A DNA stretch of 38,238 nt from a virus, in the IMG/VR virus record IMGVR_UViG_3300046028_005467, positions 1 through 38,238 of that record. The stretch is one strand, 5' to 3'. Each line of letters opens with the position of its first letter. Position 1 is the stretch's first letter. The notes beneath the pieces were generated by a model, which was not told where the DNA came from, did no database searches, and worked only from the letters and a program-made list of their open reading frames with translations. The position numbers were made by a program, and so were the translations under genes. Positions 1 to 38,238 of this stretch are shown piece after piece.

Positions 1-86
1 GCCCCGGCCAGTGGTCGGCCCGCAAGGCGCAGCTTTTAGCTGTTAAATACAAAAAGGCTGGCGGGGGTTACACCACGTCCAAATGA
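1..86 (+). CDS. 3' end of a small basic protein (full copy at 37904-38092)
   Basis: The reading frame is open from the contig edge (codons begin at base 3) to TGA at 84-86. It encodes the C-terminal 27 residues of the 62-residue protein at the far end of the window (PGQWSARKAQLLA...YKKAGGGY). The A/G difference at base 53 is silent (AAA/AAG Lys). It is not a separate gene, only the second half of the one split by the contig cut. Its stop overlaps the start of the next gene (AAATGA). Confidence 0.9.
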   Translation, partial: PGQWSARKAQLLAVKYKKAGGGYTTSK

Positions 87-232
87 AACCCCAGCAGCGT
101 AGCCTACAAAACTGGTCTAGGCAGAAGTGGCGCACCAACTCCGGCAAGCCCAGCCTTGAAACCGGCGAACGCTACCTTCCAGATGCCGCTTGGAAGTCCA
201 TGACCCCCGGTGAAAAACGGGCAACCAACCAA
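1..232. repeat. Terminal direct repeat, left copy
   Basis: These 232 bases recur at 38007-38238 with two substitutions (position 53 A versus 38059 G; position 142 C versus 38148 G). The repeat breaks one gene (37904-38092) and restarts the next (83-316 = 38089 onward), which is what a circularly closing assembly gives. The unique genome length is about 38,006 bp. Because the copies are not identical, they are more likely assembly overlap from mixed strains than a physical terminal repeat, but a true repeat is not excluded. Confidence 0.95.
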
Positions 233-316
233 GCAAAACGCAAGGGCATGAGGGCTGGTAAGCAGTTTGTTCCACAGCCAAAAACAATTGCTAGAAAAAC
301 GGCAAAGTATCGGTAG
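83..316 (+). CDS. Small basic phage protein, second half of a DUF5872-like pair
   Basis: A 77-residue, strongly basic protein with W-x(3)-KW, GKPS, RYLPDAAWKSMTPGEKRATN and a C-terminal GKQFVPQPK...KYR. From memory of the family, this is the C-terminal half of DUF5872-type proteins, found fused in other viruses. Here the N-terminal half is the preceding gene, overlapping by four bases (ATGA), so the two are probably made together. The role is unknown; the charge suggests nucleic-acid binding or packaging in the virion. The start is set by the overlap. A partial second copy lies at 38089-38238. Confidence 0.8.
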   Translation: MKPQQRSLQNWSRQKWRTNSGKPSLETGERYLPDAAWKSMTPGEKRATNQAKRKGMRAGKQFVPQPKTIARKTAKYR

Positions 317-344
317 GCTGCCACGGTGAAACAAATTTGTAGGC

Positions 345-350
345 TATACT
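345..350 (+). promoter_or_regulatory. -10 box TATACT, leaderless-type
   Basis: TATACT ends six bases before the ATG at 357. With normal -10 to +1 spacing, transcription would start at or within a base or two of the AUG, leaving no room for a ribosome-binding site. The same layout occurs at 2538-2543 and 6938-6943. No convincing -35 is seen. Inferred from spacing only. Confidence 0.5.
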
Positions 351-356
351 AAAAAA

Positions 357-2531
357 ATGCCGAGGTACAGCAACTATGGTTCCCTTGATAACCTTATGGT
401 TGACGAGGGGGATGTCTTGTTTTCCCGTGTAAATGCACGGCTGCGTCCAGACCAGCTTCAGCCAGGAGACGTGGCCTACTCGTCTAATGGCCGCATGGAC
501 ATTGGTGGAGCATGGCAACCACGGAAAGGCATTAGCAACTTTGACACGGCAATTACGACCAATACCGCTGCCCTGCGCCTGCCGTTCTACCTTTACGCCA
601 ATACGACGGCCACCTCAATTAGCCGGGCTTCCGATGTCATAACCATCGTTTTTGCCGCTGCCCATCCGTTTGTAACCACTACATTAGCCCGTGTTTCGGG
701 TATTACGGGCCTTACTCCCGACCCCAACGGGAATCGCCTTATCACGGTGGTTAATTCAACCACAATTGAAATCACCGTTGTGGGCCTTTCCGGGAGCATT
801 GCAGGTACCGCTGTTGTTGGATCTCCTCGTCTTGAGGATGACGCCGTAAACGCTGTTTATGGCTCATGTCTTTTTTCTGATCCAGACACGAACAACACGG
901 AGTACATCATCATTGCCACAACCGAGTTTGCGTATGCAATCAAGTTGTCTGATGGAACATCCACGCAAATTGACTACCCGAGCGGCGTAAGCATTTCAGC
1001 CGATGTTGGGATGCTTCAGGCGTTTAACTTTGTCTTTATCTTTCGGGATGGATTAACCGCATTGCAGTGGAATGGCACTCTTACCGGAAGCCCCGCCTTT
1101 ACTCTGGTTGAAAACGGGGCATACGCGCAACCTGTCTATCTGGATGCAAGCAGCAACACGGTTATTGCTGACGGAGTTGTTACCGTAAGTGAAACGGCGC
1201 ACGGGGTTGTTGTTGGTGATCGCATTTATGTCATTGATAAACTGACCTCCGAGTTGGTAGAGGCCGGTACTGGATATGTTGTTGCCACGGTCACAAATGC
1301 AAATACCTTTACGTTCTTTGCTTCCGTTATTGACCTTGCCGCGACCAAGGTAATTTATAGCCGTCGTCTTTCCGTTGGTACGGGGTTCACCCACATGCCC
1401 GCGCCCCCCTTTGGCATTTACCACCAGCGGCGGCTGTGGATGCCCTACCTGTACACGATGGCCGGAAGCTCTGGTTCCCCAACGATTACAAACCGTGGGA
1501 TTACGGACGAGATTATTGCGTCCGACATTTTAGACCCCAATACATACGACCAAATTTACGCCAACTACCGCATTGCGTCGGGTGGCGCAGACTTCGTGGT
1601 GGCCATCCAGCCCTTCACCGAGGACAATTTGGTTATCTTTAATCGCAACACCATCCATCTTGTGCGGGGCGTTAGCGGTGACTTGGCTGCAACCGTGGTG
1701 CAGGAAATTACCCGCGAAGTGGGTTGCTTGGCCCGCAAGTCGGTTGTGCAGGTGGGCAATCAAATTCTTTTCCTTTCGGACAACGGCGTTTACGCCATGA
1801 CATTTGAAGACTTATATAACCTGCGTGGTGCATCAATCCCGCTGTCCGAATCAATTAACCCGATCATTAAGCAGATCAACCCGGAATACGCGAAGAACGC
1901 CGTAGCCATTTACCACGACAACCGTTACTACCTTTCGGTTCCAATTGGCTCCTCCACGGAAAACAACGCCATTCTTATTTACAACTTCCTGACCCAGGGG
2001 TGGGAGTCGGTTGATACGGTTGACGCTCCGAATTGGAATGTTCGCAACCTAATCCGCGCCGGAGCCGGTTCGCTTAACAAGCTGTATGCGGTGAACTCCT
2101 TTGGCGGCATCCATATTATTGATGACCGAGATGATGATAATGACGTGATTATCAATCAGGTGAGCTACCCAGCCACCCCGCAAAACATTGTTTCCTACCT
2201 TACAACACGGCAATACACCGCTGGAACGATGGACCGTAAGCGTTACAATTCCTTTGAGCTTCAGCTTGAAAGCTCTGACAGCAACGAATCCGACGCAAAC
2301 ATTAGCCTTGAAACGGAAAACCCAGACTCGGTTGAAATCCTTGACTCGGTTAGCGACTTGCTGGGCGAGAAGTTGGCTGTTTCGGAAGACGCCTCTGTGC
2401 GTGGACGGTGCAGCAACGTGCGTGGATACGGCGCTCAGTTCACCATTTCCCCTACGCAGGGCAGGCCCAAGATTCGTGCGCTTAAGCTAACCTCTCAACT
2501 CACCGATCTTGGAATTAGTTCTAAGAAGTAA
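357..2531 (+). CDS. Large tail hub / DNA-stabilisation-like structural protein
   Basis: A 724-residue protein with the features of phage stabilisation or tail-hub proteins (P22 gp10-like in general character): alternating short beta strands, a central IYHQRRLWMPYLY segment, IFNRNTIHLVRG, then NQILFLSDNGVYAM and IYHDNRYYLSVPI with a NFLTQGWESVD repeat-like motif, as in beta-propeller hub subunits. Two inserted beta modules (about residues 84-160 and 270-345) resemble a module in the adaptor at 32890. It lies between the tail/lysis genes and the second fibre, fitting a tail role. A -10 box sits immediately before the ATG and there is no Shine-Dalgarno. The exact position in the tail is inferred. 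Confidence 0.7.
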   Translation: MPRYSNYGSLDNLMVDEGDVLFSRVNARLRPDQLQPGDVAYSSNGRMDIGGAWQPRKGISNFDTAITTNTAALRLPFYLYANTTATSISRASDVITIVFAAAHPFVTTTLARVSGITGLTPDPNGNRLITVVNSTTIEITVVGLSGSIAGTAVVGSPRLEDDAVNAVYGSCLFSDPDTNNTEYIIIATTEFAYAIKLSDGTSTQIDYPSGVSISADVGMLQAFNFVFIFRDGLTALQWNGTLTGSPAFTLVENGAYAQPVYLDASSNTVIADGVVTVSETAHGVVVGDRIYVIDKLTSELVEAGTGYVVATVTNANTFTFFASVIDLAATKVIYSRRLSVGTGFTHMPAPPFGIYHQRRLWMPYLYTMAGSSGSPTITNRGITDEIIASDILDPNTYDQIYANYRIASGGADFVVAIQPFTEDNLVIFNRNTIHLVRGVSGDLAATVVQEITREVGCLARKSVVQVGNQILFLSDNGVYAMTFEDLYNLRGASIPLSESINPIIKQINPEYAKNAVAIYHDNRYYLSVPIGSSTENNAILIYNFLTQGWESVDTVDAPNWNVRNLIRAGAGSLNKLYAVNSFGGIHIIDDRDDDNDVIINQVSYPATPQNIVSYLTTRQYTAGTMDRKRYNSFELQLESSDSNESDANISLETENPDSVEILDSVSDLLGEKLAVSEDASVRGRCSNVRGYGAQFTISPTQGRPKIRALKLTSQLTDLGISSKK

Positions 2532-2534
2532 GCG

Positions 2535-2543
2535 TGGTAAAAT
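2535..2543 (+). promoter_or_regulatory. Extended -10 (TGgTAAAAT), leaderless-type
   Basis: TGG followed by TAAAAT ends six bases before the ATG at 2550, in the 18-base gap between the hub and fibre genes. Predicted initiation falls on the start codon. It matches the extended -10 style used elsewhere in this genome. Confidence 0.45.
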
Positions 2544-2549
2544 ACGACA

Positions 2550-3299
2550 ATGCCAATTCTTGTTACAGGTAACACATACGCTGCAAACGATCAGGTTACA
2601 TCAACCAATCTTAACGCCGCCGTTAATAGCGCGACATTTGCATCTGGTGCGGTTGATGGTGTTACTACCCAGCTTTCAAGCGGTTCTGTAATTGTAAGGG
2701 ATGGCGGCATTTCTCCGGCAAAACTTAGCACGGGTGGGCCTTCTTGGAATAGTGGCGGAACGCTAACGGCCACAGAGTTTAGCGGACCCTTAACTGGTAA
2801 TGCTACCAATGTAACGGGGATTGTGGCTATTGCCAACGGCGGCACGGGTGCATCTACGGCTTCTGGCGCACGCACAAATCTGGGTGTTTTGGGCAGCAAC
2901 CTAAACAGCAACTTGGCCTCAAGCGTTGGAGTAACGCAAACCGCAGGCTCGGCTGGCATAGATCTTGTGTTTAATACCGCCAATGCGCCTACGGTTACGC
3001 TTACAGCGGGCACTTGGTTGCTAATTGGCTCGGTTGCGGGGAGAACAACCGACATAGCGGACACCATTAACGCTCAGTTCTGGAACAACACCGACTCGGC
3101 TGCTTTTGGTGGCGGGGCATCGCAATTAATCGTTGATTTTGCACGCGCAGATCTTTCGTGCGTTGGAGTAATTACCGTCGCGTCTAACAAGGTTATTTAC
3201 TTCAAGGTGTTTCGCACCGCCGCATCCACCCTGGATTTGGGAAGCTCTACCCCAAGTGGACCGGCTGGATTTATTCAGGCCGTCAGGCTAACCAACTAA
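2550..3299 (+). CDS. Tail fibre / appendage protein with C-terminal globular head
   Basis: A 249-residue protein. The N-terminal part (about 1-45) has the NQVTSTNLNAAVNSATF pattern seen in phage fibre subunits. The middle (about 75-115) carries the shaft-type sequence TNVTGIVAIANGGTGASTA. Residues about 128-249 are a beta-rich domain (VTLTAGTWLLIG..., NKVIYFKVFRT) resembling C1q/TNF-type jelly-roll receptor-binding heads. The head resembles that of the larger fibre at 34392, so both probably belong to the adsorption apparatus. There is no S74-type self-cleaving chaperone. Function is inferred from architecture. Confidence 0.75.
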   Translation: MPILVTGNTYAANDQVTSTNLNAAVNSATFASGAVDGVTTQLSSGSVIVRDGGISPAKLSTGGPSWNSGGTLTATEFSGPLTGNATNVTGIVAIANGGTGASTASGARTNLGVLGSNLNSNLASSVGVTQTAGSAGIDLVFNTANAPTVTLTAGTWLLIGSVAGRTTDIADTINAQFWNNTDSAAFGGGASQLIVDFARADLSCVGVITVASNKVIYFKVFRTAASTLDLGSSTPSGPAGFIQAVRLTN

Positions 3300-3309
3300 C
3301 CCTTAATGA

Positions 3310-3642
3310 ATGTCAGCCATTTCCGAAGCAATCCAATTGTATGGAGCTGATTTCTCAAGGGTTCATGGGCTTTATCTGGAGCACGGCTACTGCTATTCAG
3401 GGCCAACCGTACTTGTCTTGGCCCGTCCCTGTATTGAATCTGATTACAAGCGTTGGGTTAGTGTTGAAGAAGCTGATGCTTGGTGGGTTGAGATGGCTGT
3501 TGGGCCACTCGGTTTACTTGCGCTATACTCCAACATTGTATTTCCACTTCCCAAAATTGGCTGGGCTAGAGAATTTAAAGGAAAGCCAAAGCCACGTTTT
3601 TACAACTTCAGCAAATTAAAGACAGTTATTAACACTTTTTAA
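3310..3642 (+). CDS. Conserved-type hypothetical protein, 110 aa
   Basis: I do not recognise the family. The protein is soluble and rich in aromatic residues (W, Y, F), with two cysteines near residues 28-42 (GYCYSGPTVLVLARPC) and a basic C-terminus (EFKGKPKPRFYNFSKLK). It lies 10 bases after the fibre gene and three before the next gene, in the same direction, so it is co-transcribed with virion genes. It could be a fibre assembly factor or an accessory (moron) gene; nothing decides between these. Confidence 0.65.
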   Translation: MSAISEAIQLYGADFSRVHGLYLEHGYCYSGPTVLVLARPCIESDYKRWVSVEEADAWWVEMAVGPLGLLALYSNIVFPLPKIGWAREFKGKPKPRFYNFSKLKTVINTF

Positions 3643-3645
3643 GAT

Positions 3646-4752
3646 ATGGGCTCAAGAACAGTAATGCCTTCTGCACCGCCTCCCCCGGCTCAAGTTGATC
3701 CGGGCCAGTCGTCGCTCGACTTTATCAAGGCTATGTCCGACCCCGCTCTCCAGCAGCAGTTGTTTGCCGCTGAACAGCAGTATCGTCCTCAGTACACAGC
3801 CCTTGAGCTTGCAGACATCAATGCCTTGCAGATGGGTAGCGGTGGGCAAAGGGGTCTTCTTGAACTCAACCGCATTGCAACCCAGCAGGCGCAGGAACAG
3901 GCTCAGGCAGCGGCCAGCGCACAGCGTTCAGCCGATATTGGAGATGTTGAGGCGTTGGGGTCACGGGCTTCCCGTGCCTTTATTGCCGCCAATCCAGAGC
4001 TTGCACAGTCGTTGACTCAGGCAGAAGCCCTTCGTGGTGGAGGTATGTCGGTGGGTAATGACATCCGGCAGCTCATGTCGCAGGGCCAAGGCGAACAGCA
4101 GGTTACTCAGGCTGGTCTTGATTTTCTTTCCCGTGGCGGCAACCTAACGCCAACCCAGCTTCGTAATGTTGTCCAGCAGTCGCGTGTGGCCTCTCAGTCT
4201 CGGGGGCGCGTTGGAGATCAAAGCGGCATTGCAAACGAGACGGCGGCGCGTCTTGCCCAAGAAATGAACCTTGAGCGTGAGAACGTCGGCTTTGGTTCTC
4301 AGCTTGTTGGTCAAGGGTTTGGCATGGCCCAGCAGCGCCGTGGCGTGGACCTTCAGGGCTTGCTTGGCCTTGGACAGCTTGAACAGTCGCAGCAGCAGGC
4401 CAATCGAGCCTACGCTATGGGCTTGGTGGGAGCGCGTCAGTCCACGGCTTCTGACCCCTTCCAAGCCATTCTGGGGCGTCCCTCGCAGGCTCCAGGCATG
4501 GGCATGGCTTCTACGCAGTTTGCCGCTGGTCTTGCTGGGCAGCCCCTTGGGCCCAACCTGTTTGATCCAAATGCCGGGATTAACCTTTCCCTTCAGCAGC
4601 AGGCTAATCAGGCTAATTACCAAAGCTCTATTTATGGTGCTCAGGCGGGATATGCTGGTGCCTCAAATCAGGGCCGAGGCGCTATGATTGGTGGTATTGC
4701 CGGTGGCGTTGGTGCCGGGCTTGGCGCATATGCTGGCCTTGCTGCTTTGTGA
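3646..4752 (+). CDS. Internal virion protein (T7 gp14-type position)
   Basis: A 368-residue protein, very rich in Gln, Ala and Gly, with predicted helical stretches (LNRIATQQAQEQAQAAASAQ) and a Gly/Ala hydrophobic C-terminus (GGIAGGVGAGLGAYAGLAAL) that could insert in a membrane. It is the first of three large proteins before 10551, matching the gp14-gp15-gp16 order of podovirus ejection proteins. Sequence similarity to T7 is not visible; the assignment rests on order, size and composition. It probably travels in the capsid and is ejected into the cell envelope. Confidence 0.65.
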   Translation: MGSRTVMPSAPPPPAQVDPGQSSLDFIKAMSDPALQQQLFAAEQQYRPQYTALELADINALQMGSGGQRGLLELNRIATQQAQEQAQAAASAQRSADIGDVEALGSRASRAFIAANPELAQSLTQAEALRGGGMSVGNDIRQLMSQGQGEQQVTQAGLDFLSRGGNLTPTQLRNVVQQSRVASQSRGRVGDQSGIANETAARLAQEMNLERENVGFGSQLVGQGFGMAQQRRGVDLQGLLGLGQLEQSQQQANRAYAMGLVGARQSTASDPFQAILGRPSQAPGMGMASTQFAAGLAGQPLGPNLFDPNAGINLSLQQQANQANYQSSIYGAQAGYAGASNQGRGAMIGGIAGGVGAGLGAYAGLAAL

Positions 4753-4766
4753 TTGACTGACAAAAT

Positions 4767-4785
4767 CCAGCAGGTAGTTTGCTGG
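4767..4785 (+). promoter_or_regulatory. Hairpin directly before the PP-loop gene
   Basis: CCAGCA (4767-4772) pairs with TGCTGG (4780-4785) around a 7-base loop; the ATG follows one base later at 4787. There is no T tract, so it is not a terminator. It may affect translation or mRNA processing at the entry to the accessory pair. Confidence 0.4.
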
Positions 4786-4786
4786 T

Positions 4787-5614
4787 ATGTCAAAGGAATC
4801 AATTACCAAACTAGAGGCTGGCTGCGTTGATTTTGTTACTCGCATTTTGAGCGAATACAAGAAGCCAGCTATTATGTGTTCTTTCGGTAAGGACAGCATG
4901 GTTTTGCTGCATATCCTTTTAAAGCATAACATTAAGCTGCCGATTATTTTTCACAAAGACCCGTGGTGGCCGCAGAAATACAGGTTTGCTGATGGCATAA
5001 TTTCTTCGTGGGATTTGGAGATTTACGACTATCCACCAAGCAAGATTACGCTATGGGAGGGCAAAGAAATAATGGCGTTCACTAACCATTACCAGATTGG
5101 CAATACTCCCGGTAGTTACTTGCAGCTTCCAAAAAACATCCTTGATCCCCAAGATGGTAGAAAATGGCTTTGCGGGATTGAGCTACTTAATCGACCAAAG
5201 TGTGCGTTTGATTACCCGTGGGACGTGGTTTTGATCGGGCATAAGTCATCCGACCGCGATTCAATTGCAGGCCATGTCAATCTTCATGTTGACATCAAAA
5301 AGAACCACGGCCTATCGCCAGACGGAGCCTTCCCCTTGCGCCAGTGGACAGATGAAGACATTTGGGAATACACCGAGACGTATGACGTTCCCCAGCAATG
5401 GGAAAGATACAACCGAGAAACCAAAAAGGAATACAACGACAAGTGGACAAACAGCGATTATGCAAATGTTTGCATTGCCTGCATTAACTCAAAAGAAACT
5501 TCGGTTTCTGTTCACTGCCCAAAGATAAATATGGAGGTTAGCAACATCGCCCATTTAGCTCCTTACGAAAAGCCTAATTTCAACTACTACGGAAAGCAAA
5601 ATGCTGTTAGTTGA
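4787..5614 (+). CDS. PP-loop ATPase, PAPS reductase / CysD-like
   Basis: A 275-residue protein of the phosphoadenosine-phosphosulfate reductase/CysD superfamily. It has the PP-loop SFGKDS (residues 32-37) followed by MVLLHILL, GHKSSDRDS (151-159) and the family-typical FPLRQWTDEDIWEY (182-195). C229 and C232, with C244, could bind metal or take part in sulfur chemistry. Known relatives activate or reduce sulfate, or act in DNA phosphorothioation (DndC) and tRNA thiolation; the substrate here cannot be read from sequence. It overlaps the SET gene by 14 bases and lies between two internal virion protein genes, so it is probably an accessory gene expressed late. Confidence 0.85.
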   Translation: MSKESITKLEAGCVDFVTRILSEYKKPAIMCSFGKDSMVLLHILLKHNIKLPIIFHKDPWWPQKYRFADGIISSWDLEIYDYPPSKITLWEGKEIMAFTNHYQIGNTPGSYLQLPKNILDPQDGRKWLCGIELLNRPKCAFDYPWDVVLIGHKSSDRDSIAGHVNLHVDIKKNHGLSPDGAFPLRQWTDEDIWEYTETYDVPQQWERYNRETKKEYNDKWTNSDYANVCIACINSKETSVSVHCPKINMEVSNIAHLAPYEKPNFNYYGKQNAVS

Positions 5615-6011
5615 CATAGCCGTTAGGCGTAGCCCGATTCACGGGCTTGGCTTGTTCGCCTTGAAAGACATACCCAAAGGCACGGATCTTTGGGAGTTTT
5701 CGCCCCCGGACTCTAGGATTGCCATAAGTGAGGCCAACAGCAACGATTTTCACTTTGGATACATTAATCCAGAAAACCCTGATTTTGTGGTTGGATGCGG
5801 GGACTTTTCTAAGTTTTGGAACTTTGGGATTTACTGCCCCAACTGTGGCCCTTCGGATAAAAAGCGGCTTGGGGAGTATGTTATTATTGCCCTAGTGGAC
5901 ATAGGCACCGGCGACGAGCTGCTTATTTCTACGAAAAGCGATTTTGACTCAAAAAGAAAGCTCTTTAACTTATGGCCTACGGATTTGGAACAACAGTTAA
6001 TCCCCAGCTAG
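5601..6011 (+). CDS. SET-domain protein (lysine methyltransferase-like)
   Basis: A 136-residue compact SET domain. The N-terminal motif SPIHGLGLFALKDIPKGT (11-28) matches the SAM-binding GxG region. KFWNFGIYCPNCGP (71-84) takes the place of the usual N-H-S-C-x-P-N motif, and GTGDELLI (102-109) matches the GEEL strand. The His after Asn is Phe, and the Tyr of the usual DY ending is absent (STKSDFD), so activity is uncertain. SET proteins methylate protein lysines; a virion or host protein would be the natural target. It overlaps the PP-loop gene upstream by 14 bases and the virion gene downstream by 40. Confidence 0.75.
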   Translation: MLLVDIAVRRSPIHGLGLFALKDIPKGTDLWEFSPPDSRIAISEANSNDFHFGYINPENPDFVVGCGDFSKFWNFGIYCPNCGPSDKKRLGEYVIIALVDIGTGDELLISTKSDFDSKRKLFNLWPTDLEQQLIPS

Positions 6012-6928
6012 GGGCAACCAATTACTCTGGATACTTGCAGGGTGCGCTTTCGGGTGCCCAGATGGAGGCGCAGGGTAGTGCTGCTATTGGCCAAGGCATC
6101 CAAAATGCTCTGGGTTCTATAGCTAGCGGACTAGCTATGCGTGGTGAACGCAAGGAGAAGATGGCCGAGCGAGACCGCCTGCTTAAGGAGCAAGACAAGA
6201 TGCAGACCGGCCAAATTAAGGCTGCCGCCACCATTGTTCGTGGCCTCACAATGGATAAGAATATGCCCGATTATGTCCGGAATCAGGCTTATCAAACTCT
6301 TTCGCAACTCGACAATCCTTATATGGATACTGCCGAAAAGTTTGGCATTGCTTCGCAAGCAAGCGAAACCGTAAAGGGTCTTATTGGAAGTGCTGAGCGT
6401 GAAACCGTTTCACGAAATAACGAGTTTCTTAAACAGGCACTTGCTTCAAATACTGACACCGAAGGCAAAGTTGACGTGCAGGGCGCATTTACAACAGCAG
6501 TTGAGAGTGGCGTTCCCCCAGAAATTGCGGCCAAAAATCTTGTTAATCTGGAAAAACTTTCCCCCAAGAGATTTACCCCAGAGATTCAAACGCTTACAGA
6601 TCCCGACACTGGTCGTCAGGCAACTGTTGTCACCACCAGTACGGGTGGGGCTCAAGTGCTGCCGGAAAGCGCTGGATTAAAGATTCCTGCCGCTATTCTT
6701 GCTAGAGACGATAAAATTGGAAAAGTTAAAGAAATGCGGAAGCTGTACGAAGCAGGCAAAAGCAATGAGGCACTTGACATTGCTATTGGACTTGAACTTA
6801 AAAATGGTCTTGGTCAAACGCCAACTATTGACGACTTGGCTGTTTTCTTTAATACCAACGCTTCTCCGGCTACTCAGGGTGCCCCAAGCAAGCAACCCGT
6901 TGGCCGGTTCACCGTAACCCCCAAATGA
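5972..6928 (+). CDS. Internal virion protein (T7 gp15-type position)
   Basis: A 318-residue protein with N-terminal GATNYSGYLQGALSGAQ, an Ala/Gly-rich helical segment (GQGIQNALGSIASGLAM) and a charged coiled-coil stretch (RGERKEKMAERDRLLKEQDK, about 58-77). This pattern is common in internal core proteins of podovirus-like phages; membership is inferred from order, not from recognisable homology to T7. The first 40 bases overlap the SET gene, suggesting translational coupling and an older contiguous virion cluster into which the PP-loop/SET pair was inserted. Confidence 0.65.
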   Translation: MAYGFGTTVNPQLGATNYSGYLQGALSGAQMEAQGSAAIGQGIQNALGSIASGLAMRGERKEKMAERDRLLKEQDKMQTGQIKAAATIVRGLTMDKNMPDYVRNQAYQTLSQLDNPYMDTAEKFGIASQASETVKGLIGSAERETVSRNNEFLKQALASNTDTEGKVDVQGAFTTAVESGVPPEIAAKNLVNLEKLSPKRFTPEIQTLTDPDTGRQATVVTTSTGGAQVLPESAGLKIPAAILARDDKIGKVKEMRKLYEAGKSNEALDIAIGLELKNGLGQTPTIDDLAVFFNTNASPATQGAPSKQPVGRFTVTPK

Positions 6929-6937
6929 GGCTTGGTG

Positions 6938-6943
6938 TAGAAT
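6938..6943 (+). promoter_or_regulatory. -10 box TAGAAT, leaderless-type
   Basis: TAGAAT (5/6 to TATAAT) ends five bases before the ATG at 6949, in a 20-base intergenic gap after CTTGG. Predicted initiation is at the AUG. It is the third late gene with this layout. Confidence 0.4.
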
Positions 6944-6948
6944 AAACC

Positions 6949-9900
6949 ATGCCTACCTATCTAGTAAAAGATAGCAAGACCGGTGTTGAGCTTGAATTGA
7001 ACGGAGAAGGCCCGCCGCCGACCGATCAAGAACTTGAGGGTATTTTTGCGCAATATTCAAATCAACAGCCGATTGCCGCCCAACAGTCAATTGCCGCTGA
7101 ACAGCCAAAGCCACAAGAAGAACCGTCCCTTGGTCAAGTTGGTACTGGCATAGCTGCCGAGATTGGCATTGGGGTTGGTGGTCAGGCGGCTGGTGCGGCA
7201 CTTGCGCCTTTTACACTTGGCATTTCTTATCCGGTATTGGCTTTTAGCGGTGGTGTTGCTGGCTCGATTGCCGCCCAAGAAATTGAGGGCCGCAAAGACA
7301 TTAGCGTAGGCCGAGCATTGTTTGCTGGTCTTGTTAATCTTATACCCGGATCAAGCGCGGTTAAAGGTGGTGCCAAGGCAGGAGCTACGATTGCCAAGGC
7401 AGCTGGTCGCGGTGCGCTTACGGGTGCCGCAGAAGCCACGGTAATTGCCGGGGTAGATGAACAAAAACTGCCTACGTTTAAGGAAATTGGCACGTATGCT
7501 GGTTTTGGCACGCTGGCTGGCGGTCTTCTTGGAGGGGCAATGCTTGGCGGTAAACGGCTTTGGGACAAGATCGGGAACAAGACCCCCCAACAGGTAGATA
7601 ATGCGATAAAGAGTGGAGAATTAACGCCCCAAGAGTTTTTACCAACAAGTGATAATGCCGATGCTAATGCGGCCTTACGGTCTGTACAAAAGGCGGCAGA
7701 GGATGTTGTGGTCGCGGCAGAGGACGCCCCCATGATTGCGGTTGCTACGGCCAAGACAAGCACGCTTATGGGCCGGTTTGCTGACCGATTGAATATGGCA
7801 AAGGCATTGGTTGCCCCTAGCCGTGTTTTGGGGAAACAGATTCAATCAGAGGCTATTCTTTCTAGGCAGGCCGCGCAAGCGGACGAAGAACTTGGTTCCC
7901 GCATATCCAAGCGTGTAGATGTTTTTGTCAAGAAACAGGTGGACCCCATTGATGCGCAGGAAAAAATTAACGCATACCTAGACAGGGCCATAGAAGACCT
8001 TCCCCCTACCTATAAAGAAATTGTGCCTGAGTTGGACCTGTTTCGTGAAAAGATGCGCGACTTGCAGGGCAAGGTGATTGCAAACATCGATACTGGCAGA
8101 ACCACGGCCACCCCGGAAACCCGCGATTTGATTACAAAGTCAATGGACGAGGGCAAATACCTTACCCGTGAGTTTAAGTGGTTTACCAACAAAGATTATT
8201 TTCCGACACAGAAGCAACTTGATGCGGCAAGAAAGGAACTTGGCGGGGATGCCGATGAGGTTTTAGCGTCACTAAACAGCAAAAAGCTGTCTGCCGTAGA
8301 GAATCGCAACTTCCTGCCAACCGCGATTGATGGTTTTCTTCGTAAAAAGAAAGACCTTGGCCCAGCCGTATTGGATTACTTGGGTGAGATTACGGAGCCT
8401 GGGGAGCGCATTAGGGGTAGTTTGACCCGCGTTGCCCGTGGCGTTTACAGGGATGAAGCGGACTCTGCTATTAAACAGCTCTTGATAGATCGTGGAATGG
8501 CGAGCAATCTTTCTGCCCCCGGCATGGCAGAGCTTTCTTTGCGTCGTTACGAACAAGGGGGATCGGGGCTTTACGTTCCACAGTATGTGCAAAAAGCCCT
8601 AGACCAGATTTATTTGTCTGGTGGCAAGGATGCCGTTAGGGTTCCGGTAAGTTCGGCTTTGTCCGACTTGTGGAACACTGCCGTTGGCGTATCTAAGGCG
8701 GTTAAGGTGTTGGCGAATCCACCGTCCTATGCCGTGCAGCTATATGGCAATATGGCTAACTTGGCAGGAATGGGCATCAATCCGTTTTCCGGTGCGGGCC
8801 GGGGGTTGCGCATGGCCCTGTCGGAGTACGGACCCATTGAGCGTTTAACGAAGAATCCACAGGCTCGAATTTCCCTTTTGCGGGAGATTAATGAAATGAC
8901 GCGCTACGGGATAAAGGGCAGCAATATTTTGGACAGCGACATTCGTTCATCTTTAGAACGTGGGTTTTTCTCGGACACCACACAAAAGATTATAGACCCC
9001 ATTTCCAAGGCGTACACGGTTCCCGACACAATGGGTAGGTTTGTGGCATGGAAACATCACCAGCGTTTGTTTCGAGACGTATTTCCAACGGCCAACGAGG
9101 AAACGATTAAACGGTATGCGGCTGACGTAACCAATGACGTTTACCAAAACTATGCGCGTCTTTCCCGCACGGGTAAAGAACTGTCTCGCGTGGGTATTCT
9201 TCCGCAGTTTGCTTCTTTTACAATGGAGTTTGCCCGCAACCAATACAACCAGGGCCGTGTCATTAGAGAAATGATGGCTGGGACATTTGGTAACGGCGTT
9301 CGGGGTCTTGGTCCTGCTAACGTAGCAGCCATGCGAGAGGAAGGCGGAAGGCGCTTATCCGCATTGCTTGGCATTTACGGCCTAACCTTTGCTTCGATAA
9401 AGGCGTTTAACGCCAACAACGGCGTAGATAATACAACAGAGGCCGCGCTAAAGGATGTAGCCATTCCTTCATACGATGACAATAGCTTCCTTGCCATTAC
9501 CTATGATCCCAAAACCCGCACGGGAAAATACGCCAATCCCTCGTATATCGTGCCACATGCGGTTGGGCTCTCTGCGTTAGATGCAGGGTTAAAGGGCGAG
9601 CCCGTGCAGGGCGTGGTTGACTTTCTTGCCAAAGAGTTTGTTGGTGAGGGTTCTTTCCTGTTTCGTTCTACTGCCGCTGCCTTGTTTAACGTGGACCCCA
9701 AGAACCGGAAGAAGATTAGCGCAGAAGTAGACGGTTATAAGAACACAAAGGAGCGGGTTCAGTTTTTGATTGGCGATGCCTTTGAACCCGGATTTGCGCG
9801 TGAGGTTAGAAAGCTCCAACAGGCGCAACGTGGCCAGGGTGAGCTTACGACGGGCGATGTTGCCCGCAGGCAGATCGGAGTTCGGCTCAATTCTTTTAAG

Positions 9901-10551
9901 GTTGAAGAGAACGCGATGTTTAGGATCAAGGAGTTTGTGGAAAACTCTCAGTTGGTGGCATCCCGGTATTCTTCGGCGCGTGACTATGCGAAGAAATCAC
10001 CGGAGGAAGTGGCGGCTATTTATGCGGAGTCTAATGCCACCCACAAGGCGAACATGCAGGAGGTCATTAAAAAGGTAAACGGCTTGCGTACCCTTAATTT
10101 TTCGGAGGACGAAATAATTAAAGTTCTGGGTGGCGAGGGTGCCAGACTTGGTAATTCTGCAATTTTGGACACGCTTAACGGAAAGGTTTCTGACATTCCG
10201 TTGGTGAAACGTGTAACCCCCACTGCGGTTTGGGAGGAAAAGATTTCTGTTCTTCCGCGCCAAGAGCAGATGAAAGAGATCCAAAGGATTGCCCGAGTAA
10301 ATCCCAGCCTTGGCAAATCGCTCCTGTCCATTTCCCGCTCAGAGCAGCTTGCAAAGCAGCGCGGAATGACCCCAAAAGACTCGCTCATAATGGGCCTTGG
10401 TTCTTCTGACGGAACCCGTGCTGGATACATTTATCAGCAGTCGATTGGATTCCCGAATCCAGATGCTTACATTCAATCTATGGCGCGTAAGGGTATTGTT
10501 ACCCCTGAAGTCTTCCGCCAGATCAAGCTGCTTCAGCAGGCTAATCAGTAA
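6949..10551 (+). CDS. Large internal virion / DNA-ejection protein (gp16-type position)
   Basis: At 1200 residues this is the largest protein of the phage. It begins with YLVKDSKTGVELELNGEGPP, a short N-terminal module seen on large virion proteins, then a Gly/Ala hydrophobic region (about 64-200) likely to be membrane-active, then long helical segments to the end. No lysozyme or transglycosylase motif is visible, unlike T7 gp16. Size, order and composition suggest the ejection protein that conducts DNA across the inner membrane. It is the last gene of the late block; its stop overlaps the minus-strand gene at 10541 by 11 bases. Confidence 0.75.
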   Translation: MPTYLVKDSKTGVELELNGEGPPPTDQELEGIFAQYSNQQPIAAQQSIAAEQPKPQEEPSLGQVGTGIAAEIGIGVGGQAAGAALAPFTLGISYPVLAFSGGVAGSIAAQEIEGRKDISVGRALFAGLVNLIPGSSAVKGGAKAGATIAKAAGRGALTGAAEATVIAGVDEQKLPTFKEIGTYAGFGTLAGGLLGGAMLGGKRLWDKIGNKTPQQVDNAIKSGELTPQEFLPTSDNADANAALRSVQKAAEDVVVAAEDAPMIAVATAKTSTLMGRFADRLNMAKALVAPSRVLGKQIQSEAILSRQAAQADEELGSRISKRVDVFVKKQVDPIDAQEKINAYLDRAIEDLPPTYKEIVPELDLFREKMRDLQGKVIANIDTGRTTATPETRDLITKSMDEGKYLTREFKWFTNKDYFPTQKQLDAARKELGGDADEVLASLNSKKLSAVENRNFLPTAIDGFLRKKKDLGPAVLDYLGEITEPGERIRGSLTRVARGVYRDEADSAIKQLLIDRGMASNLSAPGMAELSLRRYEQGGSGLYVPQYVQKALDQIYLSGGKDAVRVPVSSALSDLWNTAVGVSKAVKVLANPPSYAVQLYGNMANLAGMGINPFSGAGRGLRMALSEYGPIERLTKNPQARISLLREINEMTRYGIKGSNILDSDIRSSLERGFFSDTTQKIIDPISKAYTVPDTMGRFVAWKHHQRLFRDVFPTANEETIKRYAADVTNDVYQNYARLSRTGKELSRVGILPQFASFTMEFARNQYNQGRVIREMMAGTFGNGVRGLGPANVAAMREEGGRRLSALLGIYGLTFASIKAFNANNGVDNTTEAALKDVAIPSYDDNSFLAITYDPKTRTGKYANPSYIVPHAVGLSALDAGLKGEPVQGVVDFLAKEFVGEGSFLFRSTAAALFNVDPKNRKKISAEVDGYKNTKERVQFLIGDAFEPGFAREVRKLQQAQRGQGELTTGDVARRQIGVRLNSFKVEENAMFRIKEFVENSQLVASRYSSARDYAKKSPEEVAAIYAESNATHKANMQEVIKKVNGLRTLNFSEDEIIKVLGGEGARLGNSAILDTLNGKVSDIPLVKRVTPTAVWEEKISVLPRQEQMKEIQRIARVNPSLGKSLLSISRSEQLAKQRGMTPKDSLIMGLGSSDGTRAGYIYQQSIGFPNPDAYIQSMARKGIVTPEVFRQIKLLQQANQ

Positions 10552-10654
10552 TTGGAGCCTCCCGTTCCGCCACAATGCCCGCCTTGGCCGTTTCCTTGGC
10601 TTTTACGGGCTTTTCGGGCTTAACGGCCACCTCCACCCAGAAAAGGTCTTTCAT
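10541..10654 (-). CDS. Tiny ORF, 37 aa, end of leftward operon
   Basis: MKDLFWVEVAVKPEKPVKAK followed by an Ala/Lys/Glu-rich tail. It starts within the stop of the preceding ORF (ATGA, 10651-10654), which supports expression by coupling. Its last codons (REAPIT) are the 16-base copy of the tRNA-Thr 3' end. No family is recognised. It ends tail-to-tail with the ejection protein gene, with an 11-base overlap. Confidence 0.5.
   Translation of the reverse strand: MKDLFWVEVAVKPEKPVKAKETAKAGIVAEREAPITD
10548..10563. repeat. 16-bp copy of the tRNA-Thr 3' end (left copy)
   Basis: AGTAATTGGAGCCTCC is identical to 11059-11074, which contains the 3' acceptor end and CCA of the tRNA gene. The two copies are in direct orientation about 511 bp apart and enclose three small ORFs and a gene remnant. 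The layout is like att sites made by insertion at a tRNA 3' end. Confidence 0.85.
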
Positions 10655-10758
10655 AGCCGCATAAGGGCAAGGAGCGCCGGGGTGCCAAGGTCACTGTCCA
10701 CAACAATGTCGTTGTAGCTGTCCTTCCCGTAATAGGATATCAAGTTGTCGTCGCTCAT
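10651..10758 (-). CDS. Tiny ORF, 35 aa
   Basis: MSDDNLISYYGKDSYNDIVV followed by DSDLGTPALLALMRL. Both ends overlap neighbours by exactly four bases (ATGA at 10755-10758 upstream and 10651-10654 downstream), the signature of translational coupling in this operon. No family is recognised; it is acidic and soluble. Confidence 0.55.
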   Translation of the reverse strand: MSDDNLISYYGKDSYNDIVVDSDLGTPALLALMRL

Positions 10759-10973
10759 GGCGTGTATTCGTTTACTTGTTTTTCGGCGCGTTTCATAGCC
10801 AGCGCAACAGCGGCCCTTATGCCGTTTTTGCTAATTGAAATCCGCTCGTCTTCATTCCCCCAAATTACTTCCCATTGATTATGTGTCTTGGGGCAATCAG
10901 GTTGGCCCCACCACCTGACGCCAAGCCCATTTTTTTCCATAAAATCAATCATTTCTGAGTCGGTCGTTTTCAT
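10755..10973 (-). CDS. Hypothetical protein, 72 aa
   Basis: Starts at the ATG at 10973 (MKTTDSEMIDFMEKNGLGV), which has a good ribosome-binding site (AAAAGGAG about 7 bases upstream), rather than ten codons earlier. It contains RWWGQPDCPKTHNQWEVIWG and a C-terminal RAAVALAMKRAEKQ helix, a pattern of small phage proteins of unknown role. The upstream frame (gene remnant) stops inside its start (AAATGA). Confidence 0.6.
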   Translation of the reverse strand: MKTTDSEMIDFMEKNGLGVRWWGQPDCPKTHNQWEVIWGNEDERISISKNGIRAAVALAMKRAEKQVNEYTP

Positions 10974-11052
10974 TTCTTCTTCTCCTTTTGTTCCGCCCGC
11001 CATTCCTTGTAGGCTTCGTGGGCGGCATGGTTGATATTAAACCGGCGACAGC
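10970..11052 (-). pseudogene. Remnant resembling the C-terminus of the exonuclease gene
   Basis: An open stretch without its own start encodes CRRFNINHAAHEAYKEWRAE then QKEKKK and a stop. It aligns with the last residues of the exonuclease at 11360-12142 (CGGYYTINQATHDAYLAYKK...EKK): shared C, F/Y, IN, A, H, AY and the Lys-rich end. Both end AAGAAATGA with the next gene starting in the stop. It begins just after the tRNA, inside the 16-bp repeat-bounded islet. It looks like the tail of a lost paralogue. Confidence 0.6.
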
Positions 11053-11058
11053 CCGTTA

Positions 11059-11074
11059 GTAATTGGAGCCTCCA
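11059..11074. repeat. 16-bp direct repeat at tRNA 3' end (right copy)
   Basis: Identical to 10548-10563. It covers the 3' acceptor strand, discriminator base and encoded CCA of the tRNA plus five bases beyond. Confidence 0.85.
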
Positions 11075-11138
11075 CTCGGAATCGAACCGAGATCTAAAGT
11101 TTACAAAACTCTTGTTTTACCGTTAAAACTATGGAGGC
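11064..11138 (-). tRNA. tRNA-Thr (anticodon UGU)
   Basis: Read on the minus strand, the acceptor stem GCCTCCA pairs with TGGAGGC, followed by discriminator T and encoded CCA. The D arm is GTTTTAACGGTAAAAC. The anticodon stem AGAGT/ACTTT holds loop TTTGTAA (anticodon TGT, reading ACA). The T arm is CTCGGTTCGATTCCGAG. All four arms pair and the length is 72 nt plus CCA. It lies in the leftward operon between small ORFs and is probably processed out of that transcript. Confidence 0.93.
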
Positions 11139-11175
11139 AAGATTGTTTGTGACAGAGAGCGATGGTAACACGCCC

Positions 11176-11256
11176 CTAGATTTTGAGGTAGGTTTCCTCA
11201 AACCCCAGCTCATCTTCGTTTATTTCCTCCAGGATGCTCTGCCAGATAATTATCAT
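11176..11256 (-). CDS. Tiny ORF, 26 aa
   Basis: MIIIWQSILEEINEDELGFE followed by ETYLKI: acidic, possibly one amphipathic helix. It starts in the stop of the preceding ORF (ATGA, 11253-11256). Only the overlap chain supports it as a gene. No family is recognised. Confidence 0.45.
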   Translation of the reverse strand: MIIIWQSILEEINEDELGFEETYLKI

Positions 11257-11363
11257 TTGGGTTTGGGCTTTGGTTTGGGTTTGGCCTTCCTGAAGATATG
11301 GTCGTAGTTGGCCGCGTATTTCTCCATCTTTACGGGCCGGGGTGTGTCTCCCTTCCCGTTCAT
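11253..11363 (-). CDS. Tiny basic ORF with Lys-Pro repeat tail, 36 aa
   Basis: MNGKGDTPRPVKMEKYAANY, then DHIFRKA and a (KP)n tail. It starts inside the stop of the exonuclease gene (ATGA, 11360-11363) and ends inside the start of the next ORF. The KPKPKPK tail is encoded by near-perfect AAACCC repeats. Possibly nucleic-acid binding; no family is recognised. Confidence 0.55.
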   Translation of the reverse strand: MNGKGDTPRPVKMEKYAANYDHIFRKAKPKPKPKPK

Positions 11364-12142
11364 TTCTTCTCGGCCTCTTTCTTCTTGTAGGCCAGATAGG
11401 CGTCATGGGTGGCTTGGTTAATAGTGTAATACCCGCCGCAATCCCGGCACACCATCTGGTATGCCTTGGCTCCGGCTGCCGTTACCTTGTTCTTTGAGGT
11501 TTTCACGTTCTTGCTGCCGTCCCGTGGGCATGTCCATTTGTCATGCCCTAGCAGCACCCCGGCGTGTGTCTTTACGTTCACCAACTCCGAGAGACGCTTC
11601 CACACCTTCTCCAGCACCAGCACGTCTCGGGCGCAATAGGCCGTCATAATCTTCATGCTTTTGGGGCATTTATTCAGGCAGATTTCCTTCCATAAGCCGA
11701 ACTCCGTCTTGATCTTCCCGCCGAAGCCCAGGAACCGTGCGATGTAATCCAGCTTGTTGCTGTTGAACAGGAATTGACGGCGTGCCCATTGCAGGGTGTC
11801 CACGGTCTTGATTTGCGGGAAGCGCAGCCCGTGGAACGCGCAGCGCGTCTTGAACCACGGCAAGTCAAACTTGTCCCCGTTGTGGGCCACGGCCTCGTCG
11901 GCAGACCCAAGGATGGGCAGGAACTTTTCTAGCATGGCCTTGTCGTCTTGGTTCTTGTCCCATTGGATGACGTGGGCCGTTTTTTCGCCCTCCCATTTGT
12001 AGCCGATGCAGATGATGGCGCGTTCCTTGATGATGTTGGCTTGGTCGATGGAGAGCTTCCAGCCAACGCGCCAGCTCAGGACGACGTTGGGCGAGGTTTC
12101 AATGTCCCAAATCAGGCGGCGTATGGATCTATTGTTTGTCAT
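11360..12142 (-). CDS. DnaQ-like 3'-5' exonuclease (RNase H fold) with C-terminal Cys motif
   Basis: 260 residues from the ATG at 12142. Exo I is LIWDIETSP (D13, E15), Exo II HNGDKFD (88-93) and Exo III YCARDV (169-174, D173): the acidic set for two-metal 3'-5' exonuclease chemistry, close to the stand-alone exonuclease domain of family B polymerases (YprB-like). Residues 205-235 (CPRDG...CRDCGG) may bind zinc. The open frame extends 134 codons upstream, but that part is out of frame with, and covered by, the HNH gene. No polymerase is encoded, so it may assist the host replisome or act in recombination. Confidence 0.85.
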   Translation of the reverse strand: MTNNRSIRRLIWDIETSPNVVLSWRVGWKLSIDQANIIKERAIICIGYKWEGEKTAHVIQWDKNQDDKAMLEKFLPILGSADEAVAHNGDKFDLPWFKTRCAFHGLRFPQIKTVDTLQWARRQFLFNSNKLDYIARFLGFGGKIKTEFGLWKEICLNKCPKSMKIMTAYCARDVLVLEKVWKRLSELVNVKTHAGVLLGHDKWTCPRDGSKNVKTSKNKVTAAGAKAYQMVCRDCGGYYTINQATHDAYLAYKKKEAEKK

Positions 12143-12539
12143 TCTTGTGTTGTTTTTTATGGCATTGCTTACAGAGAATCTGAAGGTCTTCGGCGGGGCA
12201 TAGGAGCCGTTCCACAAAGCCTGGAATGTCGTCAAAGCTGCGAAGCGTCCCACATTCAACCTTGTGATGCACCTGTGTGTCCTTGCCCATTTTCCATTCC
12301 AAGCAGGCCGCGCACATGTATTGCCATTTCTGTTGCTTGTTTGGCCCCTTGTAGGGCCGCTGGGCCAGCTTGCGTGCCCTGTATTGCTCAGGCCAGCGGG
12401 TCCACGCCCTCCGCAGGGCGGAGCGGATAAAGCCGTGGAATTTCGCGCTTGTCCACGTCTTGTTGCAATACACCTTTTCGCCGCGCACGGCGGCGTAGGG
12501 GTGGAAGGCGGCATGGCCCATGATGGGCTTCTCAGACAT
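12129..12539 (-). CDS. HNH endonuclease
   Basis: 136 residues with a C-terminal HNH module: CAAC (76-79), HHKVECG (91-97) and LCKQCHKKQH (122-131). The HH pair supplies the metal and general-base ligands and the two CxxC pairs the structural zinc. The N-terminal half is basic (FHGFIRSALRRAWTRWPEQYRARK) and may contact DNA. It overlaps the exonuclease by 14 bases and the upstream ORF by 8, so it is an integrated operon member rather than a free-standing homing gene. It may act in recombination, genome processing or attack on competing DNA. Confidence 0.88.
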   Translation of the reverse strand: MSEKPIMGHAAFHPYAAVRGEKVYCNKTWTSAKFHGFIRSALRRAWTRWPEQYRARKLAQRPYKGPNKQQKWQYMCAACLEWKMGKDTQVHHKVECGTLRSFDDIPGFVERLLCPAEDLQILCKQCHKKQHKNDKQ

Positions 12540-12759
12540 ACCAAACGGGGATATTGTTGGAAATTGCGTAGGTTTCTAGGGCGGAATCTTCCCCGTATCC
12601 CCAGGCGGGTTTAAGCTCGGGCATCTTGGGGCAATGCGCCTTGAAGGGAAGCACATCGTCCGGGTAGGACTCCAGCTCTATCCCGTGCTTGCGCATCCAC
12701 GCAAGGCGCGGGGATAGCGTCTCATCCACGGGAAAGAGATCGTAGAATTCGGTGCTCAC
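12532..12759 (-). CDS. Hypothetical protein, 75 aa, GTG start
   Basis: It starts at GTG 12759 inside the stop of the upstream gene (GTGA): STEFYDLFPVDETLSPRLAW, then HGIELESYPDDVLPFKAHCP and GYGEDSALETYAISNNIPVW. The P-x-L-x-W...HGIE pattern is common in small phage proteins next to nucleases, with no known function. It ends inside the start of the HNH gene (8-base overlap). Confidence 0.65.
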   Translation of the reverse strand: MSTEFYDLFPVDETLSPRLAWMRKHGIELESYPDDVLPFKAHCPKMPELKPAWGYGEDSALETYAISNNIPVWYV

Positions 12760-12968
12760 TCCTCCTGCTCCTCCCCATCCGAGGACACCCTTGGAACGCT
12801 CCACACCTCGCAGATGCTATTGCTACCGTCGTCCCAAACAACGTGATAGGGAATCTTGCCCCTGCGGAGCAGGAGGAGCTGGCGGGCGAGGAAGTGATCG
12901 TCCTCCGGGATGCGCAGCTTGTGCGTCAAGGGACGGTAGCCAGCGGCCCTAAGTTGTTCTGTGTTCAT
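12756..12968 (-). CDS. Hypothetical protein, 70 aa
   Basis: It starts at ATG 12968, five bases after the nuclease stop, rather than upstream within that gene. Sequence: MNTEQLRAAGYRPLTHKLRI, PEDDHFLARQLLLLRRGKIP, YHVVWDDGSNSICEVWSVPR and an acidic SSDGEEQEE tail. A small beta-strand-rich protein with an acidic end. No family is assigned. Confidence 0.65.
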   Translation of the reverse strand: MNTEQLRAAGYRPLTHKLRIPEDDHFLARQLLLLRRGKIPYHVVWDDGSNSICEVWSVPRVSSDGEEQEE

Positions 12969-12973
12969 TGGTA

Positions 12974-13795
12974 TTAAAATGCGGGGTTGTATTTGTTCTG
13001 CCAAATCCAAAGGTTCATCATGTTCAGGAAGGCGCGGTAGGCGGTATCCAGTTCCTTGTAGTCGTAGCGCACCACTTCAATCCGGCCAATCTCCGTGGTG
13101 GAGATATACAGATTGTAGCCGCACATCTTTTCCCCGAACTTAAAGAAGTCCTCGGTTTGCCAATGCGCGGCAACGTAGGCGGCAATCTGGCATGGCTGGG
13201 TCTCGTATGGATCCACGGGCTTGCCGGGGGTGGTTTTACGGCTCTTGAAGTCCAGGATGCCGTATTCGTTGTCCGAGGAGAAGATGACATCGGTGGTTCC
13301 AGCGTAGCCCACAAAGCGATTCACCAGCACCTTCTCGGACTGCTGTGCCTTGATGCCAAGCGCATCCATTCGGGCCATTGCAGGGAACACCATCTTGCCC
13401 ATTGGAACGGCCTCGCCGCTGGCAAGGGTGACAAGGGCATCATGCCCCCATTCCTGCCCCGTCAGTTCCGCTTCGATGGCGGCATGGATGAGGGTGCCTG
13501 CGTCTGCGGCCTTGCTGCCCTCGTCCTTGGCCTTGTCGGACAGAGCCTTGACGTATTCATCCCTGCCCTCTAGCGGGTGGGGCGGGAGGTCATAGCACAG
13601 GCCAATGGCTTCGCGGGTGATGTAGGAATACAGGGCGGGCTTGTTAAGCACGTCTGCAATGCCGGATACGCTGGGCAGGAGACCAAGCGTGATGGCGTCC
13701 CGAGTGGTTGTAGGTCGCGTGGGTTTCTTGGCGGTCTTGCTCTTGCAAGGCTGCGTGTGTGCAGCCTTGCCGTCGCGGGTGTAGTAGTGGCTCAT
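12974..13795 (-). CDS. PD-(D/E)XK nuclease (RecB/Cas4-type exonuclease)
   Basis: 273 residues. The N-terminal PSVSGIADVLNKP (41-53) and GTLIHAAIE (100-108, His104) are family-typical. The catalytic core is E154 (SEKVL), GTTDVI (D169) and GILDFKSRK (D182, K184), followed by QPCQIAAY (QxxxY, 200-207). Podoviruses of this general type use such an exonuclease in host DNA degradation or recombination, filling the place of T7 gp6. It sits just downstream of the SSB gene. There is no Cys cluster of the Cas4 iron-sulfur type. Confidence 0.87.
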   Translation of the reverse strand: MSHYYTRDGKAAHTQPCKSKTAKKPTRPTTTRDAITLGLLPSVSGIADVLNKPALYSYITREAIGLCYDLPPHPLEGRDEYVKALSDKAKDEGSKAADAGTLIHAAIEAELTGQEWGHDALVTLASGEAVPMGKMVFPAMARMDALGIKAQQSEKVLVNRFVGYAGTTDVIFSSDNEYGILDFKSRKTTPGKPVDPYETQPCQIAAYVAAHWQTEDFFKFGEKMCGYNLYISTTEIGRIEVVRYDYKELDTAYRAFLNMMNLWIWQNKYNPAF

Positions 13796-13983
13796 TCGTT
13801 GGCCTCCTTATCGAAGAACTTTTTCACAACGTCAGCCTGTTCGTCCACGTCCGCCTTGATCTTCTTCCAGCGGTCCAGGAACTCCTTGCGGTTCAGTAGG
13901 CCAATCTCAAAGGACATAATAATGCCGTCTAAGCGTCCAACAGCCGTTGCGTAATCAACCTTGGGTATTTCGGTGTTTTGCAT
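13792..13983 (-). CDS. Hypothetical protein, 63 aa
   Basis: A helical, charged protein (MQNTEIPKVDYATAVGRLDG, then LLNRKEFLDRWKKIKADVDE). It has one of the few clear Shine-Dalgarno sites here (GAGGAG about 10 bases before the ATG). It ends with a four-base overlap (ATGA) into the nuclease start, so it probably sets nuclease translation. Confidence 0.65.
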   Translation of the reverse strand: MQNTEIPKVDYATAVGRLDGIIMSFEIGLLNRKEFLDRWKKIKADVDEQADVVKKFFDKEANE

Positions 13984-13995
13984 AAATGGGTCTCC

Positions 13996-14634
13996 TCAGA
14001 AGGGAACGTCTTCTCCCTCAGCAGGCTCCTCCTCCTTGACGGGGGGAAGCGTCGGCGTTGCCTGTGCGCGGGTGAGGTATTCGTTGCTCTGCTTGATCTT
14101 GTCTTGCACCCACTCGGGGATGCTCTCGGGAATCACAACGGGTCCGGTGGTGTCGTCCAGCGAGAACTTAACGACATCATTCTCGGGAGCCAGCTTTGAC
14201 ATGCCCTTCATCAGCGGGGTGATGCCGCTGATCTCTGCATACACGGAACCCTCAGCCCCCGGCTTGTGCGTGATGTTGATGAGGCAGTTGGCCCCGGCTA
14301 CGGTCATAACGTCAAAGCCTTGGGCTTCCTGCTCGGTGAAGTCGCGCCCACGCCAAGAAATCAGAAGGGGGCGCATCCTGGCCTTCGGGCCAATGCTATT
14401 GGTGAGCGGCCAAGTCCAGATGGTTGCGGCACGGTCAAAGGCCACGCCTTCGTATTCTCCCGTGATTCGCTCAGAGGGGATCTCAAAGTTGAACATCACT
14501 TGGCGCTTGGGGCCAAACTTGCCGTTGGCGGGCTGGGTGCCGAGGTCATACACGGCGAAGCAAACGGCGTGCTGCATCCCGGCAGGGACGGGTTTGCGGT
14601 CTTTCTTGACGGAGGCTGTGGCGATTAGTGGCAT
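13996..14634 (-). CDS. Single-stranded DNA-binding protein
   Basis: 212 residues, beta-rich through about 160, then a flexible, Pro/Glu-rich tail ending EGEDVPF. An acidic tail with a terminal Phe is the hallmark of bacterial and phage SSBs (T7 gp2.5 has the same logic) and recruits partner enzymes. The neighbouring nuclease, helicase and exonuclease fit a replication/recombination operon. The 5' leader is CAA-repeat rich without Shine-Dalgarno. Core-fold assignment is inference; the tail is direct. Confidence 0.78.
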   Translation of the reverse strand: MPLIATASVKKDRKPVPAGMQHAVCFAVYDLGTQPANGKFGPKRQVMFNFEIPSERITGEYEGVAFDRAATIWTWPLTNSIGPKARMRPLLISWRGRDFTEQEAQGFDVMTVAGANCLINITHKPGAEGSVYAEISGITPLMKGMSKLAPENDVVKFSLDDTTGPVVIPESIPEWVQDKIKQSNEYLTRAQATPTLPPVKEEEPAEGEDVPF

Positions 14635-14656
14635 GGTATGTTGTTGTTGTTGATTG

Positions 14657-15142
14657 TTATTTCCAAAGGTTGTTGTGCTTCATGTAGCCGATAAGGGCAA
14701 GATTCACAATATCCATCCACGAATCCTCAAGGGATTCCGTGTCTGGGTTGAACTTCTGATCCATAAGATATTTGATGCGGGCGGCCTTTTCCCCCACGCG
14801 CAGGTTGATGCCGTATTCCCCCAGCCATTCAATGTTGCTCATGCCATACATCTTCTGCTTCTCGTCAAGCAGCTTCAGGCATTTCAGGAATGACACAAAG
14901 GCTTTCTTGGCAATCTCCGTCTCAATCCCCGTGTCCCGCAGAATGGTGGAGACAGGATCTTCCACGGTGAGTCGGCGGTATTCGTAGTCCTCGTTGTCCG
15001 TGAGCAAGCGGCCCACTTCCGGTATTTCCACCTCCACAATTTCGCGTGGGGCGAAGCCAGAGGAGTCAATCACAACGAAGTCTCCTTGTTTTAACGTGTC
15101 CCCATTGGAAAGGGAGCGGGTGTTGTCGAATGTAGGAATCAT
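14657..15142 (-). CDS. Nucleotide-modification-associated (DUF1599/Nmad1-like) protein
   Basis: 161 residues from ATG 15142. The C-terminal 70 residues, with KMYGMSNIEWLGEYGINLRV, GEKAARIKYLM and ESLEDSWMDIVNLALIGYM, match the helical pattern K-x-YG ... R-x-x-K-x-x-R ... D-x-x-D-x-x-N-x-A-L-I of phage DUF1599/Nmad1 proteins, related in logic to MazG-type nucleotide hydrolases. Nmad1 was named for its association with DNA-base-modification genes. The N-terminal part is a small beta region. An alternative start lies 14 codons upstream. The substrate is unknown. Confidence 0.55.
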   Translation of the reverse strand: MIPTFDNTRSLSNGDTLKQGDFVVIDSSGFAPREIVEVEIPEVGRLLTDNEDYEYRRLTVEDPVSTILRDTGIETEIAKKAFVSFLKCLKLLDEKQKMYGMSNIEWLGEYGINLRVGEKAARIKYLMDQKFNPDTESLEDSWMDIVNLALIGYMKHNNLWK

Positions 15143-15147
15143 GGTGT

Positions 15148-15318
15148 TTATTTGTAGAGCAGGGTTGCGGTGTATTTGCCGCACTTGACTATTACGTATG
15201 GTCTTTCTGGGGCCGCTGACAAGCTCGAAGTGGGGTGTTTTACAACTATTTTTGGGGGCGGCGGAGCGGCTGGCTTCTGTTCTGGCTGCTTAATCTCATC
15301 CCCGAACAAGTCCTTCAC
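15148..15318 (-). CDS. Small ORF with Pro-rich linker, 56 aa, GTG start
   Basis: It begins at GTG 15318 within the stop of the upstream gene (GTGA overlap) and ends five bases before the next start. Sequence: MKDLFGDEIKQPEQKPAAPP then KIVVKHPTSSLSAAPERPYV and a beta-like IVKCGKYTATLLYK end. The MKDLF opening is shared with the tiny ORF at 10541. No family is recognised. Confidence 0.6.
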   Translation of the reverse strand: MKDLFGDEIKQPEQKPAAPPPPKIVVKHPTSSLSAAPERPYVIVKCGKYTATLLYK

Positions 15319-15653
15319 TTCGCCGTGCGGTGCTTGCGCAGCCGATTGAACAGGCGAATCTTTGGCAGCCCGTGTTTCTTGGCAAAGGCAGTGGTTTGCC
15401 CGTAGGGCGGGAACGCCCCGTGGGTTTTCACCAGATCTTCCAGCGCGGCCTCAAGGGTTGAATCAACCTTTTTGGGGGCCAGGCGATTGGGGCGGTAGTG
15501 CTTGGATACGGGCGGAGCAATCTCCACCTTCATGCCCTCTGCCCTCACCTTGTTTATGTCAACGCGAAGACGGAGCATCTTCTCGGAAGACGCCAGCATT
15601 TTTTCAGCGCAGCGCACGGCGCTGCTTTCGGGGGTATTTTGTGTCCAGTTCAT
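15315..15653 (-). CDS. Hypothetical basic protein, 112 aa
   Basis: A helical N-terminus (SSAVRCAEKMLASSEKMLRL), a basic middle (SKHYRPNRLAPKKVD) and a C-terminal helical module (TLEAALEDLVKTHGAFPPYG, AFAKKHGLPKIRLFNRLRKH) resembling small DNA-binding domains. It sits 21 bases after the helicase gene and may be a helicase loader or accessory; this is inferred from location only. Confidence 0.55.
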   Translation of the reverse strand: MNWTQNTPESSAVRCAEKMLASSEKMLRLRVDINKVRAEGMKVEIAPPVSKHYRPNRLAPKKVDSTLEAALEDLVKTHGAFPPYGQTTAFAKKHGLPKIRLFNRLRKHRTAK

Positions 15654-15674
15654 ATTTTTATTTTGAGTTTGGGG

Positions 15675-16988
15675 TTAAATTGCCGCCTCCATAAACCTTG
15701 TCGTTCGTCCGTGGAAGCGCAGAGGAACGTGCGCCAGCGGGCCGTCCCGCAGCTTGAGCTGCAACAGGTCGGTGTCGAAGTATTCCATGTCCAATGCCTG
15801 CCCCGGCTTGCGCCATAGCGCCAAGCAACGGTGGGCATCCTCCTCGATCCCGCCAGCATCCCGGAAATCCGTGCGGGTCGGCTCCCGGCGTTCGCTCTCG
15901 CTGCTGCGGCTTAATTGCGCTCCCACCACCAAGGCGCAGCCAAGCACCTTGCGCAGAGGAATCATGGCCTTGGAAACAAGGCTCATGCGCTCATAGGGCG
16001 ACTTCCCGCCTGTGCCGCCGACAAGGCCAAGGTAGTCGAGGATCACCAGATGGGGCTTAAACGTGCTGGCAAGCAGGCGGCAACGGCTCTGGATCTGGCC
16101 CAGGGTCATGTCGCGGTCATAAATCACCAGATTCTTCGTGCTTCCGGCAAAACGCAGCTTGTCGATGAACTCCTTTTGCTTCCCCGGAAGCTCCTCCGCC
16201 AGCTTTTTTACATTCACTTGGGCACGCTGCCCAACAATGGCCTTCAGAACTGCCTTGTCCTCAGTCTCTAACGTAAAGAAAGCAACCCTGTGCCCCTGTG
16301 CTATGGCCGTTCCGGCAAGCTGGGTGAGGAAAGACGACTTGCCGTGGGAGGTTCTTGCGCCAACGACAACATACTCATGCTGCTCAATAGGGGTGGCGTA
16401 GCGGTCAAAAGAGGGCAATCCGGTGCAAATGAGGGTCCGGGTGGCCTTATCCCCGCGAATCGCCTCCTCGGCGTCCAGAATGGCGTCTGCGGCGATCTCT
16501 GGAAGTTGCCGGTGCGTGTGGCTAACGCTGCTTACAACCTCCGCCACCTGTTCGAGAATGGGGCTAATGCTTGCCAGGTCTCCGGCCCCGTCCTTAATCC
16601 CCTCCGCCGCCGCCTTCAAAAGCCTGTTGGCTTCCCGCTTGCGGAAAAGCTCATGCAAATGCTTGATGTATTCAGGCGCGTGCAGGGTGGTGTCAACGTC
16701 GTGCTGGGTGAGGGCGGAAACGCCTCCCAACCCCTCCAGCTTGGCGGCATTTCCGGCGCAGGCGGCGTAAATCCCCGCAGACGAGCAATCCGCGCCCAGC
16801 ATTGCCTGCTCGCAAATGACGCGCCATAGCGCCCTGTGCTGCGGGTGCTGGAAGTGGGCATCCGTTATACCCGCCTCCTGTGCCTTGCCGACAGTTTGCC
16901 CGCCCCTTTCCTCCAGCATGGCGCAGCCGATGAGTTTGCTTTCTAAAGCGATGTAATGGCTGTATGCCATTTCTTGTGGTGTTTCCAT
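15675..16988 (-). CDS. DnaB-like replicative helicase
   Basis: 437 residues. The N-terminal helical domain (1-115) is DnaB-like (LESKLIGCAMLE, HPQHRALWRVI). The RecA-like domain has Walker A VVVGARTSHGKSS (207-219), Walker B LVILDYLGL (314-322), sensor QLSR (358-361) and RDAGGIEEDA (376-385). There is no primase domain or zinc finger as in T7 gp4, so priming and polymerisation must come from the host or unrecognised genes. It is preceded by the GTGCAA-box region. There is no Shine-Dalgarno before the ATG at 16988. Confidence 0.93.
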   Translation of the reverse strand: METPQEMAYSHYIALESKLIGCAMLEERGGQTVGKAQEAGITDAHFQHPQHRALWRVICEQAMLGADCSSAGIYAACAGNAAKLEGLGGVSALTQHDVDTTLHAPEYIKHLHELFRKREANRLLKAAAEGIKDGAGDLASISPILEQVAEVVSSVSHTHRQLPEIAADAILDAEEAIRGDKATRTLICTGLPSFDRYATPIEQHEYVVVGARTSHGKSSFLTQLAGTAIAQGHRVAFFTLETEDKAVLKAIVGQRAQVNVKKLAEELPGKQKEFIDKLRFAGSTKNLVIYDRDMTLGQIQSRCRLLASTFKPHLVILDYLGLVGGTGGKSPYERMSLVSKAMIPLRKVLGCALVVGAQLSRSSESERREPTRTDFRDAGGIEEDAHRCLALWRKPGQALDMEYFDTDLLQLKLRDGPLAHVPLRFHGRTTRFMEAAI

Positions 16989-16994
16989 TGGTGT

Positions 16995-17029
16995 TATTAA
17001 AGTGGCAAGTTAATATTAAAGTGGCAAGT
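16995..17029. repeat. 16-bp tandem repeat before the helicase gene
   Basis: TATTAAAGTGGCAAGT occurs at 16995-17010 and 17014-17029 (19-bp period), seven bases upstream of the helicase ATG. In the leftward transcript it lies where the ribosome or a repressor would bind. Both copies are exact. Confidence 0.8.
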
Positions 17030-17078
17030 GCAATCTACGAATCGCCCCCGGTGAGGGCGGCGAGTTGCCCGCGATTTT

Positions 17079-17183
17079 GTGCAACGTGCAACCCCTAAAG
17101 GGGAGTTGCACAGTTGCACGAAAACTAACGGGAGCAACTTTGTGCAAAATCGTGCAATGCTCAATTCTGCACGAAATTTGCAC
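17079..17183. repeat. GTGCAA/TTGCAC box array (two palindromic clusters)
   Basis: GTGCAA at 17079, 17086, 17142 and 17152, and TTGCAC (its complement) at 17106, 17114 and 17178, plus a one-mismatch CTGCAC at 17167. Cluster 1 folds as two GTGCAA boxes, a CCCCT-AA-AGGGG centre and two TTGCAC boxes. Cluster 2 pairs GTGCAAAATCGTGCA with TGCACGAAATTTGCAC. The spacings inside pairs are 7-8 and 10-11 bp. It could be origin iterons, repressor operators or RNA hairpins. Confidence 0.8.
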
Positions 17184-17187
17184 GGTT

Positions 17188-17196
17188 TGGTATAGT
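17188..17196 (+). promoter_or_regulatory. Orphan extended -10 (TGgTATAGT), plus strand
   Basis: TGG plus TATAGT (5/6) lies five bases past the last GTGCAA-type box. No plus-strand gene follows for kilobases, so any transcript would be antisense to the 17274-18943 genes or a replication primer. No -35 is visible. Confidence 0.35.
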
Positions 17197-17273
17197 TTAG
17201 TTGACCTTCAGTTGGTGCTCCGCTTTGGGCGGCGGGCGTCAGTGTTAAGTTTAATAGACTTTGGCGCGGGTGC

Positions 17274-17411
17274 TCATTTGTTGATGGCCCAGATGGCCAG
17301 CCAGATGGGGGCGAGGCAAAGCGCGAACACGGCACACAACGCCCATGCGGCCAGGATAAAGCACGCCACTTCCTTTAGACATTGCAGCTTGCGGGTGGGT
17401 TTGGTGGTCAT
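17274..17411 (-). CDS. Small single-pass membrane protein, 45 aa
   Basis: MTTKPTRKLQ with a basic N-terminus, then a hydrophobic segment of about 28 residues (VACFILAAWALCAVFALCLA plus PIWLAIWAI). It starts within the stop of the upstream gene (ATGA, 17408-17411). It could be a small lysis or superinfection-exclusion membrane protein, or holin/antiholin-like; only the membrane segment is certain. Confidence 0.6.
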   Translation of the reverse strand: MTTKPTRKLQCLKEVACFILAAWALCAVFALCLAPIWLAIWAINK

Positions 17412-18019
17412 TTGGTTTTCTTGGGTTGAGGGTGGATGCCGATGGCGGCGAGGGCGGCGAGTTGCTTCTCAAGCTCGTCGTGCGAGTCGCACCACTTGAA
17501 GCTCTCGTAGTCGCACCACTTGAAGCCCTCGTAGTCGTTCTCTTTGCAAGGCGGCAAGTAAAAAACGTCGCCCTCCAGCGCGGTGATTTGTGCGCGGAGG
17601 GCTGTAATCTCGGCTTGGTCTTTTTTTGACGGTTCGCAATGCGGCCAGCCGCACGGTTTCGCCAACCGCTCCACCTCGGCGCGGGCCTCGGTGAGTTCCG
17701 CCTGAGCACGTTCAGCCCTGTCTTGTGCTAGGAACAAGGTTGCGGCGGCGGTCTTGGCGGTTTCCGCCATGAGGTCGCGGGCTTCTTTGGCCTCGGTGAG
17801 TTGGGTTTGCGCAGCGTGATACTTTGCCGCCCACTCCTGACCGGCCTCACGGTTGCGTTGGGATTCAGCGGTCATCTCGGTGAGTTCCCTCTCTATGGTG
17901 CGGGCGAACTTCAACATTTCCGGCCCGTTTATGAGTCCGTTCGAGAAAAACGTGGCCTGATTATGGGCATCCGTCCTCGGCGTGGGGCTGGTCGCCCCGG
18001 TAGAATTGGTTGTGTTCAT
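17408..18019 (-). CDS. Coiled-coil protein, 203 aa
   Basis: The N-terminus TSPTPRTDAHNQATFF is a pattern seen in phage proteins of unknown function. It is followed by a long coiled coil (residues about 40-150; ELTEMTAESQRNREAG, AEITALRAQITALEG) with a C-x(4)-C pair (KPCGWPHC). A short internal repeat, DYEGFKWCDYESFKWCD (about 162-178), comes from a tandem DNA duplication. The role is unknown. Confidence 0.65.
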   Translation of the reverse strand: MNTTNSTGATSPTPRTDAHNQATFFSNGLINGPEMLKFARTIERELTEMTAESQRNREAGQEWAAKYHAAQTQLTEAKEARDLMAETAKTAAATLFLAQDRAERAQAELTEARAEVERLAKPCGWPHCEPSKKDQAEITALRAQITALEGDVFYLPPCKENDYEGFKWCDYESFKWCDSHDELEKQLAALAAIGIHPQPKKTK

Positions 18020-18060
18020 AAATACGTGTTGTTAACGCTAATGTTGAGTTCGCGCACTTA

Positions 18061-18312
18061 TCAAGGCGCTTGCAACCTATAAAAACTCTCTCTTTTCCCG
18101 GTATATGGATTGTTTATAGTGTAATTCTCCACGTTCACACCCATCTTCCTGGCGTCTGCCGCCCTGCTGTGAATGGCATACCCGCCCACCCTTGCCACCA
18201 ACGTGGGCAAGTCCACCCAGCGGTTGTTTGCGTTGTGCAGCACCTGTATCAGCCGATCTGTCTGAGAGGGCGCTTTGCCCTCGGCCTCAAATTCCATTTG
18301 TGTTTTGTTCAT
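18061..18312 (-). CDS. Winged-helix-like DNA-binding protein, 83 aa
   Basis: TDRLIQVLHNANNRWVDLPT, LVARVGGYAIHSRAADARKM, VNVENYTI and GKRESFYRL form the helix-helix-helix-wing pattern of small phage wHTH proteins (two helices, recognition helix over HSRAADARK, beta wing ending SFYRL). It is a candidate regulator of this operon or of the GTGCAA boxes nearby; no target is demonstrated. Confidence 0.65.
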   Translation of the reverse strand: MNKTQMEFEAEGKAPSQTDRLIQVLHNANNRWVDLPTLVARVGGYAIHSRAADARKMGVNVENYTINNPYTGKRESFYRLQAP

Positions 18313-18319
18313 AAGAAAA

Positions 18320-18943
18320 TTATGCCTTGTTGCGTTCGTCTTTTAGGATTCGGGCGCTGTCGGAAACGGAGCCGATCTTCGCGTTGCCGGAAACGTGGTC
18401 GATCTTCGCGTTGCCGTAAACGGAGCCGATTCGGGCGTTGCCGTAAACGTAGTCGATCTTCGCGTTTTCGGAAACGTAGTCGATCTTCGCGCTGTCGTAA
18501 ACGGAGCCGATATTCGCGCTGTCGAAAACGTGGTCGATTCGGGCATCCAATACGGAGGCCACAAAAGCGTTTTTTACCCTGCCAATCTTGGCCCCTGGAG
18601 CAATGATAAATTGCCCACCGATCAACAAAGCAACCTCGCCATTCACGAGGATGCTTTTTATGAAAAAGTCCATCTTCTCGGCCACCGCCGCCTTCATGTC
18701 CTCATCAAACCAAGCGGGCGTCCGCTCCTCGTCAATGTCTAGCTTGTATTTCTCTGGCAAATGGGCCGCGCTCATGTCGGGCGGGCTGTATTCAATGCGG
18801 GCAAAACGTAGCTTGCCGTCGTCCCGCAAACTATGCAGGTCGATAAGGTCGGAGTGTGAATCTGTCCAAGGGGAAAGAAGTAGGCGGAATCCGCCCTTCT
18901 GTTTAGCGTCCTTAACGACAATAGCTGACTTGAATTTACACAT
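18320..18943 (-). CDS. Nonapeptide-repeat beta-solenoid protein
   Basis: 207 residues from ATG 18943 (MCKFKSAIVVKDAKQKGGFR); a start 14 codons upstream is possible. The N-terminal ~120 residues are a mixed globular domain (KGGFRLLLSPWTDSHSDLID). The C-terminal third is seven tandem 9-residue repeats A-[KRN]-I-[DG]-[HSY]-V-x-x-[SN], preceded by degenerate ones, predicted to form a beta-solenoid with Ala/Ile/Val stacked inward. It overlaps no neighbour. The repeats suggest surface binding, ice/ligand mimicry or DNA mimicry; none is shown. Confidence 0.75.
   Translation of the reverse strand: MCKFKSAIVVKDAKQKGGFRLLLSPWTDSHSDLIDLHSLRDDGKLRFARIEYSPPDMSAAHLPEKYKLDIDEERTPAWFDEDMKAAVAEKMDFFIKSILVNGEVALLIGGQFIIAPGAKIGRVKNAFVASVLDARIDHVFDSANIGSVYDSAKIDYVSENAKIDYVYGNARIGSVYGNAKIDHVSGNAKIGSVSDSARILKDERNKA
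18356..18544 (-). repeat. 27-bp tandem repeat array (7 units) within the solenoid gene
   Basis: Seven in-frame 27-bp units encode the nonapeptides; units differ by a few substitutions (GATCTTCGCGTTGCCG / GATTCGGGCGTTGCCG types). Such arrays expand and contract by slippage, so repeat number may vary among relatives. It is not CRISPR: there are no spacers and it is fully coding. Confidence 0.9.
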
Positions 18944-18956
18944 GGGGGTTGTTTTA

Positions 18957-19358
18957 TTAATGAGAAATAACGGTGTTGCGTTCAATGAAATTCAACACCT
19001 TGCGCCCGTAGGCGCGTGTTGCGGCCTTTTGGTGCCCCTTGGGGCCACCGTTATGCACACGGGCCAGCGTGTCGATGTCGCCACGCTCCCATGCTTCCGC
19101 TGCGTGCCTCTTGAAATACGCCGTAGCCACCTTTCGGGCATAGCCAAGGTGTGCCACATTTTCATAAGCTCCCGGCACACGGCTATCGGCATGGTAACCG
19201 CGATGGATCTGCAAAGGGCCAAGGGCCGCGCCCTTGTCTCCCCTTATTGCTCCAAGCCTGCCCGACGTTTCCACATGATGCAACGCCTTCCAAAAAGTCT
19301 CTGGTGCGGCTCCGTTTGCTACGCAAACCAACCCAAACGCTAACATGGTGTTTTTCAT
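18957..19358 (-). CDS. Muramidase / lytic transglycosylase-like endolysin
   Basis: 133 residues from ATG 19358. The hydrophobic N-terminus (NTMLAFGLVCVANGA) looks like a signal or signal-arrest-release anchor. The core ALHHVETSGRLGAIRGDKGA, ALGPLQIHRGY and DTLARVHNGGPKG...AYGRKV matches lysozyme-fold transglycosylases: catalytic Glu30 in VETSG, then G-D-x-G-x-x-x-G-x-x-Q-I. It would cut peptidoglycan at lysis, or locally during entry. It is the first gene after the structured leader and lies on the strand opposite the holin-like genes. Confidence 0.82.
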   Translation of the reverse strand: MKNTMLAFGLVCVANGAAPETFWKALHHVETSGRLGAIRGDKGAALGPLQIHRGYHADSRVPGAYENVAHLGYARKVATAYFKRHAAEAWERGDIDTLARVHNGGPKGHQKAATRAYGRKVLNFIERNTVISH

Positions 19359-19848
19359 TGGCCGCATTTGAATCACCCTTTCAACATGGCGTCAATCGCA
19401 TTTCTCTTTTTATTTTTAGCTGTCTCCTTCGCTCCTTTTCCTTAAAAAAGGAGCGTGTGTTTCAGGGGGTGTCGCTTCGTCATTTAAGCTAGGTTTTGGC
19501 TTCTGGACACACCTCGCCCCGCTAAGGGGTCGAGGGAATTAAATGCTTCATTTAAGAAGGTTCGGTTCGTTGTCTCTTTCAAGCACAGGGGAACGGCCAG
19601 GAATCCCTGTATTGCTTGAAACGCTCGGAGCCCTTAGGCTCGCCTTAGCATGGGCGCGATCCCATTGCGTTTTTTTCTTAGCGTTCAAGCGTGCGCGGCT
19701 TTACGGCTCAGGGTTCTTTTGTGTTATCGCGGGAAAAGGAAATCCGCCAGAGCGCCTCTAAGTTCGCATTGGCGGATATTGACCACCGATTAGGTGGCAA
19801 AACACGTTGCGGCCTTAGAGAGCCGAGGTAAAGCACTTTTGCTCTACC
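19359..19848 (-). ncRNA. Hairpin-rich leader / structured RNA candidate
   Basis: About 490 bases with no convincing gene, transcribed leftward from the promoter at 19854-19862 toward the muramidase. Consecutive hairpins (plus coordinates): 19827-19848 (GGTAaAGCA/TGCTcTACC), 19783-19797 (CCACC/GGTGG), 19742-19777 (ATCCGCCA/TGGCGGAT), 19648-19668, 19628-19641 (GAGCC/GGCTC), 19577-19621 (14 bp with a 3-nt bulge), 19539-19555 (TTAAATG/CATTTAA), 19512-19535 (CCTCGCCCC/GGGGtCGAGG) and 19430-19455. Most stems are perfect. It may be a regulatory 5' leader or a stand-alone RNA; no known class is recognised. Confidence 0.55.
19430..19455. repeat. Perfect 10-bp inverted repeat
   Basis: CGCTCCTTTT (19430-19439) and AAAAGGAGCG (19446-19455) with a 6-base loop. 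In the leftward RNA one arm contains AAGGAG, which hairpin formation would hide. No T tract follows on either strand, so it is not a plain terminator. Confidence 0.75.
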
Positions 19849-19853
19849 CCACC

Positions 19854-19862
19854 AGTATATCA
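19854..19862 (-). promoter_or_regulatory. Extended -10 promoter (TGaTATACT), leftward
   Basis: On the minus strand CGTGATATACT gives TG-n-TATACT with no good -35. Predicted start is about 19847, at the top of the first leader hairpin. It faces away from the plus-strand promoter at 19923, and the two share CGTGATATA as an inverted repeat (19856-19864 and 19921-19929). Confidence 0.6.
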
Positions 19863-19922
19863 CGTTTTTTTGCTCTGCCCCTGTTTTTCTTTCATTAGCT
19901 GAAAAATCCTTGACTCAAACCG

Positions 19923-19931
19923 TGATATAAT
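19923..19931 (+). promoter_or_regulatory. Extended -10 promoter (TGaTATAAT), rightward
   Basis: CCGTGATATAAT gives a perfect TATAAT with TGn. A TTGACT at 19910 is only 10 bp away, too close to serve as a -35. Predicted start is near 19938, at the foot of the inverted repeat that begins the RNA candidate. Confidence 0.65.
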
Positions 19932-19933
19932 AT

Positions 19934-20093
19934 CCTCTGCAAATAGGAACCCGCAAGGTTCTACCCCCCGCAGGTTTCGTGGTGTTTCCGACGGGGGTTC
20001 TTTTTGCAGAGGGAGGAACACCCTAAAGCTAAAAAAATCAACCTCTGGACAGAGGCGAAACTAAAAAAAGCCCCCAGAAATGGGGGCTTTTTT
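19934..20093 (+). ncRNA. Small structured RNA candidate with terminator
   Basis: CCTCTGCAAA (19934-19943) pairs with TTTGCAGAGG (20003-20012), enclosing two hairpins: GAACC/GGTTC (19947-19961) and CCCCCG/CGGGGG (19965-19997) followed by TTCTTTTT. A further CCTCTG/CAGAGG hairpin (20042-20054) precedes the strong terminator at 20064-20093. No start codon with a useful frame occurs. The expected transcript is about 155 nt, or about 65-75 nt if it stops at the inner terminator-like hairpin. Function unknown; no known family is recognised. Confidence 0.6.
20064..20093. terminator. Bidirectional intrinsic terminator
   Basis: AGCCCCC (20069-20075) pairs with GGGGGCT (20082-20088) around AGAAAT, with an A tract before and a T tract after, so it works on both strands. 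It ends the rightward small RNA and the leftward early cluster, whose last stop codon (20092-20094) overlaps it. Confidence 0.93.
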
Positions 20094-20322
20094 ATTGGGC
20101 GCGAGGCTTAGGTTGTTTCACCTCTAGCTTGAAGCCTGGATGCAGGTGGGCGTGGCGCACAAGCTGGTCGATTATGCGCCCCAATGGAAGGCCGTAGGTG
20201 CTTCTCCAGGCCTCGATGCAAAGCTCAGTAGCCTTGGCCACGAAGGGGCCGCGCTTGTGGCCTAAACGCACCCTTGGCACGCCGTCCTCAGGCTTTGGCC
20301 CGCGCCTTTTGTGCTTAGTCAT
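20092..20322 (-). CDS. Small basic protein, ribbon-helix-helix-like, 76 aa
   Basis: A basic N-terminus (MTKHKRRGPKPEDGVPRVRL) followed by TELCIEAWRSTYGLPLGRII then DQLVRHA, a helix-turn-helix spacing as in ribbon-helix-helix proteins (GLPLGRIIDQLV). Possibly a DNA-binding regulator. It is the last gene of the leftward early cluster; the stop lies in the terminator. It starts within the stop of the upstream gene (ATGA). Confidence 0.55.
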   Translation of the reverse strand: MTKHKRRGPKPEDGVPRVRLGHKRGPFVAKATELCIEAWRSTYGLPLGRIIDQLVRHAHLHPGFKLEVKQPKPRAQ

Positions 20323-20498
20323 TTTTTAAGGAGTTGAGTGATCGGGGTAAATCCAGCGGGCTGCCATGCTTGCGGCTCTTTGGCTTCTAGCTTGTCAGCA
20401 TAGCGGGCAATGGTTTGGGCCGCTTTATGCTGCCCGTTAATTTGCAGACCGTAGGCAAAGCGCCTTGCGACGGTTGAATCATCTGGGCGGGTTTTCAT
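20319..20498 (-). CDS. Hypothetical protein, 59 aa
   Basis: It starts at ATG 20498 (MKTRPDDSTVARRFAYGLQI) between the upstream stop (20516) and the four-base overlap with the next gene. Helical and basic (HKAAQTIARYADKLEAKEPQ). No family is recognised. Confidence 0.55.
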   Translation of the reverse strand: MKTRPDDSTVARRFAYGLQINGQHKAAQTIARYADKLEAKEPQAWQPAGFTPITQLLKK

Positions 20499-20515
20499 AG
20501 GTAAAGGTCTTTGAT

Positions 20516-20770
20516 TTAGGTTTTCGGGAAAGGCCACAAGGCGATTCCGTGATAAGCGCAAAACTCTTTCAGGGCTTTCTTGCTATTGAATCCGTGCGAC
20601 AGACGCGATTTTTGGTGTGGTGGGCAACTTCCGGCAATAAATAGCGCGTAAAACGCAACCGCGCCATGATAGGGTTGCCCGTCAACATAGGAAACAAGGC
20701 AAATCTGAATAGCTTCAAACGCATTGCTTCCGCCCATTGATTTATAGATTTTATGTTTCATATGGTTCAC
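20516..20770 (-). CDS. Hypothetical protein, 84 aa
   Basis: It starts at GTG 20770 inside the upstream stop (GTGA) or at ATG 20761. Aromatic and His/Cys-containing (CLVSYVDGQPYHGAVAFYAL, GSCPPHQKSRLSHGF). Unknown role. Confidence 0.55.
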   Translation of the reverse strand: MNHMKHKIYKSMGGSNAFEAIQICLVSYVDGQPYHGAVAFYALFIAGSCPPHQKSRLSHGFNSKKALKEFCAYHGIALWPFPKT

Positions 20771-20895
20771 TCATTTTCGTTATAGTCCTTTTGGATCTCT
20801 TTAGTGACAAGCCAGCACTCCCAAAGAGCGCGGGCTGCAATGGCGCAAGGTATCCCGAAGAAAACGAAGAGGATGATGATTGTAAGGGTGTCCAT
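20767..20895 (-). CDS. Small membrane protein, 42 aa
   Basis: MDTLTIIILFVFFGIPCAIA followed by ARALWECWLVTKEIQKDYNE: one N-terminal transmembrane segment and a charged cytoplasmic tail. It overlaps the next start by four bases. Possibly an early-expressed envelope protein, for example in exclusion of other phages; function not shown. Confidence 0.55.
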   Translation of the reverse strand: MDTLTIIILFVFFGIPCAIAARALWECWLVTKEIQKDYNENE

Positions 20896-20913
20896 TGGGT
20901 TAATTACCGCCAA

Positions 20914-21576
20914 TTAAGCGGGTTTATTGGCGTTGGTTAATTGCTCGTTAAATTGGCCCAGCAATCCGCGATGTAGGTCTTTGGAAAGCTCTAGGCGGAA
21001 CCGATAGACCCAACGGGCGTCACTAAATTCCTCTTTGGCCGCAAGCCCTTTGCCCGCAAGAAAGCCCCGCATATTCTCCATAGCGCCAAGCGTTGCTTTA
21101 GTAAGCCAAAAGCAAAAGATGCCTACGCCGTATTCGGTCTCATAAAAGCCCCAACGGTTAAGGGCCGTTTCCATTTCCGGGGCCGCAAATCGGGCTTGCA
21201 CTTGTGCCAATAGCTTTTCCTTAAAGAACATATGCAAGGCGTGGTGGCCGTAGGCATATTCCCGCTTTTCGGGCGTCATGGCTTCCCATCTGTTGCCCTC
21301 GCCATAGCTTGCATAGGTGGCCGGGTCCGGTTCGCGGTATTTAGACGTAAAGGCCGTAATGAAAGACCGAAGCATCTTTTCGTCATGCTTTGGGGTTTTC
21401 CAGTCAAAACCAACGGTTCGCTCGGTTAGTGGCAAGGTAAGCCCCACAAAGTAAACCGTTTCAGGATCCAGCGTTTCGCCCGCTTGGGCTGTTTCCCGCC
21501 AGTTAATCCGTTTGGATATCGCGAAGTTGCGGCCAGTGGCCGCGCAAATCAGATTCGTGAAAGCTTTTGTGTCCAT
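20914..21576 (-). CDS. Hypothetical protein, 220 aa
   Basis: One of the two largest proteins of the early cluster. No motif is recognised. It is soluble, rich in aromatic and charged residues, with predicted helices (FFKEKLLAQVQARFAAPEME; LSKDLHRGLLGQFNEQLTNA) and a mixed middle (VYFVGLTLPLTERTVGFDWK). An early host-takeover or anti-defence protein is the usual role at such positions, but nothing here proves it. Confidence 0.65.
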   Translation of the reverse strand: MDTKAFTNLICAATGRNFAISKRINWRETAQAGETLDPETVYFVGLTLPLTERTVGFDWKTPKHDEKMLRSFITAFTSKYREPDPATYASYGEGNRWEAMTPEKREYAYGHHALHMFFKEKLLAQVQARFAAPEMETALNRWGFYETEYGVGIFCFWLTKATLGAMENMRGFLAGKGLAAKEEFSDARWVYRFRLELSKDLHRGLLGQFNEQLTNANKPA

Positions 21577-21599
21577 GTTTCTAGTGTGTTTCTATGGCT

Positions 21600-21779
21600 T
21601 TACAGGGCAAATGACAGGGCAAGGCATACCAGACCTACCAAGCCCAGCACAAAGGCCACCATAGGCAAATGGCGGGGCAAGGTGGGCCAGGCTGCGGACA
21701 GGATGCGGTTGGAGTATGCGACATACTCGGACGGCTTAGGCAAGCGCGGGTTGGAATCCTTGGCAAGTTGGGTTGTCAT
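21600..21779 (-). CDS. Small membrane protein, 59 aa
   Basis: A soluble N-terminal half (MTTQLAKDSNPRLPKPSEYV) and a C-terminal transmembrane segment (MVAFVLGLVGLVCLALSFAL). It is the third one-segment membrane protein on this strand. No family is recognised. Confidence 0.55.
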   Translation of the reverse strand: MTTQLAKDSNPRLPKPSEYVAYSNRILSAAWPTLPRHLPMVAFVLGLVGLVCLALSFAL

Positions 21780-21791
21780 TGGGGCAAAGGG

Positions 21792-22127
21792 TTAGAAGCC
21801 CTGGATAATGACAGCGCCGCCGTCCACCTCTATGACTTGCGTATTGTCGCGCAAATACTCCAACGCGGCCTTTTCCGCCGTGTCTGCATCATCTTCATGC
21901 GTATCGGGTTTAAACCCTTGTTCCATTGCGGCAACTAAGGCGCTTTCGTGCTCCGAGTAATCGCAGCAAATGGCGATAACGTCTAGTTCCATTTCTTCGC
22001 CTGTGCCGTCCTCGATCTCCTCCAGGTGGTCAAACAAGGCCGAAAGGCCGTCATGTGAGAAATTGCTTGTCCTGTTGCAACGCTCGAAAGCGTTGCGGAA
22101 TTGATAATAATCGATGGTTTGTTTCAT
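21792..22127 (-). CDS. Conserved phage hypothetical (acidic), 111 aa
   Basis: Carries the pattern YYQFRNAFERCNRTSNFSHD, ALFDHLEEIEDGTGEEMELD and VIAICCDYSEHE, common in hypothetical proteins of many phages and plasmids. Strongly acidic, ending in a beta segment (TQVIEVDGGAVIIQGF). It has a clear Shine-Dalgarno (AGGAG about 9 bases upstream), unusual here, suggesting strong early expression. Function unknown; the acidity makes DNA mimicry conceivable. Confidence 0.75.
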   Translation of the reverse strand: MKQTIDYYQFRNAFERCNRTSNFSHDGLSALFDHLEEIEDGTGEEMELDVIAICCDYSEHESALVAAMEQGFKPDTHEDDADTAEKAALEYLRDNTQVIEVDGGAVIIQGF

Positions 22128-22214
22128 GTTTATATCTCCTGTTTTTTTGTTTCCTGTTCACCCCAAAACCCCGCCCCGGCAAAGGGCAGGGCGAGGGGTT
22201 GAGGTCGCGTTGAA

Positions 22215-22436
22215 TTAGCTTCCAGACGCGAGTCCGGAATAATAGGCCGCCATGGCCTGTGCTTTCTCCCGCGCCGCCCTGAATGGCCCGTATTTCATTT
22301 GCGCGCCGTACCACAAAGAGCCTTCCCCAATGTCTCGCCATTCGGCGGAGAGGCGCGGAAGAGTTGAGGCGAAACCGGACAAGGTGCGGCCCGTTTTTGT
22401 GTTTTGGCGGACTACGAGACGGCAAGGGTGATTCAT
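22215..22436 (-). CDS. Hypothetical protein, 73 aa
   Basis: MNHPCRLVVRQNTKTGRTLS, then EWRDIGEGSLWYGAQMKYGP and a C-terminal helix (AREKAQAMAAYYSGLASGS). It stands alone with flanking gaps of 87 and 44 bases. No family. Confidence 0.55.
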   Translation of the reverse strand: MNHPCRLVVRQNTKTGRTLSGFASTLPRLSAEWRDIGEGSLWYGAQMKYGPFRAAREKAQAMAAYYSGLASGS

Positions 22437-22480
22437 GTTATTTTTTCCTGTTATAGTTTAACTGTTGCAGCAAAAGGTAT

Positions 22481-22687
22481 TTATTTGCACGTTAATATCT
22501 TCCCGTCCTTTAGGGTTGCCGTTGCATACCATTTGTGGGGTAACGGATAATGTGGACCCTCCAGGCAAACGCTTCCCTCTGTCTTGGCAGGGAACAATCC
22601 TCCAGGTTGAAAGGTATCAATGACGGCTCCGGCCTTTAAGTCGGACATCAATTCCTTCTTGGTCTTATAGTTTTTGAGTGTGTACAT
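22481..22687 (-). CDS. Hypothetical protein, 68 aa
   Basis: MYTLKNYKTKKELMSDLKAG, then TFQPGGLFPAKTEGSVCLEG and a beta-rich end (KWYATATLKDGKILTCK), a pattern typical of small phage proteins of unknown function. It lies four bases after the next upstream gene. Confidence 0.65.
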   Translation of the reverse strand: MYTLKNYKTKKELMSDLKAGAVIDTFQPGGLFPAKTEGSVCLEGPHYPLPHKWYATATLKDGKILTCK

Positions 22688-22691
22688 GGTA

Positions 22692-22901
22692 TTATTGGGT
22701 TAAGCTAACACTGCGATACGTTTCTTGATCGAAAATATAATTAACAGGGTCATTTGACTCGATTGCGCGCGAATCCGTTGGCACAAACCAGCGCCCTAGC
22801 AATTCATGACCGGCGGATTTCGCCTCTTCTTCCGTTGCGTATACGCAAGCGTTGCTTGCCCATTTACCGTCAACTAATACCTCCATTTTATATGTTTTCA
22901 T
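22692..22901 (-). CDS. Hypothetical protein, 69 aa
   Basis: MKTYKMEVLVDGKWASNACV, YATEEEAKSAGHELLGRWFV, PTDSRAIESNDPVNY: a beta-beta-alpha arrangement shared by many small plasmid and phage proteins of unknown role (V.VDGKW..N...F.T..EA). Related in general pattern to the gene at 23863. Confidence 0.68.
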   Translation of the reverse strand: MKTYKMEVLVDGKWASNACVYATEEEAKSAGHELLGRWFVPTDSRAIESNDPVNYIFDQETYRSVSLTQ

Positions 22902-22916
22902 TCTGATGCGTTGGGT

Positions 22917-23093
22917 TTATTGTTTCACTAAAGCAATCTTGATTTCCCTGCAATCGTAAGCCGGATATCCGGCCCGTTCGTTTGCAATCCACTTTGCAAA
23001 GCGCTTATTTATCGTGTCAACTATTTGAACCGATTTGTCTCCGTTAAATCGGATAAACGTGACTTTCCATGTCCTGACCTTAGGGATATTCAT
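22917..23093 (-). CDS. Small basic protein, 58 aa
   Basis: MNIPKVRTWKVTFIRFNGDK, SVQIVDTINKRFAKWIANER, AGYPAYDCREIKIALVKQ: beta strand, helix, strand. It fills the 192-base gap between flanking genes in the same direction. No family is recognised. Confidence 0.58.
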   Translation of the reverse strand: MNIPKVRTWKVTFIRFNGDKSVQIVDTINKRFAKWIANERAGYPAYDCREIKIALVKQ

Positions 23094-23113
23094 TTGGCTT
23101 GATAGGTTGAATA

Positions 23114-23827
23114 TTAGGCCGACATAGCAACAGCTGCGGCCTTGGCTTCCTTGCTGCCATGTGGATTAATCCAAATTGAAGGAAGCCGGGCTTTGCTTAG
23201 TCCGGAGCAAAGCTTGCAGGAAGCACAGGAAATCCCCTTAGTTTCTGAGAGACATTCCAGGCTTTCCACTGGTTTGACCGGCGATGCGTGAAAGGTCCGA
23301 AAGCCTAGGCTTTGCGCTAGGCGAAAGGAAGACTCCGTTTCCGTTGATGCCATGAAATACTTGGCATACTCGGCCGCAAATGGATTCGTTTTCCAATCGT
23401 GAAAATACCCGGTCCAACCGGCCGAAACACTTGCAATGGACTTGACGACCGAAACAGGCAAAAGAGAGGGATTGCCGTATGCTCCAAACCGGACTTTCCG
23501 ACCAGCGAAAACCGTAGCATAGTCCACAGGATTCAAAACCGGGTAAATTCCGCGATGAAAGCCACGCCAAACCGACAATGGAGCCTGTACAACGTTTACG
23601 TAGCATCCTTTTCCGGATGCAAAGGGACAGTCCTTGCAAACCGTCGACGCATCTAAACCAGTACGCACAGCGTCAACCGGTGAAACATCGCGAAGCAGGA
23701 ACCAGATTTGAACCATATCACCGGTTTTCCGATTTTCGCTCCTTAGTGTGGCAACGCAAATGTACGGTTTGCCGTCGATGGTTGATTCGTGCAGCAAATA
23801 TCCGGTTGGTCTTATGTTTGATTTCAT
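23114..23827 (-). CDS. Cysteine-rich phage protein of unknown function, 237 aa
   Basis: Two Cys clusters: VCKDCPFASGKGCYVN (about 63-78) and ISCASCKLCSGLSKAR near the C-terminus. Between them are RKVRFGAYGNPSLLPVSVVK and GWTGYFHDWK. This layout occurs in phage proteins of unknown function that are often single-copy early genes. The clusters could hold zinc or an iron-sulfur centre; the N-terminal CxxC...C might be catalytic. It is among the best candidates here for an undescribed enzyme, but I cannot assign a reaction. Confidence 0.7.
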   Translation of the reverse strand: MKSNIRPTGYLLHESTIDGKPYICVATLRSENRKTGDMVQIWFLLRDVSPVDAVRTGLDASTVCKDCPFASGKGCYVNVVQAPLSVWRGFHRGIYPVLNPVDYATVFAGRKVRFGAYGNPSLLPVSVVKSIASVSAGWTGYFHDWKTNPFAAEYAKYFMASTETESSFRLAQSLGFRTFHASPVKPVESLECLSETKGISCASCKLCSGLSKARLPSIWINPHGSKEAKAAAVAMSA

Positions 23828-23862
23828 GGATGTTTTTTTGTTTCGTTGAGCCGTTGCGGGCG

Positions 23863-24051
23863 TTAGATAGCCTCAACCATTTCGCGCTGAACCGAGAACC
23901 GAACCGCGCCATAAGCGGAATCCAGTCGATCCGCAGCATTGTGGGCGCTGCGCAAGGTCGAATACTTGCCCGAGGTCTGAAGGCCGGTCCGACAATCGAT
24001 CAAAACGAAGTGATGCGTCCCCTCTGTGGTCTTTGTGTTTTTGTCTTTCAT
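23863..24051 (-). CDS. Hypothetical protein, 62 aa
   Basis: It starts at ATG 24051 (MKDKNTKTTEGTHHFVLIDC) in preference to a start overlapping the upstream gene. It continues GKYSTLRSAHNAADRLDSAY and VRFSVQREMVEAI: strand-helix-strand. No family. Confidence 0.55.
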   Translation of the reverse strand: MKDKNTKTTEGTHHFVLIDCRTGLQTSGKYSTLRSAHNAADRLDSAYGAVRFSVQREMVEAI

Positions 24052-24073
24052 ATGAGTAGACCCTTGCGGGCTG

Positions 24074-24292
24074 TTAGCTGTTAGCTTCTTCCGTTTCATC
24101 AAGGACGCTAGAGGCAATGTCACTGGCAATCCTGCATTGTTTTCCGATACGCTGAGCCCCTGCCGAACGGCTGGGCTTGTCCAGGTGCGCGTCGGCCCAG
24201 TCTAACCTGTCCATTGCGATTTTCAGCGCATCGCGCAGTCGCGCGCGCAGAATCCTGATTTGCTCTGTCTGCTTTGTGTATTTGTTTTCCAT
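24074..24292 (-). CDS. Small helical protein, 72 aa, first gene of early cluster
   Basis: It starts at ATG 24292 (MENKYTKQTEQIRILRARLR), though an in-frame ATG 20 codons earlier exists. Entirely helical and charged (DALKIAMDRLDWADAHLDKP, GKQCRIASDIASSVLDETEE). It is divergent from the plus-strand promoter at 24314. A weak leftward -10-like TATAAA near 24380 is the only promoter candidate I see for this cluster. Confidence 0.5.
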   Translation of the reverse strand: MENKYTKQTEQIRILRARLRDALKIAMDRLDWADAHLDKPSRSAGAQRIGKQCRIASDIASSVLDETEEANS

Positions 24293-24313
24293 GGCACAGA
24301 GACAATCACAGCG

Positions 24314-24322
24314 TGCTATAAT
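24314..24322 (+). promoter_or_regulatory. Extended -10 promoter (TGcTATAAT), rightward
   Basis: GCGTGCTATAATTGAC: perfect TATAAT with TGn. It is the first plus-strand promoter before the terminase genes, leaving a 5' leader of about 500 bases. It is followed by an AGTTC/GAACT inverted repeat near 24409-24423 that could be an operator. Confidence 0.5.
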
Positions 24323-24568
24323 TGACGAGACAAATCTAAAAGTCTTTTCCATGCCAAGCTCGCAACTTTCTTTTCCCTTCTTTATAACCATGCTAAACCC
24401 CACGCTAGTTCAAATGGAACTGAACTAACCTTGAGGCAACCTAGTGGCAATGCTTGCGGAACCTTCCGGAACCCATCCCCCCCACTTGGCAAAATCCCCG
24501 CAAAGAGAACGAGACTCACGCCGGATCAGTCGCTGGTCAGTCGTGTATCACGCGTTGCCTAGTGTGCA

Positions 24569-24583
24569 GGGGGGGGGAGGGGG
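24569..24583 (+). repeat. Poly-G tract G9-A-G5
   Basis: The longest homopolymer-like run in the window, in non-coding DNA before the terminase genes. Prone to length variation and sequencing error. Confidence 0.9.
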
Positions 24584-24627
24584 TCAATCGCGGCGGCTAC
24601 GCTAAGTATCTATATTGGTCTGGTGCC

Positions 24628-24771
24628 ATGTTAAAAAAATATGCAAAGGTGGCGGGATGCAGGTGGTGGGTGTTGTGGGGAGATGTTATTTCTAGGTGGT
24701 ATGCCATCCCCCCAGCGGGATGGTGGAAGGGATTTTACAAGTCTGTCAATAGCAAAGATGGTTTATTTTAA
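24628..24771 (+). CDS. Doubtful small Trp-rich ORF, 47 aa
   Basis: MLKKYAKVAGCRWWVLWGDV then ISRWYAIPPAGWWKGFYKSV. It has ATG and stop but no ribosome-binding site, and its Trp/Gly richness follows from the G-rich DNA. It lies before the terminase promoter. It may be only a chance frame. Confidence 0.25.
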   Translation: MLKKYAKVAGCRWWVLWGDVISRWYAIPPAGWWKGFYKSVNSKDGLF

Positions 24772-24776
24772 AAATT

Positions 24777-24785
24777 TGGTATAAA
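24777..24785 (+). promoter_or_regulatory. Extended -10 promoter (TGgTATAAA) before terminase
   Basis: TTTGGTATAAAAGG: TGn plus TATAAA (5/6), about 55 bases before the terminase small subunit start. No -35. A GGGGG-TAT-CCCCC hairpin follows in the leader. Confidence 0.5.
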
Positions 24786-24840
24786 AGGTGGTGGTGTAGG
24801 CATGGGGGTATCCCCCTATTGACAGGGGTGTTAATATCTA

Positions 24841-25359
24841 TTGGTGGATAAAGAAACGAACATGGTGTCGCCGGTAATCGTTAGTAGTGTGGCACTTAGC
24901 CGGAGCAAGGGTATTGAGCATAAGGATCCGAGGATGGCTGTTATGGCGTTGGAGATGTTGTGTACGGGCAAGGGGTACAAGGAGGTGGAGTTGGCGACGG
25001 GGTTGGGTTTTGACATTTTGGTTGGGTTGCGTGCTAGGCATAACATGGCTATTGATGTTAGGCGGAAGCAGCTTGCGGAGGATGGTTTTGAGATGGCGGA
25101 GGGTTTGCGATTGTTGGCGAAGCAGAAGATGTTGCAGCTCAGTGAAGACCCGGAGGCGTTGGCGAAGGTGAACCTGAGGGACTTGGCGGTGTCGTATGGT
25201 GTGGCGGTGGACAAGGGGATGTTGGCGTTGGACGGGAACAAGGTGACGGTGGAGTATGTGAGCAAGCGTCCTAGTTTGGCTGATGCGCAGGCGGCAATCA
25301 ATGAGGCGAGGGAGGCGTTGCAGAAGGAAGCTATTGCCGTGGATGCGGAGGTTGCCTGA
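24841..25359 (+). CDS. Terminase small subunit (TerS-like)
   Basis: 172 residues from TTG 24841; GTG 24844 and ATG 24862 are alternatives. The helical N-terminal half, MAVMALEMLCTGKGYKEVEL then TGLGFDILVGLRARHN, looks like a DNA-binding helix-turn-helix. Later helices (KQKMLQLSEDPEALAKVNLR, DAQAAINEAREALQKEA) suit oligomerisation. It overlaps terL by one base (TGATG). Codon use is striking: Leu is nearly always TTG and third positions are mostly G, unlike neighbouring genes. Assigned by position and architecture. Confidence 0.75.
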   Translation: MVDKETNMVSPVIVSSVALSRSKGIEHKDPRMAVMALEMLCTGKGYKEVELATGLGFDILVGLRARHNMAIDVRRKQLAEDGFEMAEGLRLLAKQKMLQLSEDPEALAKVNLRDLAVSYGVAVDKGMLALDGNKVTVEYVSKRPSLADAQAAINEAREALQKEAIAVDAEVA

Positions 25360-26969
25360 TGGCTTTGAAGTGGAAGAAGCATGAGATATTGACGCCTCCT
25401 TCTCAGGAGGACTTGTCGAAGATGCAGCCGGAGAAGCTGGCGGAGCTTCATGAGATTTACCACCAGGCGATAGCGAACGCTGATGCCGACCCCTATCGGT
25501 ATGGCTTCAAGTTGCCGCATTGGCATATTGCCAACGAGGAGCTGGCGCATTTCAACGAGATATTATGCAGCGGGGGCAATCGTAGTGGCAAGACGACATA
25601 TGCGGCCAGGTGTGTGGTGCAGGCGGCGATTGAGAATCCCGGCTCAATGATTTTTTGTTTTGCGCAGAACAATGACGTTTCGATCAGGCAGCAACAGAGT
25701 GCGGTTTATGACGCGCTTCCCGCAGAGCTTCGCAAGAAGGTTCTGGGTGCAGAAGAAAACATTAGTTACACACGAAAGAATGGCTTTTCCAAATCGTCTC
25801 TTATCCTTCCCGGCACGCACTCGCAGATTGTCTTCAAGACCTATGCGCAGTTCCTTAACAATGACACGATTCTGGAGGGGTCCGAGCTTGGTAGCCGTGA
25901 GCCTGCGTGGACTAACATTGGCGCTTGGTGCGACGAGTATCTTATTGGGCCGGAGCTTATTGCCACCCTTCGTTTTCGTTTGGCGACGCGCAACGCAAAG
26001 CTCATTGTTACGTTCACGCCGATTGACGGCTATACGGAGGTGGTTCGTGACTATCTTGAGGGGGCCAAGACGACAAAGACAAAGCAGGCTGCGCTGCTTG
26101 GGGGACGCCTCGTTCCATTCGTTCAGCACAGCAAAAACAGAAATGCCGCCATCATTTACTTTCACTCCGAAGACAACCCGTTTGGTGGCTACGAGCGTAT
26201 TGCGTCTGACCTCAAGGGGCGGAGTGAAGAAGACATCCTGACCCGTGCCTATGGCGTTCCCACCAAGAGTGCCAGCAGCCGGTTCCCTAATTTTAACGTG
26301 GAGGTGAATGTCCTGCCGCATGACAAGATGCCGACGAAGAACACGACGAAGTATATGGTGTTGGATCCGGCTGGCCGGAAGAATTGGTTTATGTGCTGGA
26401 TTGCGGTGGATGCGACGGAGACGTTCTACGTCTATCGGGAATGGCCGGACGTGGCCGTGGGCGATTGGGCGAAGTGGCACGGCGGGAAGTGGATTGGCGG
26501 CGAGGGCAGCAAGGGGTTGGGCTATGGCATGAAGGACTATGTGGATCTGATTTTGCAGATGGAGTCGGATAGCAACGATGTCATCTTTGAGCGGCTGATT
26601 GATCCCCGGCTGGGTGCGGCCAAGTATCAGGCGCAGAATGGGGCCAGCAGCATCATTGAGGATCTGGAAAACAACGGGCTTCTTTTTGTCCCGGCTCCGG
26701 GCCTGGACATTGAGGACGGGTTGCAGGCGTTGCAGACAAAGATGGCGTTCAACAGGAACAAGCCGGTGGATGGGCTCAACCGCCCTCACTTTTATATTTC
26801 CGACAGGTGCCAGAACATCATCACGGCCTTGCAGGAATACACGGGCGACGGCGGCAGCGACGAGGCCCAGAAAGACCCCATTGATGTGCTGCGTTATGCG
26901 GCCATTGATGGCATACAGTTTGTGGACGAGAAAAACAACAAGGCCACCAAACGTGGATTAGGATACTAA
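25359..26969 (+). CDS. terL: Terminase large subunit (packaging ATPase/nuclease)
   Basis: 536 residues. ATPase: Walker A CSGGNRSGKTT (70-80), Walker B IGAWCDE (187-193), coupling motif TFTPIDG (218-224). Nuclease (RNase H fold): D336 (YMVLDPAGR), D415 (RLIDPRLG) and D506/D509 (KDPIDVLRYA). This is the motor that pumps DNA into the prohead and cuts it; with TerS it recognises the packaging site. The length is normal for the family. The first base of the ATG is the last base of the TerS stop. Confidence 0.96.
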   Translation: MALKWKKHEILTPPSQEDLSKMQPEKLAELHEIYHQAIANADADPYRYGFKLPHWHIANEELAHFNEILCSGGNRSGKTTYAARCVVQAAIENPGSMIFCFAQNNDVSIRQQQSAVYDALPAELRKKVLGAEENISYTRKNGFSKSSLILPGTHSQIVFKTYAQFLNNDTILEGSELGSREPAWTNIGAWCDEYLIGPELIATLRFRLATRNAKLIVTFTPIDGYTEVVRDYLEGAKTTKTKQAALLGGRLVPFVQHSKNRNAAIIYFHSEDNPFGGYERIASDLKGRSEEDILTRAYGVPTKSASSRFPNFNVEVNVLPHDKMPTKNTTKYMVLDPAGRKNWFMCWIAVDATETFYVYREWPDVAVGDWAKWHGGKWIGGEGSKGLGYGMKDYVDLILQMESDSNDVIFERLIDPRLGAAKYQAQNGASSIIEDLENNGLLFVPAPGLDIEDGLQALQTKMAFNRNKPVDGLNRPHFYISDRCQNIITALQEYTGDGGSDEAQKDPIDVLRYAAIDGIQFVDEKNNKATKRGLGY

Positions 26970-27346
26970 TGAAAGTTAAAATTACAGAACTAGCAGAGGA
27001 GCTTGGGGTTAGCGTCAATGATTTGATGTTGCTCAAGGCAAAGAAACTTACGCCCGATGACTACACAGGACACGGGAAGAACACATGGTTCACCGAGGAT
27101 GCCGTTGTAAAAATCAGGCTGGCTTTGGACGTTCCAGAGTTTTCGCCAGATGTCTTGCAGGCCGAGTATATCCATGATGCCCCAAACCCCCGGTGGGTTT
27201 ATGCACACATACAAGGCGTTGGTGGTAAACGCGCCATTTTAATTCCACCAAAGCTGCGTGGTAAACTCAAGAACAAGAAATTCCCCGTCCATGCCATTAC
27301 AGACAATACAGGAACGACCTATCGACACGCATCCCTCATGGGATGA
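26969..27346 (+). CDS. Small protein with N-terminal HTH-like motif, 125 aa
   Basis: The N-terminal 27 residues (MKVKITELAEELGVSVNDLM then LKAKKL) resemble the short helix-turn-helix found at the start of bacterial IF2 and some DNA-binding proteins. The C-terminal half is beta-rich and basic (RAILIPPKLRGKLKNKKFPV). It overlaps the TerL stop by one base. Possibly a packaging accessory; no family is assigned. Confidence 0.6.
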   Translation: MKVKITELAEELGVSVNDLMLLKAKKLTPDDYTGHGKNTWFTEDAVVKIRLALDVPEFSPDVLQAEYIHDAPNPRWVYAHIQGVGGKRAILIPPKLRGKLKNKKFPVHAITDNTGTTYRHASLMG

Positions 27347-27533
27347 AACGTGTGACGATAATTGGATTGATTCTCATGTGGACCGCCTGTTGGGGTTCGA
27401 GATTCTTTACAGAGAACTTACGGGCAACCCGGACAATTTAAAGCCACGGATCATTTGCGAAAAAATTGGGGTTCATCCCACTTTTACGCATAGGGCCGTT
27501 GGTGAATTTATCGACAAGTTTAAAAATCTATGA
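27291..27533 (+). CDS. Hypothetical protein, 80 aa
   Basis: It starts at ATG 27291 inside the previous gene (56-base overlap) or at GTG 27258. It contains DRLLGFEILYRELTGNPDNL and EKIGVHPTFTHRAVGEFIDK, a helical unit. It ends with a four-base overlap (ATGA) into the portal gene, so it probably feeds portal translation. Unknown function. Confidence 0.55.
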   Translation: MPLQTIQERPIDTHPSWDETCDDNWIDSHVDRLLGFEILYRELTGNPDNLKPRIICEKIGVHPTFTHRAVGEFIDKFKNL

Positions 27534-29623
27534 TTCCCGATAACGACGAGAAAGCCCTGACATACGTAGCGAAAGAGCCGAATGTAAACGCCCTGCGTCG
27601 TGCATACGAGAACACGCTTGCCGACCTAGAGCCCTACTTCCAGCAGTGTCGTCAGAGCTACGATGACCGCAATAACATCTGGCCGGGCAAAACACGCGAC
27701 CTTCGCAAGCATGGCTCGGATGCTTTCCCTTGGGAGGGTGCGTCTGATTCCGAGGCTCACGTCATTGATGAGCGGATCAACAGCTATGTCTCGCTTCTTA
27801 TGTCGTCCATGCAGCGGGCAAACATTCGCGCTTACCCCGTGGAGATGGGGGACATGGGCCGCGCCCGTGTTATCAGTTCGTTCCTGAAGTGGATGGTGAG
27901 CAGCTACATTCCCCGTTTTAAAAAAGAGATGGAGGCTTCGTGCAACCATCTGCTTGAGCGTGGCATTGCCATCACCTACGTTGGTTGGCAGCGCGAGGAC
28001 CGCACGTTCCTTCAGCGGCTTGACCTCAACCAGCTTGCCCAAATTGATCCTGCCTTGGCTACGGCGGTGCTGGAGGGGGCTGCTGATGACCAGATTATTG
28101 AGATGCTTAGGTCGGTGTACCCAACGGTGAATGACAAGCGGGCAAAGCAGGCGCTAAAGGATTTGCGTAAAGTGGGTGTTGCTGAGATTCCGGTGAGCCG
28201 TCGTCAGGTGGATGCCCCGCTTGTTCAGGCTCTTACGCCTGATGGCGATTTCTTTTTCCCGTCGTATGTCACCGATCCCCAGCGTGCTCCGTTCTGCTTT
28301 TGGCGAACCTACTTTACGGCCCAAGAGCTAAAGAACAAGGTTACAACCGAGGGTTGGGACGAGGAGTGGGTGGACTACGTTATTGACCATTACAAGGGCG
28401 TTAACGTAGACACCATTGGACAGGAAAACAACTCGCGCAAGACCCTCTTGTGGGACGACGTTGTTTACGAGGCCGACGAACTGGTTGAGGTGGTTTATGG
28501 CTACCAGCGTTTGATTGACCCGATTGACAATTCGGAAGGCATCTATTGCACGGTGTTCCACCGTGAGCTTTCGGCCAAGATGGGCGACGTTAAGCCCTAC
28601 GCCAAGTTTGAGCTGATGAACGGATACGAGGACTATCCCGTGGTGGTTACCCGTCTTAGCGAGGCTTCTAAGCGGGTCTATGACGTGCAGAGCATGTCCG
28701 ACATGCTGCGTGGCATCCAATGGCAGGTTAAGGTGGAGCGGGATAGCCGCATTGACCGTAACTCGATGGCTACCATGCCGCCGATTATGCACCCTGTTGG
28801 CAATGCCCCAAGCGATTGGGGTCCGGGCCGGTTTGTGCCATACCGCCGTGGTGGCGAGTTCCAGTTTGGACCGACCCCACAGTATAATCCTGGCTCCGTT
28901 GAGATGGAGCGCACCCTGATTGACGTAGCGGACAGGCTTGTTGGCCTGAGTGGAAACGATCCCCTGTCTGGCATCAAGCGTCAGTTTGTCTTGGACAAGT
29001 TCCTCACTCACGTTCAAGAGGTTATCAAGATGACCTTCCGTTGCTTCCAGCGGTTTGGTCCCAATCAGGTGTTTTTCCGGGTTACCGGCGTGCCCGATCC
29101 AATGCGTTTTGACAAGGGCGACCCTGATGAGAACTTTGATATTGTCATTGGGTATGACGTTCTAAACTCCGACCCAGAAACACAAGAGTCAAAGCTTAAC
29201 CAGCTTGTAAGCCTGATGCAGCTTGATCGCAATGGGCGCATTAATCCAGATACGCTGATTGACATTGCCGCCAATGCCATTGACCCGATTGCCGCTGATG
29301 CCATTCTTCAGCCTGTGGAGCAGGCGCAGCAGCAGGTGGTTAAGGGTGTTACGGACGACCTCACCAAAATCTTTGCTGGCATTGAAATGCCTGCCCGTCC
29401 CAACGGAGCGCAGATTGCGCTGCAAATCCTCCAGCAATATGCCCAGCAGCCTGATGTGGCCCAGCGTTTGCAGCAGGACGAGTCATTCCGTGGTCGCGTG
29501 GAAAAGTATGCCGCGCAATACACGTTCCAGATGCAACAGTCTCAAAACGCCCAGATTGGGCGCATTGGAACCCAGCCAGCGGCTATGGGCAATGTGAGCA
29601 CACAGGCAATGCCGCAGCAGTAA
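27530..29623 (+). CDS. Portal protein
   Basis: 697 residues. Features of podovirus portals: an N-terminal RQSYDDRNNIWPGKTRDLRK and DAFPWEGASDSEAHVID, a clip/stem region with helices (LIDVADRLVGLSGNDPLSGI), and a Gln/Ala-rich C-terminal barrel-like helix (EQAQQQVVKG, LQILQQYAQQPDVAQRLQQD). It forms the dodecameric vertex for DNA entry and tail attachment. It follows the terminase genes and precedes the scaffold, the usual order. Closer in size to P22-type (about 725) than T7-type (about 536) portals. Confidence 0.9.
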   Translation: MIPDNDEKALTYVAKEPNVNALRRAYENTLADLEPYFQQCRQSYDDRNNIWPGKTRDLRKHGSDAFPWEGASDSEAHVIDERINSYVSLLMSSMQRANIRAYPVEMGDMGRARVISSFLKWMVSSYIPRFKKEMEASCNHLLERGIAITYVGWQREDRTFLQRLDLNQLAQIDPALATAVLEGAADDQIIEMLRSVYPTVNDKRAKQALKDLRKVGVAEIPVSRRQVDAPLVQALTPDGDFFFPSYVTDPQRAPFCFWRTYFTAQELKNKVTTEGWDEEWVDYVIDHYKGVNVDTIGQENNSRKTLLWDDVVYEADELVEVVYGYQRLIDPIDNSEGIYCTVFHRELSAKMGDVKPYAKFELMNGYEDYPVVVTRLSEASKRVYDVQSMSDMLRGIQWQVKVERDSRIDRNSMATMPPIMHPVGNAPSDWGPGRFVPYRRGGEFQFGPTPQYNPGSVEMERTLIDVADRLVGLSGNDPLSGIKRQFVLDKFLTHVQEVIKMTFRCFQRFGPNQVFFRVTGVPDPMRFDKGDPDENFDIVIGYDVLNSDPETQESKLNQLVSLMQLDRNGRINPDTLIDIAANAIDPIAADAILQPVEQAQQQVVKGVTDDLTKIFAGIEMPARPNGAQIALQILQQYAQQPDVAQRLQQDESFRGRVEKYAAQYTFQMQQSQNAQIGRIGTQPAAMGNVSTQAMPQQ

Positions 29624-29626
29624 ATT

Positions 29627-29848
29627 ATGGCACTAGAAAAATCGTTGGATCATTTGTCTCACGTTTCGCAGTTTGCGGACTTTTTGCAATCGGTTAGCGA
29701 GGAACGCGAGGCTTGCATCTCCGCATTGTTCAATGCCCCGTCTGAGAAGATGCAGCAAATTGCAGGGCAAATCTTGGCGTACGACCAAATCCTGAAGATG
29801 TGCAATGCGGAAGACATCCTGTTCAGGAAGCGTCAAAGCAGCCAATAA
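29627..29848 (+). CDS. Small helical protein, 73 aa
   Basis: Helical throughout (LSHVSQFADFLQSVSEEREA, KMQQIAGQILAYDQILKMCN), three bases after the portal stop. It may be a portal-scaffold assembly helper; unassigned. Confidence 0.6.
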   Translation: MALEKSLDHLSHVSQFADFLQSVSEEREACISALFNAPSEKMQQIAGQILAYDQILKMCNAEDILFRKRQSSQ

Positions 29849-29857
29849 AGTGTTTTT

Positions 29858-29885
29858 TTGATGCACCAAAAAGGTGCGTTATAAT
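29858..29885 (+). promoter_or_regulatory. Sigma-70-like promoter before the scaffold/capsid genes
   Basis: TTGATG, 16 bp, TATAAT; the only plus-strand site here with a plausible -35. A GCACC/GGTGC hairpin lies between the boxes and could bind a regulator. The predicted start is about 35 bases before the scaffold ATG (29926). It fits strong late expression of scaffold and capsid. Confidence 0.6.
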
Positions 29886-29925
29886 GCTACATCGCAACCG
29901 CTCCGGCGAATAGAGGGCGCGAACT

Positions 29926-31074
29926 ATGTCTAATGAAGTCCAATCACCCAACGCTGCGGGTGTTAAAAATGCAGTGGAACAGTCAGATAACATTGCTGTT
30001 GGTATGTATGCACACCAACGCAAAGCGGCCAAGGCGGGAGTTATCGGAGAGCCTAAGATTGGCTCCGAGGTGATTAACGCCAAGGTTATACAACCGGTAA
30101 CAAAGCAGGAAGTTGAGGAAAATCGTTCGCAGGAAGTTCCTGAGAACGAGACAAGGAACGCCCCCAAAGCGGAGAGCGTTACCGAGTCCGAACAGCAACC
30201 CGCCGAGGAGTCGGATGTTCTTTCAAAGTCAAACAAGGAAATCGATCTAGAGTCTATGTCAGAGCAGGATTTGCGCGAACTAGCTGAAAAGCTGGGCAGT
30301 CGCGCAGTAGCCCGATTCGGTGAGCTTACCGCAAAACGGAAGCAGGCCGAGGAACAGCTTAATGCTTTGAAGCAAGAACTAGTTAAGCGGGATGCGCAGA
30401 AGGATCCACTGGAAACCAAGAAGATTGAAAACAATCCTTTTGGCGATATTGATACGGTGGAAAAACTTCAGGCCAAAGCCAAGGAAATAGACGAAGCCAT
30501 TGAGTGGGCAGAAGACATCTTGTGGGTTAATGAGCACCTCGGTGCTGAAGATATTGTAACCACCATTGATGGAAAGGATTATAGTAAGGCCCAGGTTCGT
30601 AAGGTTATGCGAGACTCTCAGAAGGCTCGCAAGGACTTCCTTCCCGCCCAACTTGCAGAGGTTAATGCCCGTCAGAATCGCGTTGCTGTTAAACAGCAGT
30701 TTTCGGATGCGATCAAGACAGAGCTTAACTGGATGCAGGGCGATGACAACGATGTGCGGAAACAGTATGAAATCCTGAAAGAGAGTCCCCTTCTCAAGCA
30801 GGCCATAAAATCTGTTCCCGATCTGGAGCCATACATGGAGTACATGGTGGCCCACGCAGCCAACTCGATTTACGGGCGCAAGCCTATTGTCGATTCAAAG
30901 CCGTCTGCGCGTCTTAGTCCTCCTTCAATGCAGGCAAGCAGCTCCGCCCAGAGCGAGCAGCCTGAGACACGCGCCGTCAAGGCCGTGAAAGACATTCAGC
31001 AACGGTTTAGCTCATCTGGTGCTACGACGGACTTTATTGCTCTCCGCGCCCTTCAACATTCTAAACGTAAGTAA
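29926..31074 (+). CDS. Scaffolding protein
   Basis: 382 residues, hydrophilic and highly charged: an acidic, disordered N-terminal part (EVEENRSQEVPENETRNAPK), a coiled coil around 105-160 (SEQDLRELAEKLGSRAVARF, EEQLNALKQELVKRD), further helices (TVEKLQAKAKEIDEAIEWAE) and a Ser-rich tail with a terminal basic helix (HSKRK) of the sort that binds coat protein. It is immediately upstream of the capsid gene, as usual for scaffolds that guide prohead assembly and then leave. Confidence 0.85.
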   Translation: MSNEVQSPNAAGVKNAVEQSDNIAVGMYAHQRKAAKAGVIGEPKIGSEVINAKVIQPVTKQEVEENRSQEVPENETRNAPKAESVTESEQQPAEESDVLSKSNKEIDLESMSEQDLRELAEKLGSRAVARFGELTAKRKQAEEQLNALKQELVKRDAQKDPLETKKIENNPFGDIDTVEKLQAKAKEIDEAIEWAEDILWVNEHLGAEDIVTTIDGKDYSKAQVRKVMRDSQKARKDFLPAQLAEVNARQNRVAVKQQFSDAIKTELNWMQGDDNDVRKQYEILKESPLLKQAIKSVPDLEPYMEYMVAHAANSIYGRKPIVDSKPSARLSPPSMQASSSAQSEQPETRAVKAVKDIQQRFSSSGATTDFIALRALQHSKRK

Positions 31075-31086
31075 TACTTATTCATC

Positions 31087-32070
31087 ATGGCTTTTTCTAA
31101 TACATTCGACACAACCAATCCCGGTTCTGGTGTCTCCAACCGTGAAGATCTCACGGACATCCTGACAATCCTCGCCCCCGAGGAAACACCCGTTCTGTCC
31201 TCGGCTCCCAAGAGCAAGGCCAGCGCGACATTCGTTGAGTGGACAGTTGACAGCCTCTCGTCCCCGGTTACAGCCGGTGTGGCGGAGGGTGCCGATGTCA
31301 CCTCTTTCACCGACAAGTTCAGCGGTCGCGCTCGTCTGGGCAATTACGTCCAGAAGTTCCGCCGCGACTTCATGGTTTCTGACCTTCAGAACGCCGTGGA
31401 TTCCGTTGGTCCCGCCAAGATTGCTCAGGCTGAGGCCAAGGCCGTCCGCGAGATTAAGCGTGACGTGGAAGCGACCCTGTGCTCCACAAATGACCGCTCG
31501 GCTGAGGACGGTGCTGGCACCGTTTACGGTCTGCGCGGCCTTGGTGACTGGATTGATTCGGCTGGCCCGTCGGACGTTCCGGCTGCCTACCGCACTCCTG
31601 CTGCCTCGATCCACGCTTCTGGTGCCCTCACCGAGAGCGCGTTCAATGACCTCATCACGTCGATCTATCGCGTGACTGGCACAACCAACAACCTCACCCT
31701 GGTTGCTGACACGGCCCTTCGCCGCGTCATTGCCGACTACGCTCGTACCTCTGGCAGCACCAACACGGTGTATCGTCAGGTTACACAGTCGGCTGACAGC
31801 AAGACCATCAAGCTCGCCGTCGAGATGTATGAGTCTGACCACGGCATGGTTAGCATTGTGAACATGAACCCGGATTGTGCGCCGGACACCACAAACAAAG
31901 ATACCGGCTACCTTGTCAACCCCGACTACTATGGTGTGGCGGAGCTGATCGGTCTCGGTTCTACACGCCTGCCTAACCTTGGTGGTGGCGAGCGTGGTTA
32001 TGTTGATACAACCCTCACGCTGCTGGTCAACCATCCGGGTGCCCACGGCAAAATCACAGCCCTCAGCTAA
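31087..32070 (+). CDS. Major capsid protein (SU10 / DUF5309-like)
   Basis: 327 residues. The N-terminal NREDLTDILTILAPEETPVL and SKASATFVEWTVDSL match SU10-type (DUF5309) major capsid proteins with the HK97 fold; the C-terminal half has the expected long beta/helix alternation and a LGSTRLPNLGGGERGYVDTT end. Codons are unusually C-ending (CTC, ATC, GTC), unlike most other genes of the phage, as expected for its most abundant protein. There is no Shine-Dalgarno; it lies 12 bases after the scaffold. Confidence 0.9.
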   Translation: MAFSNTFDTTNPGSGVSNREDLTDILTILAPEETPVLSSAPKSKASATFVEWTVDSLSSPVTAGVAEGADVTSFTDKFSGRARLGNYVQKFRRDFMVSDLQNAVDSVGPAKIAQAEAKAVREIKRDVEATLCSTNDRSAEDGAGTVYGLRGLGDWIDSAGPSDVPAAYRTPAASIHASGALTESAFNDLITSIYRVTGTTNNLTLVADTALRRVIADYARTSGSTNTVYRQVTQSADSKTIKLAVEMYESDHGMVSIVNMNPDCAPDTTNKDTGYLVNPDYYGVAELIGLGSTRLPNLGGGERGYVDTTLTLLVNHPGAHGKITALS

Positions 32071-32077
32071 TAATAAT

Positions 32078-32530
32078 ATGCCCCAACTCACAGTTAATGA
32101 GTCTGCTGGTACGCTTATCAACTATGTTGCTAAGTTGTCCCACACGGATCTGATTGCCATCGGTAACGGTGGTCAAAAGAACCTGTTCAAGCTCCCTGCC
32201 GGTTCCGGTGTTCTGTCCTGCGTCGTCTGGGAGAAGACAGCCATTGCTGGCTCGACTTCTCTCGTCATCGACGTTGGCACAACTCTGGCCGACCCGGACG
32301 AGTTCATTGATGCCCTTGACGTTGACGCCATGACCCTTCCCGTTGCCAACACTGGCGATGCGTTTGTTCAGGCGTCTGGTGAAACGACCATCAAGGGTGG
32401 CGTTCTGCCGGTCAAGATGGTTGCTACAGCGACAAATGTCGTCATTGAGGTGAACGATGCGGCTATTGCGTCTATCACTGATGGCGAGATTGTGATTGCC
32501 CTTCAGGTGATCGACTTCTCCCGCGTCTAA
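32078..32530 (+). CDS. Head decoration / stabilisation protein
   Basis: 150 residues from ATG 32078 (MPQLTVNESAGTLINYVAKL), seven bases after the capsid stop. All-beta (SGVLSCVVWEKTAIAGSTSL, VLPVKMVATATNVVIEVNDA). Small beta proteins in this place cement the mature capsid. It shares the C-ending codon bias of the capsid gene, indicating high expression, and a terminator follows. Family not identified. Confidence 0.75.
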   Translation: MPQLTVNESAGTLINYVAKLSHTDLIAIGNGGQKNLFKLPAGSGVLSCVVWEKTAIAGSTSLVIDVGTTLADPDEFIDALDVDAMTLPVANTGDAFVQASGETTIKGGVLPVKMVATATNVVIEVNDAAIASITDGEIVIALQVIDFSRV

Positions 32531-32544
32531 GGAGTTAGCAAGTC

Positions 32545-32553
32545 TGCTATAAT
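32545..32553 (+). promoter_or_regulatory. Extended -10 (TGcTATAAT) abutting a terminator
   Basis: Perfect TGn-TATAAT whose last base is directly followed by the GGGGCCACC hairpin. Any start (about 32560) would fall inside the hairpin, so a new transcript could escape the terminator that stops the capsid message. Confidence 0.5.
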
Positions 32554-32554
32554 G

Positions 32555-32584
32555 GGGGCCACCTATACGGGTGGCCCCTTTTTT
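32555..32584 (+). terminator. Intrinsic terminator after capsid/decoration genes
   Basis: GGGGCCACC (32555-32563) pairs with GGTGGCCCC (32570-32578), followed by six T. The ATG of the next gene comes immediately after the T tract. It separates the highly expressed head genes from the tail genes. Confidence 0.92.
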
Positions 32585-32893
32585 ATGGAGTTAATTACAT
32601 CGTTTCCAAAGTATTGTGACGGCCAGATTCATGATGCCCTGATTCGTGAGATCAACACTGGGATGCAGCTCAAAAAGGAAATAGAAAAGGAAAAGGAAAC
32701 CCAAGCTGCGGAACAGGCTAAATCACGGGTTCAGACCAAGGACTTGCCAGGTCTTGGACGCTGCATTGGAGTTATTCCTGAGTGGGAGTTCTTTCGGATG
32801 CAGCAGAAGTATGGTCACAAAGAAATCCATTCTAAAGGCTTTATGAAGTATTTTCAGAAGAAGTTTCCCCATCTTTCGCCCAATAAACTGTGA
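32585..32893 (+). CDS. Hypothetical protein, 102 aa
   Basis: It starts at ATG 32585, directly after the terminator T tract; an upstream in-frame ATG (32552) lies in the hairpin. A helical N-terminal half with a charged coil (KKEIEKEKETQAAEQAKSRV), then GLGRCIGVIPEWEFFRMQQK and KGFMKYFQKKFPHLSP, a conserved-looking C-terminal motif. It overlaps the adaptor gene by four bases (GTGA). Role unknown; perhaps head completion. Confidence 0.65.
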   Translation: MELITSFPKYCDGQIHDALIREINTGMQLKKEIEKEKETQAAEQAKSRVQTKDLPGLGRCIGVIPEWEFFRMQQKYGHKEIHSKGFMKYFQKKFPHLSPNKL

Positions 32894-33747
32894 CCAATAG
32901 AACCTACACCGACCTGTTTAGTTTGATTAGTTCGCTTTGCGGCGTTTCAAGTTTTACAAGCACCGAACAGATTAACATTTTGAACTTTGTAAACCGCCGT
33001 ATTCGGCAGGCTTACGGTTCTAGTCAGGTGTGGTCCCGTTACATTATTGGTGCGCAGGCGCGTCCCGCAACCAATGGGCTGATTGCCAGAACGTTTACGC
33101 CATCAAGCAAGTCAATTACATTGGCATCGCGCAGTGGCACAACGGTTACTGTTGTGTGCTCTGCCGCCGTGGACTTTGTTAGTGGAATGTATGTTACGGT
33201 TACTGGCCTGTCTGGCACGGTGAATCCCAATGGCACCTTTCAGGTTACGGGAGTGAACACTACAACGGTGGCCAATGACACGTTTACCTATGAGCTAACC
33301 ACCGGGACTGGTACAGAGACCTACTCGGGTGGCGGCACGGTTATTGCAGTGGCAATCCCCGACATTGAGTCGTTCAACCGCATTTGGGCAAACAACCCGC
33401 TAAATATTGTTTCTGCCAACGAGTACGAGTTTTATGTGGACTTCGATGGGGCGCGCGTTATTAACAATTACAGTAGCCTTGAGGGCTTTTGGGTTGGCTT
33501 TATCAAGGCGTCCGGTGTGCCATTTACGGTGAACTCGACGGACATCCCGGACGAGTTTTTCCAGTATGTGGCCCATGCGTCCTATGCTGACTTCCTGCGT
33601 ATGGATGGTCAGATTGAAAAGGCTATGGGAGAGGAGCAGGTTGCCCAGCAATACCTAGTGATAGAATTGGAGAAGGCAGGAACACAGAGGAACAACAACT
33701 CGCTTTACAGGCGAATTTCAACATACATCTCACGTCAGTCCCGTTAA
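32890..33747 (+). CDS. Head-tail adaptor-like protein with inserted beta module
   Basis: 285 residues, GTG start in the previous stop. The N-terminal helices (YTDLFSLISSLCGVSSFTST, NILNFVNRRIRQAYGS) and C-terminal helices (DEFFQYVAHASYADFLRMDG, QYLVIELEKAGTQ) are typical of podovirus adaptor/tail-tube A proteins (gp4/gp11 type). Residues about 78-150 are an inserted beta module (TVTVVCSAAVDFVSGMYVTV...NGTFQVTGVNTTTV) like those in the hub protein at 357. It follows the capsid genes as expected. Confidence 0.75.
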   Translation: MTNRTYTDLFSLISSLCGVSSFTSTEQINILNFVNRRIRQAYGSSQVWSRYIIGAQARPATNGLIARTFTPSSKSITLASRSGTTVTVVCSAAVDFVSGMYVTVTGLSGTVNPNGTFQVTGVNTTTVANDTFTYELTTGTGTETYSGGGTVIAVAIPDIESFNRIWANNPLNIVSANEYEFYVDFDGARVINNYSSLEGFWVGFIKASGVPFTVNSTDIPDEFFQYVAHASYADFLRMDGQIEKAMGEEQVAQQYLVIELEKAGTQRNNNSLYRRISTYISRQSR

Positions 33748-33750
33748 TTT

Positions 33751-34065
33751 ATGGCTAATACATTTTCAGTTAATCTTTATCCAGTCCCGACGCCGGGAGA
33801 TGCCGACCAGCGGCTTACCGTATCAACCGCAGCCGTGAGCTTTGCGTCAGCGTTCTACAACGAGAACACCAAGTTTGTTTTTGTTGATGTGCAGGGCGCG
33901 GACATTATGGTTACGTTTGATGGCTCTGCCCCTACGTCAACAAACGGGCACCTGTTTAAGAGCGGGTACATGGATTTTTGGTCTGCCCGCCAAGCTGACG
34001 CCGCCAAGATGATCCGCGCTGCCAGCACCGATGCGGCTGTGCAGGCTTCACCCTTTACCGTCTAA
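33751..34065 (+). CDS. Small virion-type beta protein A, 104 aa
   Basis: All-beta: FVFVDVQGADIMVTFDGSAP, TNGHLFKSG, WSARQADAAKMIRAA. Paralogous to the next gene (G[AC]D[IM][MR]VT[FI]DG[SG]AP...GHLFK[SD]G). It lies between adaptor and fibre genes, so probably a minor virion or tail component. Family unknown. Confidence 0.65.
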   Translation: MANTFSVNLYPVPTPGDADQRLTVSTAAVSFASAFYNENTKFVFVDVQGADIMVTFDGSAPTSTNGHLFKSGYMDFWSARQADAAKMIRAASTDAAVQASPFTV

Positions 34066-34069
34066 CATT

Positions 34070-34390
34070 ATGGCTAATTCAAGAATTGTTAATGGACCGA
34101 TGCAGGTGTTTCCCGCCTCTGGGGTAGGCGACAGGACGCTGGCTGTTAATGCAACACCTTCTAATTTTATTGTGGCGGCGCTTGATTCTAACACCAGCCA
34201 TGTTTATTGGAGCCTAGAGGGTTGCGATATGCGCGTTACGATTGATGGTGGTGCGCCTACGGCTGGGACTGGGCATCTTTTTAAGGATGGAAACTCTGGC
34301 ATTTGGAGTCGTGCGTGGGCTACGGCTGCCAAGGTGATAGCGGTGTCTGGCAGCGGCACACTTACAATCAGCGAACTTAACTACGCCTAA
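34070..34390 (+). CDS. Small virion-type beta protein B, 106 aa
   Basis: It starts at ATG 34070 (MANSRIVNGPMQVFPASGVG), five bases after the stop of its paralogue. It shares GCDMRVTIDGGAPTAGTGHL and WSRAWATAAKVIAVSGSG with protein A at moderate divergence, so an old tandem duplication. It ends two bases before the fibre gene. Confidence 0.65.
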   Translation: MANSRIVNGPMQVFPASGVGDRTLAVNATPSNFIVAALDSNTSHVYWSLEGCDMRVTIDGGAPTAGTGHLFKDGNSGIWSRAWATAAKVIAVSGSGTLTISELNYA

Positions 34391-34391
34391 T

Positions 34392-36086
34392 ATGTCTGGA
34401 ATCTTTGACCAAGTAATCAACTACGCACCTCCCAGCCTGCTTTCTGGTACGGTGACGTACAAGGGGACATGGAGTGCTGCTACGAACACCCCAACCCTAG
34501 CGAATCCGCCCGCTTCAATTACCAATGGAAATTACTATGTAGTTGATACGGCTGGCACGCAGTTTACTTTGTCATTTAACATTGGTGATTGGATTATCAG
34601 CAATGGAGCGGCTTGGGAGAAGGTGGACAATACGGACGCTGTTTCTAGCGTATTTGGGCGCATGGGTGCGGTGGTTGGTGTAAGCACAGATTATAGTGCG
34701 GTGGGCATTACAAACACTGCGCTTGGCGCAAGCAATCCTTCCACTGTTGCGGCCACTACAATTACGGCCAGCAGCACGATTGCGGCAACGGGTGCGGTGA
34801 CGGGTTCAAATCTTAGCGGTACAAATACAGGAGACCAGACAATAACTCTGACTGGTGGGGTTACGGGTAGCGGCACAGGCTCATTTGCGGCCACCGTAGT
34901 AACCAACGCCAACCTGACCGGCGCGGTTACCTCGACCGGGAACGCAACGTCGCTTGGCAGTTTCTCTTCCGCTAATCTCGCGGGCGCTTTGACCGATGAG
35001 ACCGGATCCGGCGCGGCGGTGTTTGCAACCAGTCCGACGCTTGTTACGCCTGCGCTAGGTGCAGCTACCGCAACCTCCATCAACGGCGTTACGGTTACCG
35101 GCACAAGCACGCCCGCGCTTTCGGTGACCGGAACGACGGCGGTCAGCGGGACCAACACCGGCGATCAGACGACGATCACGGGCAATGCCGGGACCGCGAC
35201 GATCTTGGAGACTGCGCGGAACATTAACGGCGTCAGTTTCAACGGGTCGGCTGATATTACGGTTGCAGCAGCGGCTGGAACGCTGACGGGCGCAACCCTT
35301 GCGGCTGGCGTTACGGCGTCCTCGCTGACCTCGCTGGGGACAATTGCCAGCCTTACGGCTACGGCTCTCACAGTAAACGACAACACGACGCTGGGCAGCA
35401 GCAACGCGGACACGGTCAATTTCAACGCTCGGGTGGCAAGCGACATCGACCCAGCAACTGACAACACCTACGACCTTGGAAGAACAGGGCATGAGTGGCG
35501 CAATTTGAACATCGACGGGACCGCGAACATTGATTCGCTCGTTGCGGATACGGCGGACATCGACGGCGGGACGATTGACGCAACGGCTATCGGCGCAACG
35601 ACCCCGAGCACCGGCGCGTTTACGACGTTGTCGAGCACGGGCCAACTCAGCGGTAAAGGCACTTCTACCAACGACAACGCGGCGGCTGGTTTTATTGGGG
35701 AGTATGTTGAGAGTGTAATTGCGTCTGCTTCTGCTGTTTCCCTTACCACAAATACCGCCGCAAATGTTACCTCCATTAGCTTAACCGCTGGCGACTGGGA
35801 CGTCGATTTAATGACCTATTTTGTTCAGGCGGCAACTACAACCATTTCCGTTCTTATAACTGGTTCAAACTCAACTTCGGCTACGCTTCCAACACTTGAC
35901 AGCCAACAGCGGGCTGAGTGGGACGGCGAAAACCTTACACACAATCGGGTTAGGCGAACTCTGAATCCTCGGACGGTGCGTTTTTCACTAGCGAGCACAA
36001 CCACCATTTACCTTATTGTATACGCGGAGTTTGGCGTTTCTACGATGACCGCGTTTGGAACCATTCGTGCTCGTCGCGTCCGGTAA
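34392..36086 (+). CDS. Tail fibre protein
   Basis: 564 residues. The N-terminal module (GTVTYKGTWSAATNTPTLAN, NGNYYVVDTAGTQFTLSFNI, IGDWIISNGAAWEKVDNTDA) is a carbohydrate-binding-like beta module often found in phage fibres. The shaft (about 90-430) is Thr/Gly/Ala-rich with NTGDQT repeats and ATGAVTGSNLSG-type pseudo-repeats. The C-terminal head (GEYVESVIASASAVSLTTNT... FGTIRARRVR) resembles the smaller fibre's head. The shaft from about base 34,920 to 35,660 is CpG-rich with different codon choice, suggesting recombination. Confidence 0.85.
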   Translation: MSGIFDQVINYAPPSLLSGTVTYKGTWSAATNTPTLANPPASITNGNYYVVDTAGTQFTLSFNIGDWIISNGAAWEKVDNTDAVSSVFGRMGAVVGVSTDYSAVGITNTALGASNPSTVAATTITASSTIAATGAVTGSNLSGTNTGDQTITLTGGVTGSGTGSFAATVVTNANLTGAVTSTGNATSLGSFSSANLAGALTDETGSGAAVFATSPTLVTPALGAATATSINGVTVTGTSTPALSVTGTTAVSGTNTGDQTTITGNAGTATILETARNINGVSFNGSADITVAAAAGTLTGATLAAGVTASSLTSLGTIASLTATALTVNDNTTLGSSNADTVNFNARVASDIDPATDNTYDLGRTGHEWRNLNIDGTANIDSLVADTADIDGGTIDATAIGATTPSTGAFTTLSSTGQLSGKGTSTNDNAAAGFIGEYVESVIASASAVSLTTNTAANVTSISLTAGDWDVDLMTYFVQAATTTISVLITGSNSTSATLPTLDSQQRAEWDGENLTHNRVRRTLNPRTVRFSLASTTTIYLIVYAEFGVSTMTAFGTIRARRVR

Positions 36087-36098
36087 AGTGAAACTAAC

Positions 36099-36254
36099 AT
36101 GACCTCCCTCGACAAGCTCCAACAGCTCTACGCCGCCTCCCGCATCGCCGCTCTGAACGCCGACCAGCACGAAGCTCTCCGCAAATGGGCGTCCGAACTG
36201 GCCGAGGAGCTGAAGCCTAAGCCTGCCGCCGATGTCATCGAGAAATCAGCCTGA
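36099..36254 (+). CDS. Small helical protein, 51 aa
   Basis: MTSLDKLQQLYAASRIAALN then ADQHEALRKWASELAEELKP: two helices and a Pro/Lys linker. C-ending codons as in the fibre shaft segment. It overlaps the next gene by 23 bases. It may be a fibre assembly factor; unassigned. Confidence 0.6.
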   Translation: MTSLDKLQQLYAASRIAALNADQHEALRKWASELAEELKPKPAADVIEKSA

Positions 36255-36777
36255 CGCCAACTGGCAGTCGTACTACGGCGACAACCCCGACACGTCGGGC
36301 TTTGTGAACCCGCCGAATCCGCAGGACTACGATGACATCCTCAAGTTCTCCAACTGCACCAATGTTTTGGTTACCGGCAAAGAAATTGCCGCTGGTAGCG
36401 AAAACTGCATTGATGCGGTGCGCGGGAGCAACTACAAGTTTAAGGGATGCGATCTTCAGGGTGGTGCTGGCGTCTCTGCCGTCACCCTAAAGGGCTCCAT
36501 TGACGGCTGGCAGATGGTGGGATGCACCATTGGGCACGGCAAGGAGACGGACATTGAGCTGGGGCAGTTTGACAACTACTGGACCCCAGGCCGCAAACCC
36601 ACCCGCAATGGGATGATTAAGGCGTGTATATCCGCCGACGACTCTGTTATTCACGTTACCTGCTGGAACGCCGACAAGCCACAGGTGGTTGCAAGCAACG
36701 TCAAGATTCGCCAGATCCCGTGGATTATCTGGTTCCCATATTTCTGCTTCCGTTATTTAACTACCCGTAAAGGTTAA
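36232..36777 (+). CDS. Right-handed beta-helix-like protein, 181 aa
   Basis: LKFSNCTNVLVTGKEIAAGS, ENCIDAVRGSNYKFKGCDLQ, AVTLKGSIDGWQMVGCTIGH and TDIELGQFDNYW form parallel beta-helix rungs with repeated C-x-N/V and G-C turns, as in pectate-lyase-fold phage proteins. The C-terminus is hydrophobic (PWIIWFPYFCFRYL), possibly a membrane anchor or buried strand. Either a polysaccharide-binding/degrading tail component or a small structural protein; catalytic residues are not evident. Confidence 0.6.
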   Translation: MSSRNQPDANWQSYYGDNPDTSGFVNPPNPQDYDDILKFSNCTNVLVTGKEIAAGSENCIDAVRGSNYKFKGCDLQGGAGVSAVTLKGSIDGWQMVGCTIGHGKETDIELGQFDNYWTPGRKPTRNGMIKACISADDSVIHVTCWNADKPQVVASNVKIRQIPWIIWFPYFCFRYLTTRKG

Positions 36778-36778
36778 T

Positions 36779-37225
36779 ATGCTCGGCTTTCTTTCATCTG
36801 CATTAGGCGGCACGATTCTTGGAAAGGTGTTGAGCTTTGGCGACAAGTGGTTTGAGAGCTACACGCATCGCAAGAACACCGAGGTGGACATCTTGAAGGC
36901 AAAGGCGTTGTCTGAGCTAAAGATTAAGGAGGAGGAGCTAAAGGCGTTTACAACCTCCCAGCAGTCGGCCAACGAGGATTCCGTGGGCATCCCGGCGCAG
37001 GCAGCACCTTGGGCGGCAAACCTTGCCGTGGTGGTTGATTCCTTCCGCCGGTTTACGCGCCCAGCCCTAACGTGGGCTCTTGCTGCCGTTATTTCGCTTC
37101 TCGCGTTTCGTGGTAATCTGGACCCCGTGACCCGTACTGCCTTGGTGTCCGATTTGGTGTTTACCGCTGCAACCGCGCTTACATGGTGGTTTGGATCACG
37201 GCCTAAGACCGTTTCTACCAAATGA
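36779..37225 (+). CDS. Holin-like membrane protein, 148 aa
   Basis: An N-terminal helix, a charged helical middle (EVDILKAKALSELKIKEEEL), then two hydrophobic segments (about 98-110 ALTWALAAVISLL; about 122-138 LVSDLVFTAATALTWWF) preceded by FRRFTRPALTW, a pattern of phage holins and related membrane proteins. It overlaps the next membrane gene by four bases. It would time lysis by permeabilising the inner membrane. Confidence 0.68.
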   Translation: MLGFLSSALGGTILGKVLSFGDKWFESYTHRKNTEVDILKAKALSELKIKEEELKAFTTSQQSANEDSVGIPAQAAPWAANLAVVVDSFRRFTRPALTWALAAVISLLAFRGNLDPVTRTALVSDLVFTAATALTWWFGSRPKTVSTK

Positions 37226-37449
37226 ACGACAATTTACAACCGATGAAAATTCTTGCCGCTAATTTATTTAGCTGGTCCACAACGCTTGCCAGTATGCAGA
37301 TGGTTACAGATGTATTACATATTTTTGCGCTTGTGGCGTCTTTGGCCGTTAGCGTGGTTTCCTGCTGGTGGATTATGAAGCAGGCCAACAACTTAGATAG
37401 GATTAGCCAAAAAGAAAGCAAGAAGCGCGAAAAAGACGCCAATCTGTAA
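37222..37449 (+). CDS. Second small holin/antiholin-like membrane protein, 75 aa
   Basis: One or two membrane segments (ILAANLFSWSTTLAS; VLHIFALVASLAVSVVSCWW) and a basic C-terminal tail (RISQKESKKREKDANL), typical of small holins or antiholins. It starts in the stop of the preceding gene (ATGA). The endolysin is not here but on the minus strand at 18957. Confidence 0.6.
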   Translation: MNDNLQPMKILAANLFSWSTTLASMQMVTDVLHIFALVASLAVSVVSCWWIMKQANNLDRISQKESKKREKDANL

Positions 37450-37499
37450 GGTATCAACATTGAGCACTAAACCCGCCCATTGCCCTTTAAACGCTCATT

Positions 37500-37520
37500 A
37501 AAGCCCTTTTAAGGGGTTTT
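37500..37520 (+). terminator. Weak terminator-like hairpin after the lysis genes
   Basis: AAAGCCC/GGGGTTT around TTTTAA, followed by a T-rich stretch; the core CCCTTTTAAGGG is palindromic. Short stem, so low confidence. Confidence 0.35.
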
Positions 37521-37537
37521 CTCCTCAAACCGCTACC

Positions 37538-37786
37538 ATGCCCTTAAATCCCCGCAATTTGCCTTGTAATAGCCCTAGACGTGAGGTTAAGGGTGGCAAG
37601 AAGTTTGTGGTGAAGGGATGCCAAGGCGGACAGGAACGAGTTGTCCGTTTTGGTGATGCTAACATGACCATTAAGAAAAACATCCCTGCCCGCAAGAAAA
37701 GTTATTGCGCTAGATCTGGCGGAATTAAGGGAACAAACAATAAACTTAGCGCAAACTATTGGAGCCGAAAGGCTTGGAGCTGTTAA
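37538..37786 (+). CDS. Small basic conserved phage protein, 82 aa
   Basis: Contains VKGCQGGQERVVRFGDANMT, IKKNIPARKKSYCARSGG and a C-terminal YWSRKAWSC, a pattern (FGD.NM.IKK..PARKKSY..R...YW..K.W) I recall from other phages and giant-virus-like genomes, without known function. Cys residues may bind zinc. It lies in a run of small basic genes before the tail hub gene. Confidence 0.75.
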   Translation: MPLNPRNLPCNSPRREVKGGKKFVVKGCQGGQERVVRFGDANMTIKKNIPARKKSYCARSGGIKGTNNKLSANYWSRKAWSC

Positions 37787-37787
37787 T

Positions 37788-37913
37788 ATGATGTACGCAA
37801 AAATGGAAGGCAAAGAAAAGAACAACTCTGGCAAGCAAAAAATGCCCCAGAAGAAAGCAAACGGCAAGGCCGGGCGCATGATTGAGTACGGCAAGCGCAA
37901 GAAGTGCAAGTGA
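37788..37913 (+). CDS. Tiny Lys-rich protein, 41 aa
   Basis: MMYAKMEGKEKNNSGKQKMP then QKKANGKAGRMIEYGKRKKC K: about one third lysine. It lies one base after the previous stop and overlaps the next gene. It could be a DNA-condensing internal head peptide; inferred from charge only. Confidence 0.6.
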   Translation: MMYAKMEGKEKNNSGKQKMPQKKANGKAGRMIEYGKRKKCK

Positions 37914-38092
37914 AACGCTCCACCGTCAACTCCGCAGGGGTTTACACGAAGCCCACCATGCGTAAGCGGCTGTTCCAGAACATCAAGTCTGGAACCAAGG
38001 GCGGTCGCCCCGGCCAGTGGTCGGCCCGCAAGGCGCAGCTTTTAGCTGTTAAATACAAGAAGGCTGGCGGGGGTTACACCACGTCCAAATGA
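37904..38092 (+). CDS. Small basic protein, first half of a DUF5872-like pair
   Basis: 62 residues from GTG 37904, or 60 from GTG 37910 (which overlaps the previous stop as GTGA). SAGVYTKPTMRKRLFQNIKS, GTKGGRPGQWSARKAQLLAV, KYKKAGGGY: the N-terminal half of DUF5872-type proteins as I recall them. The following gene (83-316 / 38089 onward) is the C-terminal half, joined by a four-base overlap. Unknown function, very basic. Confidence 0.8.
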   Translation: MQVKRSTVNSAGVYTKPTMRKRLFQNIKSGTKGGRPGQWSARKAQLLAVKYKKAGGGYTTSK

Positions 38093-38238
38093 AACCCCAG
38101 CAGCGTAGCCTACAAAACTGGTCTAGGCAGAAGTGGCGCACCAACTCGGGCAAGCCCAGCCTTGAAACCGGCGAACGCTACCTTCCAGATGCCGCTTGGA
38201 AGTCCATGACCCCCGGTGAAAAACGGGCAACCAACCAA
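38007..38238. repeat. Terminal direct repeat, right copy
   Basis: Same as 1-232 apart from two substitutions (38059 G, 38148 G). See the left copy. Confidence 0.95.
38089..38238 (+). CDS. 5' part of the 77-aa basic protein (full copy at 83-316)
   Basis: The first 50 codons of the gene completed at the other end of the window. The C/G difference at 38148 is silent (TCC/TCG Ser). Cut by the end of the contig. Confidence 0.9.
   Translation, partial: MKPQQRSLQNWSRQKWRTNSGKPSLETGERYLPDAAWKSMTPGEKRATNQ

Follow-up and report, generated by a model that had tools for sequence, protein, structure and literature searches.

A probable structured noncoding RNA in a phage record, assigned most likely as a divergent member to a kissing-loop RNA family absent from Rfam

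A hairpin-rich region between a promoter motif and a muramidase-like gene

The window analyzed here is a 38.2-kb phage record from IMG/VR, taken at its full length. On its minus strand, a hairpin-rich stretch lies between an extended -10 promoter motif and a muramidase-like open reading frame (ORF), with a DnaB-like helicase and other replication genes farther along on the same strand, beyond the muramidase (Table 1). The virus appears to be a phage of environmental bacteria. Relatives of its terminase are numerous among viral contigs, although only two contigs (L002 and L003) are closer than about 75-79% terminase identity, and neither reaches the RNA. The nearest database phage by terminase is C75C1 (44.5%), which gave no match to the kissing-loop descriptor described below, and a host search with the terminase found nothing in GTDB genome contigs.

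Table 1. Positions of genes, promoter motif and predicted RNA parts in the window
Feature	Position	Strand	Basis or remark
Terminase	25359-26969	plus	
Extended -10, TGA-TATACT (TGATATACT)	19854-19862	minus	Read from sequence; without a clear -35
Predicted transcription start	about 19848-19846	minus	Placed from the extended -10
hp0, first hairpin, 9 bp (GGTAGAGCA/TGCTTTACC)	19827-19848	minus	Mean pair probability 0.97
hp1, CGGC-TCTCTAAG-GCCG	19810-19825	minus	Descriptor match
hp2, a hairpin flanked by hp1 and hp3, GCCACC/GGTGGT	19782-19798	minus	Fold; relatives have a hairpin at the same place
hp3, terminator-like: outer stem, 3x3 internal loop, inner stem	19742-19777	minus	Descriptor match
U-rich tract, then CCC (TTCCTTTTCCCG)	19730-19741	minus	7 T in 12 nt
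RNA body, about 300 nt of further helices	19425-19729	minus	Folding; predicted 3' boundary
Possible counterpart of the relatives' stem-TTAATA-hairpin core (GTGCTT..AAGCAT-TTAAT-hairpin)	19505-19586	minus	
Muramidase-like ORF, downstream of the RNA	18957-19376	minus	139 aa from GTG; ATG at 19367 probable
DnaB-like helicase	15675-16988	minus	

The minus strand of 19375-19870 has a predicted folding energy of -158.6 kcal/mol, compared with -136.1 +/- 5.6 for shuffled sequences (z = -4.0; 0/100 shuffles as good), and the predicted transcript (19848-19425) gave z = -3.84. The plus strand of the same region also folds well (z = -3.0), as is expected for inverted repeats, so the strand is not settled by folding alone. 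In sliding 150-nt windows across 16-24 kb, the RNA region was among the strongest folders, together with others such as 17001 and 20001. Individual hairpins on the minus strand include stems of 9 bp (19848-19827), 8 bp (19777-19742), and 11 bp with one G-U pair (19455-19430), as well as a long bulged hairpin near 19616-19576.

These results bear out a first-pass annotation of the DNA, which had described a hairpin-rich minus-strand RNA region with no credible gene and no resemblance to a known RNA class. A protein-coding explanation was rejected, as the long overlapping frames had no relatives in the fetched loci (0 for the plus-strand ORF at 19543-19761, for example). Rfam models gave no match within the RNA region at the gathering score; when the cutoff was relaxed to E <= 5, the sole matches were terminator-like and fell at 19933-20100. 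Folding, the Rfam result, and the lack of a conserved frame together support a large structured RNA outside known classes. The minus strand probably carries one structured noncoding RNA, with a predicted length of about 420-460 nt.

The muramidase-like ORF has relatives at 50-69% identity and matched neither Pfam nor PHROG. It directly follows the RNA, as the first-pass annotation had stated, although the last bases of the interval then assigned to the RNA belong to this ORF. The same annotation placed the RNA at the head of a lysis/replication operon. This describes the window, where the muramidase and then the helicase and replication genes lie on one strand, but does not hold throughout: the relatives' RNA is followed by small ORFs without known function, and the muramidase lies upstream of it. 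Moreover, where relatives encode muramidases about 60% identical to that of the window, the gene is immediately preceded by ordinary small ORFs. The RNA is therefore no constant companion of this gene, and a muramidase-dedicated leader was rejected. The RNA family only happens to precede the muramidase in the window.

Several further elements were observed nearby. On the plus strand, 19909-20020 comprises a divergent, promoter-like TTGACT-N10-TATAAT and then an element of 87 nt (z = -2.6), which is closed by 10 bp between its ends and has a pair of internal hairpins as well as a T tract; this element is possibly a small RNA opposite to the large one. A near-perfect bidirectional terminator (AAAAAAGCCCCCA..TGGGGGCTTTTTT) at 20064-20093 gave sub-threshold matches to several Rfam models. 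The window also encodes a tRNA-Thr (TGT) on the minus strand (11064-11138), 8 kb from the RNA, and several relatives carry a tRNA too.

Noncoding RNAs at the corresponding place in related phages

A long noncoding stretch lies downstream of the homologue of window gene 20092-20322 in L041, L035, and L046, and blastn and nhmmer tie this stretch to L010, L036, L044, L039, L038, L011, L034, L031, L054, and L021. A scan with a helicase alignment yielded 64 loci, and the RNA profile matches L113-L139 and, weakly, L140. The relatives' RNAs are about 460 nt long, noncoding, and on the early/replication strand, which is also that of the DnaB helicase, 0.9-2.7 kb upstream of it; the corresponding distance in the window is 2.4 kb. 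In several relatives, a terminator of its own lies directly 3' of the RNA (L118 3375-3388, L142 4080-4099), which is consistent with an autonomous RNA, and others run into the next ORF.

No member searched had an Rfam match, and the L113 RNA had none in INPHARED. A core pattern of the family was present in 35 stretches of viral contigs and absent from GTDB genome contigs. The open-licence literature searched contained no published description of a kissing-loop phage RNA family of this kind. The family is absent from Rfam and occurs in dozens of related environmental phage contigs.

In the alignment, hairpin 1 (hp1) is followed about 70 nt on by a terminator-like hairpin (hp3), made of an outer stem, an internal loop, an inner stem and a 7-nt loop, and then by a U tract. 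The loops of the two hairpins are complementary over 7 nt, a match preserved in at least 14 distinct loop pairs. Covariation was assessed in a purely sequence-based alignment (A4) of 18 distinct members of the main type. Its named structure had 99.2% of cells paired, versus 89.8% with shuffled partners and 35-46% with slid partners. The kissing helix was 100% paired, with both sides changed in 3/7 pairs; two pairs of a second pseudoknot (ACCGTT loop) and one in each of four other helices were likewise changed on both sides. The count of both-side-changed pairs does not itself exceed shuffles (9 versus 7.6; 69/500), while the paired fraction, the changed cells, and the covariation score all do (0/500). 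The first-pass annotation had proposed covariation among homologues as a check, and such evidence came from RNAs at the syntenic place in relatives. The searched sets (INPHARED by blastn, and searches with the window helicase and gene 20914) yielded no close homologue of the window RNA, so the covariation concerns the relatives' RNAs and not the window's own pairs.

Members that are otherwise unalignable also keep the contact: L140 (GGTGACT/AGTCACC), L142 (ACTGAAG/CTTCAGT), L032 (CTTGCGA/TCGCAAG), L167 (GGGCAAG/CTTGCCC), L196 (GTGAAGG/CCTTCAC), L205 (GTGGTGA/TCACCAC), and L216 (GTGATGG/CCATCAC). In L137, which is unrelated in sequence, the kissing complementarity is kept with other letters. 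When copies were located by the ACCGTT core, which is independent of the kissing loops, 64/66 had a 7-nt complement at the expected spacing; the copies are not independent of one another because the loci overlap. The U-rich tail after hp3 was kept in 12/12 types examined, including the window.

Comparisons between members point to a modular organization. L115 and L129 have a common 5' domain (95%) and different centres (41%), while L115 and L124 have a common centre (98%) and different 5' domains (43%). Among L113-L139, the central ~230 nt are 99-100% identical even though the 5' domains differ by 12-37%, and in others the centre is wholly replaced. The centre of the RNA is thus the product of recent module exchange between phages.

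Some loci depart from the common layout. L200 carries two diverged RNA copies on opposite strands (10210-10790 on plus and about 2770-3350 on minus), about 7 kb apart. In L140 (about 1620-1880; an ORF of about 86 aa) and L216 (about 80 nt, noncoding), extra sequence is inserted immediately 3' of the hp3 U tract. RNAs of similar size in L179, L181, L183, L185-L187, L189, and L191-L193 share the 3' motif CCNGNAAYGGGTGARYTGTGC and the TTAATA core, and a U tract follows a terminator-like hairpin in the majority; they gave no kissing-loop match and are not in Rfam.

Placement of the window RNA by architecture and position

In the window, the hp1 loop CTCTAAG (19820-19814) is complementary over 7 nt to the hp3 loop CTTAGAG (19762-19756) at a distance of 58, within the range of about 50-80 nt between 5' hairpin and terminator-like hairpin that was used for the family, although the simplest fold of the window RNA puts this complement into an ordinary nested helix, not a kissing loop. 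The hp3 of the window and those of relatives have an identical order of elements (outer stem, internal loop, inner stem, loop), and a U-rich tract follows. The tails after hp3 are TTCTTCTTTTCCCG in L142, TGTTTCTTTTCCCG in L032, TTTTTTGTTGCCC in L113, and TTTTTATTTAGCCC in L167, and TTTTCCCG is common to the window, L142, and L032. The extended -10 that the first-pass annotation had noted at the upstream minus-strand edge is present upstream of hp1; likewise, in 28/33 kissing-loop matches an extended -10 precedes the hp1 loop by no more than 60 nt. The window RNA also lies downstream of gene 20092-20322 and upstream of the DnaB helicase, all on one strand.

The descriptor for this architecture combined an hp1 stem of at least 4 pairs, a 7-nt Watson-Crick loop match, an hp3 of at least 8 pairs, and a U-rich tail; the window match was noticed by eye before it was written, so its thresholds are not blind to the window. 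Over 1.53 Mb, both strands, it gave 29 matches, 28 of them in family RNAs including that of the window and one elsewhere (L085, GC-rich). L032 was first picked by the descriptor, and its resemblance to L142 was seen afterwards. Within the window, the descriptor matches once only, at the RNA, compared with 0.02-0.1 matches per strand in window shuffles and 0/3000 in shuffles of the RNA region.

By sequence, the window RNA stands apart. A search with nhmmer --max at E up to 10, using the main-type profile (L041/L113), returned no window row, and the ACCGTT..GGGG pseudoknot core of the main type had 0 window matches with 3 mismatches. L142 and L167 also fail the main-type profile and lack the core, and were placed by architecture and a common 3' motif. 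The window RNA further differs in its body layout and in hp0, an extra hairpin before hp1 that has no counterpart seen in relatives. The TTAAT variant in its body has a weak first stem (mean pair probability 0.36), and a correspondence with the TTAATA core of L140, L142, L167, and L183 is weak and suggestive only.

The match might instead be coincidental, arising in an unrelated hairpin-rich leader or in an element that acts as DNA, for example an origin of replication. Good folding on both strands, the adjoining cruciform-like plus-strand element and bidirectional terminator, and the lack of sequence similarity to the family would all fit such a coincidence. Nonetheless, the shuffle results, the single window match at the syntenic place just after an extended -10, and the agreement of hp3 architecture and U-tract-CCC tail with the family make it quite improbable. 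We therefore consider the window RNA most likely a divergent member of the new family, by architecture and place and not by sequence, rather than a lysis-specific leader, and its resemblance to the family would probably reflect homology, with convergence less likely. Since members diverge past sequence and profile search yet keep the architecture, such RNAs are probably under-counted.

Possible control at hp3 and comparison with known phage RNAs

Folding, the promoter-hp1-hp3 architecture, a place like that in relatives, and the kissing-loop covariation of those relatives are supported by observation. Building on these, we propose that transcription would start from the extended -10 on the minus strand, and that the 5' domain would fold hp1, hp2, and the terminator-like hp3 with its U-rich tail in order. 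The hp1 and hp3 loops may then pair over 7 nt, as a kissing loop or pseudoknot, with the body of about 300 nt and the muramidase/replication operon to come. Polymerase would reach hp3 about 100 nt past the start, and the contact, forming as hp3 emerges, could tune termination or pausing there, so that transcription would either end in a short product or continue through the whole RNA and the downstream operon. The U-rich tail in all 12 types argues for a terminator-like role of hp3, and the conservation of the downstream body as RNA in the main type implies that polymerase must often pass it; together, these favour control of termination or pausing by the kissing contact. Counting against this reading, hp3 and the contact are compatible with each other, and a classical antiterminator alternative is thus not apparent. 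Taken as a whole, we regard it as somewhat probable that the window RNA is a divergent member of a phage RNA family not described before, with termination or pausing control at hp3.

The nearest known kind of RNA is represented by GOLLD and ROOL. Both are found in phages, and kissing loops hold their structures together (PMC12286853). GOLLD resembles the family as a large, phage-borne structured RNA with conserved and variable parts and no known function, but it is often >800 nt, lies near tRNA islands, and has some intermolecular kissing loops; ROOL shares several pseudoknots and kissing loops, whereas the family's promoter-proximal terminator-like hairpin has no described counterpart there (PMC12286853). 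The family could likewise be a trans-acting or structural RNA, in which hp1 and hp3 make a tertiary or intermolecular contact, the RNA acts as a stable particle, and its position in the operon is incidental. Its large size and many helices, the kissing loop with a second pseudoknot, the swapping of modules between phages, and the terminators right after the RNA in several relatives (L118 and L142, for example) speak for this possibility. It is nonetheless on the unlikely side, as GOLLD and ROOL covariance models matched neither the window nor the relatives searched, no tRNA adjoins the window RNA, and a purely structural role needs no U-rich tail after hp3, which is kept in all types.

Processive antitermination offers a different comparison. 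The put (HK022) and EAR antitermination RNAs are far shorter than the window RNA and, like it, have strong hairpins near the start of a leader transcript that precedes phage or operon genes; we know of no put or EAR element with a kissing loop onto a terminator-like hairpin. A cis-acting leader of this kind, whose nascent RNA modifies polymerase so that terminators are read through into the muramidase/replication operon, would suit the early hairpins and the position before replication genes, and the terminators right after the RNA in several relatives would need passing unless the operon has other promoters. However, the length of the RNA and the fact that some members are closed by their own terminator make this reading rather improbable.

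Few large phage RNAs are known, and the best studied, GOLLD and ROOL, build unexpected RNA particles without known role. Returning to control at hp3, we tentatively suggest, as a view that may well not hold, that these widespread, fast-evolving RNAs of ~450 nt, with a promoter-proximal kissing loop clamping a terminator-like hairpin and exchangeable body modules, form a new functional class that controls or accompanies genome replication, with the window RNA among its most divergent members. If so, a family that Rfam does not yet model, that covaries strongly, and whose simple element lends itself to testing would provide both a new class and a direct assay.

Self-cleaving RNAs near the muramidase in relatives are separate from the kissing-loop RNA. 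Phages can carry HDV-like theta ribozymes (PMC10879173) as well as hammerheads of type II (PMC3088659), and self-cleaving RNAs of both kinds were seen upstream of the muramidase in relatives; the window RNA matches neither. An HDV-like ribozyme in the window was rejected because a descriptor of the nested double pseudoknot (P3/L3, P4, J4/2) and model R1 found nothing in the region, and a hammerhead because no covariance-model match was obtained up to E = 5. Among relatives, HDV-like ribozymes were found in L107 (1909-1980; Rfam HDV-F-prausnitzii, E = 0.005), L067 (8122-8228, minus), L044 (8351-8458, minus), L036, L021, L038, L077, L064, and L108-L112, with P1, P2, P3/L3, P4, and J4/2 all present (alignment A1, model R1). 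Each closes, on the 3' side, a noncoding leader of ~400-500 nt that precedes an operon for a small protein and muramidase; homology of the window RNA to the ~400-nt leader of L044/L067 was rejected, as the two have no similarity. A type II hammerhead ribozyme (Rfam) lies upstream of the muramidase in L052 (6989-7050, minus), its CTGATGAG motif recurs in L050, L057, and L157, and the hammerhead-bearing phages encode some of the muramidases most similar to that of the window.
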